NCBI GenBank assembly: GCA_005888635.1 | Contig: VBAW01000016.1 | Span: 62,001 to 126,000 of the forward strand | Reading direction: 5' to 3' | Length of the DNA: 64,000 nucleotides | Origin: Candidatus Bathyarchaeota archaeon | GTDB taxonomy: Archaea; Thermoproteota; Bathyarchaeia; 40CM-2-53-6 | In this document: positions 1 through 64,000 of the stretch, in pieces | Position numbering within the stretch: the first letter of the stretch is position 1 | Layout: every line of letters begins with the position of its first letter | The notes under the pieces: model-generated | What the model was told of the DNA's origin: nothing | What the model saw: only the letters and a program-made list of their open reading frames with translations | The model's database searches: none | Translations under genes and position numbers: made by a program

Positions 1-183
1 GTTTTGAGCGAAGGACAGGTCGAATGCGCGGAACATCATCTCGTTCTTGATGGTCCAGTTTCCAGGGAAAATGTTCAGGTCCGCTTTGGGCTTGTCCTTC
101 TGGGCCTTGGGCAAGTTATGTTCGTCTCGGTGATCTTCTCAACATATTACTTAAACGTGAAATCTTGAGGTTCTCTCGTTGAC

Positions 184-1014
184 TCATGTTCCTGAGAACT
201 TGGGCTGACGCTTCTCAAGGAATGCTCTGACTGCCTCTAGATGGTCTTTGGTTTTTCCCGCTATATCCTGGTTCTGGGCTTCATACTCAAGGGCGTCGGG
301 TAGTTCAAGCCGGCTAACTTGGTTCACTACTCTCTTTGAGAGTCCGAGGGCCTTTGTGGGTCCATTCGCAAGCTTCTCAGCAACGCTGTTCACGACGTTG
401 TCTAGTTCAGTGCCTGGGACTGTCTGGTTTACTAGCCCTAGATTCTCAGCTTCCTTGGCTCCGACTGTTCTGCCGGTCATGATTAGCTCAAGAGCCCTGC
501 CCGGGCCCAGGGTTCGGGTCAGGAAATAGCTACTGCCAGAATCGGGTACCAAGCCTACCCCGATGAAGGCTTGTTTGAGGCCCGCCTCCTCAGAGGCTAT
601 TCGGATATCGCAGGCGAGGGCAATGCTCGCGCCGCTGCCTGCGGCGATGCCGTTGATTCGTGCTATAACTGGCTTCTCCATGTTTCGGATCCTTAGAATC
701 ATCGGGTGGTATTTTTTTCGTAGGTGATCGCCAAGGGAGGGACGGGAGTCACCACCGTACCTCTCTTTCAGACCTGAGACGTCTTCGCCGGCTGAAAAGG
801 CTCTACCTGCCCCGGTGATTATGAGACAACGAGTGGCCTCGTCCCTTTCCGCCTCTTTTAGCGCCCTGTAGAATTCTTCTCCCATCTTGTCGTCAAAGGA
901 GTTGAGGGCTGCAGGGCGGTTCAGGGTGATTCTAGTTATCTGTTCCTTCCTTTCGACTAGTATGGTTTCGTAGCCCATCTCATCGCCCCTTGAACTGGGG
1001 TGGTCGTTTCTCAC
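184..1014 (-). CDS. enoyl-CoA hydratase/isomerase (crotonase family)
   Basis: ORF translation with crotonase motifs (NRPAALNSFDDKM, AFSAGEDVS, ARINGIAAGSGASIALACDIRIAS). Confidence 0.9.
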   Translation of the reverse strand: MRNDHPSSRGDEMGYETILVERKEQITRITLNRPAALNSFDDKMGEEFYRALKEAERDEATRCLIITGAGRAFSAGEDVSGLKERYGGDSRPSLGDHLRKKYHPMILRIRNMEKPVIARINGIAAGSGASIALACDIRIASEEAGLKQAFIGVGLVPDSGSSYFLTRTLGPGRALELIMTGRTVGAKEAENLGLVNQTVPGTELDNVVNSVAEKLANGPTKALGLSKRVVNQVSRLELPDALEYEAQNQDIAGKTKDHLEAVRAFLEKRQPKFSGT

Positions 1015-1753
1015 TGAAGGCTTTCATTCCTTCCTTCATGTCCTGCGTCGAGAAGAGAAGGTAGAAGTTTCTTCTCTCAAATTGGAGGCCCTCCTCTAGC
1101 GAGGTGTCGAAGGCTTTCAAGACTGCTTCTTTGGCTAATCGCGTTGCGACAGGTGCTTTCTGTGCAATCTGCATAGCTAGTTTCTTCGCTTCCTCAAAGT
1201 AGGCCTCTATCGGGACGATCCTGTTGACGAGTCCATGCTTCTCCGCTTCCCGAGCAGTAATGGGTTGCCCGGTTAGGATCATTTCCATGGCGCGGAATTT
1301 TCCGATAGTTCTTGTCAGGCGTTGGGTTCCGCCTGCTCCGGGCATTATTCCTATGTTGATCTCGGGCTGTCCGAACTTTGCTGTTTCTGAGGCGATGATA
1401 ATGTCGCAGTTCATTGCCAGCTCACATCCTCCACCTAGGGCGTGTCCACTGATGGCTCCTACGATTGGTTTGGCTGTTTTCTTCAGTCTGTCCCAGAGTG
1501 CGAACTGGTTGCGCTGGATGAGGTCGACTGGGGTTGCTTCGGATAGTTCTTTGATGTCGGCCCCGGCTGAGAAGGCATCATCATTCCCGGTCAGAACGGA
1601 TGCTCTTATTCGATCATCCTTGTCGAACGCTTCGAGAGCCTCGACAAGTTCTCTGAGGAGTTCGAAGTTTAACGCGTTGAGGACTTTGGGTCTGTTTAGA
1701 CGAATGATACCGATGGGCGGTTCTGTCTCGACTAGTATCTGGCTGAACGGCAA
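980..1753 (-). CDS. enoyl-CoA hydratase (crotonase family)
   Basis: ORF with NRPKVLNALN, AFSAGADIKEL, GHALGGGCELAMNCDIIIAS, PEINIGIMPGAGGTQRL. Confidence 0.92.
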   Translation of the reverse strand: MPFSQILVETEPPIGIIRLNRPKVLNALNFELLRELVEALEAFDKDDRIRASVLTGNDDAFSAGADIKELSEATPVDLIQRNQFALWDRLKKTAKPIVGAISGHALGGGCELAMNCDIIIASETAKFGQPEINIGIMPGAGGTQRLTRTIGKFRAMEMILTGQPITAREAEKHGLVNRIVPIEAYFEEAKKLAMQIAQKAPVATRLAKEAVLKAFDTSLEEGLQFERRNFYLLFSTQDMKEGMKAFSEKRPPQFKGR

Positions 1754-1803
1754 GAGGGATCAGTTTTGCCGATCGTAGCGCGTGTATAAAGCGTTGGGAA
1801 TTC

Positions 1804-2682
1804 TCAACGAGTCGTGAAGAATTCGCGGTAGCCTCCTTTGCTCCCTTTTCTTCGTGAGGGATCTCCCAAGTATCCTTGATTCACCATCTCTCTGAGGGCC
1901 TTCGGCGGTATCCACTTTTCATCACCAGTAGCTTGAAAGAGCGCTTCCAGGTTGCGGAGTCTTGTGTCAAGCCCTACAAAATCCGCCAGTTCGAAGGGTC
2001 CCATTGGGTGATTGTATCCCAATTTCATTGCTAGCTCGATGTCGCGAATCTTGGCGGTATCTTCCTCAAGAAGCTTGGACGCCTCCATGAAAAGCGTGAG
2101 TCCCAATCGGTTAGCGATAAAACCGGGCTCATCCCGGACCATGATGGCCGTCTTTCCGATCGTTTCGACGATCATGCCTGCTCTCTGAATTGCCTCCACC
2201 GATGTCTGGTCTGTTTTGACGATCTCGACGAGTTTGGTGATTTGTGCGGGGTTGAAGAAGTGCATGCCCAACAGCCTGTTTTTTTTGGAGAGTTTTGATC
2301 CGATCTTGGTGACTGTGAGCGTGGACGTGTTCGAGGCGAGCAGGGCACTCTCTGGAGCAGCTGATTCTAGCTTTCCGAATATTTCCTGTTTGAGCAGTAG
2401 GTGTTCGTAGACGGCTTCTATGACAAGGTCTGCACTGTTGCAGGCCTCCTTCAAGTCGGCAGCTGGTCGGATTTGTTGGAGAGCCTTGGTCCCTTCTTCT
2501 CGGGTTATCTTCGCCTTGGCAACCGCCGATTCTATGCCGTAGGGTCCGTGGGCGACCTCGTCAAGTCCTGATTTGACCGCGGCACGATTCTCGTCGGTCA
2601 CGGAAACTTCGTGGCCGTGTTGTGCGAAGACTTGTGCTATCTGGCGGCCCATCATTCCGAAGCCGATGACTGCGACCTTCAT
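1804..2682 (-). CDS. 3-hydroxyacyl-CoA (3-hydroxybutyryl-CoA) dehydrogenase
   Basis: Rossmann start MKVAVIGFGMMGRQIAQVFAQHGHEV and GMHFFNPAQITKLVEIV; start moved to the internal Met just after the upstream thioesterase. Confidence 0.9.
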   Translation of the reverse strand: MKVAVIGFGMMGRQIAQVFAQHGHEVSVTDENRAAVKSGLDEVAHGPYGIESAVAKAKITREEGTKALQQIRPAADLKEACNSADLVIEAVYEHLLLKQEIFGKLESAAPESALLASNTSTLTVTKIGSKLSKKNRLLGMHFFNPAQITKLVEIVKTDQTSVEAIQRAGMIVETIGKTAIMVRDEPGFIANRLGLTLFMEASKLLEEDTAKIRDIELAMKLGYNHPMGPFELADFVGLDTRLRNLEALFQATGDEKWIPPKALREMVNQGYLGDPSRRKGSKGGYREFFTTR

Positions 2683-3236
2683 TTGGAAGAGTTCTCTGCG
2701 GCCCTTTCCTTCTTGACCAACGCGACCATTCTCAAGCGTTCTTCTCGCCTTCTCTTCGCATCCTTCCATCGACGTTTCTCATCAGGGGATTCTGGAACGA
2801 CGTCGGGGATCTCGGTCGGCTTTCCGTTTTCGTCCATAGCAACATAAGTGAGGTATGAGGATCCCGTATGAGTAACTTTGCCAGTCTTGAGGTCCTCTGC
2901 TTCAATTCTAACTCCAACTTCCATTGATGTATGGCCCGCGTAGTTTAGTGAGGCTTTGAGCGTGAGGAGGTTTCCAACGTAGACTGGGTTGTAAAAGTCC
3001 ATCCGGTCCATGCTAGCGGTGACGACTGTCTTTCGGGTGTGGCGTAGGGCTGTCACGCCTGCTGCGACGTCTACGAGTTTGAGTATTGTTCCTCCGTGGA
3101 CGAACCCCATCGGGTTAGCATCGCTTGGCAGCATCTGTGATGATAGGATGGATTTCGATTCGGTGACCGGCTTCGAGGGTCTCATAACCTTCCGGGCTCC
3201 TAGCTGTCGGAATTTAGCCTTGTCACGAGGAAGCAC
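2679..3236 (-). CDS. acyl-CoA thioesterase, hotdog fold
   Basis: SSQMLPSDANPMGFVHGGTILKLVDVAAGVTALRHTRKTVVTASMDRMDF pattern. Confidence 0.85.
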   Translation of the reverse strand: MLPRDKAKFRQLGARKVMRPSKPVTESKSILSSQMLPSDANPMGFVHGGTILKLVDVAAGVTALRHTRKTVVTASMDRMDFYNPVYVGNLLTLKASLNYAGHTSMEVGVRIEAEDLKTGKVTHTGSSYLTYVAMDENGKPTEIPDVVPESPDEKRRWKDAKRRREERLRMVALVKKERAAENSSK

Positions 3237-3441
3237 GGGATTCTGTCTTGGTTAGGGTTAGTTCTTATCTTTCCCAGGCGGGCGCGAGATTCGAGTAGGC
3301 CCCCGGGGGGCTAGAAAAGATTCTGCTCCTGAGTCGAGAATCTTTTTTTCGGAAAAGAGTTCACTGGCAACGGTCTTTTTTCAAGAACCGGTTCAGGAGC
3401 GATTCGAGAACCAGTCTCAATAACGAATTCTGACGCCGTTT

Positions 3442-3855
3442 TCAGTTACCGATTCCGCTCTTGATTCCATATGATCGGGCTGTTCTTATCCGGAGAAGGA
3501 TTCCAAGCAGGACAAACTCTACTGCTTTGGCAACGTAGGCTAGCGCGATGTTGGTGTTTGGCGCGTTGACAGCTGCGGATGCTGCCCAGAGGACGATGAC
3601 AATGACGACCCAATAGATGCCAATTTTGAGCCAGAGATCACGCCGATTGTTTGCTGCTACGAGACCGATGCCACCCAGATACACGAGTCCTATTAGGATT
3701 AACGGGACGCCAAGCGGTATTCCATAGACCCATATTCCGATGTACAAGTGAAGAATTGCGGTGACTGCTGCCAATACTAGGGCAACGTTAAGGAGGATCT
3801 TCGGATAACTCGTCGGTAGGGCCCCGGCGGTCGCGTCGGATTTCTCGCCTGTCAA
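3442..3855 (-). CDS. hypothetical multi-spanning membrane protein
   Basis: 137 aa ORF with about four hydrophobic segments. Confidence 0.5.
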   Translation of the reverse strand: MTGEKSDATAGALPTSYPKILLNVALVLAAVTAILHLYIGIWVYGIPLGVPLILIGLVYLGGIGLVAANNRRDLWLKIGIYWVVIVIVLWAASAAVNAPNTNIALAYVAKAVEFVLLGILLRIRTARSYGIKSGIGN

Positions 3856-4058
3856 GACGCGTTCTACGTGCTACGACGATAGTAGTTCTGGTATTAGGAT
3901 TAAGCATGCGACTGCTTGGCCAGACCGTTCCCGTGGAAAGCCGTGGCAAGGGTGAACCTCGTAAGCCAGTATGCCTACTTTACAGCTTGGTCCCCGTCCA
4001 AGATACGTTCTTGTTTCCTCAACTTCCGCAATGAAAAAGAAGAGTGTTGTAGATATGG

Positions 4059-4246
4059 TGGGGCCGGTGGGATTTGAACCCACGACATCCGCCGAGTCTT
4101 TCGTCTACGGGTATCTTCACGCGCTCCTGAATTTCGTCATCCCGCCAACTGGAGGTCTGCTTACCCGTTGTAATATATTCTGGAGCCCGTCGTCATTCCT
4201 TTCTAGGACCCATCTCTTGGAATGGGTCTGGCTAGACTACGGCCCC
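4059..4246 (-). tRNA. tRNA-Trp(CCA) with three predicted introns (4201-4229, 4113-4179, 4087-4104)
   Basis: Minus strand GGGGCCG/CGGCCCC acceptor, GTGGG-TTCAAAT-CCCAC T-arm, encoded CCA (4056-4058). Removing the three segments gives a 74-nt cloverleaf GGGGCCGTAGTCTAGCCAGGAATGACGACGGGCTCCAGACCCGTAGGTCGTGGGTTCAAATCCCACCGGCCCCA. Confidence 0.92.
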
Positions 4247-4360
4247 TCAACTGATTTGAAGGCTCGAGGCCCCACCGAGCGGCCGGCTCGAAAACTATCA
4301 GTATAAAGATAACTGAATCGGGCGTCGAGTCGAAGCTGTTCGGACAGTCAATGACTCGTT

Positions 4361-4765
4361 CTATGGTTGTTCTTTCTGCGCGATGTAAGTCCTTGTCTCA
4401 GGGACATACCATCGGGTTGTTTCACGGAATCTGTGCCAGAAATCGTGGAAGGCGGAGAGATCCCGGGATTCGACTGTGATCATTCCGTTGTACGTGGTGC
4501 CCCAGATGTGGGCGTATTCAGCGACGATCTCTACCTCCTTGGAAAGGTTCTTCTTGAACTGTTCCCAGCCAGCGGTCGCTTTCTTCTTGTCAGCCTCGGT
4601 CAGGGGTCTTACCCGGTAGAAGATCAGGAATGCGAATATCAGAGAATTACACCTTAGGTCGCGCCTATCAAGCAGTTGGGTTAATCTTGTTTTCGCCCTG
4701 TGGGAGCTAGACCCGGAAAGAGGCGTGGTTGGGTTACATGCCTCTTTTGTGACGGGATTCGCCAC
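4361..4765 (-). CDS. conserved hypothetical protein
   Basis: ORF; start uncertain. Confidence 0.45.
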   Translation of the reverse strand: MANPVTKEACNPTTPLSGSSSHRAKTRLTQLLDRRDLRCNSLIFAFLIFYRVRPLTEADKKKATAGWEQFKKNLSKEVEIVAEYAHIWGTTYNGMITVESRDLSAFHDFWHRFRETTRWYVPETRTYIAQKEQP

Positions 4766-4807
4766 TAGCCCTCAGTGATGATGGGTCTAGGTGTCTAGGG
4801 GATTCTA

Positions 4808-6751
4808 TTGCGGAAGGCAGCTGTCATTGTATTCCTCACTCTAAGCCTTCTTGTATTCTTGCCAACTGACGCTTCAACGAATCATAGCAATCCGCTCGGT
4901 TTTCTCAACGCAGGACCCGTAGGGACCACCGACTATCCTTGGACGATGTTTCATTATGATGCTGGGCGTAACGGAGCTACTCCTGCTTCTGGTCCTACCT
5001 CCGCGAGCCTGATGTGGAGCTACACTACGGGAGGCATCGTTTACGCCTCACCGATTGTGTCTGATGGATTTGTATTCATCCCGTCTTATGATGGTAAGCT
5101 GTACGCGCTTGACGAGTACACCGGAGCCCTCATCTGGTCCTTTACGACTGGATCAAATATCGTTGCAACTCCGGCAGTGGGAAACGGCATCGTCTACCTA
5201 TCGTCCAAGGACTTTACGGTCTACGCGCTTGATGAGAACACTGGTTCAATGCTCTGGCGAATATCGAACGTCGCGGCAGTCGTATCCTCTCCCGTCTTGG
5301 CAGATGGCAAGCTTTTCTACGGGACCTTGTATTCTTCATCAGCAGGTAGGGCTGAGTTTCTGGCCCTCAATCCTCAAGATGGAACAGTGTTCTGGAGACA
5401 GACTATTTCCGATTATATCGAGGGTTCCGCCGCCGTTAGCAAAGGGCTCGTGTTCTTTGGGATAGGCGCTATCAGCAACGCTGTCGTTGTCGCCTTGAAT
5501 GAGACGACTGGGAAGTCAGTCTGGAATTACAATACAGCGGTCCCGACTACGATAACCACGGCGCCCGCCACTGCTTATGGCAATGTTTACGTGGGTCTTG
5601 ACGGTACCAGGTTCCTCGCGCTCAGCCAAGCCACGGGCGGCCTAGTCTGGTCGTTCAACACCCCAAGCGGTTCTAACGCGACTTCTCCCGCGATCTATAA
5701 TGGAGTAGTCTACTTTGGAACGGGCAGAGGTATCGTGTATGCTCGTAACGCGACTACTGGTGGTCTAATATGGTCGTATACAACTCCTACCGGCGGGGCG
5801 GTGGCATCCTCCCCTGCCATAGCTCTTGGATCTAAGACCGTGTTTTTTGGTTCTAACGATCGCTACTTGTACGCGGTCAATATGATGACAGGCACCTTTT
5901 TGTGGAGGTACTTGACTGGCGGACAGGTTTCCTCTTCACCTGCGGTGGCCGATACCCGGGTCTTCATCGGCGCTAAAGACGCGAAGGTCTACGCCTTGGG
6001 GATAATCATTCCGCCACTGAGCGCTACGCTAACCGCGAGTCCAGCTATCCTGAGATCAGCAAGTGTGTCAAATCTTACAGTGACCGTTAGAAACAGCACG
6101 GGCCCGATCACAGGAGCCAATCTAACTCTTACCTCATCAGCCGGAGGAACACTCAGCCAGCCAGTGATGACTATTCCCGGGACCTATGTTGCCAACTTTA
6201 CTGCGCCCCCAGTAAGCTCGACCCTCATTGATGTAATCCAAGTTATTGCGAGCGCACCTGGCTACCTCAACGCTGTCGCAAGGACGACTATTACCGTGAA
6301 TCCGTACCCCCCTCTGACAGTCGCGGTTGCCGCGAAGCCCGGGACAACCACCCCTGGGGCGGAGGTTCTCCTGATGATCATGGTGACTAATGGGACTGAC
6401 TTGATCGCAGGTGCAAGTCTCACCATGACCTCGACATCGGGCGGCAGCTTCTCTGGTCCTACCGATGGTGGGAATGGAAACTATACAGTAATCTACACTA
6501 CTCCTCTCCAGAGCTCTACTAATGTCCTGACAGTCCAGGCCTCAAAGAACCAATTCAGCTCTGCGCAGGGCCAGGTCGTTGTGACAGTGAACGGGATTCC
6601 TGATCTTACTACTGTGAAGGTGGCTGGTCTACCGCTATTCCTATTTGCTGCGGTTGCAGTCCTCATATTCTTCATCCTTATCGCTGTCGCGGTTACGCGG
6701 CGGGACAGGTCCCGACCGCACGGTCCGCCTCAACCCTCGTTCACGTATTGA
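4808..6751 (+). CDS. secreted/surface PQQ-type beta-propeller repeat protein with Ig-like repeats and C-terminal TM anchor
   Basis: signal peptide, repeats of G.VYASP..S.G.V...S.DG.LYALD..TG.L.WSF.TG, two Ig-like repeats (SATLTASP..., TVAVAAKPGTTTPG...), C-terminal TM. Confidence 0.85.
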   Translation: MRKAAVIVFLTLSLLVFLPTDASTNHSNPLGFLNAGPVGTTDYPWTMFHYDAGRNGATPASGPTSASLMWSYTTGGIVYASPIVSDGFVFIPSYDGKLYALDEYTGALIWSFTTGSNIVATPAVGNGIVYLSSKDFTVYALDENTGSMLWRISNVAAVVSSPVLADGKLFYGTLYSSSAGRAEFLALNPQDGTVFWRQTISDYIEGSAAVSKGLVFFGIGAISNAVVVALNETTGKSVWNYNTAVPTTITTAPATAYGNVYVGLDGTRFLALSQATGGLVWSFNTPSGSNATSPAIYNGVVYFGTGRGIVYARNATTGGLIWSYTTPTGGAVASSPAIALGSKTVFFGSNDRYLYAVNMMTGTFLWRYLTGGQVSSSPAVADTRVFIGAKDAKVYALGIIIPPLSATLTASPAILRSASVSNLTVTVRNSTGPITGANLTLTSSAGGTLSQPVMTIPGTYVANFTAPPVSSTLIDVIQVIASAPGYLNAVARTTITVNPYPPLTVAVAAKPGTTTPGAEVLLMIMVTNGTDLIAGASLTMTSTSGGSFSGPTDGGNGNYTVIYTTPLQSSTNVLTVQASKNQFSSAQGQVVVTVNGIPDLTTVKVAGLPLFLFAAVAVLIFFILIAVAVTRRDRSRPHGPPQPSFTY

Positions 6752-6778
6752 TCGGATGGACGGGCTTTTCCGGGAAGG

Positions 6779-6788
6779 CTTATGTAAG
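6779..6788 (+). promoter_or_regulatory. candidate TATA box (CTTATGTAAG) for 5S rRNA
   Basis: TATA-like element about 28-37 nt upstream of the predicted 5S 5' end. Confidence 0.4.
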
Positions 6789-6815
6789 CGATTTCTGACC
6801 CGTGGGGTTTAGTGG

Positions 6816-6964
6816 GGTTGGCGGCCATAGCTGGGAGCTAGGACCCGTACCCATTCCGAAAGAACGAGGAACGCTCGTACCGGAAGCACGGAAGTGAATC
6901 TCCCAGGCGATCTCTGTGGTAGTGTGGTGAGAGATCCCACGCGAAGCTTAGACCGCTGCCAACC
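6816..6964 (+). rRNA. 5S ribosomal RNA, interrupted by a 26-nt BHB-like insertion at 6861-6886
   Basis: Helix I GGTTGGCGGC/GCTGCCAACC, conserved GGCGGCCATAGC, CCCGTACCCATTCCGAA...CACGGAAGTGAA, helix II CTGGGAG/CTCCCAG, GATCTCT/AGAGATC helix; 123 nt once the insertion is removed. Confidence 0.93.
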
Positions 6965-7119
6965 TCATTTGAAAATTCTGGAAAGTTCTAGAATTTTGCT
7001 TCATCGATTTTTTCTATCTTCAGAGTTATGATTGGGAAATCGTGCGTAATCAATCTTTATAACGCGCAGGGGACAATTAACCTTCAGCGCTCGGGGGACA
7101 TCGGCTGCTATCTGTTGCA

Positions 7120-8250
7120 TTGCTCGATATTTTCAGCCCTCTAAGCCCTCTAAGCAGCATTTTCAACAATCTAGGCACTGTCACTCAGTTAATCTTCACA
7201 CTCCTGTTTGTCCTTCTCTTCTTCGGATTTGGGCAGAAGCTCCAGATGCGTCAGTACATGTGGGATATTGACAGGGGATTACGACGCCTCGACCTCATTC
7301 GGACCCAGGCGAAGGATCTGGCGTTGAAGACTATCAAGGAGATCGGCAAGCCGACCATGGACCCATTGCCTCAACTAAATGTGCTGATGGAATCATTCTT
7401 GATTACTCCGGTGGACATGGACCCGTCGGGCATTGTGAGCAAGTTCGACCATCTCTTGGATGTTCGTGATGTGAAGTTCAAGGAGGATGTTCAGAAGATG
7501 GCGCCTGGTGCCGACTCCGCTCAGGTCAACAACCTTGAGAACCTTGTCGAGGCTTCTTGGGCCTTGAACACTATTTTCCGGATAATACGCCACTTCTATC
7601 TGTTGGGCAAGAAGACTAACAGTATATTCATCATCATTCAGCTTCAGGCTCTACTTCCTATGATTATGCAGGAGGCTGAAGCCTACTTGGGTGCGGGGCG
7701 AGCGTTTGCTGAGGGGCAGCCGATAGGGGATGGGCTTGGGCCGCTTGTTGCGTCGAAGTTGATGAAGGATAAGGCTCAGAGGAAGGTCGAGAAGGACATC
7801 ATGGTTGCTGAGACCACGATGGAGGATCGGAGAATAATTGCTCTCAAGGCCGAGGGTCCGGGGGGGAATGTTGGAAAACCGGGGGACGCCATACAATCCC
7901 TCCTCCAAGAGAACGATGGAAAGGTCTCAATGATCGTGATGGTGGATGCGGCTCTAAAGTTCGAGGGCGAGACCACGGGTGAGATCAGCGAGGGGATTGG
8001 TGCAGCGATTGGGGGCATTGGGACGGAGCGTTTCAAGATCGAGCAGGAAGCTACGAAACAGAAGATACCGGTCTACGCGGTCATCGTCAAGGAGAGCATT
8101 CTGGAGGCGATTACTCCTATGAAGAAAGAGATACTTGAGGCGGGAGACAAGGTTATCGAGAGGATTAAGAACCTCATCGTGGAACGGAGCAAGCCCGGCG
8201 ACACGGTTATAATCGCCGGAATAGGCAACACCATAGGCATAGGACAGTAG
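7120..8250 (+). CDS. DUF1512-type archaeal membrane protein
   Basis: N-terminal TM then FGQKLQMRQYMWDIDRGLRRLDLIRTQAKDLALKTIKEIGKP typical of DUF1512. Confidence 0.8.
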   Translation: MLDIFSPLSPLSSIFNNLGTVTQLIFTLLFVLLFFGFGQKLQMRQYMWDIDRGLRRLDLIRTQAKDLALKTIKEIGKPTMDPLPQLNVLMESFLITPVDMDPSGIVSKFDHLLDVRDVKFKEDVQKMAPGADSAQVNNLENLVEASWALNTIFRIIRHFYLLGKKTNSIFIIIQLQALLPMIMQEAEAYLGAGRAFAEGQPIGDGLGPLVASKLMKDKAQRKVEKDIMVAETTMEDRRIIALKAEGPGGNVGKPGDAIQSLLQENDGKVSMIVMVDAALKFEGETTGEISEGIGAAIGGIGTERFKIEQEATKQKIPVYAVIVKESILEAITPMKKEILEAGDKVIERIKNLIVERSKPGDTVIIAGIGNTIGIGQ

Positions 8251-8259
8251 ACTGTTAAA

Positions 8260-8649
8260 GTGTCTCAGCCGAGACCGCGGAGCGGTCCCTCAATAGGAGT
8301 AATGCTGATCTCCATAGTCCTAATCATAATCGCCTTCTACACCCTCAACCTCGCACTGTCGACATTCAGTTCAGACGTTACTCTGGCGACGTTGTACTTC
8401 ACGGTCGCGGTCCTGTCGTTCGGGTTTGTCGTCCTCTCAGTCTTCAGAGTCAGACGGGGCTACGCGTTAGCCAACCCGGCTCCGCTCAAGGTCATGTCGA
8501 TAGTGAAATGTCCACAGTGCAGCTTCAAACAGATCAAGAATTTCGCGGTCGGCGATTTTGTCTTCAAGAAGCTGGGCATGTGTTCCCAGTGCGGGGTCGC
8601 AAGCCTCTCGATAACAGGCATTTACTACGACGGACCCACACGCCGCTAG
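8260..8649 (+). CDS. hypothetical membrane protein with C-terminal zinc ribbon
   Basis: two TM segments, CPQC...CSQCG. Confidence 0.6.
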   Translation: MSQPRPRSGPSIGVMLISIVLIIIAFYTLNLALSTFSSDVTLATLYFTVAVLSFGFVVLSVFRVRRGYALANPAPLKVMSIVKCPQCSFKQIKNFAVGDFVFKKLGMCSQCGVASLSITGIYYDGPTRR

Positions 8650-9166
8650 CCGCATGCGCGAATTGGACGCCTGGTCCAATCCTGGGTTGAACTCCACTTC
8701 CCCCATCATACGGTTCTAGCTTGTAAAGTGTGAAGGACTTTTTTTTGGGTTCTGACATGCCCCGGGGTCGAGAAATAGTTAGTAGAAAAAAGAAAGATAG
8801 TGAAAAAAAACAAAAATTCCGCGGTAGCAAGAGAAGGGGAAGTCCGGCAAGGGAAAGAAGTATCTGCGACGCGAGACTCGCGCGCGTACCTTTTTTCTCT
8901 AGGCCACGCGGAGTGTGCTGCTTCTTAACAGGATCTCATCATCACGCATCATCGCGTGCTACGTTACTCCAGCCTATCCTTGCCTCTATTCTGGAGCCTC
9001 AGGTTGTTTCTAGCCGTTTTCCTAGGGACAATCAGGTCGATCACGCTTGTCTGCGATAATGGGACATGGGTAGAGGCTGAACGTTTGGGTCGTCTCTTAA
9101 CGGACGGTTGCCAGCTAGCACCGAGTGGTGCTGGTGCGTCGGACCCTCGGATTGGTTGTAGCTTCC

Positions 9167-10078
9167 TTATTGTCCTGTTAGGATGGTGCAGTTGTCGTGG
9201 TTTACTATGACAGTGTGTTCTGATTGTGCTACTGGGTTGTTGCTTGCCTCTATCAGAACTGGGTAGGCGCTTATGCACTTGTTCCGGATTAGGTCCTGAA
9301 GCGCCTTTTTGCCGACTTCTCTTGGGAATCCTTTCTCTAACCATCTTGACGCGAATGGTAGGGTTGAGAAATTGGCTTGTATGAAGGCGAGCACTTTTTT
9401 GGAGTCTTCTGAGGTTGCGCCTTTTGGTTTTACGAACCTGTAGATGTAGGCGCTTGACCCGTTGGTAACCGCTCCTTGGGCCTTGGCTAGGGTCACGAAG
9501 GGTTCGATCGCGAAGACTTCGCCTTCTTCGATCTTTGTCCCGTTCATTCCCATCGCCGAGACGCTGGGGACGGATTTTCCTGCGTGTATTGTGTATCGTT
9601 CGATCTTGTGGCCGGTCAAATTGCTGATGGGTCGTAGGCCTACCCGGGTGATGGTAGTCTGGACTATTCGTCCTATCTCAGATAGTTTGACGCCGGGTTT
9701 GAACGCACGGATCGCATTCTGGAGAGCCTCGTCTGCAGCCTGGGCTAACGGCTCGAACCTCGGGTCCAAGCAGACTGTGACTGAAGTATCCGTGACATAA
9801 CCGTCGACATGGACCCCAAAATCCACCTTCACCAGGGAAGCGGCGGGTATTGTTAGGGTGTCACCGGGAGGCGAAGTGTAGTGTGCTGCAACTTCGTTTA
9901 TTCCCACGTTGACGGGAAAAGCGGGTCTCCCGCCAAAGTCCCTGATCCTCTGCTCTAGTCCTTCACAGATCTCGATGGCAGGCTTGCCGTACTTGACAAT
10001 GCCTGGGACTTCCTTACGCAGCCTAGCTACGATGTCGCCTGATTTCTTGAACGAGTCAAGGGCTTGAGAGTCGAACAA
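9167..10078 (-). CDS. map: methionine aminopeptidase, type II
   Basis: FPVNVGINEVAAHYTSPPGD, VKVDFGVHVDGYVTDTSVTV, LTGHKIERYTIHAGKSVP, EGEVFAIEPF. Confidence 0.93.
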   Translation of the reverse strand: MFDSQALDSFKKSGDIVARLRKEVPGIVKYGKPAIEICEGLEQRIRDFGGRPAFPVNVGINEVAAHYTSPPGDTLTIPAASLVKVDFGVHVDGYVTDTSVTVCLDPRFEPLAQAADEALQNAIRAFKPGVKLSEIGRIVQTTITRVGLRPISNLTGHKIERYTIHAGKSVPSVSAMGMNGTKIEEGEVFAIEPFVTLAKAQGAVTNGSSAYIYRFVKPKGATSEDSKKVLAFIQANFSTLPFASRWLEKGFPREVGKKALQDLIRNKCISAYPVLIEASNNPVAQSEHTVIVNHDNCTILTGQ

Positions 10079-10159
10079 GGGCTGTGTTAACTGCCTGACG
10101 GTTTAGAGATTTTGCTCATTTCACTTATCTCGTGGGAGTTAGTAGATTCACTATCTGAC

Positions 10160-10567
10160 TCACGAGCATTGTCCCGGGACTATGTCATAGTTGTAGGCTG
10201 ATCCGAGTTTCGTGGTCTGGTACAGATCTATGGTTCCGCATCTTAGCAGGGCTGCAAGACCGTTGCCTGAACTACCTTCCAAGTACAAGAAGACCGCGTA
10301 GGACTGTTGGTTTGGAATGCTAATAGAATACCTTCCAGCAGCGTCGATTCTAACGGAATAAGGAAATTGTGAAAGACTGTCAAAATTTACTTGATACGCT
10401 GATTGAATACTTACGACGCCCGAGACGTCAATTGTCAACGGCGGAATCAGGAGATACGTTAGTGCTCCAGCCATAACTAATACCACAACAGCCAACCCGA
10501 CGACTCTCAGTCGTACATTAGTCCTCTTTCTGACCGAGACTCGTAGGCGAGTTGCGGATTTTATCAC
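10160..10567 (-). CDS. hypothetical membrane-anchored protein
   Basis: ORF with one N-terminal TM. Confidence 0.45.
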   Translation of the reverse strand: MIKSATRLRVSVRKRTNVRLRVVGLAVVVLVMAGALTYLLIPPLTIDVSGVVSIQSAYQVNFDSLSQFPYSVRIDAAGRYSISIPNQQSYAVFLYLEGSSGNGLAALLRCGTIDLYQTTKLGSAYNYDIVPGQCS

Positions 10568-10675
10568 CGGGTATGCGTGTCCCTAAGTAGGCCTGTTCTG
10601 ATTTAAACCGCGCTGGTCGGAAAGGAGGACGGCCGGTTAGAGGACTGGGAAACACGGGTCGAAGGATCCTGGTTG

Positions 10676-11830
10676 CTACGATTTGCTGAAGTCGTGCTTC
10701 CACATCTCTCGTGCGAGGGCACCATCTTTCTTGAATAGATGTACCTGAGCCCTCGCCTTCTCTCTCCGTTCTCTATGCTCCCGCAAGAACTTGGTCACTT
10801 TCTCGACCAGGATATCTTTCAGGTCTCCTGTTAGCATTCGTCCGCCCTTGTATTCTGACCGGATTTCTTCAATGCGTTTGTCGTCGGGTTCGAAGAACAT
10901 GTAGAGCCACTGGAAGGGAACGTCAATGTCAGGGTTGCCGCCGAGTTTGCGGTGTTCTTCGATGGATGCTTGTCCTCCTGAGAAGGCGTGTCGGTAGATC
11001 TTGTTCCGTACGGTCTTGTCGTCATCGTTGAGATAGATAGCGGTTTCGGGTTTGGACGAGCTCATCTTGTCCTGTATCCCAGTCAGGGGTGGGAGGAATT
11101 TGCTGTGGATAGCGGCTGCTTTGTGGTATCCGAGCGGTTCTGCGATGTCTCGTTGTATTCTCCAGTACGGGTCTTGGTCGATGGCTGAGGGTATGAGGCA
11201 GCGCTTCTTCTGGAACAGGCTTGGAAGGATCTGTATTGCGGGGTAGAAGCTCATTCCGATGTTGGTCTCGCCGGTGAAGCCGAAAACTGACTTCGCGGTG
11301 CTGTAATTTATTCTCCGAGCGATCTTCAGGATCATAGGGTAGGCGTGGCCAACGAACTCTGTGTCTTGAAAGATGAACGTCTTGTCAGGGTCGAAGCCGA
11401 CGGCTGCTACTTCGAGGGTATTATCCTGGGCCCATTTCTGTGTATCTTCGTAGGTGAGGCTCCGCTTCTCTTCAAGGAATTTCTCATCGTCAGTCATCTG
11501 AATGTAGACGTTGACCTTGAACTTGTCTTGAAGCCACTTGGTGAAGTAGAAACTGAGAATATGGCCGATGTGCATCGGACCACTAGGGCCACGACCAGTA
11601 TAGAGGAAGAATCTCTTGCCCTTGTCATAGTCGTCTAGGACAAAGTTCAGATCTCGATGGGAGAAGAAGACCTGACGACGCACGAGGTACGCGGCGTCGC
11701 TCAGGATTCCTTCGAGTCGTTTTGCGAGCTGCCCCGCAATATGCTGGGTTCCGAAGTCGCGGATCAGCCGTTCATAGTCGACTTCGCCAGTGACTTCCCA
11801 TGGAGTTACGACGAATTTCTTGTCGACCAT
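10676..11830 (-). CDS. trpS: tryptophanyl-tRNA synthetase
   Basis: archaeal TrpRS signatures: TGRGPSGPMHIGHIL, AIDQDPYWRIQRDIAEPLGY, KMSSSKPETAIYL. Confidence 0.93.
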   Translation of the reverse strand: MVDKKFVVTPWEVTGEVDYERLIRDFGTQHIAGQLAKRLEGILSDAAYLVRRQVFFSHRDLNFVLDDYDKGKRFFLYTGRGPSGPMHIGHILSFYFTKWLQDKFKVNVYIQMTDDEKFLEEKRSLTYEDTQKWAQDNTLEVAAVGFDPDKTFIFQDTEFVGHAYPMILKIARRINYSTAKSVFGFTGETNIGMSFYPAIQILPSLFQKKRCLIPSAIDQDPYWRIQRDIAEPLGYHKAAAIHSKFLPPLTGIQDKMSSSKPETAIYLNDDDKTVRNKIYRHAFSGGQASIEEHRKLGGNPDIDVPFQWLYMFFEPDDKRIEEIRSEYKGGRMLTGDLKDILVEKVTKFLREHRERREKARAQVHLFKKDGALAREMWKHDFSKS

Positions 11831-11853
11831 TACTCACTCATCTTTGGGATGGG

Positions 11854-13479
11854 CTATGTCAAAGATAGGTTGGACATTTCTACTTCGAACGCTGCAGCTG
11901 GAAGATTCAGCCCCCAGGATTTGATGGCTCGTGGATTTAGCTCTCCTATGATTCCAACCTCTTCTCCATCTGATAATATCACCCCGCACCTTCCTGATAG
12001 GAAACTGGGATGCTCAGTCTCTTTGATCTGGAATGATCGACCTTTGCTTTCTGCCAACGCGTCAAAGGAAGAACGAATTTCGGTGAATCCAGCGTTTGCA
12101 TGGACGGTGACCGCGGCTAGTTTCCGGCTTTCTTGGATTGGATGGATCTGATTTTCTCCGCGACTGATACATGGTCCAATTTCGAAGATTCTTTGAGGAT
12201 AGTCAACATGTGTATTGTGAGAGAGAACCTCTAGAAGGCTAGGCAGAAGCCAGCGTCTCAATACGGTATGGGTAATCATTCTTGGATTCAAGAGCTCAAC
12301 AAGCTTTCCATCACTCTGCTGCACTTTGTTTGATACAACTGCTGGCGATGTCAACGCGTAAGTCAGAACCTCCTGGAAACCTAGTCCGACCATGATTTCA
12401 GCAACACTCTCGGTCTCGTCTGTCTCTTTCGCAAAGTTTCCCCCAGTCCAGATCCTGGGCCACTCAGGCTTCAACTCGTTAATGTCCATAGCAATTGCGA
12501 TGTCTTCGATGATGTCCACAGAGTGCATAATGTCAGTTCGGTAGCCGGGAATCTCCAATTGGATTGTATCGCCTGTTGCTCTTCGGACCCCGTATCCGGC
12601 TCGTTCAGCAAATCGCGAAGCCTCCTTGAAGGTAAGGGATGTCCCAAGAAGCGAGTTGATGTAGGACAGGCGAATGCTTGCCCGTGTTGGGCTCAGGTTC
12701 GGACTAACGAGTATTCGTGGGGAGCCGTAAGGGTAAGTTTCGAGGCAGGTGTAGATTTTTCCTCCTCTCTCCGCAAGAGTTGAAACCACGATTTTCAGAG
12801 TATTATGAACAGTCTCAGAATTCGTACCCGTAACTTCAACGAGAGTGTTTTTCGTCTCTGTAGTAATCCTCCCGAGATCGTTAGAATTGATCACAGGGGG
12901 TAGCGAGAGGACATTGTCAGCGCCGTCGACAAGTATGGGCCATGATTCAAACTGGGAAATTATTTCTCCATATTCTGCTCCCTTCGGATGGCTCTCGACT
13001 ATCTCTCGGAGACTCTGTTTCTTCTCCGATCCTAAAGGAGTGAAGGTGATAATGTCCGGATTGGCGACCGTATATGAGAGTGGAGATTGTATTAGGTCGG
13101 CTTGGTAGAATCCTATGGAAGCTCTCTTTCTCTTTCTCCCGTAGGTCTGGTCGAGTTTTTCCTGAAGATTGATCCAGCTCTTCAACGCCTCATCGGTTGG
13201 CCGTAGACCCTTTACGATCGCGGTCGAGATGAAGGGGCGAATCGGCTTGACGCGCTTGTCGATGACAACTTTCAGATTCGACCTCCCGAGCACCCGTACC
13301 TCTTTTGTTCGCCCGCCTCCCAAGTAGCCCCTAAGGGCCCTCGCGATTCCTTCGACAGCCCAAATGTCTGGACGGTTGCTGTCTTTGACCTCGATGGAAA
13401 CAATGTCCCCTTCAAGCGATTCCACATCTCCTTTGACGAAGGCGAAGATCTCGTTGAGACCCTCTTTGTCCCGAGGCAC
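11854..13479 (-). CDS. pheT: phenylalanyl-tRNA synthetase beta subunit
   Basis: DSNRPDIWAVEGIARALRGYLG, GYRTDIMHSVDIIEDIAIAMDINELKPEWP. Confidence 0.92.
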   Translation of the reverse strand: MPRDKEGLNEIFAFVKGDVESLEGDIVSIEVKDSNRPDIWAVEGIARALRGYLGGGRTKEVRVLGRSNLKVVIDKRVKPIRPFISTAIVKGLRPTDEALKSWINLQEKLDQTYGRKRKRASIGFYQADLIQSPLSYTVANPDIITFTPLGSEKKQSLREIVESHPKGAEYGEIISQFESWPILVDGADNVLSLPPVINSNDLGRITTETKNTLVEVTGTNSETVHNTLKIVVSTLAERGGKIYTCLETYPYGSPRILVSPNLSPTRASIRLSYINSLLGTSLTFKEASRFAERAGYGVRRATGDTIQLEIPGYRTDIMHSVDIIEDIAIAMDINELKPEWPRIWTGGNFAKETDETESVAEIMVGLGFQEVLTYALTSPAVVSNKVQQSDGKLVELLNPRMITHTVLRRWLLPSLLEVLSHNTHVDYPQRIFEIGPCISRGENQIHPIQESRKLAAVTVHANAGFTEIRSSFDALAESKGRSFQIKETEHPSFLSGRCGVILSDGEEVGIIGELNPRAIKSWGLNLPAAAFEVEMSNLSLT

Positions 13480-13535
13480 AGTCTTGCCAAGCAGACCCTC
13501 TAGATCGGTGAGTGAGAATTCGACACTTGGCGTCT

Positions 13536-15047
13536 TTAGCCCACCGTCTGGTCCCTAATCCATTCTAGGTCCGAGGTGAACAGTTGACGAATATCCTGGA
13601 TTCTCCTGCTCATCATATACAGCCGGTCTATCCCTAGACCCCAGGCTAGGACAGGAACCTTCACCCCGAGGGGTTCTGTGACTTCCGGCCGGAAGATTCC
13701 GCTCCCTCCAAACTCCATCCAGCCGAAGCCCTCCCGGTACGCCTGCAACTCGACGCTCGGCTCTGTGAACGGAAAATAGTCAGGCTTGAACCGGACCTTG
13801 TCCGCTCCCGCCACCTCCTTCGCGAACATTTCTAAGATGCCTAGGAGATTCGGCAAGTTCAGACCAGGATCGAGAACAATGCCTTCAGCCTGGTTGAACT
13901 CTGTAAGGTGGGTCTTGTCCAGCATGTCTGGGCGGAAGCATCTAGCGATGGCAAAATATTTTCCCGGGATCTGAAGATCCTTCGACAACATGGTTCGGAC
14001 GCTTAGTGCTGTTCCGTGGCTTCGCAGGATGAGTTTCGACGCTTCGTTTCTAGAAAACTTGTAGCGCCATCCAGTCGATCCTGTCTTCCATCCGTTCTCA
14101 TGTGTCTGCGCTACTCTATCCACTAAGCTACCGTATTCTTCAAGGCTGGCTCTTGACGGGTCCTTGAGATAGTAGAGATCGTGAATCTCACGCGCAGGAT
14201 GGTCCTGAGGCATGTAGAGACAGTCACAGTTGATGAATGCTGTCTCGACCAGCGGACCAACTGCCTCTCTGAATCCTAGGGCGACAAGCTTCCTCTTCAC
14301 CATCCTCAAGAACCGTAGGTAAGGATGATACTTACCAGGAAAAGTCCGCGGGACGGCAGACGATACGTTGTAGTTTCGAAGCTTGACCTTCTCCCACTCA
14401 CCGGAGACAATCATGTCGCCAGTTAGGGAGCTCACTTCCGGCCGGGCTGCCTCGCTCGTCCCAATGCTCCGTCCGGCGTCGGTAATCTCGACCTCACGAT
14501 CATTCCTAGCCTGTGACTCGACAAGGTTCCTCTTGGTAAGCCGCAGAGCAGCTTCCTTCAAAACTTGTGGAAGTTCCTCGAGAATCAGAATATCATTCTT
14601 TAAGCGGGCGAGGATTTCTTCCTCATCATCAATCGGCGCTTCGCTACGCGCGACAATCACAAGGTCTGATCCTGATTTTTCGATGGTCCCCCATTTCTTC
14701 CGGCTGATCCATCCAGTAGCTATCGAGCCGTATTTCTCTGCCAGCTTCGAATGCTGAAGAGCCTCTCTTAGGCTTAGGCGTCCGCCGCGATTCTTGACCT
14801 CGAGTAGGATTATTCGCTCGGGGAGTCCCACTAGGGCGAAGGTTCTTCCTTCATCCGTTAGGCTCAGCTCGGTTTTCTTCTCAACCTTCTCCTTGACGAG
14901 CTGGCTCTGGGAGAGATTCAGAACAGCGCGCGCGACCGCGGAATCCGCCAGACCAGCTTTCTTCGCTAGGTCTTCGATAGGGGCTTTTCCACCAGAATCG
15001 ATGAGGGTCTTCAGAACTCTCGCCTCGTTCTGGCTAATCTCTACCAA
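13536..15047 (-). CDS. pheS: phenylalanyl-tRNA synthetase alpha subunit
   Basis: HPYLRFLRMVKRKLVALGFREAVGPLVETAFINCDCLYMPQDHPAREIHDLYYL; GSGIFRPEVTEPLG; class II motifs. Confidence 0.93.
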   Translation of the reverse strand: MVEISQNEARVLKTLIDSGGKAPIEDLAKKAGLADSAVARAVLNLSQSQLVKEKVEKKTELSLTDEGRTFALVGLPERIILLEVKNRGGRLSLREALQHSKLAEKYGSIATGWISRKKWGTIEKSGSDLVIVARSEAPIDDEEEILARLKNDILILEELPQVLKEAALRLTKRNLVESQARNDREVEITDAGRSIGTSEAARPEVSSLTGDMIVSGEWEKVKLRNYNVSSAVPRTFPGKYHPYLRFLRMVKRKLVALGFREAVGPLVETAFINCDCLYMPQDHPAREIHDLYYLKDPSRASLEEYGSLVDRVAQTHENGWKTGSTGWRYKFSRNEASKLILRSHGTALSVRTMLSKDLQIPGKYFAIARCFRPDMLDKTHLTEFNQAEGIVLDPGLNLPNLLGILEMFAKEVAGADKVRFKPDYFPFTEPSVELQAYREGFGWMEFGGSGIFRPEVTEPLGVKVPVLAWGLGIDRLYMMSRRIQDIRQLFTSDLEWIRDQTVG

Positions 15048-15206
15048 GAAGGCAATCTCTCCAAGCTACAGTTTTGTTGGGGTCCCGGTTCCGAGCTATA
15101 TTTGATTTCAAAAACCGGTCAACCGCATTTCAAAACTCAACCTTCGTGAAGCCGACATCTATCGGATCGTATTTGACCTGAAGAGGATCCTCTAGCCTCC
15201 AGTCCT

Positions 15207-16118
15207 TCACAATGACTTCACTATTCGATTCACTGTCTCAAGTTTGAACCTTGCATCTTCACCGCTCGGAAAGTATGGGTAGACTACTGGAAGCGTTACT
15301 CTAGCTTGCCTGAAAGCCTTCACGTATTGAACTAGTTCGTCGCTCTCAGGATTGGCCAGGCTTACTCTCAGTAGCTCTTTGGGCACGTTGACCGGACCAT
15401 TCTTCCATCCTTCGTTCTCGTTGAATGTCGAAATCGCTTTCGCGATCCCGTCTTGGACGAACATTTCGTGGTACTGAGGAGCAGAGTCGTAGCTCAGAAA
15501 CTCCTGCAGCATCAGCCTCTGGGCCGTTTCATCATCCCGCGAGGAATGGAAGATCTTCAGATAGCATGCAAAGTCAATTCCCTCGCCTCTCTCGATCCTC
15601 GCCGCCTCCACCAGTTTGGAAGCATGCTGGGGAGAGCAGAAATTCAGGAGGAGACCGTCCGCCTTAACGGCTGCACGTCTGGCGATTCCTTGTTTGAGAG
15701 TTGCAACGTAGATTTCTGGAGGCTTGACTCCTTGAGGAAAGCTCGCAAATCCCTTCTTGAGTTCGTCGAGTCGTTCAAGCATGGCGCTCACAGTCTTTCC
15801 GGGTTGAGGGCCTGGAGGACCTGTTCCAACTCCTAGGATGAGGCGGCCTGAGGAGAGAGCTTGGAGTGTCTGGACCCTTCGGGTCAGTAGTTGTGGATCA
15901 TGTTCCAGCAATCGTATTACCCCGCTTCCCGAGTGGACCCTTTTCGTTAGAGCGAGAATTGACGCTGCAATTTCTAGGGATTCATAGCCGACCCGCATGT
16001 CAGGAACAAAGATGCGTGAAACCCTATCACTCAGCTCCAGCGCGACTGCTGTCTCTCTGATTTCCTGAGGTGAGAATACTCCGGGTCGGAGGGCGAACCC
16101 TATCTTTTCTGAACTCAA
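15207..16118 (-). CDS. LLM-class F420-dependent oxidoreductase (Mer-like)
   Basis: luciferase-like fold signatures: TLQALSSGRLILGVGTGPPG, YVATLKQGIARRAAVKADGLLLNFC. Confidence 0.8.
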   Translation of the reverse strand: MSSEKIGFALRPGVFSPQEIRETAVALELSDRVSRIFVPDMRVGYESLEIAASILALTKRVHSGSGVIRLLEHDPQLLTRRVQTLQALSSGRLILGVGTGPPGPQPGKTVSAMLERLDELKKGFASFPQGVKPPEIYVATLKQGIARRAAVKADGLLLNFCSPQHASKLVEAARIERGEGIDFACYLKIFHSSRDDETAQRLMLQEFLSYDSAPQYHEMFVQDGIAKAISTFNENEGWKNGPVNVPKELLRVSLANPESDELVQYVKAFRQARVTLPVVYPYFPSGEDARFKLETVNRIVKSL

Positions 16119-16271
16119 GTTCGTTCGAAGGAATGCTACGAGACAATAAACCGTTCGGAAAAGTCATACAACAGATGCATGTGACGCGACTTGTGGCGTG
16201 TGACTGAACTTGTGCTCGCTGGGTTGAACTTCACTAAAATTCCAGCTGTGTCGCGTTTACTCTTGTACGGA

Positions 16272-16719
16272 TTGACGAACAAGAATACGCTTGGTTCCTT
16301 GGCTGTCGTTCTCGTGGTGTAGCTGCATTCGGAACCATGCTTGCCTTCTATGAACAACCAACCGCCTGCCCATGCAACAGCTCTTCAAGTCCAAATCCTT
16401 GGTATCCGTGCATACACAACCCCTGCCCCAAAGAAACATTGACTGTTCAATCTTATCGGATCAACACGCCAACCAACCTTACTCTGAACATACTTAACGC
16501 GGGTGCCTCTCGAAAGCTCTCATAGCGTATTATGTCAAAGACTCCACCGGCGTGCAATTTGCAAATAGCAATTGGTCAGGACCGACGATCCCTCCAGCCG
16601 TAGCTATCTCCGTCAACATACTCATAGACGGACGAGCTTTCACATTCCAGACAGGAATGTCATACACTGTGACGATTGTAGACTCGACCTACGACCAATT
16701 CGCCTTCACTACAAGCTAG
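16272..16719 (+). pseudogene. frameshifted pilin-like/secreted protein gene
   Basis: Three successive frames join into LTNKNTLGSLAVVLVV / VAAFGTMLAFYEQPTACPCNSS...TLNILNAGA / LIAYYVKDSTGVQFANSNWSGPTIPPAVAISVNILIDGRAFTFQTGMSYTVTIVDSTYDQFAFTTS*, like archaeal pilin-type proteins. Confidence 0.6.
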
Positions 16720-17093
16720 CGCTTGCGAGTATATAGAATTCTATATCCGGATGTCTCACGTGCACCCGCTCTTCTTGTAACCGCGATTGGCTATCGTTGA
16801 GCCTTCAATGTCTAAGTTCCAGCAGTCATAGATTTGATTCTGTCGAGGGCTGTCTTACGCGGCTACCCACAAAGAAGGCAGGCCTCGAGATTCAGGCAAA
16901 GGTTTGTGATAAATGCGGACAGCTCGTACTTACCTATCGCCAATCCATGAGCTGCATAGTCTGCGGTGGACCGCTGAAACCAGTCAAGAGCGCACCCTGA
17001 ACTAAGCCATAACAAGTGATCTGAGTCGCCTCAGTGGTCCCAGCCTAGCGATCTTTGAATTTGGTTCGTGAAGAACGGGGAATACCAGACTTC

Positions 17094-17984
17094 TCAGTGT
17101 CTTAGGGCTGCTTGTATTGAGACGGTCAGTTGTCCATCGGTCTCAATTGTATCCAGCAGGTGAGTGTACGCTGGAATCGGATTGTGGCTTCTATGCAGAT
17201 ACGAAAAATGAATTCCGTTTACTTCTGTACGAAGGGCCGTATACGCCTCAGCTGCGATGCGGATCCCACCTCCAAACGGGTTCCGGGAGAGGATCTGTCT
17301 CACCCTTTCGGGAACTGGGATACCAAACTTCTGACTCACGAATAGTAGATTCTTCAGCCCAGACGGAATGGATACTTGTACGAAGATTGGTACTCTCAGA
17401 CCTTGGGATCGAAGCTTATCGACGTGGTCGAGCACACTTTCATCGTCAAATGCGGTGTTCGTGACGATATAGTCTGCTCCAGCATCTACCTTGCGGAGCG
17501 TTCGCCAAGTCTCTCGTTCCTGATCCTCAGCATACTGGTTTGTGACAGCCCCGATGCATGGGTGCTGACCGTCGAAAGTTGATAGAACTGCTCGAATCAG
17601 ATCCTCTGTCTTTCTGAAATCGTAATCCTCGATCCGGTGTCCGGGGTAGGGGTCCCCAAAGACGACTAGGAAATTGTCGAGACCCTTCTTGAACAGTGAT
17701 CGAACCAGGGCTAGGTCCGAGCGACGAAAATCTCTGCATGTCAGCGAGGGAACCGCCTCAGCCCCCGTCTTCCTGACTATTACTGCTGAAGCGAGACTCC
17801 TTGTCTGAGGCGTAACTCTGAATCCTGTTGGATAGCTGAGATCGTTTTCGCCATTTCTCAAGGCGGGAATAGTGATGGCGTCAACGCGGCCCTGCAGAAT
17901 TGGCAGGTGGGCCGGTATGACGCGGTTCGGGATTAGCTCAACCGTCACAATGCGGTGACTATTCGCTGCATCCGAGAGTCTCAC
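17094..17984 (-). CDS. methylenetetrahydrofolate reductase-family protein
   Basis: MTHFR-type pattern: VPSLTCRDFRRSDLALVRSLFKKGLDNFLVVFGDPYPG, IGAVTNQYAEDQERETWRTLRKVDAGADYIVTNTAFD. Confidence 0.8.
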   Translation of the reverse strand: MRLSDAANSHRIVTVELIPNRVIPAHLPILQGRVDAITIPALRNGENDLSYPTGFRVTPQTRSLASAVIVRKTGAEAVPSLTCRDFRRSDLALVRSLFKKGLDNFLVVFGDPYPGHRIEDYDFRKTEDLIRAVLSTFDGQHPCIGAVTNQYAEDQERETWRTLRKVDAGADYIVTNTAFDDESVLDHVDKLRSQGLRVPIFVQVSIPSGLKNLLFVSQKFGIPVPERVRQILSRNPFGGGIRIAAEAYTALRTEVNGIHFSYLHRSHNPIPAYTHLLDTIETDGQLTVSIQAALRH

Positions 17985-19186
17985 TGGGTCGCCTCCCTGG
18001 CGAGCTCTGCGCCCTTGACAGTGCTGATGAGCTTCGCAAGAGTCACCTCCCAGGTCCTGGTTCTCAGTCCGCAGTCTGGGTTGGCCCAGATCTTCGCCGG
18101 ATCTCCTACGACTTCTGCGGCGTAGAGTAGTCGGTCGCGTACGAGTTCGGGCGATTCTAAGATATTTCGTCCAGCTTCCTTTCCCGAACCGGATGGGACG
18201 TGTCCCGAAAAGTCGTGAACGTGGACAACTCCGACGCCAAACTCGCCGTCATAACCATTCTGGATGAAGTACTCCAGGTCCCGGTATCCTTCCCGATGCT
18301 TAGCATCAATCCCTAGACTCGTACCGTCTCTGTTGGCGAATTCTAGTGCGAGATGGGTGCACTTGTCGAGTTTCGGAGCGTACTGTGCTAGTACTTTGTA
18401 TCCTATCTCGGAGGGATAGCATGTGTGGTCGCTGAACTTGCAGTTGAATCCTCGAACTGTCTCATTCCAGCCCTCGACAAACAGGTCCATGTCCGCGGGC
18501 TCAGGGTGAGTCGTGATGGCTGGCTCATCGATCTGGATCCACTCAGCTCCAGCATCGACTAGGTCGCGGATCTCGGGCCGTATCACTTGTTCGACGAAGT
18601 CGAGTAGGAACTCTCTCTTCGCCTCCTGCTTCTGCTTCTTGAGACTCAGGCCGGTTCGTCCGCCGGAGTAGTGGCCGCTGAAGGACCAGTCGACTAGCGT
18701 GTAGGGTCCGGTAATTGGGACGTTTAATTCTCCCTTTGCATTCTTCTTGACGTCGAGGAATTCTTGGAGATAGATCGGGTGCTTGCGGTGAATCTTGGAC
18801 TCGGCGACTGCCTTGTTGAAGTACTTGTAATCGAACGACTGGACATGACCGAGGACTCTCATTCCCTCGACACCCCGGATCACGTGTTCGTACATCTCGA
18901 CCCTCTGTTGTTCTCCTCCAACGCCGACATTGTCGAGACCGGTCTGCTCGAAAAGTCTCAACCCATAGATTGTGGAAAGCTCTAGGAGCTCTCTAACGCG
19001 ATTATTCTGCTCCTGCGCGGCCAGTAGCTGCTTGGCTCGGTCTTGAAAGTCTGGGATACCTAGTCGTTGTGCCCATTCTTCCGCTTCCACTAGGTCTTTG
19101 CTCGAGAGTGGCTGGGTCAGGCCCTTGGTTCGCCATCTGGGCTTCGCTAAGCTTCCGATCTCTTGAACAGGATACAACTTCGACAT
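17981..19186 (-). CDS. cobalamin-independent methionine synthase (MetE C-terminal type)
   Basis: LVDAGAEWIQIDEPAI, LALEFANRDGTSLGIDAK, NPDCGLRTRTWEVTLAKL. Confidence 0.85.
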   Translation of the reverse strand: MSKLYPVQEIGSLAKPRWRTKGLTQPLSSKDLVEAEEWAQRLGIPDFQDRAKQLLAAQEQNNRVRELLELSTIYGLRLFEQTGLDNVGVGGEQQRVEMYEHVIRGVEGMRVLGHVQSFDYKYFNKAVAESKIHRKHPIYLQEFLDVKKNAKGELNVPITGPYTLVDWSFSGHYSGGRTGLSLKKQKQEAKREFLLDFVEQVIRPEIRDLVDAGAEWIQIDEPAITTHPEPADMDLFVEGWNETVRGFNCKFSDHTCYPSEIGYKVLAQYAPKLDKCTHLALEFANRDGTSLGIDAKHREGYRDLEYFIQNGYDGEFGVGVVHVHDFSGHVPSGSGKEAGRNILESPELVRDRLLYAAEVVGDPAKIWANPDCGLRTRTWEVTLAKLISTVKGAELAREATQ

Positions 19187-20164
19187 TTACCGAGCCTCCT
19201 CAAACAGCCTCGTAGCATCGGCAAGAGCTCGCGCTTTGACGTCGGCTACTCTTCGCGGAACGAATTTGAGGTCGGAGTTCGGGACGAGGACAATATCTCC
19301 GCCGATGATGTGTTTCGATACACGTGTCGCGGTTTCAGCGATCCACTCCGGATTCTCCGCGTTTGACTCGCGTCCGTCTATGATGCCTAGGGCGAGCTTC
19401 TTCGTCGTCTCGATCTTCAACTTGGAATAGTCTGTCTCGAACAGATCAATTCCTATTGTGTCGACGGGGAGTTTCAGAAGATCCGGCAGGATGGTCGTTG
19501 CGTCGCCGAAGTATGTGTGGACCGAGAACTTTGCCTGAATACCGTCTACTGTCTCCCTAAGAGCGGCCAATGCATTGTCGAGTTCATTTCTGCCCAGTGC
19601 CTGTTCTCTGTAGGGTCGATAGACGAGGCAGGGCTCTGACAACTGGAATCGCGAAACACCAGCATCTTTCAATCGCTTGATTATTTCATGTTCAGCCGCT
19701 GCTATGTCGGAGAGAAGATCGGATTGACTTGTGTAGTTTAGGTTCTCTGAAAGTTCGGAGAATGTATATGGTCCGGGGAGAGTTACTTTCCAGCCCTTGG
19801 TTCTTGGTAGAAGGTCAGTCCGTATGAAATTTTTAGGTTCAAAAGCATGGACTCCAATTTTCCCTGCGATGGTCGGTTTCTTGTAAAACGTGTTGGTGTC
19901 GAACCATCGATCGTAACGAGTTCCGGTTGTAACGCCGTCCAGAGATTCTACAACGGGTCTTAGTTGGTCCTGCCAGGCGAAGGCTCCATCGGAGAATGTT
20001 TCGAAACCCGAGTCGTCTTGAAGCTTGACTAGCTCTAGCGTGTCCGTTTCGACATGTCTCTTTACAGTGTCGAGATCGGTTTTTGACCTGTCGTATGATC
20101 GTGTGAGTTCTATGAGTTGTTCCGAGCGGGGATAGATTCCACCGAGCTGGGCCTTGGGAGACAT
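19187..20164 (-). CDS. MetE-related protein (second half of split methionine synthase)
   Basis: YPRSEQLIELTRSYD, DSGFETFSDGAFAWQDQLRPVVESLDG, LPGPYTFSELSEN, FQLSEPCLVY. Confidence 0.8.
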   Translation of the reverse strand: MSPKAQLGGIYPRSEQLIELTRSYDRSKTDLDTVKRHVETDTLELVKLQDDSGFETFSDGAFAWQDQLRPVVESLDGVTTGTRYDRWFDTNTFYKKPTIAGKIGVHAFEPKNFIRTDLLPRTKGWKVTLPGPYTFSELSENLNYTSQSDLLSDIAAAEHEIIKRLKDAGVSRFQLSEPCLVYRPYREQALGRNELDNALAALRETVDGIQAKFSVHTYFGDATTILPDLLKLPVDTIGIDLFETDYSKLKIETTKKLALGIIDGRESNAENPEWIAETATRVSKHIIGGDIVLVPNSDLKFVPRRVADVKARALADATRLFEEAR

Positions 20165-20195
20165 GACTTGTTCTCGTAGCTTTCAATTATTCCAA

Positions 20196-20206
20196 TTATA
20201 TAAGTT
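20196..20206 (-). promoter_or_regulatory. candidate TATA box (CTTATATAATT) for the metE-like operon
   Basis: minus-strand CTTATATAATT about 32 bp upstream of the start codon of 19187..20164. Confidence 0.5.
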
Positions 20207-20219
20207 CTGTTGTACCAAT

Positions 20220-20233
20220 ATTCCGATAGGAAT
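20220..20233. promoter_or_regulatory. palindromic operator candidate 1, ATTCC-GATA-GGAAT
   Basis: perfect 5-4-5 inverted repeat in divergent intergenic region. Confidence 0.6.
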
Positions 20234-20254
20234 TACATATTCGTTCAGGATTCT

Positions 20255-20268
20255 ATTCCGAAGGGAAT
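20255..20268. promoter_or_regulatory. palindromic operator candidate 2, ATTCC-GAAG-GGAAT
   Basis: same half-sites as site 1, extends to TATTCC-GAAG-GGAATA, centres 35 bp apart. Confidence 0.6.
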
Positions 20269-20299
20269 ATCTCATAGTCAGTAGATAGTCTAGAGTAGC

Positions 20300-20860
20300 A
20301 TGCTTCCTTCACTCGACGAGATCCCGAAGAAACGCAAAGCACTAGGCTTAACGCAGTCCAAACTCGCTCAGCTAGCGGGAGTCAGCCAATCCATAATCGC
20401 AAAGATCGAATCTGGAACGGTGGACCCCTCATACTCGATAGCAAAACGATTGGTCGAGGCTCTCGAGAAGGAGAGCATCCAGACCTCGCGACCCAGAGTG
20501 AGCGAGATCATGAGCAAACCCGTCATCTCTGTCTCCAAAACCCAACTAGTCCGAGACGCTGTGGATCTGATGAGAAAGCGAGGCTACTCACAACTCCCTG
20601 TGTTCGACGGAAACAGGTGCGTCGGAAGCATCTCCGAGAAGACGATTCTAGACCGTGCCGCCCGCGGAGAACCGCTGGAGTCTCTACTCAACAACAGGGT
20701 CCGGGACATCATGGACTCGCCGCTCCCAACGGTCAATGACGATACGCCGTTGGAGATGGTTCTAGGTCTCTTGCAAGGAAATTACGGGGTCCTCGTAACC
20801 AAGGGAGAGAGCACCATAGGGATACTCACAAAGTCTGACATTTTGAAAGTTAAGCAATAG
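20300..20860 (+). CDS. XRE-type HTH transcriptional regulator with paired CBS domains
   Basis: RKALGLTQSKLAQLAGVSQSIIAKIESG then two CBS repeats (VSEIMSKPVISVSKTQLVRDAVDLM..., VRDIMDSPLPTVNDDTPLEMVLGLL...). Confidence 0.88.
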   Translation: MLPSLDEIPKKRKALGLTQSKLAQLAGVSQSIIAKIESGTVDPSYSIAKRLVEALEKESIQTSRPRVSEIMSKPVISVSKTQLVRDAVDLMRKRGYSQLPVFDGNRCVGSISEKTILDRAARGEPLESLLNNRVRDIMDSPLPTVNDDTPLEMVLGLLQGNYGVLVTKGESTIGILTKSDILKVKQ

Positions 20861-21014
20861 CACCCTACTGCCTCGTTTCTGGTCGCGCAGCTACCCTGAC
20901 GGCCTCATGATGTGGAATTGTTTCCTGTGAAGGTTCATGGTAGTAACAGTATCCATATCCAAGATTGCGCTCTGCTTCCTCTCGGCTCAAGATTACCAGT
21001 CAGGACGCTTGTAA

Positions 21015-22439
21015 GTGGATGGGGTCACAAAAAGGAAACGGATTGATCACATGCTAACCATATTCGGCAAGAAAAAGAAGGACGATTCCAGTGTTCAGAT
21101 AGACACTGGGACGGTTCCCAGTCAACCACCTTCTCAAACACCGTCGATGCAACCACAGGCCCCTATTCCCACAAACACTCAGGATCAACCCCCGACCTGG
21201 CCAACCCCGGGCCCTCTAATGGGCCAGACAACTCCGCCACCTCCCGCACCCTCTATGAGACAAATGAGCCCGGGACCTGCCCAGGGACCCACGCCTAGAC
21301 AGCTGCCGCTCGACGCGTCATTCCCTTCGGAAGAAACGTCTCTATCGAGAATCCTACAATCCCTACTCCAAGACATCCCAACGGCTACAGGGTCCACCTT
21401 CAGTGCAATGCGGGAGAGCACTCCCGAATACGTTGCACCTCGTTCCACACCTCCCAGCAGAGCTATGGTGATTGGTCAGAAGGACGATGAGGGAGGATGG
21501 GAGGAACAAGGCAAACCCTCGCCGAGCAAGCAACCACCGAGCATTCCAAGCGCACCCACCTTCAAACCAGCGAACACACCGGGAACACAAGCTCCAACGG
21601 GAAAGGCTACGACTACGCCAATTCCTCAGCCTGCACCTCCACCGACTCAGCAAAAACAAAACCAGCCTACTGAGAAGCCGCAGGATAAGACTACGAAACC
21701 GGACAAGCCCGCGAAGGAAGCTCCGCCTCAGAAGCCGAAAAAGCCTCCTCAGAGTTTCGACCACATTTTCGAACTAACTCAAGGAAACTTGGAGAGCCCG
21801 GGTTTTGTCATCATCAACGGCCCGCCGGGAGCTGGCAAGACAACTCTCTGCTCAGGCCTCACAGCCAACTATCTGAAAAAGGGAGATCCGTGTCTCTACG
21901 TGACATATGATCAGACTCCCACCACTCTCCGTGAACAGATGAAGAAACTTGGAACGGATCCGTCGCAATACGAATCTCAGTACCGGTTCATCATCGTTGA
22001 CGGTTATGCGTCCCAGTCTGATACGTTCAGTATGGAGGCAACTTACTTGGACCAACCTTTCAACTTCGAAAACATTCAGGATACTCTGGTCCGAAACAGT
22101 CAGGTATTCACGGGAGAGAAGATCAGAGTCGTCTTCGACTCGATCGACAAACTAGTGACAAAGATTCCGCAGAAAGACTTCGTCAAGAGCTTCACTGAAC
22201 TTGCAGGCAAACTCAAAGACTCGGGTGCCACGCTAATCGTCACCGTCGATATGTCTAAGCTTCCGAAGGACTTGGCCGGCTCCTTGACCGACATGGCAGA
22301 CTGTGTCGCTGACCTGTCAAAGGACGATTCGGATCCAACTGAGCGAGAGTTGAAGATTCAGAGACTCAACCAAAAGTCTGCAAAAATCGATGCTGAGACG
22401 TTCGAAATCGATTCTACGAAAGGACTAGTTTTCGTCTAG
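21015..22439 (+). CDS. KaiC/RecA-superfamily ATPase with long Pro-rich N-terminal linker
   Basis: Walker A GPPGAGKTTLCSGL, VTYDQTPTTLREQMKKLG; start may be the internal MLTIFGKKKKDD. Confidence 0.8.
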   Translation: MDGVTKRKRIDHMLTIFGKKKKDDSSVQIDTGTVPSQPPSQTPSMQPQAPIPTNTQDQPPTWPTPGPLMGQTTPPPPAPSMRQMSPGPAQGPTPRQLPLDASFPSEETSLSRILQSLLQDIPTATGSTFSAMRESTPEYVAPRSTPPSRAMVIGQKDDEGGWEEQGKPSPSKQPPSIPSAPTFKPANTPGTQAPTGKATTTPIPQPAPPPTQQKQNQPTEKPQDKTTKPDKPAKEAPPQKPKKPPQSFDHIFELTQGNLESPGFVIINGPPGAGKTTLCSGLTANYLKKGDPCLYVTYDQTPTTLREQMKKLGTDPSQYESQYRFIIVDGYASQSDTFSMEATYLDQPFNFENIQDTLVRNSQVFTGEKIRVVFDSIDKLVTKIPQKDFVKSFTELAGKLKDSGATLIVTVDMSKLPKDLAGSLTDMADCVADLSKDDSDPTERELKIQRLNQKSAKIDAETFEIDSTKGLVFV

Positions 22440-22508
22440 AGCCGTATCTTCCACTCTAACAAGCGAATCTATTCGCGGCCGTTCAGCAGGCCCCCTTCCT
22501 ACGGGCAG

Positions 22509-23546
22509 TTAGAGGAACTTGTTGCCGATGCCCATGGCCTCGTTCGTCTTCGCGATAGACCTGCGTCCCTCGCTCTCCAATCCGGTAAGCGCCCGTACTG
22601 CGTCCACGTTCTCTGGGACAACCACGCTTTCATTGTGTACCTGATACACCATGTTCGCCTCGCCGTCCGTCACGTCAAGGATGTCCTCCCAAAAGGCTAC
22701 TTCCCACATATCAGCTCTCACCCGTCCCAAGTCCCGCATCATCTCAGCCACCGCGTTCATGCTATCAACTCCATCCGAGGTCCGGACTGGTGCTAGCCTC
22801 GGCGCGCTCTTCAACGCCTTGAGCACATCCTCTTTCCCTGGGTCCCCTTTCAATTGGACCATTGCAAAGTGCAAGTGACCCAGGTTGAACGGTCCCCTAG
22901 CAGCCATCGTCGTAATGTTTAGTTTCGGAATGATCGTCTGTGCGTCTGGACCCTGGTGTGAAGGAATGTGGGCTTCGGGGATGACAGTATTGATGAGACC
23001 CGTCTTGTGGCTCTCCCACGGGTCAGTGCCTCTCCTGAACAAGACAACCCGGGCCTTCTTGACGCCGATAGTATTCTGAAGAGTTCCAACAGTTCTACAG
23101 ATTCCAGTGGTGTTACAACTCACAACGCGCGTCGCTGCTCGGTTGAGATTCTCCTCGTAATTGCACTGGGCGACAAATGATGATCCTGTCAGCTCATGTT
23201 TCTCTCCGCCCTGGAAAATTGACTTAACGCCGGCTTTGTCGTAGGAGGCCTTGTTCTTTGCCCCTAATCCCGCTGGAGTACAATCAACAATTACGTCGAT
23301 CTTTCTCAATAACTCCTCAAGCGTCCCGGCAACCTCAACTCCCGCCTTCTTCATGTCCGGCAGTTTTTCTGGAATTGAGGCGTAGATCTGGTAGCCCTTC
23401 ATCTGACCAAGCTTGACTCGGTAGTCTCCTGCAACATCGGAGACTCCGACAAGTTTCATGTCGTTCTGTTTCGAGACAGCGTCAGCGACTCGTTTTCCGA
23501 TGACTCCGAATCCGTTCACTCCTACCCTGACGGCGGTCTTGGGCAT
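22509..23546 (-). CDS. gap: type II (archaeal) glyceraldehyde-3-phosphate dehydrogenase
   Basis: VRVGVNGFGVIGKRVADAVSKQNDMKLVGVSD, SCNTTGICRT. Confidence 0.93.
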   Translation of the reverse strand: MPKTAVRVGVNGFGVIGKRVADAVSKQNDMKLVGVSDVAGDYRVKLGQMKGYQIYASIPEKLPDMKKAGVEVAGTLEELLRKIDVIVDCTPAGLGAKNKASYDKAGVKSIFQGGEKHELTGSSFVAQCNYEENLNRAATRVVSCNTTGICRTVGTLQNTIGVKKARVVLFRRGTDPWESHKTGLINTVIPEAHIPSHQGPDAQTIIPKLNITTMAARGPFNLGHLHFAMVQLKGDPGKEDVLKALKSAPRLAPVRTSDGVDSMNAVAEMMRDLGRVRADMWEVAFWEDILDVTDGEANMVYQVHNESVVVPENVDAVRALTGLESEGRRSIAKTNEAMGIGNKFL

Positions 23547-23723
23547 TTTTGATGATTCTCTCGAAAAGGGATTGGTGCGGCTCGCTTTTAGCCCTAACGG
23601 GCAGAAAAGTGGGTCCGGAGACGGGCTTTAATACTAGCCCGCCTGTTTGGAAGGGTAAGCTTACAGCTTAACAGTATAGTGAGGAATTTAGGAAGGTCAG
23701 TGAAGTATGGAGGTTAAATTTTC

Positions 23724-25004
23724 ATGGTTGAACCGTCGCAGTACGCTTCGACAACAAAATACATAGTTAAAGCAAAATTCGATGTCCAAGGCGTCGTAGA
23801 GAAGCCTGACGTAGTTGGTGCCGTTTTCGGCCAGACAGAGGGCCTCTTCGGCCCAGACCTTGATCTTAGGGAATTACAAAAATCCGGACGTATAGGCCGG
23901 ATCGAAATTAATCTAGACTCGAAACATGACAAGACAACAGGCTCAATAGTAATCCCGTCAAGCCTCGACAAAGTCTCAACGGCCATCATCGCCGCTGCGA
24001 TCGAGAGCGTTGACCGCATTGGACCCTGCGAAGCAAAGATCAGCCTTGAGAAGGTAGAGGATGTCCGGGAGGAAAAGCGCAAGGCAATACTGACCAAAGC
24101 CAAGGACATTCTCCGAAAATGGGTCGTAGAATCCTCACCCAGCACCGAAGAGGTCGTGAAGGAAGTTGCAGGATCCCTACGCGGAGTCGATGTCATTGAA
24201 TACGGACCCGAAAAACTCCCGGCTGGACCCGAGGCTGAGAGAGGAGACATCATAGTCGTAGAAGGCCGAGCGGACGTCATTCTTCTCATGAAGGTCGGCA
24301 TCAAGAACGTAATCGCACTCAATGGCACCAAAGTTCCGGAGACAGTCATCAAGCTCACCAAGGACCGAGAAGTCACAGCGTTCCTAGACGGGGACAGAGC
24401 TGGAGACCTGATCTTGAAGGAACTCACTCAGGTTGCGGAGATCGACTATGTGGCTCGTGCTCCATTCGGGAAAGAAGTGGAAGAACTCACACCCAAAGAG
24501 GTCATGAGAGCCTTACGCGAACGCGTGCCGCTAAACATGGCAAAGCCAATCGAGAGACCACAATTTGCTTCCAGACCCGAAAGAACCGAACGTCCTTACC
24601 AAGAGAAATCCTATACCGAGCGAGCCTATGGTCCAAGAGAACAGGGCTACGGTCCACCTGAGATCACCGTTCGTGCCGCTACTCCGGTCGAAAAGCCGAA
24701 CTTACCTCCACCAGTCTTCGACGCCGCGAAAGACCTCCGAGGAACTTTGGAGGCTGTTGTCTTCGACGAGGCGGGTAAGGAGTTGTCTAAGATGCCAGTA
24801 AGTGAGCTTGCGGAGAAGATACCGAGCCTTGAAAACTCTCACCTTGTTCTCTTCGACGGCGTGGTCACACAGAGACTTCTGGACATCGCCGCGGGAAAGG
24901 GCATAAAATACGTGATTGGAGATCGAGTATCAGACGGGGCAAAAAAGCCAGCTAACGTTAGCGTTCTAACGCTCAGCGATCTATCCTCGTTTGGTCCCAA
25001 CTGA
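23724..25004 (+). CDS. dnaG: archaeal DnaG-like primase (TOPRIM)
   Basis: KYIVKAKFDVQGVVEKPDVVGAVFGQTEGLFG, GDIIVVEGRADVILLMKVGIKNVIALNG, AFLDGDRAGDLILKEL. Confidence 0.92.
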   Translation: MVEPSQYASTTKYIVKAKFDVQGVVEKPDVVGAVFGQTEGLFGPDLDLRELQKSGRIGRIEINLDSKHDKTTGSIVIPSSLDKVSTAIIAAAIESVDRIGPCEAKISLEKVEDVREEKRKAILTKAKDILRKWVVESSPSTEEVVKEVAGSLRGVDVIEYGPEKLPAGPEAERGDIIVVEGRADVILLMKVGIKNVIALNGTKVPETVIKLTKDREVTAFLDGDRAGDLILKELTQVAEIDYVARAPFGKEVEELTPKEVMRALRERVPLNMAKPIERPQFASRPERTERPYQEKSYTERAYGPREQGYGPPEITVRAATPVEKPNLPPPVFDAAKDLRGTLEAVVFDEAGKELSKMPVSELAEKIPSLENSHLVLFDGVVTQRLLDIAAGKGIKYVIGDRVSDGAKKPANVSVLTLSDLSSFGPN

Positions 25005-27347
25005 GAGACTAGTTTGGGAAGCCGGGGCCGCTAGTAATTGCTCCGCTGACACACCGAGAATCTCTAGGATACGTGCGGCAGCAGGCACAATTTGATTCCG
25101 GACATAATAATCGTAGTCCACGTCCTCTATTATGACCTTGTAGTGAGGCTCCGCTTTCTGAAACAGTTTTCCAGATCTCTTCGTTATCACGAAGCCGACT
25201 TTGTCTCCTGCCGTAACGGGCCAGCCGTCTTTCGCCATCTTCTTCGCGACTTCCACATGTGGAGCGTTCACCTCGTACGCTTCGACGGGCTTAGTCAGAG
25301 TCTTCCACACAACGAACGATGATAAGGGCAGCTTCTTCGATTTGAGATTCCTCGTCAAGTCTTGAACATAGGCCGCCGCTCTGGACGGGTCAGCGTCTTC
25401 TAAGACCATTCTCAGAACCGTGTTCTGTACGTCCCGAGCTAGGTTCGACCAGTCCCCTCTGACCGCCTCGAGACCTATGACATCGATCTGACCATCGATT
25501 CTTAGGCCTGCATATTTTTTCTTGGCCTCCGTGAAGAGTATCCTCTTGTAGACTTCAGATAGGTTGATTTCGAGTCCTAGCTGCCGATCGATCTCAGCCT
25601 GGAACTTCTGGACAAGTTTCTCATCGTAGTTCACGAAGAGACTGTCCGTATCACCGTAGAAGACGGTGAGTCCGAGGCTCTTCGCGAGCGAAATCGCGCG
25701 GTTGATCGTCTCTCTTCCTAAGGCAGCGGCTGATTCCGCGACCTCCTTCGAATACCAACGTGCCCCAGCCCAGCCCGCGTAGCCGTAGACAGCGTTCGTC
25801 ATGACTTTGACGGCCTTCTCACGAGCCTTTAGCAAAGGATACCTCGAATCGCTCTTGGCTGTGCGCTTGAGCTCGGCCTTGGTCGTCTTCCTGGCTTCGA
25901 TGAGTTTCGTGAGAACTATTCTGTAGAACCCGGAGGGACTCTTTCTGAATCGGTGTCTGACTTCAGGGACTTCGAAGACATCCTCAGTCTCTTTCCCGGT
26001 GACGAGTGTATCGGGAGAAATGTTGTACTTGATCATCAAGCTTGGATACATAGACGAGAAGTCGAGACTGGCCACGTTATCGTGTAGCCCTACCTTCGGC
26101 TCGAGGACAATCGCTCCCTTGTATGGAATAATCGGCTGTTCGGTTCTAGAAGGTATTAGCTGGCCGAGATTGTGGGTCTCCATCATTAGGTAGTTGTCGA
26201 CTCGGAATCCCACGGCCGCAGCTATCACTTGGTCAGGGGGCAGTCCCGAGAGTGCCGATATCTGGATGACATAGTCGATTGCCTCTTCCCCGATCGCTAG
26301 GATGGTTTCGGTTTGTTCTTCCATATGTTTGACTAGGATTTTTCTCTGGTCAGGTTTTGACCAGTAGTCGAGGTTGGCTGTTTCATCGATCGGTTTCTGA
26401 TTTGGTGATTGGATTCCGAGATATTTTGCGACGTTCTCGACGGTCTTGTTCTTCACCTCGTACAGGTCCTCAGCGAAATTGAGAAGGTCAACGTTCGCAC
26501 GTCCGATCAGCGAGTAGTGCCCGTAGAGACTCTGATGTGGCGGACCCTCATCTCGGCCGACTCTGAGCGGGGTCTTGGTCTTGTTCGCCCTCTTCACAAG
26601 ATAGGGCCAGCCGATACTGTTTCCTTCGAAGCTCAGAACGAAGTCTGGATTGATCTTAATGACGTCTTCGCCGAACTTCTGAATGGTAGCTTGATCCGAA
26701 TCGGCGTGAGTCAGGAGAGCTTCGTTTGCATTCTTGTCTGTTCTCCAGCTAATGATCTGGATCGGGTCCCGTATCGGACTAGGTGCACCCGTCTTGCTGA
26801 CGGATAGGAGTGAAAAGGAGAAGAGATCTAGGCTAGGCGGTTCTTCTTTCGGGACGGGGCGGGGATGGTCTGTTGCTGTTAGCGTTTCTTGGACGCTGAA
26901 CTTGTTTGGGTCTATCGTTGAAACAGTAGTGTCTGCCTCGTACCACTGGCAGGGCTTGATCCCGTGGTCGTACTGGTACTTGATCGCTAGTCGGAGTTTC
27001 TCTTCGTAGGTTGCTTCAGCGCCAGTTTTTTTCAGCGTTTCTCGTGCAGCCCTCTCAAGGAACTCTGGGTCTTTGCAGAACACCTTGAGGACGACTCGTT
27101 CGTCGGCTAGAAGTTTCTTTTTCTCAATCGTAGCATTTTCGATGGTGGGATGAGGTTTTTCTGCTTCCAGCTTTTTCCTCAGTTCTTCCGGGTCCTCCTT
27201 CTTTCTTGGTAGGAGGTAGAAGTAGGCTCGGTAGTTGTCGATGACGAGGACCCGTTTTCCTTCGTGGGTGATGCCCCAGAGCCAGATCGACGATTTTCCT
27301 TCGTAGGTCTCATGGTTGAGGTCGAGAAGCCAGAAAGTCTGTTTCAT
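24981..27347 (-). CDS. family B DNA polymerase
   Basis: SLDFSSMYPSLMIKYNISPDT, KVMTNAVYGYAGW, VFYGDTDSLFV. Confidence 0.94.
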   Translation of the reverse strand: MKQTFWLLDLNHETYEGKSSIWLWGITHEGKRVLVIDNYRAYFYLLPRKKEDPEELRKKLEAEKPHPTIENATIEKKKLLADERVVLKVFCKDPEFLERAARETLKKTGAEATYEEKLRLAIKYQYDHGIKPCQWYEADTTVSTIDPNKFSVQETLTATDHPRPVPKEEPPSLDLFSFSLLSVSKTGAPSPIRDPIQIISWRTDKNANEALLTHADSDQATIQKFGEDVIKINPDFVLSFEGNSIGWPYLVKRANKTKTPLRVGRDEGPPHQSLYGHYSLIGRANVDLLNFAEDLYEVKNKTVENVAKYLGIQSPNQKPIDETANLDYWSKPDQRKILVKHMEEQTETILAIGEEAIDYVIQISALSGLPPDQVIAAAVGFRVDNYLMMETHNLGQLIPSRTEQPIIPYKGAIVLEPKVGLHDNVASLDFSSMYPSLMIKYNISPDTLVTGKETEDVFEVPEVRHRFRKSPSGFYRIVLTKLIEARKTTKAELKRTAKSDSRYPLLKAREKAVKVMTNAVYGYAGWAGARWYSKEVAESAAALGRETINRAISLAKSLGLTVFYGDTDSLFVNYDEKLVQKFQAEIDRQLGLEINLSEVYKRILFTEAKKKYAGLRIDGQIDVIGLEAVRGDWSNLARDVQNTVLRMVLEDADPSRAAAYVQDLTRNLKSKKLPLSSFVVWKTLTKPVEAYEVNAPHVEVAKKMAKDGWPVTAGDKVGFVITKRSGKLFQKAEPHYKVIIEDVDYDYYVRNQIVPAAARILEILGVSAEQLLAAPASQTSLSVGTKRG

Positions 27348-27604
27348 GCGGACCCTCTGTCTTCACGCCTGCTTTCGATCTGGACCATCCACATCACAAC
27401 GATTCCCGCTATGATCAGCGTAAGTCCCGATGGGAATGAGCTGGCAGCCAGGCCCAATAGCGGATTGTAGGCGCAACCACTAGCCGGACAGTTAGTCGGA
27501 GTGTTAAGCCCGATGAACCCGATCATACTCAAAATTGCGCCGATGCTAACGAAAGCGAATCCCAAGGTCTGGAATGAATGTCTCCAAGGAGGCACGGGGG
27601 TCAT
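27344..27604 (-). CDS. small membrane protein
   Basis: ORF with two hydrophobic segments. Confidence 0.45.
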
Positions 27605-27688
27605 TCCGGTCCGACCAATCGCGACCGCTTGAGAGTAAATGGTTTAAATTCGCCTGTTAGCGTGGGGGCTCCTTGGATAGTTAGCGTC

Positions 27689-28096
27689 ATGGCGGAGAAG
27701 GCGAAGCAGCCAGCAGACCACTGGGGAATCGCTCACATCTACTCAAGCTTCAACAATACCATGGTTCACATTACCGACTTGACTGGAGCAGAGACGATTT
27801 CTCGAAGTGCAGGGGGTCAGCATGTTAAGGCTGATCGATTGCAAGGGACCCCTTACGCGGCGATGCAAGCAGCTGCGGCAGCTGCAAAGGTTGCAAAAGA
27901 TAAGGGAATCACCTCTCTCCATATTCGGGTTCGAGCCCCCGGAGGTCACGGAGCCCGAACCCCAGGTCCAGGTGCCCAGGCAGCGATCAGAATGTTAGCC
28001 CGTCATGGTTTCCGGATTGGCAGAATTGAAGACGTTACGCCTGTCCCGCACGACGGGACTCGCCGACCTGGTGGCCGACGCGGCCGACGCGTCTAG
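27689..28096 (+). CDS. rps11: 30S ribosomal protein S11
   Basis: [40 protein letters not shown]...[19 protein letters not shown]; start at internal MAEKAKQ. Confidence 0.95.
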
Positions 28097-28101
28097 CTCC
28101 C

Positions 28102-29295
28102 TTGGAGTTTTCCTCAACGTCCTACGCCTCTCAGATCCGGAAGATAGTGGATAAGCATCAGAAGTGGCGGGCTGAAGAATGCCTGAATCTGATTCCTTCT
28201 GAGAACGTGACGAGTCATACTGTTAGACAGCTTCTCTCAGGCGATATGGGGCATCGGTATCGGGCTGATGATCGGTTCTACAAAGGGACCAAGTTCATGG
28301 ACGAACTCGAATCCTTTGGAGAGAAAATAGCCTGCGAAGTTTTCGGTGCCGACTGGGCCACGCTCCGGCCACTCTCAGGACACATGGCTGATATGATCAT
28401 GGTCTCAACGCTCGCCAAACCAGGCGGTTCAATTCTAACCGTTAGTCCCGCGGATGGAGGCTATCCGGGTCTAAGCGATCAAGCTGGATATCCAACATTC
28501 GTGAATGTTCGGAATTTGTATTTTCCTTTCGATTCGGAACGGATGAACATTGATGCAGAAAAGGCTCGCGGGTTGATAGAAGATGAGAAGCCCTCACTCG
28601 TCGTCTTCGGCCAATCCTTCTTCCTATTCCCACATCCAGTCAAGGAGCTCGCAGAAGCCTGCAACACGGCAGGATCTCGGGTAGTCTACGATGGCTCCCA
28701 CGTGCTTGGATTGATTGCCGGAGGCGAGTTCCAGAGGCCGCTTCAGGAAGGCGCGGAACTCTTACTGGGATCAACTCACAAAAGCCTGTTCGGTCCACAG
28801 GGAGGAATAATTGTTGGAAAGAAGGAGGTTGAAGCCGAAGTGAAAGGCCGACAGTTCCCTGGTCTGGTAGACAATGCTCACTGGAATCGAATTGCTGCAT
28901 TGACCTATGCGCTGGACGAGGCGCGTAGAAACGGTGGAAAATATGCGCCACGCGTGATTGAAAATGCCAAGGCCTTGGCGAAGAGTTTGCACGAGAGAGG
29001 CGTGCCCGTAAAGTGTGCAGATTACGGGTTCACCGCGTCCCACCAAGTCTACCTGAACATGAAAGACGAGAAAGAAATCGACAGGCTAACCCAGCGGCTG
29101 GAGGATGCGAATATCATCGTGGATCGCGGGATACGGATAGGCACCTGCGAAGCCACGAGGCGTGGAATGAAACCCAAGGATATGGATAGGGTAGGGGAAC
29201 TGATAAGTCAAGTTTACAAGGGCACAGACCCTGCAAGGATTCGGCCGCAAGCCACGAGGCTGAGACGAGGATTCAGTTCAATCCTCTACGCTTAG
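28102..29295 (+). CDS. glyA: serine hydroxymethyltransferase
   Basis: LNLIPSENVTSHTVRQLLSGDMGHRY, YDGSHVLGLIAGGEFQRPLQEGAELLLGSTHKSLFGPQGG. Confidence 0.93.
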   Translation: MEFSSTSYASQIRKIVDKHQKWRAEECLNLIPSENVTSHTVRQLLSGDMGHRYRADDRFYKGTKFMDELESFGEKIACEVFGADWATLRPLSGHMADMIMVSTLAKPGGSILTVSPADGGYPGLSDQAGYPTFVNVRNLYFPFDSERMNIDAEKARGLIEDEKPSLVVFGQSFFLFPHPVKELAEACNTAGSRVVYDGSHVLGLIAGGEFQRPLQEGAELLLGSTHKSLFGPQGGIIVGKKEVEAEVKGRQFPGLVDNAHWNRIAALTYALDEARRNGGKYAPRVIENAKALAKSLHERGVPVKCADYGFTASHQVYLNMKDEKEIDRLTQRLEDANIIVDRGIRIGTCEATRRGMKPKDMDRVGELISQVYKGTDPARIRPQATRLRRGFSSILYA

Positions 29296-29350
29296 ACGGA
29301 AAAAAATCTTGGAAACAGGTTATTATTCGGCCAGCCGTCTCGTCTAGAGT

Positions 29351-29539
29351 ATGTCTCTACCTAAGCAGGGTGACACCGTGAAGGTGACCCTGTTGAATCG
29401 TGAGACGATCGAAGGTGTCGTCGAATGGGTTGATGGCAATGGTCTCTGGGTGAAAGGAGCTGAAAGGTCGAGATGGGTCCCTCTGGAAGCCTTTACCGCG
29501 CCGCATGAGTCTCATCCGATTGATACCAAGGAAGAGTAG
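29351..29539 (+). CDS. small protein, possible SH3-barrel/Sm-like fold
   Basis: 62 aa ORF GDTVKVTLLNRETIEGVVEWVDGNGLWVKG. Confidence 0.45.
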   Translation: MSLPKQGDTVKVTLLNRETIEGVVEWVDGNGLWVKGAERSRWVPLEAFTAPHESHPIDTKEE

Positions 29540-29764
29540 TCCGCAGCCTAGCATCGAGAAGAGGCAGAATCTGAGAGCTGAACCAGAACCTTGACCCTCC
29601 CGTTCAGCCTCGCCTGGGCGTTGTTCACCGTCTTCGAGAAAGTCGTGCTGAGACTGCCGTGGCCGCTAAGACGATTTGTGATAATGCAGTTTCCTGATGA
29701 ATTCGCAGCTCAACAAGTAGTTGTTCGGTCTAGGACTCTTCGATAGAAGACTCGCGTTTCCAGA

Positions 29765-30370
29765 CTAAGATCGCTCCGAAGAATCTGACGCTTGCGCTCT
29801 CTGGCTCTGTACCTGGGTCGTTAAATCCAGCACGTTCTTCAGTTCCTTTTTCAAGATAAGCGGATCGTGGTTGAGGTTGAAGTAGTCTGCGAAAGTTATC
29901 GTTGTCCGCAGAAGCCTTGAGCGTCCGATCTTATCATAACTGATTAGATCCATCTCCTTCAACTGTTTGACGTGTTGATACGCGAGTTTTCCTCTAACCC
30001 GTACGACATGTGACTGAGGAATCGGCTGTCTGAGAGCTATGAACGATAAGGTTCTCAATGGACCTGGCGTCAAGAGAGGTCTGTTTGAGAGCTTCCTCAC
30101 GTGCTTAGCAAACTCTGGCCTGAGCTGCATCACAAACCTTCCATCTGGTAATTCTAAGACTTGGACCGGGCTGTCCAGTTTGGCATAGCGTTCGGCTATA
30201 GCTCGTGCAATGGATCGAATCTTCTCTTCGGACCTTGCACCTATTACTGCTCCGATCGTCTTGAAGTCTAGCGGTCTTCCCGAAACGTAGAGTGCTGCCT
30301 CACAGAGCTGTTGTTGAAGCAACAAAGATGATGCCTTAGCTGCTGGTTCAGTCTGAGACTGGGTTTCCAT
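29765..30370 (-). CDS. scpB: segregation and condensation protein ScpB
   Basis: LCEAALYVSGRPLDFKTIGAVIGARSEEKI, position next to ScpA and SMC. Confidence 0.85.
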   Translation of the reverse strand: METQSQTEPAAKASSLLLQQQLCEAALYVSGRPLDFKTIGAVIGARSEEKIRSIARAIAERYAKLDSPVQVLELPDGRFVMQLRPEFAKHVRKLSNRPLLTPGPLRTLSFIALRQPIPQSHVVRVRGKLAYQHVKQLKEMDLISYDKIGRSRLLRTTITFADYFNLNHDPLILKKELKNVLDLTTQVQSQRAQASDSSERS

Positions 30371-31025
30371 TGTCTATCACTTCGATCCGAATATCCCCAA
30401 ATTCTTCTGTCTGAACTAGACCAACCTTTCTTTCTATGGCGAGGAATAGAAGCATGATGAACATGCGGACCGCTTGCACAGTATCCCCCTTCCCCAGCAG
30501 CTGCAGAAATGAGAGGCTTTCGCCTGGAACCGTCTCTTCCAAGAGTCGGCTGTAGAAAGCGTTGATCTCGTCTTCAATCTTCACAAGCCAATCGTCCGCC
30601 TGTTCAAACACGGCAGGCGTACGGGACACCAGCTGAGCAGTCTCAGACGGCAGCAGCCTCTCGGCCCTGAGAACGTCAAGTATTCCCTTGAGAACCTCGT
30701 CTAGGGAGGTTGTTGTGGACTGGAATCTGATCGGGAACGCCAAGGGGGGAGGCACATAGTCCGTGGGTCTTTCAGGTGGAGGCCGCGGTGGTTCCTCCAT
30801 CTTCAGGACGAGTTCCGATTTCATCCGCAGAAGGACTGCAGAGGATAGTAGTGCTGTTCCTGAGACTGAGAAGTCTATGAATCCTCGAACTTTCATCTCC
30901 TTCATCAGACCCGTCAGAAGCTGGGACAGGTTCACATCCCATGGCTTGACACGATGCAAGTGGAGCAAGTCAAAGAGTACAGTGTACGGGCTTTTGAGCC
31001 AGTAGGTATCCTGTTCCGTCGTCAA
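30348..31025 (-). CDS. scpA: segregation and condensation protein ScpA
   Basis: SPYTVLFDLLHLHRVKPWDVNLSQL, ScpA-type kleisin. Confidence 0.85.
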   Translation of the reverse strand: MTTEQDTYWLKSPYTVLFDLLHLHRVKPWDVNLSQLLTGLMKEMKVRGFIDFSVSGTALLSSAVLLRMKSELVLKMEEPPRPPPERPTDYVPPPLAFPIRFQSTTTSLDEVLKGILDVLRAERLLPSETAQLVSRTPAVFEQADDWLVKIEDEINAFYSRLLEETVPGESLSFLQLLGKGDTVQAVRMFIMLLFLAIERKVGLVQTEEFGDIRIEVIDNGNPVSD

Positions 31026-34000
31026 TCTTTGACTCCGCTCTTGTTCGGTAGGGAGATCACCTGGCTCTGTCCCTGGTCAATGTAGACTCCGAAGACTCTG
31101 TCCGCACGAGAGATCGTAGTGTCTTTCAGAGAGATCACAACGAACTGGGAATCCATGCTCTTGGACTTGACTAATGTTGCCAGCCTCTTCGCGTTCAGAA
31201 CATCTAGGTGGGCATCAATCTCGTCCATGATGTAGAAAGGCATCGGATGGATCTGTTGCAGAGCAAGTAGATAGCAGACTGTCGAGACCGATTTTTCTCC
31301 GCCACTTGCGGCTCCAATCGTGAGTTCGGTCTTTCCGGGGAATTGAAGGAATACATCTAGCCCTCCCTCGAATGGATTGTCGGGACTATCTAGCGCCATC
31401 CTTCCATTCCCGCCGTTCGTGATGTCGGAAAAGATTTGGTGGAAAGTATCATTCACCTTAGTGAAGGCGCCCATGAAAGTGTCGAGTTTCCTTTTCTCCA
31501 GTTCATTCATGAAATCTAGAATTGCCAGCTTCTCCCTTTCAAGATCCCCTATTCGAACTGAGAGGTGCTTGTATCCGTCCTTGATCTCTTCATAATGCTG
31601 GACCGCAAGCTGATTAACCAAGCCGATCTCAGCCAGCTCCTTCTCGAGACCCGACTTGATTTTCGTGGCATCCTCGATAGCTTCTGGCGTGGTTTCCAGA
31701 GGCTTCTCAAAGCCGAGATTTCGCAACTGTGCAGTCAGCATTGTCAGCTGCGTCTCTAGCTCTCTGAGGCCTGCCTTCAACTCCGAGACGTTGGAGTTGA
31801 GCGGGTCCATTCTATCGATTAGTTGCGAAAGGGACTTTTCTATCTCAGAGAATCTATCTTCGTACTTTCTCCTCTCCTGACCCACTGATGCAAGGGCGTC
31901 TACTAGTCGAGCTTTTTCTTCGGTAAGCTTACTCATTTCTTGTCGCAGCTCTTCGGATTTCTTGTTCGCCACCTCGACTCTTGATTCCTCTCGTCTGATT
32001 TCAGTCTCAAGGGCTCTCAGTTGAATCCGTACCTGGTCGTAGCCAGGTTTGAGAGTGTCAAGTGTGGACTGGGTAGAGGCAACCTTGCTGTCCAGCGCCA
32101 GCTTCTCGCGCAGCAGGGTCTCTGCTTCCGCGACCGCCTGATCTCGTTCGCGTTCCATCGCCATGATTGCGGTCCGTCTCTGTTCGATCTTCAGCTTGGC
32201 TAGCTCTTCCTCGCGCATCGAGAGGCGTCGTTTTATCTCGCCTTGCTTCTGGGCTATTTCCTCTAGTAGTTCCTGTTCGCGCTGCATCGAGTTCTGGAGA
32301 CTATCGATTCTCTTCTTCGTCTGTTGCAGCGACAAACGGGTCCTTTCGAGGCTACTCTGAGCCATCTCGACATCGCGCGTGAGTGCTTCCCGCGTCTTGC
32401 TAGTGGAAACCCTGTCCTCTCTAAGTTTGACAATCTCGGATTCTAACCGGTCGAGTTCGGATCGAGATCGCTGAACAATAGATTCTAGCGACTTGACCGT
32501 TCGCTCAAGACCCTCAAGGACGTTCGACCTCGGGATTAGAGTGGAAGCATCGAAGGGGGCTCGATAGTAGCCACTTTCGAGACCTCCGCCCGGCTCGTAA
32601 AGGTCCCCGCTTGTCACGACGCATCTCAGGCCCTTTGCGGCGCTCAGGAAGGCCGCTCGCTGGTTCGTCGCGAGCATTGTATCGCCAAAAACGAATTCGA
32701 CCGCCGAAGCTAATCCTTTCTCGGACTTGATGACGCTTGAGAGGGGTCCCACGATCCCGGGAGTCTGCTCATACTCATCGTTCATCGGGGGTACTTCTAG
32801 GTCATCGAGAGGAATTATCTTGGCTCGACCGAGTCTGGTCCGTTTTAGACTCTCGACGCATTTGATGGCGACTCCTAGGTCCTTCACCACGAGGGCTCTC
32901 ATCCAGCCCGCGCTCGCTGCTTCGATTGCCTTGCTGTACTCATCGCTGTACTTGATCAGCTCTTGTAGTCGCCCGAGGACTCCTTTGAGCGCTCCTTCTT
33001 CCGCCATCTCCTCTAGCTTCTGTAACGCCTTCTCTTCTGCCTGAAGAGTATCTGCAATATTTCGCTGAGTGTTGAACTCGGTTACAGTTACTCGCGCTCT
33101 CTTAGCAACATCGAGAGCTTCGTCAATCTCCTTGTGCCGCTGATCCTTGAGCTCAGTGTACTCCCTTGCCTTCTCTTCGATATCCTGCAATCTCTTCGCT
33201 TCCTCCTTCCCGAGCTTCTCCATCTCTCGAATTCTCTTCTTCAATTCCTCGGCGAGCTTGGAGAATTCTTGGTGGCGAGCCTCGAGCGTCTGCAAATGAC
33301 TCGCAGTCAGGTCTAGTTTCGCCGAGCTGCCCTTGCTTGTTGCAATGAAAGTCGATAGTTCTTTTTCTAGTGCAGCTATTTCAGCATCGAGTGATTCGTG
33401 GATCTCTGCGTCAGCCAATAGAGATTCTCTGGCGTTTTGCAGAGCAGTGTTGAGCTTCTCGGCTTTGGCGTTTGCTTCCCCAAATCTCGCCTCTAAGCTG
33501 GCTTTCTGAGCAGTTAGGTTTCTGAGGGCAGTCGGGAGTTCTTTGAAATTGTTCTGGATTTGTTCTCCCTGATTCTGTAGAGACTCGATCTGCTTAGTTC
33601 GGGTATTCAGAATATTCTTGGCTGCTTCGGCTTCTGCTCTCGCTCTGACTACTCCATTGCTAGCCTCTGCGATCTTCCTTTCAGCGTCGAAGAGTTCTTG
33701 ATTGCCTTGGGTGACGGTGAGCTCTTCAAAGTGGCGTCTATCCGCCTCAACCTTGGACCTCTGGCTGGTAAGTTCATCCCTCTGGTGCCTTAGAGCTTCG
33801 AGGTTCTTCTGCTCAACTTCAAGCTCTAGGGAGGCACTCGTGCGCTTGTTTTCGAGAGCCACGATTTGTGAGGAGTAGATTCGCGCCTGCTGGTTGCCAA
33901 TCTCTTTCTCAAGAAGCTTGGAACGTAGAAGGTCATTGCGTTCTCGTTCAAGCCGTTCTATTCTGTTTCTTACGTCTTCGACCTTGCCTGCTGCTACTCT

Positions 34001-34561
34001 CAGGTTGAGGTCGGCTTCTGAGAGCTGGACTTTTGCTTCGGCTTTCTTGGTTTCGAAGACCCCCAGTCCAATGAGGTCTTCCAGGATCCGTCTTCGTTCT
34101 TCCGTGCTAATCTCTGCGAGACGAGTGATTGAATGTTGAGCGATGAGGTTGAAACCGGTTACTTGGATGTCGCCGGAACTGAGAATATCCTGTACTTGCT
34201 TTCTAGAGAGGCGCCGGCCGTTCATTCGATAGATACCCTCCCCACCCTTGGAAAACTCCCGTGACACGGTGACGAGGTCTGAGTCTACAGGAATCTTTCG
34301 GTCGGAGTTGTCGAACTGGACGGCTACGTAGGCCGCTCTGGCGTCTCCTGTGCCAGACTTGTGGACTAGGTCTGAGAGGCTTCCCCCTCTAAGTTCGCGG
34401 GGGCTGAGCTCGCCGAGCGAGAATTTTAGCGCGTCCAGGATATTGGATTTTCCTGAGCCGTTTGGGCCGGTGAATACTGTGAAGCCTCGGTCTAAGTTGA
34501 CTGAGACCTTCTTGTTGAAGGTCTTGAAGCCTCGGATGTCGATTCTCTTGATATAGACCAA
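31022..34561 (-). CDS. smc: chromosome segregation ATPase SMC
   Basis: VYIKRIDIRGFKTF...GFTVFTGPNGSGKSNILDALKFSLGE, coiled coils, hinge, SGGEKSVSTVCYLLALQQIHPMPFYIMDEIDAHLD; TTG start chosen so it no longer overlaps uppS. Confidence 0.94.
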   Translation of the reverse strand: MVYIKRIDIRGFKTFNKKVSVNLDRGFTVFTGPNGSGKSNILDALKFSLGELSPRELRGGSLSDLVHKSGTGDARAAYVAVQFDNSDRKIPVDSDLVTVSREFSKGGEGIYRMNGRRLSRKQVQDILSSGDIQVTGFNLIAQHSITRLAEISTEERRRILEDLIGLGVFETKKAEAKVQLSEADLNLRVAAGKVEDVRNRIERLERERNDLLRSKLLEKEIGNQQARIYSSQIVALENKRTSASLELEVEQKNLEALRHQRDELTSQRSKVEADRRHFEELTVTQGNQELFDAERKIAEASNGVVRARAEAEAAKNILNTRTKQIESLQNQGEQIQNNFKELPTALRNLTAQKASLEARFGEANAKAEKLNTALQNARESLLADAEIHESLDAEIAALEKELSTFIATSKGSSAKLDLTASHLQTLEARHQEFSKLAEELKKRIREMEKLGKEEAKRLQDIEEKAREYTELKDQRHKEIDEALDVAKRARVTVTEFNTQRNIADTLQAEEKALQKLEEMAEEGALKGVLGRLQELIKYSDEYSKAIEAASAGWMRALVVKDLGVAIKCVESLKRTRLGRAKIIPLDDLEVPPMNDEYEQTPGIVGPLSSVIKSEKGLASAVEFVFGDTMLATNQRAAFLSAAKGLRCVVTSGDLYEPGGGLESGYYRAPFDASTLIPRSNVLEGLERTVKSLESIVQRSRSELDRLESEIVKLREDRVSTSKTREALTRDVEMAQSSLERTRLSLQQTKKRIDSLQNSMQREQELLEEIAQKQGEIKRRLSMREEELAKLKIEQRRTAIMAMERERDQAVAEAETLLREKLALDSKVASTQSTLDTLKPGYDQVRIQLRALETEIRREESRVEVANKKSEELRQEMSKLTEEKARLVDALASVGQERRKYEDRFSEIEKSLSQLIDRMDPLNSNVSELKAGLRELETQLTMLTAQLRNLGFEKPLETTPEAIEDATKIKSGLEKELAEIGLVNQLAVQHYEEIKDGYKHLSVRIGDLEREKLAILDFMNELEKRKLDTFMGAFTKVNDTFHQIFSDITNGGNGRMALDSPDNPFEGGLDVFLQFPGKTELTIGAASGGEKSVSTVCYLLALQQIHPMPFYIMDEIDAHLDVLNAKRLATLVKSKSMDSQFVVISLKDTTISRADRVFGVYIDQGQSQVISLPNKSGVKD

Positions 34562-34640
34562 AGGCCCGGGCCCTGGAACAGTTCTGACTCTAGTTAGATA
34601 AGTCCGTCCGTCATGAGCGAGGGCATTGTAGCCGGTTTGC

Positions 34641-35423
34641 TTATCGGCCGAATCTTCGATGGCGCCGCTGATAGAGCCGTATGGCTCGGAGAAAATCGAT
34701 CTTCCGGAACTCAGGCCAGTAAACGTCTTCGAACACCAGCTCACTGTAGGCTGACTGCCAGAGCAGGAATCCGCTCAGACGCTCTTCGCCCGAAGTTCGT
34801 ATGACGAGATCAGGGTTCGGATTTGGCAGATGTGCTGTGTAGAGATACTTGTGAAACGTATCTTCGTCAATCTGCTGCGGAGAGAGATTTCCCTGATGGA
34901 CATCTTCTACTATCTTCTTTGTAGCATCGACTATCTCTGCTCTTCCTGTATAGGCGATCGCGAGGTTTAGGAAGTGCTGGTCGTACATGCTCGTTTCGTC
35001 TTCGAGACGTTTGAACACATCCTGAAGTGTTTCAGGCAAGAGATCAGTCCGGCCGATTGCTTTGACTCGTACTTTCTGGGAGTGAAGTCTGCTGTCCCTT
35101 CCCAGTTTCCTGGTCTCTTCTTCGACGATCTTGAGAATCGAGTTTACCTCGTCGCTAGGTCTTGAAAAGTTCTCGGTGGAAAACGTGTATAGCGTGAGTG
35201 TCTTGATGCCGTATTCTAGGCACCAGTCAAGAACTTCTTCGCCGACCTTTGCCCCTGCCCAGTGTCCGGCGGTGGAGTTGAGAGCCTTCTCTGTCGCCCA
35301 TCTTCGGTTACCATCGAGAATTATTCCGATATGCTCCGGCATGGGGCCATATTTGATCTGCTCGATCAGATACTTCTCGTAGGCCTTGTAGACCCCTGCG
35401 AATCTGAGGAGGCTGTTTATCAT
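34641..35423 (-). CDS. uppS: cis-prenyltransferase (undecaprenyl diphosphate synthase family)
   Basis: PEHIGIILDGNRRWA, LTLYTFSTENFSRP, DLVIRTSGEERLSGFLLWQSAYSEL. Confidence 0.93.
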   Translation of the reverse strand: MINSLLRFAGVYKAYEKYLIEQIKYGPMPEHIGIILDGNRRWATEKALNSTAGHWAGAKVGEEVLDWCLEYGIKTLTLYTFSTENFSRPSDEVNSILKIVEEETRKLGRDSRLHSQKVRVKAIGRTDLLPETLQDVFKRLEDETSMYDQHFLNLAIAYTGRAEIVDATKKIVEDVHQGNLSPQQIDEDTFHKYLYTAHLPNPNPDLVIRTSGEERLSGFLLWQSAYSELVFEDVYWPEFRKIDFLRAIRLYQRRHRRFGR

Positions 35424-36226
35424 TAAGCGATTTCCTGGGTTTCCTCTTTCCTCAGTTGAGCGTGTGCGAGCGCGGTCCCGCAGGGACAGTCTTTCCTAGA
35501 CTCGGGTATTTTTGCTATCGCTCCAGTTAGGATCTTATTGAGCACTTGGCTGGTCTCGTGGCCCTTCTCTTCTACTTCTCTTGCTGATAACGTTCTCTGA
35601 AGCCCAGCGGCCATGTTGGATACGAAGCTTATCGAAGCATAACACATCTCAAGCTCGCGGGCGAGAAAAGCTTCGGGGGCTCCAGTCATTCCGACTATTC
35701 CGCACCCCATTGTACGGAGCATCCTAATCTCTGCTGGGGTCTCGTAACGGGGTCCTTCAGTACACGCCATAACTACCTCTCTAGGAGGGCTTCTGCCTGT
35801 TGCCGCGGTCGAGGCGGTCAAGACTTCTCGGACCTTGGGGCAGTAGGGCTGAGAAACGTCGATGTGGGTAACTGGCGAGCTTTCGTAAAACGTTCCAATT
35901 CGGGACTTTGTCATGTCAACAAGGTCCGAGGGGACGACGATTTCGCCGGGTGAGAGTTGCTGGTCAATCGCCCCGACAGCGTTTGTTGCCATAATGCGTT
36001 CGACTCCGAGGCTCTTCAGCCCCCAGATGTTTGCTCGATAATTCACCTTGTGAGGAGGGCTTGAGTGATTTTCTCCATGTCGCGGTAGAAAGACTGCGGG
36101 TCTCGAATCTACTTCGCCGATCGTAAGGCTGGGAGTTGGTCCGTAGGGTGTTCCTAGGATTTTCTGGTTTCCTTTGAGGATGGATTTTACTCCTGAGCCG
36201 CCGATGATGGCGATGGGACGCTTCAC
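35423..36226 (-). CDS. S-methyl-5'-thioadenosine phosphorylase family
   Basis: IIGGSG, FLPRHGENHSSPPHKVNYRANIWGLKSLGVERIMATNAVGAI, CTEGPRYETPAEIRMLRTMG. Confidence 0.9.
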   Translation of the reverse strand: MKRPIAIIGGSGVKSILKGNQKILGTPYGPTPSLTIGEVDSRPAVFLPRHGENHSSPPHKVNYRANIWGLKSLGVERIMATNAVGAIDQQLSPGEIVVPSDLVDMTKSRIGTFYESSPVTHIDVSQPYCPKVREVLTASTAATGRSPPREVVMACTEGPRYETPAEIRMLRTMGCGIVGMTGAPEAFLARELEMCYASISFVSNMAAGLQRTLSAREVEEKGHETSQVLNKILTGAIAKIPESRKDCPCGTALAHAQLRKEETQEIA

Positions 36227-37098
36227 TCTTCTGTTCCTTCGTAGAGTGCGCTGAGTTCTTGTAGCGTTAGCTTCCCGCCCTTACTGAGCTTCTTCTGAGC
36301 CGTGTCCTTTAGAGCATCCTTGAGTGCTTCTCCTTTCTGACGTTGCTCTCTCCGCTCATCATCTGTCAAGGTATTTCTTAGTTGTAGGAATTTCTGATTC
36401 GTGTCTGCTGTTCTCCGTTTGAGGTCGTCGAGTGTTTTCTGCTGTTCTTCGCGTCTGAGTCTGAGGGTTTGGAAGGCTTCTGACAGTTGGACGATGTCAG
36501 CGTGATGCTTCTGGCTTTCAGCAGCCAATTCCTGGACTCTCGCGTGTATCTGGTCGGCTTCTTCTCGTTGTTTCGTGATATCGTCTCTAAGCTTGAGGAC
36601 TTTGTGGTAGCCTGTGACCCGGATCTCCAAGCTCCTAATCTTCGTCATCAAGCGTTTCTCGTCATCCTTCCCAAGCGGCGAGGTCTGGACCTGCCATTCC
36701 AACGCTGCTAGCTCCTTCTCGGCGATTGAAGCGTGGGGCCGGTCGCTCATCTTCTTCAAAAGTTCCCGAAGCGTTGCGAGTCTCGCGCGGGATGTGTCTC
36801 GAAGCTTGTCACGGGTCTGCTTGAGCGCTCGGACGGTGTCGTTCAGACCGTCCCGGGTCTTACGTAGGTTCTGTAATTCTTCCCGGACTTTTTGTAACTT
36901 GATCTTCGTCTCGTTGAGTTGGTCGAGGCTCTTTGAATGCTCGATTCTCAACTGTTGTCTTTCGTCGTCGAGCTTGTCGATCTCGCTCACTTCTTGGGAC
37001 TTCCCCGTGCCTGGATGACTGGAATGATGGAAAGGTAGATTGACCGCCTTATAGGGATTGAAGCCGAAAATCGGGGACGGTTGCAGACTCGTCGGCAA
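36223..37098 (-). CDS. coiled-coil protein
   Basis: long heptad-rich ORF; true start may be internal. Confidence 0.65.
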   Translation of the reverse strand: MPTSLQPSPIFGFNPYKAVNLPFHHSSHPGTGKSQEVSEIDKLDDERQQLRIEHSKSLDQLNETKIKLQKVREELQNLRKTRDGLNDTVRALKQTRDKLRDTSRARLATLRELLKKMSDRPHASIAEKELAALEWQVQTSPLGKDDEKRLMTKIRSLEIRVTGYHKVLKLRDDITKQREEADQIHARVQELAAESQKHHADIVQLSEAFQTLRLRREEQQKTLDDLKRRTADTNQKFLQLRNTLTDDERREQRQKGEALKDALKDTAQKKLSKGGKLTLQELSALYEGTEE

Positions 37099-37784
37099 TT
37101 GAGAAGGTAGGCGATCGTCTCAGTCTGATTGGGACGATTCACGTGGATCCTAAGAGCACCAGCTTTGTGCGGGAAACGATTTTGGGATTGAAGCCGGAGG
37201 TAGTAGCGTTGGAGCTGGATGAGGGGCGGCTCATAGCGCTTGAGAATCCCGGCAAATCCTCAGGTCGTGGTGGCGGAGGGTCTTTCTTGGCGATGATGTT
37301 GTTGGAGAGGTTTGCGGGTGAGATGACGGGTTCACCTCCGGGACAGGAGATGCTCCGAGCGGTTGAGGCTGCTAGGGCGGTTGGGGCGAGGGTGGCTTTT
37401 GTTGATCTCCCAATTGGAATGACGGTCGGTTCTCTGCGGAAGCTTCCCCTACGGGAAAAGGTGAGGCTGGGCGTTGATTCACTGGTCAGTATCGCGCTCT
37501 TGCCGTTTGCCGGGTTCAACTTGTCTAAGTTAACCGAGAATTTGGAGGAGCAGCTTCGGCTGTTTCGACTGCGCTATCCTGAGTTGAGCAGGCTCCTCCT
37601 CGATGTTCGGGAGGAGTTCATGGTAGCCAGGATTCGAGATATCATGTATTCTACGAGCGGACGGGTCGTTGGAGTGGTGGGCTATGGACACTTGAAATCT
37701 CTAGGAAAGGCTCTGGCCTCTGTCGAGATGAAACCTGTCTACTCTACGAGCATCACTTGGAATATGACGACTGGCAGTAGCTGA
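37098..37784 (+). CDS. TraB-domain protein
   Basis: IEKVGDRLSLIGTIHVDPKSTSFVRETILGLKPEVVALELDEGRL; homology extends upstream of the ORF-track GTG, apparent start ATT at 37098. Confidence 0.7.
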   Translation: MEKVGDRLSLIGTIHVDPKSTSFVRETILGLKPEVVALELDEGRLIALENPGKSSGRGGGGSFLAMMLLERFAGEMTGSPPGQEMLRAVEAARAVGARVAFVDLPIGMTVGSLRKLPLREKVRLGVDSLVSIALLPFAGFNLSKLTENLEEQLRLFRLRYPELSRLLLDVREEFMVARIRDIMYSTSGRVVGVVGYGHLKSLGKALASVEMKPVYSTSITWNMTTGSS

Positions 37785-37793
37785 TCTTCTGTG

Positions 37794-39221
37794 CTAGGAG
37801 AAGAACAGCCTTGTCTCTCCCATTGTCCGGACGTCTAGGGCCTCAATGTCGACCATCAGGGGAAGGTCGTGGACAACGTTACCCAGAAGTAAGCATCTTC
37901 TCGCCGGTGTTCCTCTGATTAGCGACCGAATTGTCTCACTGTCCGACTTTGCGACTTTGCCGATTGTTTCGATGTCGTGATCGTTGGTGAAGTTGAAGAT
38001 GAATACGTTGTCGGCTTGTCGGTAGATGGTCTCCTGGACGGTGTCGGGCTGGTTGGTGATGAAAGTCGTGAAGAGCCCGATGTGCCGCATCCGTGTTATG
38101 ATGTCGTCCCAATATGTGTCTTTGAGGTAGAGGTGCGCTTCTTCCGCGAAGAGGAAGGCCGCTCGAAGCCAGTTCGAAGACAGAATCTTCGTCAGTTCAC
38201 CCAAGAAGATCTCGACGATTATTCGTCGGACAGTGTGGCTCTGGTTCTTCAAGTTGACAACGAGGATTCCTCCGCCATCGATCGCGTGCAGGATCTTTTC
38301 CTCAGTTAGAGGGTTGGTTTCGTCGTAGAAGAGTCCGGATTCCAGTAGCACTTGTAGCCGTGAGATGAGTGCTTCTCTAACGCTTTCATGGCAGCTCCAT
38401 GACTGGACGGTCTGAGTCAGATTGGGTAGAGTCAAATCACCCTTTGATTCTAGGTCTCGCCAGATCGTGCTGAATACTTTCGAAGAGGTTGCAGGCAGGT
38501 CAAGGGCATTGCTTAGGACGCCTGCCATCGTTCGGAACCCAAGCTTGGCAAGCGCGAAGTTGATCCCGCTACGAGGGGCAAGGACCGTCAGTCTCGAAGT
38601 GGATAAGCGGCCGTCTCTGGACTTGTGGAGGTTGACGTATTCGCCGTTCACATCTAGAACGATGCAAGGTGCTCCAAGTCCGGCCATTGATAGGAGTAGA
38701 AGCTTTGCGAGGTGGGACTTACCCGTTCCTTTGCGCCCCGTGATGATGTTTAGGCTACCATCAAGGCCGCCTGCGTCGATCTGGACAGGGTCGCCATCGT
38801 TGTGGCCGACCGTCAGTGGCCTCTTTCCGCCGTTCATGATCAGGCGGTTGATCGGATAGGCGCGTATGCGGGAAGAGGTTCGAGAGGGAAGCCAGGATGT
38901 GGTGGGCGAGAGGTCCTTTTCTCCAGTGATTGTTCCTCTTATCTTGCAGACTGCCAGCCGCGTGTCTTTCAATGCGTCTACCTCGCTGGAAATGTTGAGC
39001 GGGTCCATGTCCTCTCCAGACAGCTCGCCGTCGGTCATCACGTCTCGGAGGATGTCTTCCAGAATTCCAGGCACGTTCGCGTATTGTAGATCGATTACTT
39101 GGACGAGTAGTCCCTTTGCCAATCCAGGATCTTCAATCAGCAAATAGTCCCCTCGCTGGACATGCTCGTCAGGAAACGCGATTAGCTGGACTTGATCGCC
39201 CTCTTTCCGGTAGATTCGCAC
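37794..39221 (-). CDS. herA: HerA-family DNA translocase/helicase
   Basis: GSLNIITGRKGTGKSHLAKLLLL, LFAEEAHLYLKDTYWDDIITRMRHIGLFTTFITNQP, next to NurA. Confidence 0.9.
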   Translation of the reverse strand: MRIYRKEGDQVQLIAFPDEHVQRGDYLLIEDPGLAKGLLVQVIDLQYANVPGILEDILRDVMTDGELSGEDMDPLNISSEVDALKDTRLAVCKIRGTITGEKDLSPTTSWLPSRTSSRIRAYPINRLIMNGGKRPLTVGHNDGDPVQIDAGGLDGSLNIITGRKGTGKSHLAKLLLLSMAGLGAPCIVLDVNGEYVNLHKSRDGRLSTSRLTVLAPRSGINFALAKLGFRTMAGVLSNALDLPATSSKVFSTIWRDLESKGDLTLPNLTQTVQSWSCHESVREALISRLQVLLESGLFYDETNPLTEEKILHAIDGGGILVVNLKNQSHTVRRIIVEIFLGELTKILSSNWLRAAFLFAEEAHLYLKDTYWDDIITRMRHIGLFTTFITNQPDTVQETIYRQADNVFIFNFTNDHDIETIGKVAKSDSETIRSLIRGTPARRCLLLGNVVHDLPLMVDIEALDVRTMGETRLFFS

Positions 39222-39223
39222 GG

Positions 39224-40330
39224 CTAGGCCACATACCTGCTTGTGCCAAAGGGTCCGAAAAGTGATCGTCGCAGGCTGGGACGGGACTGTAATGTGATGT
39301 GGTGGTTGGATGCGACGAATCGTTGGACGGCGAGAATCTCGTTTGCTGTAAAGGTGCTGAAAATGTGCGCGATTCTCAGAGTCTCTGGATAACCGTGAAA
39401 GATAACATCGGTGCCAGCTAGTCTTTCAAGTGCTTGTTGGGCTTCTTCCTGGCTCGACTCTCGATCAATGTCTGTTCTGAAGAGGAATCCGTCACTGGAT
39501 AGTTTTGCTACATACACTCTGCCAAGGAACCTAACGGGGTAGGGCGGGTATTCGCTTTCGACTAGGGAGCTGATGTCGATCTGGTGCGGTGTGTCCTTGT
39601 CGTTTGTGAGTCCGAGGATATTTCTTCCCCCGACAGTCAGCTGAGTGGCTTTGGAAATCCCGATTACGATGGAATTATTTTGACGGGCCGTGGCTAGAAT
39701 CTTGTTGACGCGGGCCGCGGGGTTGTCGGGAGTGCCTGCGGTTAGAGATCCATCGATGAGGAGTATTCCGTCTTTGAGTGATTCTGACAAGACCTCCTGA
39801 ACCCAGCGTTCGACGTGGTTCCGGAGTCGCGTCAGGACCCTGAGGGTCTTCAGTGATAATCCGCCGAAGGCTCGGGACTCGTCTTCGCGGTACTGACTTA
39901 CATCTTCAGAGTTTGGAACATGAAAAAGTAGCGGACCCCATCTGGTATACAGAATCTTGCTCTGTTGCCTCCAGACCCCGACTGCTCGGATGGCGAAAAT
40001 CATCCCATTCTCGGTCTCGCCAATCTTGACGCTGGACGCGTCGCAGGCAACTACCGGGACGAACTCTTTGTTGGGGTTGATTGGGTAGCGCTTTAGTCCG
40101 GATGAGGTTATGGAGCCTCCAATTTCGAGTCTCTCTTCAGAGTCGGCGTCGTCAACCCCCATCTCCACGAGCGAGACTGGTCGTGGATTGAACTTTGATC
40201 CTTGGAGGGACTGCATTGACCGGGTGGAGAGCTCTACCAAGGAATCTGGGATGGAGGGTAGTCCGATGACCTCCGGTATGCTTTTTATTTGCTGAAGAGG
40301 TTCAGTGGTCTCTTGGGTGCGGTGGAGCAA
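39224..40330 (-). CDS. nurA: NurA nuclease
   Basis: VVACDASSVKIGETENGMIFAIRAV, ILLIDGSLTAGTPDN, adjacency to HerA. Confidence 0.85.
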   Translation of the reverse strand: MLHRTQETTEPLQQIKSIPEVIGLPSIPDSLVELSTRSMQSLQGSKFNPRPVSLVEMGVDDADSEERLEIGGSITSSGLKRYPINPNKEFVPVVACDASSVKIGETENGMIFAIRAVGVWRQQSKILYTRWGPLLFHVPNSEDVSQYREDESRAFGGLSLKTLRVLTRLRNHVERWVQEVLSESLKDGILLIDGSLTAGTPDNPAARVNKILATARQNNSIVIGISKATQLTVGGRNILGLTNDKDTPHQIDISSLVESEYPPYPVRFLGRVYVAKLSSDGFLFRTDIDRESSQEEAQQALERLAGTDVIFHGYPETLRIAHIFSTFTANEILAVQRFVASNHHITLQSRPSLRRSLFGPFGTSRYVA

Positions 40331-40397
40331 GGTTAGATTTCCCCAGTTTCAGGCGGGAAAGCCCCCTTTCCCGTCTGTCCCCGCACCCGTTTCCATA

Positions 40398-40934
40398 TCA
40401 TCCTGATGTAGTCACCGTTTTCTCGGCGGGTGATGAGGCTGCTCTGGCGGTGAGGCCCTTTGCGATCTCGTGGGCTTTCCGTATTCCTTGCATGCTGAGC
40501 TTGTAGGCTCCGTCGTTTGTTCTGTCGATGAGTCCGGTTTTTGTCATCATTGCCAGAGTGTTCCGGACTGTCTTCACTGCTTTTCCGATTGCTCGGCTGA
40601 TGGCTTCGGGGTCCATCTCTACATTGGGCCGGGTGCCGACCGCGTGAGCGACTCTGGCTGCTAGGAGTACCATGGCGATGGAGTTTTCAGCTGACATTTC
40701 CGGTTTTAGCAGGACGGCTTCTCCTTCTGGGGTCAGCTGGACTGCGCTGGACAGATCATCAACCATCGACGAGTAGTCTGGTGAGAAGGTCAGCTTGGAT
40801 GCTAGTGAGTAGTTTGGCAGGACTTTGGCCGCGAATTGCATGACTTCACGAACAACGGTTTCTAAGTCTCCTTCGGCTGTGTGTTTGATGTCTCCCCACT
40901 CTATCTGAACTTTGATCTTGGGTTGTTCTGGCAA
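40398..40934 (-). CDS. wHTH DNA-binding protein (paralog 1)
   Basis: C-terminal wHTH (ISRAIGKAVKTVRNTLAMMTKTGLIDRTNDGAYKL). Confidence 0.6.
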   Translation of the reverse strand: MPEQPKIKVQIEWGDIKHTAEGDLETVVREVMQFAAKVLPNYSLASKLTFSPDYSSMVDDLSSAVQLTPEGEAVLLKPEMSAENSIAMVLLAARVAHAVGTRPNVEMDPEAISRAIGKAVKTVRNTLAMMTKTGLIDRTNDGAYKLSMQGIRKAHEIAKGLTARAASSPAEKTVTTSG

Positions 40935-40940
40935 TTTTTC

Positions 40941-41489
40941 TTACCTCTCCGGAAGCTGCGCAACCCGCGGCATCAGGTTCTTGATGACGACTCTAGTACC
41001 CATTGTCGTGAGTCGGTAGGAGCCTTTGCCGACTCGCTCGACGAGTTGTTCGTTGCAGAGTTCGCTAAGCCTTCCAGCTACAGTGCCTGTTGAACGTCCA
41101 GTAGTCTTAGTGATCTCGTCCAGTGACAGAGTATCGCTCTCTTTCTTGCCCATTTGATGTTGCAGGCGTGATCCTGCGAGGTGGATCATCATGAGTTCCT
41201 TGTCTTTGAGTTCCCTCAGGTCCTTCAGAACGACCAGGCCTTCTGGTGAAACCGCAAGCACTCCTGTGCAGCTCTGAAGGAACTCCGCCGCATCCACAGA
41301 CAGTACAAGCTTGGAGACTAGCTCAATCGAAGGGTAGATCTTGGAGAAGTAGGTGAGTAGTTCTCTTAGAACCGTTTCTGGACTGCCGATGATTCGATTC
41401 TCGACCCCGGAGTGTTTTAGGATGACTTCAATCGCGGCTGCCGCATCCTCGGAGTTCGGCTTTCGTTCAAGGACCTCTAAACCAGACAT
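40941..41489 (-). CDS. wHTH DNA-binding protein (paralog 2)
   Basis: same architecture; LDEITKTTGRSTGTVAGRLSELCNEQLVERVGKGSYRL. Confidence 0.6.
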   Translation of the reverse strand: MSGLEVLERKPNSEDAAAAIEVILKHSGVENRIIGSPETVLRELLTYFSKIYPSIELVSKLVLSVDAAEFLQSCTGVLAVSPEGLVVLKDLRELKDKELMMIHLAGSRLQHQMGKKESDTLSLDEITKTTGRSTGTVAGRLSELCNEQLVERVGKGSYRLTTMGTRVVIKNLMPRVAQLPER

Positions 41490-41731
41490 TATTCTTCTTG
41501 CCCACGATGTTCACAGAGTTGAGATATAACGCTTTTCTGTCCCGAAGACGACTCGACAAGGTGTTACTCTCAGACTTGGGAATGAAAGTGAAAGTATTTC
41601 GGCTCAAGATAGAAGTCGGGCTGAACTACAAGGTGTTACTCGTAGCCGAACATGGAATCTGCTAAGATGACCGGTAATTCCGGGACCGAACCTTCATCTA
41701 TCTCCCATAGATTTCTTCGAACCGCACTGGC

Positions 41732-41980
41732 ATGGACTACAATGAGCTGAAAATACAGGTCCTGAGCCTCTTCGAAGCCTCGGGCGAATTGGATAGCCAG
41801 AGGGTCCGTAGCCTACTATCGGGCATGAAGGTCGAACTGTCTGACAAGGCTGTAGAGATGGCTCTTTTGCGATATTCGAGACAGGGTCTACTCGCGAGGA
41901 CCAGGCGGTCCGGGAGATTCCACTATAGAATGACTGAGAAAGGACGGGCCCGCAGAACCTGGTTATCCAAGACTAGGTAA
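41732..41980 (+). CDS. small wHTH protein
   Basis: 82 aa ORF with wHTH pattern. Confidence 0.5.
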   Translation: MDYNELKIQVLSLFEASGELDSQRVRSLLSGMKVELSDKAVEMALLRYSRQGLLARTRRSGRFHYRMTEKGRARRTWLSKTR

Positions 41981-42473
41981 TCTTCTGGAGGCGGGGGAGG
42001 ATGTCGTTCTGGATCCACTGGACCCCCGCGCCTGAGAGTACATAGTTTCCTCGTTCTGTTATCACCTTGCCTTCTCGTCGCAATTCACTGATTCTGGCTC
42101 TGACGATACTCTCACCGGTAGTCTTCCACGAAGAACTCAGCAGAGAACTGAGATCATCGTCTCCCAATGGCTTGGGGTGCATGGAGAACATCACCAGTGA
42201 TATGGCTTCTTTCGCGGAGAGGGTATCTACGGGAACCGTGAGATGAGGTTTCCCTTCGGAAGTAAACTCGACGATGCCCGCGATACCCACTGACTGTTCC
42301 GGAGCGTTAGTTGGACTGGCTGAGAGCTGAGGTGTAATTGAAAAGTTGCCTGTGGGTCCGAGTGTCTTCTCAAGATCCTCAAACTGTTCTCTGACGTAGT
42401 CGTGATCTCCTTCAAGCTCGACTTCAAAATCCCCTTTTCGGATTCTGAACCTCAGCCTCTTCTCTGAAGACAA
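41973..42473 (-). CDS. wHTH DNA-binding protein (paralog 3)
   Basis: RFRIRKGDFEVELEGDHDYVREQFEDLEKTLG plus C-terminal wHTH, similar layout to paralogs 1 and 2. Confidence 0.6.
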   Translation of the reverse strand: MSSEKRLRFRIRKGDFEVELEGDHDYVREQFEDLEKTLGPTGNFSITPQLSASPTNAPEQSVGIAGIVEFTSEGKPHLTVPVDTLSAKEAISLVMFSMHPKPLGDDDLSSLLSSSWKTTGESIVRARISELRREGKVITERGNYVLSGAGVQWIQNDILPRLQKIT

Positions 42474-42593
42474 GACCTAGCGTGTCCTCTCTACGGTTCT
42501 AATTAGGGTTTATCGAATCTTAGACTAATAATGGCGGAGAGAGTCGAAGACATTTGAATATGAGCCGCCTCGGACCTCACCGAGCGAACGCCT

Positions 42594-43100
42594 TTGGTCG
42601 ATACAGTGATTTTCATCGGCGAACTAGCTGCGAGCATCGCGGCTTCTTGGCTAATTTCGGAGATACTGATCAGGCTCATCACAAGAGGTGCCAAGAGAGC
42701 GGGGGCATCCGCGGATCTGATCAGGAGTGTTCGCGAGGGGCTCAGCATTCTCTGGGGTGTCTTTGTGGCCGTATGGCTTGTCAGCGTCACCGGCATAGGG
42801 TCAATGTTTTCTTTCTTGACACTCTCTGGAATAGTAGGATTAGCCATCTCCCTGGCGTTACAGAATACTCTGACCAACATAATTTCAGGTATCCTAATAC
42901 TATCTGATGGGGTCCTGCGACTCCACGATTCGGTCGAGTATGGCGGGGTGAGGGGGAGGGCCGTAAAGATAGGCTTGAGGGCGACTTGGGTCAAGACGGA
43001 CAGCGGCGATATCGCGATAATAAGCAACAACTATCTCGCGAACGGTCCCTTGGTCAACTTCACTGCCCGCGAACGGCTTGAGAGGAAGCTGCGCTTATGA
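42594..43100 (+). CDS. MscS-family mechanosensitive channel (short)
   Basis: LSGIVGLAISLALQNTLTNIISGILILSDGVLRLHDSVEYGGVRGRAVKIGLRATWVKTDSGDIAIISNNYLANGPLVNF. Confidence 0.85.
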   Translation: MVDTVIFIGELAASIAASWLISEILIRLITRGAKRAGASADLIRSVREGLSILWGVFVAVWLVSVTGIGSMFSFLTLSGIVGLAISLALQNTLTNIISGILILSDGVLRLHDSVEYGGVRGRAVKIGLRATWVKTDSGDIAIISNNYLANGPLVNFTARERLERKLRL

Positions 43101-43254
43101 TCTCGTCAGGCCGCTCCCATATGCCAAACTTCTACATCCATACCCATCTTGTCCAACCCGCTCTGGTCGAACTTACAAGTTGTTCGAATAACTTACGCAG
43201 AGAAAAATATGGAGGGGACAAACGATTCGCCTGAGTCGTTCGCTCCGTTCTGTG

Positions 43255-45108
43255 CTACAGGTGACTTACCAGTGGGCCTGCTGTGGGTTTGGTCCGTGGG
43301 TGGCGACGGCCTGGAGTTGGACTTGGCTCTGAGAAGGGTAGCGTCTGGAGGAACTGGGGCACTTGCCTTGCGTGTGTCACCGCCTCGAAACCAGATGTTA
43401 GCTTGATCAATGTTGGTTCGCTGAAGGCTGTGCTGAAGAACGATATCCCTACTGGAACTCCGAATGTCATGCCCATTGGGACGTTGATGTTTGGATAGCC
43501 CACAATTGCTGGCGGTGACGAGCTGCCGACTACGAAGTGGTCGCCGTTGATCAGGTCTGTCGGCCACGACGGGTTATCCGTTGGGGCCACTATCGCGTCT
43601 AGATTGAATTCCTTCAAGAGCATGTCGATGCCCTCCGTGGCGCCAAACAGTATATCCGCTGCAATTGCCTGATTGTACGACATCCCCAAGGGTTGAGTTG
43701 CGTTCGGGTCCGAGCTGAAGGTCTCGGCCAGCTCGAAGATCTCCTGCCCAAAGAATGGCATTTCTTGAGTTGCATGAGCCGTGTTGAAGGCGACTAGGTC
43801 CGCGAGTGTCCCACTGGCCGTTGGCACACCCGTCCTGGTGGCAAGATAGTTCTGTATGTCGGTCTTGAAGTCGAAGAGTAGCACCGTGAATTCATTGAGC
43901 CCACTGAAAATGTCCGAGAAGTGTGGGAAGAACACGTCCACTAGAGTCGCACCCGCGTTCGACATAGCGGTCAATGACTGTTCGAACACTGCATCCAGCT
44001 TTGGACTGAATCCTTCAAAATCCCGGGAAACGCCGATTCTTGAGCCGTTTAGCCCGTTGGGGTTGACGAAGGCAGCATAGCTGGCCGGTAGCTTTGGTCG
44101 TTTTTGACCCTGCTTGCCTATCGGGCTTGTGCTTGTCGCGGGGTCTCGTGGGTCGGGTGTTCGCTGAGCGATCGCGTCAAGGACAATCGCTGCGTCAATT
44201 ACCGTCCGCGCGTGTGGACCCGCTGTGTCTTGGGTGTGTGATATCGGTATGATTCCTGCACGGCTGACCAGTCCGACAGTAGGTTTGATGCCCACTACGC
44301 CGTTATGGTTGGCGGGACAGACGATGCTCCCGTCCGTCTCCGTTCCTATGGAGACTGTGGCGAGGTTGCCCGATGCTGCTGCTCCTGATCCCGAGCTGGA
44401 TCCGCATGGGTTCCTGTCGATGGCGTAGGGCATGTTGCATTGGCCCCCGCGTCCGGACCAGCCGCTGGACGAGAAGAACGAGCGGAAGTTGGCCCATTCG
44501 CTCAGGTTCGTCTTCCCGAGAATTATGGCTCCAGCCTTTCTCAGATTCGCCGCGACCGTCGAGTCTTGGAGTGCTGGTGTGCCGACTAGTGCGAGGGAGC
44601 CCGCAGCGGTCTGCATCTGGTCATGCGTATCGAGGTTGTCTTTCAAGAGGATCGGTATTCCCATCATCGGACCTAGGATGGTTCCTGATTGACGCATCCG
44701 GTCGATTTGGCCGGCGATGTTGAGAGCGTCTGGGTTGACTTGAAGGATTGAGTTGAGTTGTGGGCCGTTCTGGTCGAGCGCTGTTATGCGGGACAGGTAA
44801 CTGTTAACGAGGGACTTGGCTGTTAGGGTTCCGGCTGCAAACATTGATTGTATCTGGGCGATGGTTATCTCCTCGATACTCGATGCGGGCCCAGTCTGAG
44901 GAAGCCTAGTCGGGGTTACGGTTTCTTGTCGGATTTCTGGGATTGACCCTAGGATTGTGGCTGAGCTGGCTGCGACTGCCGCTGCGACCGCGCCATATTT
45001 TAGAAATTCTCTTCGCGAAACCTTCTTCTCTGGTTTCTCTATTTCCTGGGCTGTCATGTCTGACATAGACCCATTCTCCGTAGAAAAGCCTCTACCGCGG
45101 TCGTTCAA
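43255..45108 (-). CDS. Tat-exported amidase (amidase signature family)
   Basis: SRREFLKYGAVAAAVAAS Tat signal; GIPILLKDNLDT, GSSSGSGAAASGNLATVSIGTETDGSI. Confidence 0.93.
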   Translation of the reverse strand: MNDRGRGFSTENGSMSDMTAQEIEKPEKKVSRREFLKYGAVAAAVAASSATILGSIPEIRQETVTPTRLPQTGPASSIEEITIAQIQSMFAAGTLTAKSLVNSYLSRITALDQNGPQLNSILQVNPDALNIAGQIDRMRQSGTILGPMMGIPILLKDNLDTHDQMQTAAGSLALVGTPALQDSTVAANLRKAGAIILGKTNLSEWANFRSFFSSSGWSGRGGQCNMPYAIDRNPCGSSSGSGAAASGNLATVSIGTETDGSIVCPANHNGVVGIKPTVGLVSRAGIIPISHTQDTAGPHARTVIDAAIVLDAIAQRTPDPRDPATSTSPIGKQGQKRPKLPASYAAFVNPNGLNGSRIGVSRDFEGFSPKLDAVFEQSLTAMSNAGATLVDVFFPHFSDIFSGLNEFTVLLFDFKTDIQNYLATRTGVPTASGTLADLVAFNTAHATQEMPFFGQEIFELAETFSSDPNATQPLGMSYNQAIAADILFGATEGIDMLLKEFNLDAIVAPTDNPSWPTDLINGDHFVVGSSSPPAIVGYPNINVPMGMTFGVPVGISFFSTAFSEPTLIKLTSGFEAVTHARQVPQFLQTLPFSEPSPTPGRRHPRTKPTAGPLVSHL

Positions 45109-45210
45109 TTATTAACAGTTTCTATGGAATGCTCGAAGAAGCTTGAGACTGAACTAACCATCTCGTCTAGGGACTGTCCACATCGCATGCACAAATCTGT
45201 ACGGAGGATC

Positions 45211-45636
45211 TCAGCTAGATAGAAGGTGGAGAACCTCTGTTGACGTCGAAAGGTCTCGGACCTTGCTCTCTATTTCGTCCCTAATCTTTCTCACTTCCCC
45301 TAACGGTTTACCTTTTGGATCTTCCAGATGCCATTCGATCAGCTTCTTTCGCATTTGAGCAATGATCGGTTTCGGACACGCTTCTTCGATGGAGCAGCCC
45401 ATTGTTACAACGAGACGTGCGTCTCGGATCAACTCGGGTGTAAGGATTTTCGGTTGATTGGAGGAGATGTCTATCCCACGTTCCCGCATCGCGTCTACGA
45501 CGGTCGGGTTGATCCGCGCAGAGGGTATCGTACCTGCGCTCCGCGCGTTCATCCCGTGCTTCTTAGCGAAGGCCTCGGCCATCTGGCTTCGTCCCGCGTT
45601 CTCAACACAGACAAACAGCACGGGACCCTTTGCCAA
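45211..45636 (-). CDS. arsC: arsenate reductase, LMW-PTP type
   Basis: VLFVCVENAGRSQMAEAFA P-loop, LVVTMGCSIEEACP. Confidence 0.9.
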   Translation of the reverse strand: MAKGPVLFVCVENAGRSQMAEAFAKKHGMNARSAGTIPSARINPTVVDAMRERGIDISSNQPKILTPELIRDARLVVTMGCSIEEACPKPIIAQMRKKLIEWHLEDPKGKPLGEVRKIRDEIESKVRDLSTSTEVLHLLSS

Positions 45637-46327
45637 GCTTGGATCGCTCTAAGAATCTGAAAGCAAGTCCGGCAATTAAACCCCCGGTCAAGGGTCCTAG
45701 CCAGTAAACGTAGAGATTTGTCAAATATCCTGACGCCAGCGCCGGACCGAGGCTTCGAGCCGGATTTAGCGACGCATTCGTTAGCGGACCCAGCGCGAGA
45801 ATAACCACGAACAAGGTCGACCCGATCAGCGCAGCCTCTCCCGGCTTCTTGTGAACTCGTAGTGAGGCCACGAATCCCGACATCGCCAGCACGAAGGTCC
45901 CTACAGCCTCCAAGAGCGTCCCAACCGGAAGGCTCACCGCGCTAGCTAGTTTCGTAGTGCCTAGGTCTGCTGGGGACCCGAATTGGCTGAAGATTAGTTT
46001 CACTGTAAACGCCCCGAGCAGTCCGCCTAGAACTTGGAATGAAATGTACGGGAGGAACATTTCTAGGGATGTTTTTCCAGCGATTGTGTGGGCGAGCGTA
46101 ACTGCTGGGTTGATGTGCGCCCCCGAAATTCTGCCGAATAGAAGGATGACAAGCGCAACTGTCGCTCCAAATGCGAATCCGATGATGAGGAGAGCCTCGA
46201 AAGTAGTGATACCTTGAGCTAGCGAGACAGCTGCAACGGTCCCAGGTCCGATAAGGACGAGAAGGTAGGTGCCTAGAAGCTCTGACAGACAGCGTGCCCT
46301 GCGGCTCGCATGAGGATGGGAGGACAA
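45602..46327 (-). CDS. aquaporin/MIP family channel
   Basis: two NPA motifs: GAHINPAVTLA and SLNPARSLGPAL. Confidence 0.92.
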   Translation of the reverse strand: MSSHPHASRRARCLSELLGTYLLVLIGPGTVAAVSLAQGITTFEALLIIGFAFGATVALVILLFGRISGAHINPAVTLAHTIAGKTSLEMFLPYISFQVLGGLLGAFTVKLIFSQFGSPADLGTTKLASAVSLPVGTLLEAVGTFVLAMSGFVASLRVHKKPGEAALIGSTLFVVILALGPLTNASLNPARSLGPALASGYLTNLYVYWLGPLTGGLIAGLAFRFLERSKLGKGSRAVCLC

Positions 46328-46448
46328 CAGTGGAATGTTGCAGTTTTGAGGCCCGTGTCTAAACTCTTCCTCGGAGTGAAGGGGCTCAAACGTCTTCGGA
46401 TCTAGAATCGTAAGATAGATGAACCCAGAGGTAGACGCGGGGGCTCGT

Positions 46449-46566
46449 GCGGCCGTAGTCTAGCCTGGTCTAGGACATAGCATCGGGGCGTCTAGTGGGC
46501 TTCCAACCCAACGACCCGGGAGACCATCAGTTCGGTGGTCCGGGAATTCAAATCCCGGCGGCCGCA
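46449..46566 (+). tRNA. tRNA-Gly(TCC) with two introns at noncanonical positions (46479-46495 and 46521-46546)
   Basis: GCGGCCG/CGGCCGC acceptor, encoded CCA 46567-46569; removing the two segments gives a 75-nt cloverleaf GCGGCCGTAGTCTAGCCTGGTCTAGGACATTGGGCTTCCAACCCAACGACCCGGGTTCAAATCCCGGCGGCCGCA. Confidence 0.93.
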
Positions 46567-46984
46567 CCAAGAAACCGCTCTCGGACCCCGGGCGGTTTCG
46601 GTGGTTTGTGTCGCGAGGGTCAACTGCTTTTGAGATTTTTCGGCGAGGGTCTCTGTCAGGTGAAACTGATCTCGGCGAGTCTTGCAATTCGGGGCGCAGA
46701 ATGGAACCGTCAACCGTTTTTCTGATAGCGGATTAAGCGTAGAGCTCAGCGTGAATATCTCGCGACCTCAAATCGCCTGCCCCGATTCCGGATCCAAGCA
46801 TGATCCGGGCTTGTTCCGTTACAAAAGAAACAATCTGCGAATTTTGATTCTACAAAGACCCAAGTCGGGAAGGATTTACCATTCGTTAATTCCCTCGCAG
46901 AGTCGAGTTTCGTGTCGCGAGGAGCAAGTGCAATTGGAATTTCTTGAATGGTAACGGGGTTTGGTAACCGTGAATGGTAACATT

Positions 46985-47205
46985 GCAGAAGAACTGCGCT
47001 AGTGAGATCATCTAGGGTCGAAAGAGAAGCGTCTTGATCCTCTTTGATCTTGGCGAGTTCACTGTCAGTCGTGAGAACTGTGGCTTTGAGTCGTTTTGCC
47101 GCTGCTAGGACGTAACAGTCGACAAGTGAGAGGTCTGGACGCCTGCGCTTTTTCCAGCCCTGCCACGCGGGCGAGTTCCGGGTCCGTCTCTTGCCGACCT
47201 GTACT
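46985..47205 (-). pseudogene. decayed PIN-domain (VapC-like) gene
   Basis: minus-strand PDLSLVDCYVLAAAKRLKATVLTTDSELAKIKEDQDA = PIN C-terminal half; N-terminal half missing/frameshifted. Confidence 0.6.
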
Positions 47206-47232
47206 TTCTGCTAGAAGCTAGACCATTGCTGG

Positions 47233-47709
47233 CTATGCCGTTTTCCAGGCTGCAAACTTCTTCAAGACTCTTGTAGGAACAGGGTTGAGGTATTGGAGAT
47301 GCTTCTTCTGGCAGAGGTTTCGAAAGTCAGTGTCCGTGGTCATGATTCCCGTCGCTTGGTTTTGAAGGGCTACGGCAAGATAGCCTGTGTCGAAGGCGTC
47401 GTGGTGGAGTTCTCGTGCTAGCTCGAAAGCCATGTGGACGACTTCTCTGGTGATTCGGCAGTATTGGACTGTGGGGTAGTGGTCGAGGAAGTGTCTGATC
47501 GCTTTCTCGCTCTCTTCTCTGTCACAGCCCCACTGTCGGGGCGTGATCCAGTAGGCGCGTATGGGGACTATGTCGGGTGTCAGCGGTATGAATCGGCCTT
47601 GGAGGCCCTCTTCGAGCTGTGGTGCGACGTATCTGTTTCCGGGATGGTCTTCGACGAGGAAGATTGCGAGCGTGTTAACGTCGATGGTTATCTTGTCTCT
47701 AGCCACCAA
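47233..47709 (-). CDS. PIN-domain nuclease-like protein
   Basis: DVNTLAIFLVEDHPGNRYV ... AFELARELHHDAFDTGYLAVALQNQATGIMTTDTDFRNL. Confidence 0.75.
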   Translation of the reverse strand: MVARDKITIDVNTLAIFLVEDHPGNRYVAPQLEEGLQGRFIPLTPDIVPIRAYWITPRQWGCDREESEKAIRHFLDHYPTVQYCRITREVVHMAFELARELHHDAFDTGYLAVALQNQATGIMTTDTDFRNLCQKKHLQYLNPVPTRVLKKFAAWKTA

Positions 47710-48232
47710 AGGTGGCCTCGCCGGCGTCTGGGAAAGCCTCTCTTCCCCATTTGGGGCGTGATGCTCTGGGACCCAGCAGCGTGGATTGGTTAATCCTTTC
47801 GACCCATTTGAACTCGGCTAGAGATCTCACGTCCCGGAAGTCGCCGTCCAGCGAAAGGATCTTTGAGACGCTGTTTCGTCTCATTATAACGAGCGACGTC
47901 CAATCCGTGAGTTTCGGAATTACCTCCGCGTGTTTTCTAAGATATGACTTGGCCGTTGCAAAATCAGTCTCGCCTACCTTTTCCAGCTTCAGCTTTGCGC
48001 TATTCTGAATTACACTATCTAGATTTCTTATCAGTGAAAGACGAAAATCAGTATCCAATTTCGTAGTCTTGCTCCATGCTACCGATATACACTCGTCGAG
48101 AATATAGTCCGATGTATACAGCCATTCAGACTTTTCAAACGCCAGAGATAGTATTTCTTTACCTGTGACATGATCCGAGTCGTGTTTGTTTAGAGCCGCT
48201 ACGAAGATGTTTGTATCAACGAAGAATTTCAG
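47699..48232 (-). CDS. PIN-domain protein, apparent CTG start overlapping the upstream stop
   Basis: Reading upstream of the ORF-track Met gives (L)KFFVDTNIFVAALNKHDSDHVTGKEILSLAFEKSEWLYTSDYILDECISVAWSKTTK..., a complete PIN domain. Confidence 0.75.
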   Translation of the reverse strand: MKFFVDTNIFVAALNKHDSDHVTGKEILSLAFEKSEWLYTSDYILDECISVAWSKTTKLDTDFRLSLIRNLDSVIQNSAKLKLEKVGETDFATAKSYLRKHAEVIPKLTDWTSLVIMRRNSVSKILSLDGDFRDVRSLAEFKWVERINQSTLLGPRASRPKWGREAFPDAGEATFGG

Positions 48233-48750
48233 GCAAATTCCTCATCGAGGCGTGAAGCGTGTGTATCAACCTTCCAGTCGATGGGCCGCCGCAACGCTTT
48301 CCACAAGGAATCCTGTTTCCAGTCGATTTTCTTCACTGGTTTCGCGTCGGCAAGTAGCTTGTCGAATTTGTCTCTGATCTTCGCGGCCTCTTCAGGCTCA
48401 TTTTCATGAAGTTCGCCTGTCCTTTCTCCGACTTTCAGAGCGTGGGGCCTCGACAGAATGTAAGATTTTGAATCTGCCACTAGGAAATGATCTCTTACTC
48501 GTGACCCAATGAAAACCTCGACTCCCCTAGCGATGAGCCCATTAGAAACATCGGAGGATGGGTTTGAAGCATATACTTTCACGGCAACCCCTCTTTCTCG
48601 GGCTCGCTCCGCCGCCCACTTCAGGTCTGGGAATCCATAAGCACTGATCTCGCCTGTGATGACGATTATCTCGTCCTTGGCAGAATCGATAAGTCGGACT
48701 GCTTTGCGCCTGAAATCCTCATCAGTCGAGTCACGACTAATCTTGTTCAG
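48229..48750 (-). CDS. phospholipase D-like domain protein
   Basis: Open frame upstream adds DFRRKAVRLIDSAKDEIIVITGEISAYGFPDLKWAAERARERGVAVKVYASNP; downstream RVRDHFLVADSKSYILSRPH (degenerate HKD-like); start uncertain (CTG?). Confidence 0.6.
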   Translation of the reverse strand: MNKISRDSTDEDFRRKAVRLIDSAKDEIIVITGEISAYGFPDLKWAAERARERGVAVKVYASNPSSDVSNGLIARGVEVFIGSRVRDHFLVADSKSYILSRPHALKVGERTGELHENEPEEAAKIRDKFDKLLADAKPVKKIDWKQDSLWKALRRPIDWKVDTHASRLDEEFA

Positions 48751-48899
48751 GGCCCCTCTGCCTCTACTGGAGCAAAATCCGCGGGCTTTTAAAAGAAGTC
48801 CTTACGCTCCCGATTCATCCTAAGACACAGCATTCGGACCACCCCGCCAACTAGGAGGATTCAGCGAACTCGAACAAGCGTTCATGGCTTGCGGGACTC

Positions 48900-49076
48900 A
48901 GGTCGACCCTCAGAATACTCTCCTTTACCGAAGAAGCGTCTGAGCCTGTGGCAAAGATACTCTCCGGTCTAGATAGGGCTGGGAGAGGGATCGAGATCCG
49001 AGACCTATTCGTCGGAGCCACAGCGCTCCAAGAAGGCTATGCGGTGGCAACCGAGAACCAGATTCATGATGGTTAG
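48900..49076 (+). pseudogene. PIN-domain (VapC-like) C-terminal remnant
   Basis: in-frame RILSFTEEASEPVAKILSGLDRAGRGIEIRDLFVGATALQEGYAVATENQIHDG*. Confidence 0.6.
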
Positions 49077-49251
49077 TAGTGCTCCCTTCGCTGATGTTTT
49101 CGGCTTATGATCTCTTGGAACGTTTCAAACATGTCTCCGGAACGGTGCCCGTTTCCGACAAACCTTAGACTCGCCTCGATGTTCCTGTAAGTTTTCAATC
49201 CGATCTGAACATCTGCTCCCTTGGTAAAGCGAAAGCTATATTGTAAAGCGC

Positions 49252-49536
49252 GTGCAAGATTGTAGGGTGGAGAGAAGATTGGGGTCTGTTGTGAAGGTGA
49301 GTAGGAAGCATCAGGTTGTCGTTCCTCGGGAGGCTAGAGAGGCGTTGGGGGTGGGTGCGGGTGACGAGTTGGTCGTAGAGGTCGAGAATGGTCGGGTCTT
49401 GATGAAGCCTAAGCCTCGGAACTATTCGAGGCATATGCTCGGGCTGCATAAGAGTGTCTGGAAGGGCGTTAAGACTGAGAGCTATGTTAGGACGGAGAGG
49501 GAAGCCTGGAAGAAGGAAACTTCCTCAAAGTCCTGA
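49252..49536 (+). CDS. vapB: AbrB/SpoVT-family antitoxin (VapB-like)
   Basis: VSRKHQVVVPREAREALGVGAGDELVVEVENGRVLMKPK. Confidence 0.8.
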   Translation: MQDCRVERRLGSVVKVSRKHQVVVPREAREALGVGAGDELVVEVENGRVLMKPKPRNYSRHMLGLHKSVWKGVKTESYVRTEREAWKKETSSKS

Positions 49537-49958
49537 GTAAGCACCGCATTCTCGGGATCGATACTTCTCCATTCATCTATCACCTCGAGAAGAACCCGAT
49601 ATTCTCCGGGCTTACTCTCAGACTCTTTGAGCTCGTGGAGAGAGGCGGCGTAAGGGCCGTGACTTCGACTCTATCGCTGATGGAGGTCCTGGTCAGGCCA
49701 AAACAGTTGAACCAGCAGAAGGTAGTTGACGACTATGGATTCTTGCTGAGAACCTTCCCCAATCTTACGTTGAGGAGTATCGATGATAGCTGCGCCGAGA
49801 GAGCTGCGGATCTGAAAGCCGCCTATGGGATCAGGCCTCCCGACGCGTTACAGATCGGGACTGCGATCGTATCCGGTGCCGGATGCTTTGTGACGAACGA
49901 TGAGAAGCTGAAGAAGGTGAAGGAGATCGAGGTTATTCTGTTGAAAGATTACGCATAA
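49533..49958 (+). CDS. vapC: PIN-domain toxin (VapC-like), apparent CTG start
   Basis: (L)SKHRILGIDTSPFIYHLEKNPIFSGLTLRLFELVERGGVRAVTSTLSLMEVLV...RPPDALQIGTAIVSGAGCFVTNDEKL; CTG overlaps antitoxin TGA as CTGA. Confidence 0.8.
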   Translation: MSKHRILGIDTSPFIYHLEKNPIFSGLTLRLFELVERGGVRAVTSTLSLMEVLVRPKQLNQQKVVDDYGFLLRTFPNLTLRSIDDSCAERAADLKAAYGIRPPDALQIGTAIVSGAGCFVTNDEKLKKVKEIEVILLKDYA

Positions 49959-50100
49959 CACTACTCTCGCACGCTAGATCACGAAGGCTAAGCCGTGGCC
50001 AACCGAGAACAAGGAACACGTCCAACGAATACCAGGCCTCACAGTCCTAGCCGAGCAAGAGTATGAGTAACAGGTTCTTTGAGAGCAAGACGTCAAACGC

Positions 50101-51609
50101 TTGTTTCGGCTACGTTCGATGGCTGCCACATCGGAACACAATCTTGCCAATACGGAGCTTCAGAATGCTGAAGTTGAAGACATCTCTGCACAGCCGTTTG
50201 AAGACGAACTGCTCGGCCTCATATGGAAATTCCTAGAATCACCGGGTAACGTTCTGCTGATTCAAGGGGCGCCTGGTACAGGAAAAACCACGCTTGCGCT
50301 TGAACTTCTCAGAAGAGTGAAAGGGACTCGTATCGGGCCTCGTGAAATTTCGGCCAACAAAGTGTACGTGTCGAGCCGGGTCTCACCAATAAAGTTCCGC
50401 CGGCAATTCCCTGGAGTCCATGAGGTCATCGATTCTATGTCAGGAAAGGGGCTTGCAGGCACCTGGACAGAGAGTGAGGACAACGCTCGTCTGTCGGGAG
50501 CCACCGCGAATATTGTACATAGAATTCTCGCTCTGAAACGGGCGAAGCAGAAAGGAATTGTCGTCATAGATAGCTGGGAAGGAGCTGTACGGAACTTAGC
50601 CGAGGAAGAACGTCACTCGTTAGAGTCAGCAATCTTTTCCGAGCTCGACGACAGCAAGCTCGGGGCAGTACTTGTGAGCGAAGGTGAAAGTGCCTCGGGT
50701 CTAACGCATCTTGTAGACGGAATCACCACACTGTCAATGTCTCGATTGGAAGGTAGGGTGGTCAGGAGCATGATGGTCGACAAGCTCCGAGGGTTTAGGC
50801 TGCGCAGGCAGGGAGCGCTCTTCACTCTTGACAGAGGCAGATTCACGCCCCTACCTAGGGTCGGATTTCATCTTGATGGTGACTTGTCGGAAACTCCTAG
50901 AGTTCCGGCGATTGTTCCTCACACTTTAGCGGCCTATTCGACAGGCAGCGAAGACCTTGACAAATTGCTCCAGGGCGGAGTCAAGAAGGGATCCTCTGTC
51001 CTGATAGATCTCAACAGCACAGTATCCCCTCGTGTCGGCATCCTCCTCATCGACATCATAACAGCTAATTTCATCAACCAGGGTGGCTCTGCGTTCATAG
51101 TTCCCTACAGCATATTCAACTCCCAGACCGTTGCCGACTCTATGAGGAGATATGTCGGAAACACGGCATTGAACGAGAGGGTCCGCATCGCAGAGTACAA
51201 CCAGGGGCTTCCAGATGAAAAATGGCGGGTGAAGATGAGAGGCAAGATAGAGGAAGATATTCCAATCATCAACAAGTACTGGAGCCAGCTTGGGGCCATC
51301 TCAACATCAAGAATGATGAAATTTGACTTCGACAAACTAGCACAGGTCTACGGTGAAGCCATCGGGGTTCCAAGTCTCGCCGAAATTGGAGCCGGCATAC
51401 GGGAGTCAGCAGCTTTCATGATGGCGGTAGTCTCACGACCTACGATGATGAGAGAGGAACTTCAGAGAAGCGTCGACTATTACTTGAAAACACAGACACT
51501 TGACGAATCCCTCCTCATCTATGGGGTCAAGCCGTTTAGCAACGTTCACGGTGTGGAATTCAGTTTTGAACGAGGCTATCCACGTCTATCCTTAATGGAA
51601 GTCGTCTGA
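50101..51609 (+). CDS. P-loop ATPase, RecA/GvpD-like
   Basis: IQGAPGTGKTTLALELLRRVKG, KVYVSSRVSPIKFRRQFPGV, second RecA-like half TGSEDLDKLLQGGVKKGSSVLID. Confidence 0.7.
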   Translation: MFRLRSMAATSEHNLANTELQNAEVEDISAQPFEDELLGLIWKFLESPGNVLLIQGAPGTGKTTLALELLRRVKGTRIGPREISANKVYVSSRVSPIKFRRQFPGVHEVIDSMSGKGLAGTWTESEDNARLSGATANIVHRILALKRAKQKGIVVIDSWEGAVRNLAEEERHSLESAIFSELDDSKLGAVLVSEGESASGLTHLVDGITTLSMSRLEGRVVRSMMVDKLRGFRLRRQGALFTLDRGRFTPLPRVGFHLDGDLSETPRVPAIVPHTLAAYSTGSEDLDKLLQGGVKKGSSVLIDLNSTVSPRVGILLIDIITANFINQGGSAFIVPYSIFNSQTVADSMRRYVGNTALNERVRIAEYNQGLPDEKWRVKMRGKIEEDIPIINKYWSQLGAISTSRMMKFDFDKLAQVYGEAIGVPSLAEIGAGIRESAAFMMAVVSRPTMMREELQRSVDYYLKTQTLDESLLIYGVKPFSNVHGVEFSFERGYPRLSLMEVV

Positions 51610-51910
51610 CCAATCCACCTAGGACCTGATGTGTCCAAGAACCTTTGCTAGTAGACTAGAACTCCATCTTAGCGCTATGATTGATCCTATATTGTCCGCA
51701 TTCGCAGTGGTCAAAGGGGTAGGGGAATCGCAATCTGCCTACTATCTCATAGAGGATCAGCAAGACCTCCTTCTTCGAAGCATAGTTTCGTCCTAGCTAC
51801 CTACGCACGCTTTTCGCTTGGTAAACTGAAGCGCTTTGGACACCCTCTTATCCATCATAGGATAACGCTCCTATCGATCGTCTATATCCGGCGATTTCAA
51901 GAATTGTGAT

Positions 51911-51992
51911 CAGGGCTTGTCTTGTTACGAATGAAGAGACGTTCAAGCGGGTCAAGGAGATTGAGATAGTGGTGCTGAACCATTTCGCATAA
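51911..51992 (+). pseudogene. PIN-domain C-terminal remnant
   Basis: CLVTNEETFKRVKEIEIVVLNHFA*, closely similar to the C-terminus of 49533..49958 (CFVTNDEKLKKVKEIEVILLKDYA). Confidence 0.6.
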
Positions 51993-52563
51993 TAGACTCT
52001 CAAACTATCAGAGTGCCAAGAACGCCTACAGCAATAGGACATCCAGCCTAGGAACGTATGCTAAGAAGGGTCCCCTTGATGGGGTGACCAGGAGTCGAGA
52101 ACACAAAGAGAAGACAAGGCTCAACCCTCGGTCCGGATGGAAACTACACCACGACACACGCAAACAAAACCATCCAACACGCTACAACAACCCGAGAGAG
52201 ACCAGGCAAAACAGTCGAATTGGCTCCTGACAGTCGCGTGCAAACGCCTTTGGAGTCGCCTTAGAATCGAAAATTGTCCGTCCTTACGCTAATCCTCTCC
52301 AGTGCATGATGACACGCCAGCCGCCGGTGGTAACATCCTGAGGGTGCCTAGGAAGTCGCCCGGGAAATCGCCTGAGGGTCCAGGTCGATGACAAAATCCG
52401 CGTGACGGTTACGAGGATGCGAACGTGGTCGTTGATGCGACCCTGTTAAGATCCGGCTAGCAGTAGACCGTCTAGAAAGAAATGGGTATGCTGGTGAGTC
52501 CCGTGACGCAGAAAAGTGATTGATTCTGGAATCCCGTGAGTACGAATAATGGATCGGCTGTTC

Positions 52564-52899
52564 TTAGGGTCGTCTGATGTTTGTTACTCGAAGCTTGAAT
52601 TGCAGCGTCTTCCCGGCCATGGGATGATTGCCGCTCCTCCCGTAAGCCTTCTCGGGTGGAATAACGACCTCCTTCTCCTCATTCACCTTCATACCCATCA
52701 ACGCCTCGTCAAAACCCTGAATCACCTTACCGGTTCCGAGAATCACCATCAAGGGGTGGTAGTCGCGGGCTGCATTGTATAGTCCCGCGCTCTTGGCTTC
52801 TTTCTCCATAGACGTATCGAATATCTTTCCGCCCGGGAATTTTCCGATATAGTGGACTGAGACGGTATCTCCTTTCTGCGCTTTCAGTTCTAAGCTCAT
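52564..52899 (-). CDS. FKBP-type peptidyl-prolyl isomerase
   Basis: KGDTVSVHYIGKFPGGKIFDTS, MVILGTGKVIQGFDEALMGMKVNEEKEVVIPPEKAYG. Confidence 0.92.
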   Translation of the reverse strand: MSLELKAQKGDTVSVHYIGKFPGGKIFDTSMEKEAKSAGLYNAARDYHPLMVILGTGKVIQGFDEALMGMKVNEEKEVVIPPEKAYGRSGNHPMAGKTLQFKLRVTNIRRP

Positions 52900-53019
52900 G
52901 ATTCATTCGCTCACGGAGTTTGGTTTTGGGTCTAAATAGGTAACGGTGGACTCTGGTGTCTGAAGGAGATTTCTTCCCTCCGACCTAATTTATACGGAAC
53001 ATAGGGCACATCTCACGGC

Positions 53020-53298
53020 ATGATGGCTGAGAAGCAGACCCCGAAAGCTCGCTTCTCCACAAAGCTCCCGAATGGAGACTTCCTAGGAATCACCATATGG
53101 CCGGGAAAAACCGAACCATCCGCAGAGGTTGTTACGGTTCAGATACGACATCCAACCGGCGACAACTGGGAAACTACAGCCCGAATCGCGCTCTATCGCA
53201 CGCCAGATGGCAAGTATTCCCTACTTCCGGAAAGGCCGGTAACAAAGTCTTCAGAAAAGACGGAAGCAGTAACAGTAGCTGCGACAGAGGGAGATTAG
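53020..53298 (+). CDS. small conserved hypothetical protein
   Basis: ORF with conserved-looking composition. Confidence 0.5.
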   Translation: MMAEKQTPKARFSTKLPNGDFLGITIWPGKTEPSAEVVTVQIRHPTGDNWETTARIALYRTPDGKYSLLPERPVTKSSEKTEAVTVAATEGD

Positions 53299-53302
53299 GA
53301 AA

Positions 53303-53704
53303 ATGTCTACTAGCGAGTTAGTGTTGGAAGAGACCCCATACCTGAACCTCACGACGAGAGGCAGGAAGACAGGGCTGAAGCATGATGTTGAGCTCTGGTT
53401 CGCCTTCGAAGACGGAAGACTATACTTCCTTGCACACGAATCCTCTCACTGGTGGAAGAACGTCGTCAAGACTCCCAGAGTCGAAGTAGAGGTCTCGGAG
53501 ATCCTCTTCGAGGGAACAGGCAGACTTGTCCCAGAGAAACGTGAACACACATTCGAACTCTTCAGAGGCAAATACGGAAGGGACCAGGTAGAGCGATGGT
53601 ACGGCGGCGAGAGGTCAAAGAGGAAAGCGGTCGAGATTCAGCTCGGACGGGTCTTGGGAAAGAAGCCGAGCGGCAAAGGCAGCCTTATCGAGATAGCCAT
53701 ATAA
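53303..53704 (+). CDS. F420/deazaflavin-dependent nitroreductase-family protein
   Basis: YLNLTTRGRKTGLKHDVELWFAFEDGRLYFLAHESSHWWKNVVKTPRVEVEV. Confidence 0.75.
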   Translation: MSTSELVLEETPYLNLTTRGRKTGLKHDVELWFAFEDGRLYFLAHESSHWWKNVVKTPRVEVEVSEILFEGTGRLVPEKREHTFELFRGKYGRDQVERWYGGERSKRKAVEIQLGRVLGKKPSGKGSLIEIAI

Positions 53705-53737
53705 CAAGTCAACAGAGCACCACAGGTCCGATAAGGT

Positions 53738-54001
53738 ATGGCGTACGGACTAGCGGAGGGGTTCAGAAAGACAGCCGTGCGGCTGGGTGGAAAGAAGAAG
53801 CGCCAAGCGGTGGTCATCGCAACTTTCGGCAACCACTTCACACTGAACGACGCGCTCGAAAAATTCCGGAAGGAAGGACTAACGTTCGAGACAGAGAAAG
53901 GGCACATCGTCAAGATATTCTTGGACAAGAATACGAAAGAGAGAGCGGAACAAGTCCGAAGTATCATTAGAGAAAACTTCGGTTACGTTGAACCGCTCTA
54001 G
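53738..54001 (+). CDS. hypothetical protein
   Basis: 87 aa ORF in a run of co-oriented genes. Confidence 0.5.
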   Translation: MAYGLAEGFRKTAVRLGGKKKRQAVVIATFGNHFTLNDALEKFRKEGLTFETEKGHIVKIFLDKNTKERAEQVRSIIRENFGYVEPL

Positions 54002-54045
54002 ATAGATACCAATTCAGACAATCTAGCTCGACGTTCCCTAGCACA

Positions 54046-54711
54046 ATGAAGATTCCGAAGTTCGTTACGATATCGTTCGATGTAGACAAGACCCTCTTCC
54101 GTCAGCCTGCACTCACCCAGGCGGCACGAGGCTTAGGGATCGGCAAGAAGTGGGACGCGATCGACCAGATGTATCATCGTAAACGGATAACTCTGAGACA
54201 GGCTCTCTTGCAACAGTTTCAGCTTCTCGTCGGGATGAAGCTCTTGGACATTTTAGCTGAAGTCTCCAGGGTCCCGATGATGCGGAACATCCGAGAGGCC
54301 GTTGACAAGCTCTTGGGCCTTGGACTGTCAGTGATCCTCTGCACCGACAATCCGGATTTTCTCTGTCAGTATTTAGTGGAACAATTCGGATTCCGCGGAT
54401 TCGTCTCGTCAAAAGTAGCCGTGAAGAACGGACTAATCATAGATGACATCGAGCCTCTACCGGACAAGAGGCTCGGCATCAGAAAGTACTGCGCATGGAT
54501 GAGCATTCCACTAAGCAAGACCGTCCACGTGGGAGATGGGCTGAATGATGTTCCCGTCTTTCGAGTAGTCGGCTATTCTATCGCCTTGAACGCTAGCCTT
54601 GAGAAGGCGAGGAGGGCGGCTTCACATCAAATGGAGACCGACGACCTGCTCGACGTTTACAGGCATATTCAGTCGGAAATGTCAAGCGCCTCGGCCTCTT
54701 TCTCTCCCTAG
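54046..54711 (+). CDS. HAD-superfamily hydrolase
   Basis: ISFDVDKTLF, VILCTDNPDF, VHVGDGLNDVPVFRVVGYSIALNAS. Confidence 0.85.
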   Translation: MKIPKFVTISFDVDKTLFRQPALTQAARGLGIGKKWDAIDQMYHRKRITLRQALLQQFQLLVGMKLLDILAEVSRVPMMRNIREAVDKLLGLGLSVILCTDNPDFLCQYLVEQFGFRGFVSSKVAVKNGLIIDDIEPLPDKRLGIRKYCAWMSIPLSKTVHVGDGLNDVPVFRVVGYSIALNASLEKARRAASHQMETDDLLDVYRHIQSEMSSASASFSP

Positions 54712-54726
54712 AAGAGAGGAGGTTGT

Positions 54727-55368
54727 CTAGCATGATGACTTACTACGGTCAAGGGTTCCGCGAACTGCTTTTGCCCTTCGCCGATATCCGCGAAGAAGGA
54801 CGTAGCCCACGAGGATGAAGAATAGCGAATCGAGTGCCAAGAAGAGTGGATTGTAGATAGTGCCATTTGCTTGGATGCATGGGCGCGGGCAACTGGTCTG
54901 TTGGACCTTCCAGGTGAAGGGGACGCCATAGTTGCTGGCTGTGATACCGCCAGGGTTGGCTCCTTGGTCAGTCATAACCCAGCCAGTTGCGAGCGCTAGA
55001 AGGATTCCGACGGGAACGAGAGGAATAATCAATCGGATTGCCGGTACTAGCGTCCTCCGGGTCTGACTACGGACCAATAGAAATCCGGACACTCCTGAGA
55101 GGACTAGTCCAGCCAATGTGAATAGTGATGACCAATTCTCCTGGCCGACCGTTATCCCGGAACCGTAGGGCGCTGCCCAGAACGCTGCGCCGAACAGTAA
55201 CATCACTCCTCCAACGAGCCCGGGACAGAGCGCAACGAAAGCTGTAGTCTTCATGGCAAGAAGAGCGTCCGTACCTCGATAATAGTCGAGTTCAACCCAG
55301 CACCAAAGAAAAGAGTGACAGCCCCAGAAAGACCGCACGGCATACGCGGTACCAGATCCGAGAACCAA
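54727..55368 (-). CDS. hypothetical multi-spanning membrane protein
   Basis: ORF with about five hydrophobic segments. Confidence 0.55.
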   Translation of the reverse strand: MVLGSGTAYAVRSFWGCHSFLWCWVELDYYRGTDALLAMKTTAFVALCPGLVGGVMLLFGAAFWAAPYGSGITVGQENWSSLFTLAGLVLSGVSGFLLVRSQTRRTLVPAIRLIIPLVPVGILLALATGWVMTDQGANPGGITASNYGVPFTWKVQQTSCPRPCIQANGTIYNPLFLALDSLFFILVGYVLLRGYRRRAKAVRGTLDRSKSSC

Positions 55369-55388
55369 GACAAGTGAACAGTACTAGG

Positions 55389-56378
55389 TCAGTAAATTAG
55401 CCGGCTACTCAGGGCGAGCCTTTTCTTGTCCGTTACGAACGCGCATTCTTGGAGCCCCAACTTTCTGCCGAGATGGAGGGCCAAGTGTTGCAGACAGAAC
55501 ATGACTTGTAGAGTTCCCAGAAGAGGATAGCGCGTGTCACTCTTCAAAAGATGCACGTTGAAACCGCTCTTTGAAAGAACTCGAAACACTTCAGTCGTCT
55601 TCTGGTCCGAACTCGGAGCTAAGAATAGAAGATTGTCTGACTTCTCTTGGAGTGAGAAAAGCTGGGAATGCCCAAGCTGCTCTGTATGCTGGTATTGAGC
55701 CAATAGCCCCAGAACCTCGTGGATCTTGAAAGCTGCATACATTGCGAGAGCGTAGCCCGTCCCGGATCCGACGAACAGGAACCCTCCGCGAGGATCGACC
55801 CGCAAGTCTCGAGCCCACTCAGCTGCTTGTTGTTCAATCATGCGTACAGAGTCTAGTTTCGGTAATCGACGGAGCAGCGAGGCTACCGCAAGGAGGGAGG
55901 CCGAGAAACTCGCGGTTCCGGACGTAAGGATTCCCGGGCTCCTATATCGTAACCGAATTACATCGTCGCATTCTTTCGCGAGAGGGCTCTCCGGGTTCGC
56001 GGTTATTGCAACGCGCTTCTTCGCTAACCCTCTGACGCTTTTAGCAAGCTGTATGTTCGTTCTGGTTTTGCCGCTGACTGATGTTATGAAGAGGGTCTTG
56101 TTCCTAGCCACCTTCGGATAGAGCTGGAGCTCGAAAGGGTCTGCAGCGAACGCCTGCATATGGGACAAGTAATGGGCGAAGAGTGAGCTTGCGAGGGAGT
56201 CTCCTGAGCCGGTGAAAATGATGCTCGAAGGGTCAAGATTGCGAAAGCGGTCATATTTTCCGAGTTCGCGGGCGAATGCTGGAAGGTCTTCGACTTGGTT
56301 ATGGATTTCTTGCTCGATCGCATCGAGCGAGGATGTCTTACCCAGCGTTCTCTGCTGACTCTTGCCTATAGACGCCAC
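55389..56378 (-). CDS. SIS-domain sugar isomerase-like protein
   Basis: SSIIFTGSGDSLASSLFAHYLS, LFITSVSGKTRTNIQLAKSVRG, tandem SIS organisation. Confidence 0.7.
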   Translation of the reverse strand: MASIGKSQQRTLGKTSSLDAIEQEIHNQVEDLPAFARELGKYDRFRNLDPSSIIFTGSGDSLASSLFAHYLSHMQAFAADPFELQLYPKVARNKTLFITSVSGKTRTNIQLAKSVRGLAKKRVAITANPESPLAKECDDVIRLRYRSPGILTSGTASFSASLLAVASLLRRLPKLDSVRMIEQQAAEWARDLRVDPRGGFLFVGSGTGYALAMYAAFKIHEVLGLLAQYQHTEQLGHSQLFSLQEKSDNLLFLAPSSDQKTTEVFRVLSKSGFNVHLLKSDTRYPLLGTLQVMFCLQHLALHLGRKLGLQECAFVTDKKRLALSSRLIY

Positions 56379-56661
56379 CTGAGTAGGTCCATTTCTTCCC
56401 GCATTGCTTGCATTGGAGGTTGAATCCGGTCCGCCATCCGTCTGGGCTTCGTATCTCGCCGGTTATGGCGAGTTCTCCATGGCACGAGCACCGCGGGACA
56501 ATCCTTGACAAGACACTATCGGTCGCTCGATGGCGGAATAAATGCAATTTGCGATCCGAATGTTTCAAGCGTTATGCTAGGAGAATTTTTCGGCGCGGCT
56601 TCAGTTATTCTTATATGCTTTGCCCCGTCATACGTAGACTATAGGTATTTCGAATGGTCCG

Positions 56662-56928
56662 TTGGGATATTCGAAAACTGAGAGCGTGAAGAAAAAAACG
56701 TCGTATAAGGTCATGGTGGCCTTCGGCGAACAGACCTACACTCTTCTTAGCGACGAGGCTCGTGCACGCGGAATAACAATTCAGGAGCTTCTCCGTGCGG
56801 TCGTCATACCTGACTGGTTCAAGGCAAAGTATGAGCCTGTTCCACGACAAAGTCCGGTCATCGAACGGAGGACGAGAGAGGAGGAGCCTGTGGTGCCCTA
56901 CTCGTTCTCAAACAAGCTCAGATACTAG
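56662..56928 (+). CDS. small putative DNA-binding protein (RHH-like)
   Basis: YKVMVAFGEQTYTLLSDEARARGITIQELLRAVVIPDWF. Confidence 0.45.
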   Translation: MGYSKTESVKKKTSYKVMVAFGEQTYTLLSDEARARGITIQELLRAVVIPDWFKAKYEPVPRQSPVIERRTREEEPVVPYSFSNKLRY

Positions 56929-57017
56929 TTCCAGCCACCCAAACTTCTTTTTTCATCCTTCGGCATAGTTGCGGTCTCGATCCCGATTTGTGGTCTAGGA
57001 ATTTGTTTAAGCTCGGG

Positions 57018-57275
57018 CTAATTCAAATCATAAGGCGGATACTCAAGCTTCCATAATTGTTGATGTCCTCCGCGCCCCATTCCCCCGAGATATGAAACGA
57101 TTAGAAACCCGATCAAGCCAATGAAAAAGAATACTAAACTTCGAACTAGAAACATCAAAGAGAAACCGACAACCATGAGTCCTATTCCTGCACTAAATAT
57201 GGCGACGTTGCGCGGAATGAATTTTCTGCCAGGCCGAGCCACCGGCACAAGAGTAAGGTCTACCTTACAATTCAC
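57018..57275 (-). CDS. small membrane protein
   Basis: 85 aa ORF with two TM segments. Confidence 0.4.
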   Translation of the reverse strand: MNCKVDLTLVPVARPGRKFIPRNVAIFSAGIGLMVVGFSLMFLVRSLVFFFIGLIGFLIVSYLGGMGRGGHQQLWKLEYPPYDLN

Positions 57276-57638
57276 GCATGCTTCTTGAGCGTCGGGATCT
57301 TGCGCGAAAGCCGCACTGGGGGCAGACTTTCACCAAGGGAGAGACGATCACACTTCTTACCTTGCTTCGTAGTTTAGCGTTCCGATTCCGATCATTCACT
57401 CTTCTAGGGACAGTCCGTTGAGAACGAAAAGCCCGATTGGTGATGCTCGTACAACCGGAGCGTGTTCAGCGAGCACTCGGGATCGTGGTCTAAACTGAAG
57501 GTGCCTGCACGATTCATTGATAAGTCAGACCAACACCAAACTTCTTGGCGGCATAAGCCCAAAACTAGAACCTCCTCCCCGCCTTACCCGTAACCGCGAA
57601 ACCTTGCTGAAAAGGCATAATGGGCGATCTAAGCTTTA

Positions 57639-57878
57639 GTGGTGGAGGGTTTTTCGCTCGGTGATCCTCTTTTGGGATTAGTAGGTAGCCAATTGGTCAA
57701 TCCGGCCGTAACAAGGAGGTTCTGTCCAAAGTGCCATTCTGAAAATATTATTCTCTGGATGGGCGGATACACTGGAGCAATGTATCGGTGTCCTGACTGC
57801 GGTTACACTGGACCCGTAGTCATCGAGACCGACGGCTCTATTCCATCCGGGGAGTCGGAAGTCGACGAGAAGGAATAG
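57639..57878 (+). CDS. zinc-ribbon protein
   Basis: RFCPKCHSENI...YRCPDCGYTGP. Confidence 0.6.
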   Translation: MVEGFSLGDPLLGLVGSQLVNPAVTRRFCPKCHSENIILWMGGYTGAMYRCPDCGYTGPVVIETDGSIPSGESEVDEKE

Positions 57879-57923
57879 ACGGCCCTAGATTCGAAAGGTA
57901 ATGTCTTTTCTCACTCAGTTGGA

Positions 57924-59126
57924 TCAGATCAGAGATAGTTTCTTCCCAGCTTTCTGGAAGGCATCGGCAGCTTGATCGAGATCCTTCTTGGTATGTGCGC
58001 TTGTCACGATCGTCCGGATTCTCGCCTTGTCTTTGCCCACCATCGGAAATACTATCGGAAGAACGAACACTCCGAGCCTGAACATTTCGTCCGCGAGTTT
58101 GTGGGCTTTCCCGCTCTCGCCGACCATGACTGGAGTGATTGGTGTCTCGCTCTGTCCCGTGTCGAAGCCCAGCTCCTTCAATGCTTTCTTGAAGTATCGG
58201 GTATTGTCCCAGAGCTTCTTCACCAGCGACGGATTCTTCTTCAACAGCTGTATCGCGGCGATGCAGGCTCCCGGGACACCAGGCGGTTGAGACCCTGAGA
58301 GGAGATAGCTTCGGACCTTGTTCTGAAGATAAGTGCACAAGTCTTTCGAGCCAACAACGTAACCCCCAACACAACCGAAGGCCTTGGAGAATGTCCCCAT
58401 GTCAACATCGACCTTTCCTTCAAGGTGGAAGTGGTTTGTGATTCCCCGTCCGTTCTCGCCCAGGACTCCATCGCCATGAGCATCGTCAACGTACGTTATG
58501 GCTTGATACTTCATCGCTAAGTCTACGATGTCTTTGAGGGGAGCGATGTCCCCATCCATGCTGAAAACTCCGTCAGTAATGATGAGAATCCTTCGAAAAC
58601 GATCAGTATTCTGCAGCTGCTTTTCTAGATCGCTGATGTCTTTGTGTTTGTAAACTCGCCTCTCAGCCTTGGTCATTCGACAGCCGTCGATGATGCTTCC
58701 GTGGTTGAGCTCGTCACTGATGATTAGGTCTCTTTCATCCACCAGGGCGAGGATTGTTCCCGCGTTCGTAGCATAGCCCGATTGAAATGTGATTGAGGCT
58801 TCAGCCCGCCGATATTCGGCGAGAATCTTCTCCAGCTTCAGATGGATGTCCATGGTACCCGCGATAACTCGTACCGATCCAGACCCTGCACCATACTTTC
58901 GTGTAGCAGTAATCGCAGCTTGCTTCAGCTTCGGGTGATTAGCCAAACCGAGATAATTGTTGGAACATAGAACCAGGACATTCTTGCCGTCAACTCTGGC
59001 ATGTGGGGCTGATGGGCTCTGAAGAGTCCGGATGCGCCAAAGCAGATCGTCGCGGTCAAGGCCCTCTAGCTCTCTACGCAGACTATCAAGCAGAGGTTCT
59101 CTTTGCAGGTTGGATTGCTGGCTCAT
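57924..59126 (-). CDS. kbl: glycine C-acetyltransferase (2-amino-3-ketobutyrate CoA ligase)
   Basis: VLCSNNYLGLANHPKLKQAAITATRKYGAGSGSVRVIAGT, YVDDAHGDGVLGENGRG, MGTFSKAFGCVGGY. Confidence 0.9.
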   Translation of the reverse strand: MSQQSNLQREPLLDSLRRELEGLDRDDLLWRIRTLQSPSAPHARVDGKNVLVLCSNNYLGLANHPKLKQAAITATRKYGAGSGSVRVIAGTMDIHLKLEKILAEYRRAEASITFQSGYATNAGTILALVDERDLIISDELNHGSIIDGCRMTKAERRVYKHKDISDLEKQLQNTDRFRRILIITDGVFSMDGDIAPLKDIVDLAMKYQAITYVDDAHGDGVLGENGRGITNHFHLEGKVDVDMGTFSKAFGCVGGYVVGSKDLCTYLQNKVRSYLLSGSQPPGVPGACIAAIQLLKKNPSLVKKLWDNTRYFKKALKELGFDTGQSETPITPVMVGESGKAHKLADEMFRLGVFVLPIVFPMVGKDKARIRTIVTSAHTKKDLDQAADAFQKAGKKLSLI

Positions 59127-59249
59127 TTCTGATCATGGTGATCCGTACCTGCGTAAAACGCTTTACAATAGGTTTCATTCTCCGTCAATTCAGACTGACA
59201 AACGTTTTACGGTCGACCTAAACGCCGGGGAACAGTTCAAGGGAATCAT

Positions 59250-60311
59250 TTGAAAGAGCAAATGCACGCTGTCGTCAAGACTGTTCCAGGTCCAGGTGCT
59301 GTCTACGAGCCGTGGCCTTTCGCTCCCAAGCCGGGTCTGAGAGACGTTCAGGTCCGAGTTGAGGCTACTTCGATCTGTGGAACGGATATGCAGATCTATG
59401 ATTGGCACGAACTGATGGCTAAGCGGGTCAAGCCTCCTCTCGTAATGGGTCACGAGTTCGCGGGAAAGGTGGTGGAAGCGGGAAAGCAGGTCTCTGACCT
59501 CAGAGAGGGTGACATTGTCTCTGGCGAGACTCACATTAACTGTGGAAGATGCTTCCAGTGTCGCACAGGGAATGGTCATGTCTGCGAAAGGATGCTCCTT
59601 CGGGGAGTCGATACCGGCGGGTGCTTCGCTGAGTATCATACCCTTCACGAGAGTAGCGCGTGGCTCAACGACAAGAGAATTCCCATTGAGACGGCTAGCG
59701 CGCAAGAACCGTTGGGTAACGCTGTTCACGCTGCTTCTTCGGCAGACATACCTGCACACACGGTCGCAGTCTTCGGCTGTGGTCCGATAGGCGCATGTCT
59801 AATTGGGCTTTGCAAATCGTTCGGAGCCAGCAAGATCTTCGGAATCGACATCGTAGAATACAGATTGAACTTGGCGAAGAAGATGGGTGGAGATGTCCTC
59901 ATCGACGGATCCAAAGAGAAAGTTGTCGATACCATCATGAAAATGACCGACGGACGCGGCGTTGACGTCTTCTTTGAAATGTCAGGTGCGCCGCCATCGT
60001 TCGAAGAAGGATTCAGGGTCCTTCGCCCTGGGGGAACTGCTGTCCTATTCGGGCTGCCCTCGAAGAACGTCGAGTTCGATGTGGCGAACTGGATCGTTTT
60101 CAAAGACGCAAACGTCCAAGGGGTCTTCGGGCGTCGATTGTGGAGTACGTGGTACAAGACAGCGGAGGTGTTGAAGGCCGGAGAAGTGGACCTCTCAAAA
60201 GTGATTACTCACAGGTTTGCGCTGGAAGAGTTCGCGAAGGCCTTTGCGCTCATGAAGTCGGGCCGCTGCGGAAAAATCGTCATGTATCCGAATCGGAAAC
60301 CGCCCAGTTAG
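59250..60311 (+). CDS. tdh: L-threonine 3-dehydrogenase (zinc alcohol dehydrogenase family)
   Basis: VEATSICGTDMQIYDWHEL, MGHEFAGKVVEAGKQVSDLREGDIVSGETHINCGRCFQCRTGNGHVC; divergent to kbl. Confidence 0.92.
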   Translation: MKEQMHAVVKTVPGPGAVYEPWPFAPKPGLRDVQVRVEATSICGTDMQIYDWHELMAKRVKPPLVMGHEFAGKVVEAGKQVSDLREGDIVSGETHINCGRCFQCRTGNGHVCERMLLRGVDTGGCFAEYHTLHESSAWLNDKRIPIETASAQEPLGNAVHAASSADIPAHTVAVFGCGPIGACLIGLCKSFGASKIFGIDIVEYRLNLAKKMGGDVLIDGSKEKVVDTIMKMTDGRGVDVFFEMSGAPPSFEEGFRVLRPGGTAVLFGLPSKNVEFDVANWIVFKDANVQGVFGRRLWSTWYKTAEVLKAGEVDLSKVITHRFALEEFAKAFALMKSGRCGKIVMYPNRKPPS

Positions 60312-60340
60312 AGCTAGGTCCAACGGATCGTTCTTGGTGC

Positions 60341-60658
60341 CTAACGCTTCTTCGGCTCGGCCGTTTGAGCTTCCTTCTGCCTGGTCTTTACAATCTCGCT
60401 AGCTAATCCTTTCAGTACAACTGATCGTTGTCCGGTTTTCTTAATCGTGACATAGCCGGTCTTCTCCCAGGGCGAACCCGATAGCGCAGCCTTCTCCTTG
60501 GTTTCGGGTGAATATCCCAGGGACATTGCTGCCTGCCAGACCTCCTTTAGACTCGGCTGTTTGACTGCACGGGATACCGGGAGTCTGCGCCCTTGACCTC
60601 GAGTCTTCGAACTATCTAGATGTGCCGGCCATACAATCAAGAATCCTGGGCGCTTCAA
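60341..60658 (-). CDS. srp19: signal recognition particle 19 kDa protein
   Basis: FLIVWPAHLDSSKTRGQGRRLPVSRAVKQPSLKEVWQAAMSLGYSPETKEKAALSGSPWEKTGYVTIKK. Confidence 0.85.
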   Translation of the reverse strand: MKRPGFLIVWPAHLDSSKTRGQGRRLPVSRAVKQPSLKEVWQAAMSLGYSPETKEKAALSGSPWEKTGYVTIKKTGQRSVVLKGLASEIVKTRQKEAQTAEPKKR

Positions 60659-60675
60659 TCGCCCACCAACTCAGC

Positions 60676-61074
60676 CTAGTTCTTCTGGGACTTTTCTAGT
60701 AGGATTGCGTTGATAACGCCGTGTTGGCCCGGACGGGACGTAACTCGAGCCTGCCCCAGCTCAGTCTCCACAATCGCTCCCTTAGTGATGACGCCTCTCC
60801 GTTGATAGTCTACGTTCGCAGGGTTCCTGACGACTCGTAAAAGTTTCGATTTTGAACTCTTGCCGGAGGCCTTGTCTGTCACGACAGCCCAGTCGGCCAC
60901 GGCAATCCGAATTTTTGTGCCCCCGCCGAACATCCCCACCCGTCTCTGCTTAATAGGTCCGAGAGTCGTCTCGGTCGGCTCGGAGCCTGCTTCGAAAGCC
61001 CTCTTTCCACGCCATGGTCGCTTGGTTCCACCCGTGGGTTTTCTCTTGTATTGGCTACCGTGACTCTGAGGCAT
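60676..61074 (-). CDS. rps8e: 30S ribosomal protein S8e
   Basis: GGTKRPWRGKRAFEAGSEPTETTLG, NPANVDYQRRGVITKGAIVETELGQARVTSRPGQHGVINAIL. Confidence 0.93.
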   Translation of the reverse strand: MPQSHGSQYKRKPTGGTKRPWRGKRAFEAGSEPTETTLGPIKQRRVGMFGGGTKIRIAVADWAVVTDKASGKSSKSKLLRVVRNPANVDYQRRGVITKGAIVETELGQARVTSRPGQHGVINAILLEKSQKN

Positions 61075-61458
61075 CTGAAGACACCAGACGTTGTTTCAGG
61101 GTCGCCATATTAACCGTTCCCTGAATTAGATATTCTGGAAGGATTTTCGAGATTTTTTCTGCCCGCGGTAGCCGAGCAGCAGCGAGCCATATCTCCACTC
61201 TGAGATGATTCTGCGAATGTGCTAAGCTCGACCCCGACTTGCTTCTCGAAAATGCAAAGTCTGACAGTAAAGCGGTAAATGACTCGCTGAAAGTTTGTCT
61301 TAGAAACTTCGCTCGTCGGTATTTGGGCTAAGTGGTGTAGGATCTTGGCGTTGCCATGCAACCCCAATTCCTAAAAGAACTACTACTGTCCTTGGATTGG
61401 ACACCTAAGTCGGAAAACCCCACAACTACTAAGAAGTGCCCACAAAGCCAAGGTCAGC

Positions 61459-61560
61459 ATGAAAAAGCTACCACTTCTCTTACTTCTTGCTTCTTTACTC
61501 TTTCTCATACCACCACTACCATTAAGTCACGCTACACCAGCACCAGTTGGACTTAGCTTC
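61459..61560 (+). pseudogene. truncated secreted-protein 5' end (signal peptide only)
   Basis: MKKLPLLLLLASLLFLIPPLPLSHATPAPVGLSFEA then unrelated sequence. Confidence 0.35.
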
Positions 61561-61791
61561 GAGGCTCCGACGGTACGCCTTGAGCGTGTTATGGACGGTT
61601 TCGCTGTCGGACTTCGCGTTTTTTACAAGGCTGTCCGGGTCGGTCTTGGCGTACTGGCAGAAGCGGTTTAGAAAGTGGAGGTAGGGTTTGGCTGTTGACG
61701 GCTTTACGTTGGCAAGCCAAATCTCCACTGTCCGCGGCTTCGCGTCGTTCACACGTATGTTTGTACGTCGCGCGTATATGTTCATATTCGC
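61522..61791 (-). pseudogene. N-terminal fragment of a tyrosine recombinase/integrase-like gene
   Basis: VEIWLANVKPSTAKPYLHFLNRFCQYAKTDPDSLVKNAKSDSETVHNTLKAYRRSL, SAM-like core-binding domain without a catalytic domain. Confidence 0.5.
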
Positions 61792-61886
61792 GGACGGGTG
61801 TTTATCCGTGAAATTTCCACTGGTAACCGAATCTTTATTTGATCGCGGACGCTCCTGAGTTGTAAATTCGAGGCGCAACCCGGAGA

Positions 61887-62105
61887 ATGCCCAATTATTG
61901 CTTGGAGTGCGGCGGAAACCTAAGCTACGATTCCGCAATCAAGCAATACGCGTGCAAGAGTTGTGGCCTAACCTTCACCCAGCAGGATCTTCTACAGGGA
62001 CGGGAGAAGATGCTCCAGAGCCAGGAGACAGTGGATGAGGAGAAGAAACGCCGCCAGAAAGACTATCTCAAATGGTGGCTCAGCTCAGATAAGAAGACAA
62101 AGTAG
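61887..62105 (+). CDS. zinc-ribbon protein
   Basis: CLECGGNLSYDSAIKQYACKSCGLTFTQQDLL. Confidence 0.6.
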   Translation: MPNYCLECGGNLSYDSAIKQYACKSCGLTFTQQDLLQGREKMLQSQETVDEEKKRRQKDYLKWWLSSDKKTK

Positions 62106-62321
62106 GCAATTTCTTCCCTAGTTAACGTTCCAGCACTCGTTCTTGCGAACGCGAAGCTTCAAGACAGTTTTCCAGTTCGTACTTTTCATCGAAGCACAGG
62201 GTTTATTCCCGAAGTCGATTACAATCGTTTTGAGCGAATCCTGACTCTCTCGAAGAGCGAGAACATCCTCGAAGACATACTCGAAAAATGGAGGCGTGGG
62301 TCCACTGGGCCTCTGCCTCAG

Positions 62322-62888
62322 TTGACTCCTCTCCAGCTTCTCAACGCTCTAGTCCTAGTTGAAAGAGAAGGACCTGTGGGACGGAGAGCCCTGTCCGAAA
62401 CTCTCCAGCTAAACGACGGGGTAGTTCGCGGACTACTGGAAAGGCTGGCAGCAAGCAAAATGGCCTTGGTAACTGTGAAAGGTGTCCAGCTTTCCAAGAT
62501 GGGAAAGGAGAGTCTCCGGAAGCTTCTTCGTCAGCTATCAATCAAGAAGATTATTTCGCTAGAGCAATCTGACTTAGTCCCCACAAATTCTGCCATGGGA
62601 GTGCACGCCACAAAGTTGTACAGACCAGGAATGACTGGAATTGTTCAGAGGGATGAAGCGATTAAGGCTGGAGCTGAAGGCTCAATCACAGTCGCAGTTC
62701 TAGGCAAGAAGCTTGTGATTCCGCCTGACAACAAGAGTATCGCAGAACTCGCTCCAAAAGAAAACGCCAGGCTGAGGAGTGAGTTAGAACCCACTGACAA
62801 GGATCTCATCATAATCGGCTTTGGAAAGGACCCGGGACGCGCCCTTGCAGGTGCACTTGCGGCGGTCCTCTCGCTCCAGAAAGCCTAG
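62322..62888 (+). CDS. HTH protein with DUF4443-like domain
   Basis: N-terminal wHTH, C-terminal TDKDLIIIGFGKDPGRALAGALAAVLSL. Confidence 0.7.
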   Translation: MTPLQLLNALVLVEREGPVGRRALSETLQLNDGVVRGLLERLAASKMALVTVKGVQLSKMGKESLRKLLRQLSIKKIISLEQSDLVPTNSAMGVHATKLYRPGMTGIVQRDEAIKAGAEGSITVAVLGKKLVIPPDNKSIAELAPKENARLRSELEPTDKDLIIIGFGKDPGRALAGALAAVLSLQKA

Positions 62889-62918
62889 GGGAACCTGGAA
62901 CTGACAGAAAGGCGGAAA

Positions 62919-63725
62919 TTGTCTAGGAAGCCCACTGCCGAGATCATCTCGATCGGTAACGAGCTTCTCATCGGACACACACTTGACACTAACTCCCACT
63001 GGATTGCGAAGCACCTTACCAGGTTAGGGTGGACCCTCGAAAGGGTTACACATCTACGCGACTCGTTGGATTCAATCAAGTCGGGTGTACGAGGATCTCT
63101 GAAGAGAAACCCGAGTGTCCTGATCACAATTGGCGGGTTGGGTCCGACCCATGACGACATGACGTTGGCTGGAGTATCACGAGCGGTCGACAAACCACTG
63201 AGATTGAACATGGAAGCGTTGGAACTTGTGAGAGATCATTATCGAAGACTCGAAAGCAAGCCCAGACTGACGAAATACCGGACCAAGATGGCTACTCTTC
63301 CACAGGGTTCCGTTCCTCTGCCGAACCCCGTTGGCACAGCTCCCGGAGTAAAGATGCAACAGTCAAGCACAACCCTGTTCTCTCTACCCGGTGTGCCTTC
63401 CGAGATGAAGGCGATATTCCGCAGCAGCATAATTCCTTACTTAGAATCATTCCATACGACTCGCCCCAAGGAAGTAGAGATCAAGATTACTGGGATAATC
63501 GAGTCGGCGCTCGCACCAATTCTTGATCAGGCGCGCAGGATCTATCCAAGATTATACTTCAAGTCTCATCCTAGAGGGAGAGAAACAGGAATCAGGCCTT
63601 TGATCCTGCTCCACATCTACAATGTCGAACCTGGAGCAGAGAAAGAAATCTCTGAGGCGTCAGCTCGCATAATGCTTCAATTGGCTGGAATCCGAGCCCG
63701 ATCAAGTCTCGTTATGAAGAAATGA
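62919..63725 (+). CDS. CinA/MoaB-like molybdopterin-binding domain protein
   Basis: AEIISIGNELLIGHTLDTNSHWIAKHLTRLGW, ITIGGLGPTHDDMTLAGVSRAV, LFSLPGVPSEMKAIF. Confidence 0.88.
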   Translation: MSRKPTAEIISIGNELLIGHTLDTNSHWIAKHLTRLGWTLERVTHLRDSLDSIKSGVRGSLKRNPSVLITIGGLGPTHDDMTLAGVSRAVDKPLRLNMEALELVRDHYRRLESKPRLTKYRTKMATLPQGSVPLPNPVGTAPGVKMQQSSTTLFSLPGVPSEMKAIFRSSIIPYLESFHTTRPKEVEIKITGIIESALAPILDQARRIYPRLYFKSHPRGRETGIRPLILLHIYNVEPGAEKEISEASARIMLQLAGIRARSSLVMKK

Positions 63726-63768
63726 TCTCCCGTTTCGCTGCAAAGTCTAGCCGGTGTTTACGACAGCC

Positions 63769-64000
63769 TACTCGGTGGCGACTTGGACGAGGTCTTCTGG
63801 TTGTCTATTGCTGGTCTGGGACAGGTTCATGATTCCGCCTGTCAGGCTCTGGGCTCCGACTCCGTTCTTTGCCAACACTTCGGCTACGCGTAGAGATGTT
63901 CCTCCTGCCATGCAGACTAGGAGCGTCTTCGACTTGTCTTTCGGCAGAAGAGCGTTGATTCCCGCTGGAATCTTCTCGCTCGTTATGAGCGACTGAACGT
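63769..64000 (-). CDS. rhodanese-like domain protein (partial at window edge)
   Basis: minus-strand KIPAGINALLPKDKSKTLLVCMAGGTSLRVAEVLAKNGVGAQSLTGGIMNLSQ. Confidence 0.65.

Follow-up and report, generated by a model that had tools for sequence, protein, structure and literature searches.

The 5S rRNA gene described here carries 26 additional bases within loop C, and this raises the question of what these bases are and whether they are part of the mature RNA. The gene is located in a stretch of 64,000 nt (the window) of a metagenome-assembled genome of the class Bathyarchaeia (G000), and the GTDB records that share its 5S insertion bear the name Candidatus Bathyarchaeota, the soil isolates BA_7, BA_19 and BA_21 included. 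Bulge-helix-bulge (BHB) introns are known in tRNA, in 16S and 23S rRNA and in a few mRNAs (PMC4496867; PMC7714728). For archaeal 5S rRNA one insertion site, 104.1-105, was described by Stepanov and Fox, who also noted possible excision of some insertions (PMC7812874). Among 645 5S genes of CPR bacteria, none was found in a further survey to contain an insertion of at least 100 bp (PMC11270868). A first-pass annotation of the window had proposed a BHB intron within the 5S gene. This reading is strongly supported by divergent introns at the same site, an exact cut register and intron-less genes in sister genomes, and moreover by long forms bearing a homing endonuclease and by genes for the splicing endonuclease EndA and the ligase RtcB. 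The 26 bases are therefore regarded with high confidence as an archaeal BHB intron and as a decayed mobile element, although its excision is inferred in the absence of RNA data.

The interrupted 5S rRNA gene and its locus

The 5S gene was identified at positions 6817-6964 of the window, where the entire Rfam model RF00001 was matched with 60.8 bits; a closely related uninterrupted 5S gene (L005) reached 80.8 bits. The sequence, coordinates and length of the insertion were found as annotated in the first pass, and the Rfam alignment placed the additional bases (6861-6886) in loop C. Their removal gave the exact loop-C consensus at the junction, as had been predicted, and the junction lies between A46 and C47 in E. 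coli numbering (our own count). The gene is free-standing, with a beta-propeller protein gene on one side and a DUF1512 gene on the other, and the start of the same DUF1512 gene downstream of the 5S genes L098, L109 and L113 marks the orthologous locus in genus-mates. The sequence GGCTTANNTA is conserved 5′ of the 5S gene in genus-mates, and a promoter role of the TATA-like element is inferred. Both exons are intact, as are the TATA-like element and helix I. When the window was scanned with Rfam, only the 5S gene was found and no catalytic intron core. The positions of all features are compiled in Table 1.

Table 1. Features of the 5S rRNA locus in window coordinates
Feature	Position	Strand	Basis or remark
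TATA-box-like element, putative promoter, CTTATGTAAG	6779..6788	+	~27-37 nt upstream of 5S start; read from sequence
5S rRNA exon 1, ends ...CCATTCCGAA	6817..6860	+	Rfam RF00001; identical sequence in intron-less relatives
5S helix III, 5′ strand CCGT, outer motif helix	6845..6848	+	Pairs with ACGG 6888-6891; Rfam structure line
Central 4-bp helix, 5′ strand TCCG (exon 1, loop C)	6855..6858	+	All 22 introns with 3 or 4 pairs (4 in 19)
5′ bulge AA^A, predicted 5′ cut 6860/6861	6859..6861	+	Register test
Predicted BHB mini-intron, 26 nt, AGAACGAGGAACGCTCGTACCGGAAG	6861..6886	+	Missing from 8 uninterrupted genus-mate 5S genes
Inner intron hairpin GAACGAG-GAACG-CTCGTAC	6862..6880	+	Covariation at the first four stem pairs
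Central 4-bp helix, 3′ strand CGGA (inside intron)	6881..6884	+	Motif survey, covariation
3′ bulge AG^C, predicted 3′ cut 6886/6887	6885..6887	+	Opposite unpaired ACCCAT 6849-6854
5S rRNA exon 2, starts CACGGAAGTG...	6887..6964	+	Rfam RF00001
DUF1512 protein gene, 3′ of 5S	7120..8250	+	PF07431 and PF23542

Splicing motif, cut register and predicted fold

The helix TCCG/CGGA, the bulges AA^A and AG^C and the inner stem GAACGAG/CTCGTAC with its single A.A mismatch, all of which had been proposed from the window, are present, and in a shuffling test p was ~0.002 for the window's intron alone and ~2e-18 (combined) for ten introns, each standing for one sequence cluster. For the motif survey 22 full-length introns were taken in and the cuts were held at the consensus-restoring junction. 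The 5′ bulge AA^N has 3 nt in every intron, the central helix between loop C and the 3′ end of the intron comprises 4 bp in 19 introns and 3 bp in the other 3, and the inner stem begins at intron base 2 or 3. All 22 introns passed at this register, while only 0-1 passed after both cuts had been shifted jointly by 1-6 nt. With a 1-base inward offset on each side 20/22 still passed the loose 3-of-4 threshold, because such registers slide along the same helices.

A 4-bp helix, 3-nt bulges, cuts after the second bulge nucleotide and a register set by the functional RNA are thus all present, as a BHB motif requires. The elements and the register of the proposed splicing motif were thereby upheld, but not a perfect motif: the strict hBHBh′ form is not attained, since helix III (CCGU/ACGG) as outer helix lies 5-6 unpaired nt away on the 5′ strand. 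In the modelled structure the 3′ cut sits in an asymmetric internal loop, so that the predicted motif is a relaxed BHB. Two-subunit EndA enzymes, found mainly in the TACK group, have been reported to accept relaxed motifs (PMC7714728).

Covariation was tested on 16 distinct motif cores. In the stems 23 cells were altered on both sides as compared to 6.7 in shuffles, with none of 500 shuffles reaching this number, and 91% of the cells were paired, compared to 75% in shuffles and at most 52% when the strands were slid. All 4 inner-stem pairs tested have changed on both sides, as is demanded of compensatory change. The predicted fold of the pre-5S RNA holds the native helix III and the exon-intron helix together, and UUCCG is part of loop C and not of helix III. 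The earlier suggestion that pairing with the intron precludes helix III, and that splicing would hence switch the fold, was consequently rejected. The minimum-energy folds of some short introns (G023, G027, G028, G031, G221 and that of Aenigmatarchaeota) did not contain the complete motif.

Related insertions, homing endonuclease and origin of the mini-intron

Insertions of 17-414 nt at the same 5S site were present in 18 other Bathyarchaeia genomes (260 examined), giving 19/260 with the window's own genome and with G002, the contig of which stops inside the intron, included. In the home genus, represented by 18 genomes, the 5S gene at the same locus is uninterrupted in 8 genomes and carries an insertion at exactly this site in 9, with G004 counted both ways, and 2 genomes show no 5S exon. 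The alignment of related 5S genes that had been called for thus revealed presence and absence at the exact site among sister genomes, and the 8 uninterrupted genes provide intron-less orthologues of the conserved RNA that is restored on removal. The genome G010 is 96% identical to the window's genome in 3.1 kb of flanking sequence and shares its 26 nt without a change, and the intron-bearing 5S gene is unchanged between the two in spite of a flank divergence of ~4%; an assembly error, named beforehand as a possible refutation, was excluded in this manner.

In other families the insertions measure 17 nt (G021), 20 nt (G023, G028, G031), 28 nt (G018, G221), 31 nt (G084), 35 nt (G027, G037) and 414 nt (G087). 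A GTDB-wide pattern scan added three Woesearchaeota (28-29 nt) and one Aenigmatarchaeota (38 nt). The insertion is rare there: in sampled genomes, starting genomes included, it occurs in 2/380 of the phylum to which the Woesearchaeota matches belong, with the third known case outside the sample, and in 1/148 of the phylum of the Aenigmatarchaeota match. The insertion bodies are unrelated among several Bathyarchaeia families, Woesearchaeota and Aenigmatarchaeota. Longer introns outside the home genus may escape the pattern, and G087 was detected solely through its protein. All genomes compared are metagenome-assembled or unnamed. The scan yielded 17 matches, 5 of which are not introns: L058 and L065 look like chance matches, and the other three, L053, L055 and L062, are bacterial 5S genes (Neglecta, UBA6113 and RUG516) in which loop-C sequence is partially repeated in tandem. 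The repeats are possibly assembly artefacts.

In genus-mates whose 5S gene had been missed by Rfam, introns were found that measure 248 nt in G014, 330 nt in G001 and 410 nt in both G017 and one copy of G004, all of which have the same ends. The 410-nt introns code for a 142-aa protein (...YIRGFVDGEGW...), the final 11 codons and stop of which are supplied by 5S exon 2 in the genus form. Both proteins match Pfam LAGLIDADG_3 (PF14528) with E values of 4e-11 and 7e-13 and with scores of 43.4 and 49 bits, above the cut-off of 22.5, and hence qualify as LAGLIDADG-domain proteins. They are 75% identical between G017 and G004, and for the intronic part only dN is 0.14 and dS 1.15 (dN/dS ~0.13); the ORF is therefore under purifying selection. 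The 414-nt intron of G087, which belongs to another family, encodes a 47%-identical protein in an ORF that is closed only by a TAG with which the intron ends. The region of the LAGLIDADG motif is gone from the 330- and 248-nt forms. Searches of the PDB with phmmer and the LAGLIDADG protein gave no convincing match, and no Rfam match to a group I or group II intron was obtained in the long-intron loci at E values up to 1. Other LAGLIDADG-like matches in ORFs of 671-1560 aa, probably inteins, were left out, and matches in ORFs of 305-322 aa were not counted.

When the first 13 and the last 13 nt of the 410-nt intron are joined, they agree with the window's 26 nt at 25/26 positions (null maximum 18), and the 26-nt intron is therefore a deletion relic. 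A 36-nt intron is identical to the 410-nt ends at 33/36 positions, and the 56-nt form fits them in the same manner. The mini-introns of other families show no likeness to the long forms beyond the motif and are therefore older relics or independent gains. As a separate observation, the window's locus (L001) and that of the intron-bearing G004 copy (L112) are 89% identical downstream of the 5S gene and 81% upstream, a contrast that could reflect the co-conversion tract of homing. The contigs C47 and C59 of G004 (L098 and L112) carry an intron-less 5S gene and one with the 410-nt intron, respectively, with similar upstream flanks, and this bin possibly holds a strain polymorphism for the mobile intron.

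Proposed processing, alternative explanations and significance

By computation the insertion, its site, the motif, the covariation, homology and constraint of the ORF, the deletion series and the EndA and RtcB genes were established; transcription is inferred, as are folding into the motif, cleavage by EndA, joining of the exons and liberation of the intron, on the grounds of the motif itself and of what is known about the biochemistry of archaeal introns. According to this scheme, UCCG of loop C in the pre-5S RNA would pair with the 3′ end of the intron, both bulges would be cut by the tRNA-splicing endonuclease EndA, and joining of the exons, with RtcB as the expected ligase, would result in a normal 5S rRNA of ~122 nt, with the intron being discarded, perhaps as a circle. 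For genus-mates with the 410-nt intron, the LAGLIDADG endonuclease presumably cuts intron-less 5S genes, into which the intron would be copied by homing; this activity, cleavage of the intron-less site included, is inferred from homology and constraint. On this reading, deletions in the endonuclease gene then led successively to forms of 330, 248, 56, 36 and 26 nt with the splicing ends being kept.

Genes required for this scheme were searched for. G000 encodes two EndA-family paralogues as well as RtcB, so that both splicing endonuclease and ligase are available in the window's genome. RtcB was not found in 3 of the 14 genomes checked (G028, G084 and G263), one of which, the 97%-complete Bathyarchaeia genome G028, does possess EndA. 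The absence of RtcB from three intron-bearing genomes may be due to incompleteness or to the use of another ligase.

As an alternative to splicing, the hairpin could be kept in the mature 5S rRNA and protrude from the ribosome as an expansion segment. Halococcus and some Clostridia are known to retain such expansions (PMC7812874) and the insertion does fold as a hairpin, yet this explanation is considered very improbable. The site differs, as the first-pass annotation had pointed out for Halococcus morrhuae; the sole archaeal site listed in PMC7812874 is 104.1-105. According to that paper, known inserts are not complementary to the core of the 5S RNA; here every insertion is paired with four bases of loop C, so that this hallmark of expansions is missing in each case. 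Moreover, a 410-nt insertion that encodes an endonuclease at the same site would be hard to fit in the ribosome, and presence or absence between sister genomes is precise.

That the interrupted gene is a dead copy, with the expressed uninterrupted copy absent from the assembly, is thought to be slightly less probable still. The assembly is only ~92% complete, and G004 contains an intron-less and an intron-bearing 5S gene on separate contigs, but the similar upstream flanks of these two suggest a mixed bin in which a single locus is represented by different alleles or strains. The search for a second copy, which might have refuted the intron, found the window's 5S gene as the only one in the 2.18-Mb assembly, and G013, G015, G018, G021 and G028 have a single 5S gene each at a completeness of 93-98%. 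A dead copy would also not be expected to retain intact exons, helix I and TATA-like element, or an intron-bearing 5S gene that is identical in G000 and G010 while the flanks have diverged. A partial duplication or an assembly error within the 5S gene, of the kind represented by the three bacterial tandem repeats from the same pattern scan, can be practically dismissed: the insert is not copied from 5S sequence, it is identical in the independent assembly G010, and homologous longer forms exist. Insertions that are recurring, homologous and covarying exclude an assembly error.

The BHB intron of the 5S gene resembles those in 16S and 23S rRNA of Thermoproteales and Desulfurococcales (PMC4496867) with respect to the junction motif, the highly conserved rRNA site, the existence of homing-endonuclease-coding forms, remnants and small (<50 nt) hairpin introns, and the EndA and RtcB pathway. 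It differs from these in its host, a free-standing 5S rRNA gene, in its occurrence in Bathyarchaeia and DPANN, and in the relaxed 3′ bulge in loop C. Archaeal tRNA introns share the motif, the enzymes and the short length, but reside in another host RNA, and the full-length forms in 5S carry a LAGLIDADG gene. The single-motif 142-aa protein resembles the LAGLIDADG homing endonucleases in its match to PF14528 and is distinguished by being encoded in a 5S intron. With the expansion segments of Halococcus morrhuae and Thermoanaerobacterium 5S (PMC7812874) the extra hairpin in the 5S gene is shared, in contrast to the site, the pairing with the 5S core in BHB register, the absence from sister species, the endonuclease-coding long forms and the expected excision. 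Group I introns of archaeal LSU and SSU rRNA (PMC6125680) likewise combine an rRNA host with a homing endonuclease; in the introns described here no group I core was found, and they are as short as 17 nt.

A known sort of archaeal intron is thus present in a new host RNA, 5S, where it has been encountered several times and also exists as a full-length, mobile form. No description of a 5S rRNA intron was found in the open-access full-text literature searched, subscription papers being outside the scope, and apart from unrelated papers the matches were limited to surveys of other insertions in rRNA; the novelty that the first pass had left to be checked was supported within this limit. BHB introns and homing endonucleases are hereby extended to the last class of rRNA, and EndA is implied to be needed for making 5S rRNA in these archaea, provided that excision, which is inferred, takes place. 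The forms of 248-414 nt explain why Rfam misses the 5S gene in some near-complete archaeal genomes, and within one genus most stages of the homing cycle are represented: empty site, intron with intact endonuclease, decayed intron and mini-intron. It is a rather speculative and unlikely, though not negligible, possibility that introns have from early on occupied the loop-C junction of archaeal 5S rRNA, a site common to at least 3 phyla, and that the mini-intron has become fixed as an obligatory maturation step in many lineages. If true, the mini-intron would be an EndA-dependent control of ribosome assembly and not a passing relic.

In the Rfam scan of G000, 8 of the 12 tRNA genes above the cut-off were 100-136 nt long, suggesting many tRNA introns, and most of the long tRNA genes tested were missed by ARAGORN, as would be predicted if introns are present. 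A tRNA-Gly(UCC)-like gene of ~120 nt at 46449-46571 (+) of the window was missed by ARAGORN and only weakly recognized by Rfam (26 bits). By eye it seemingly contains two introns, one of them in the T arm (CCCGGG^AGACCATCAGTTCGGTGGTCCGGGAA^TTCAAATCCCGG).
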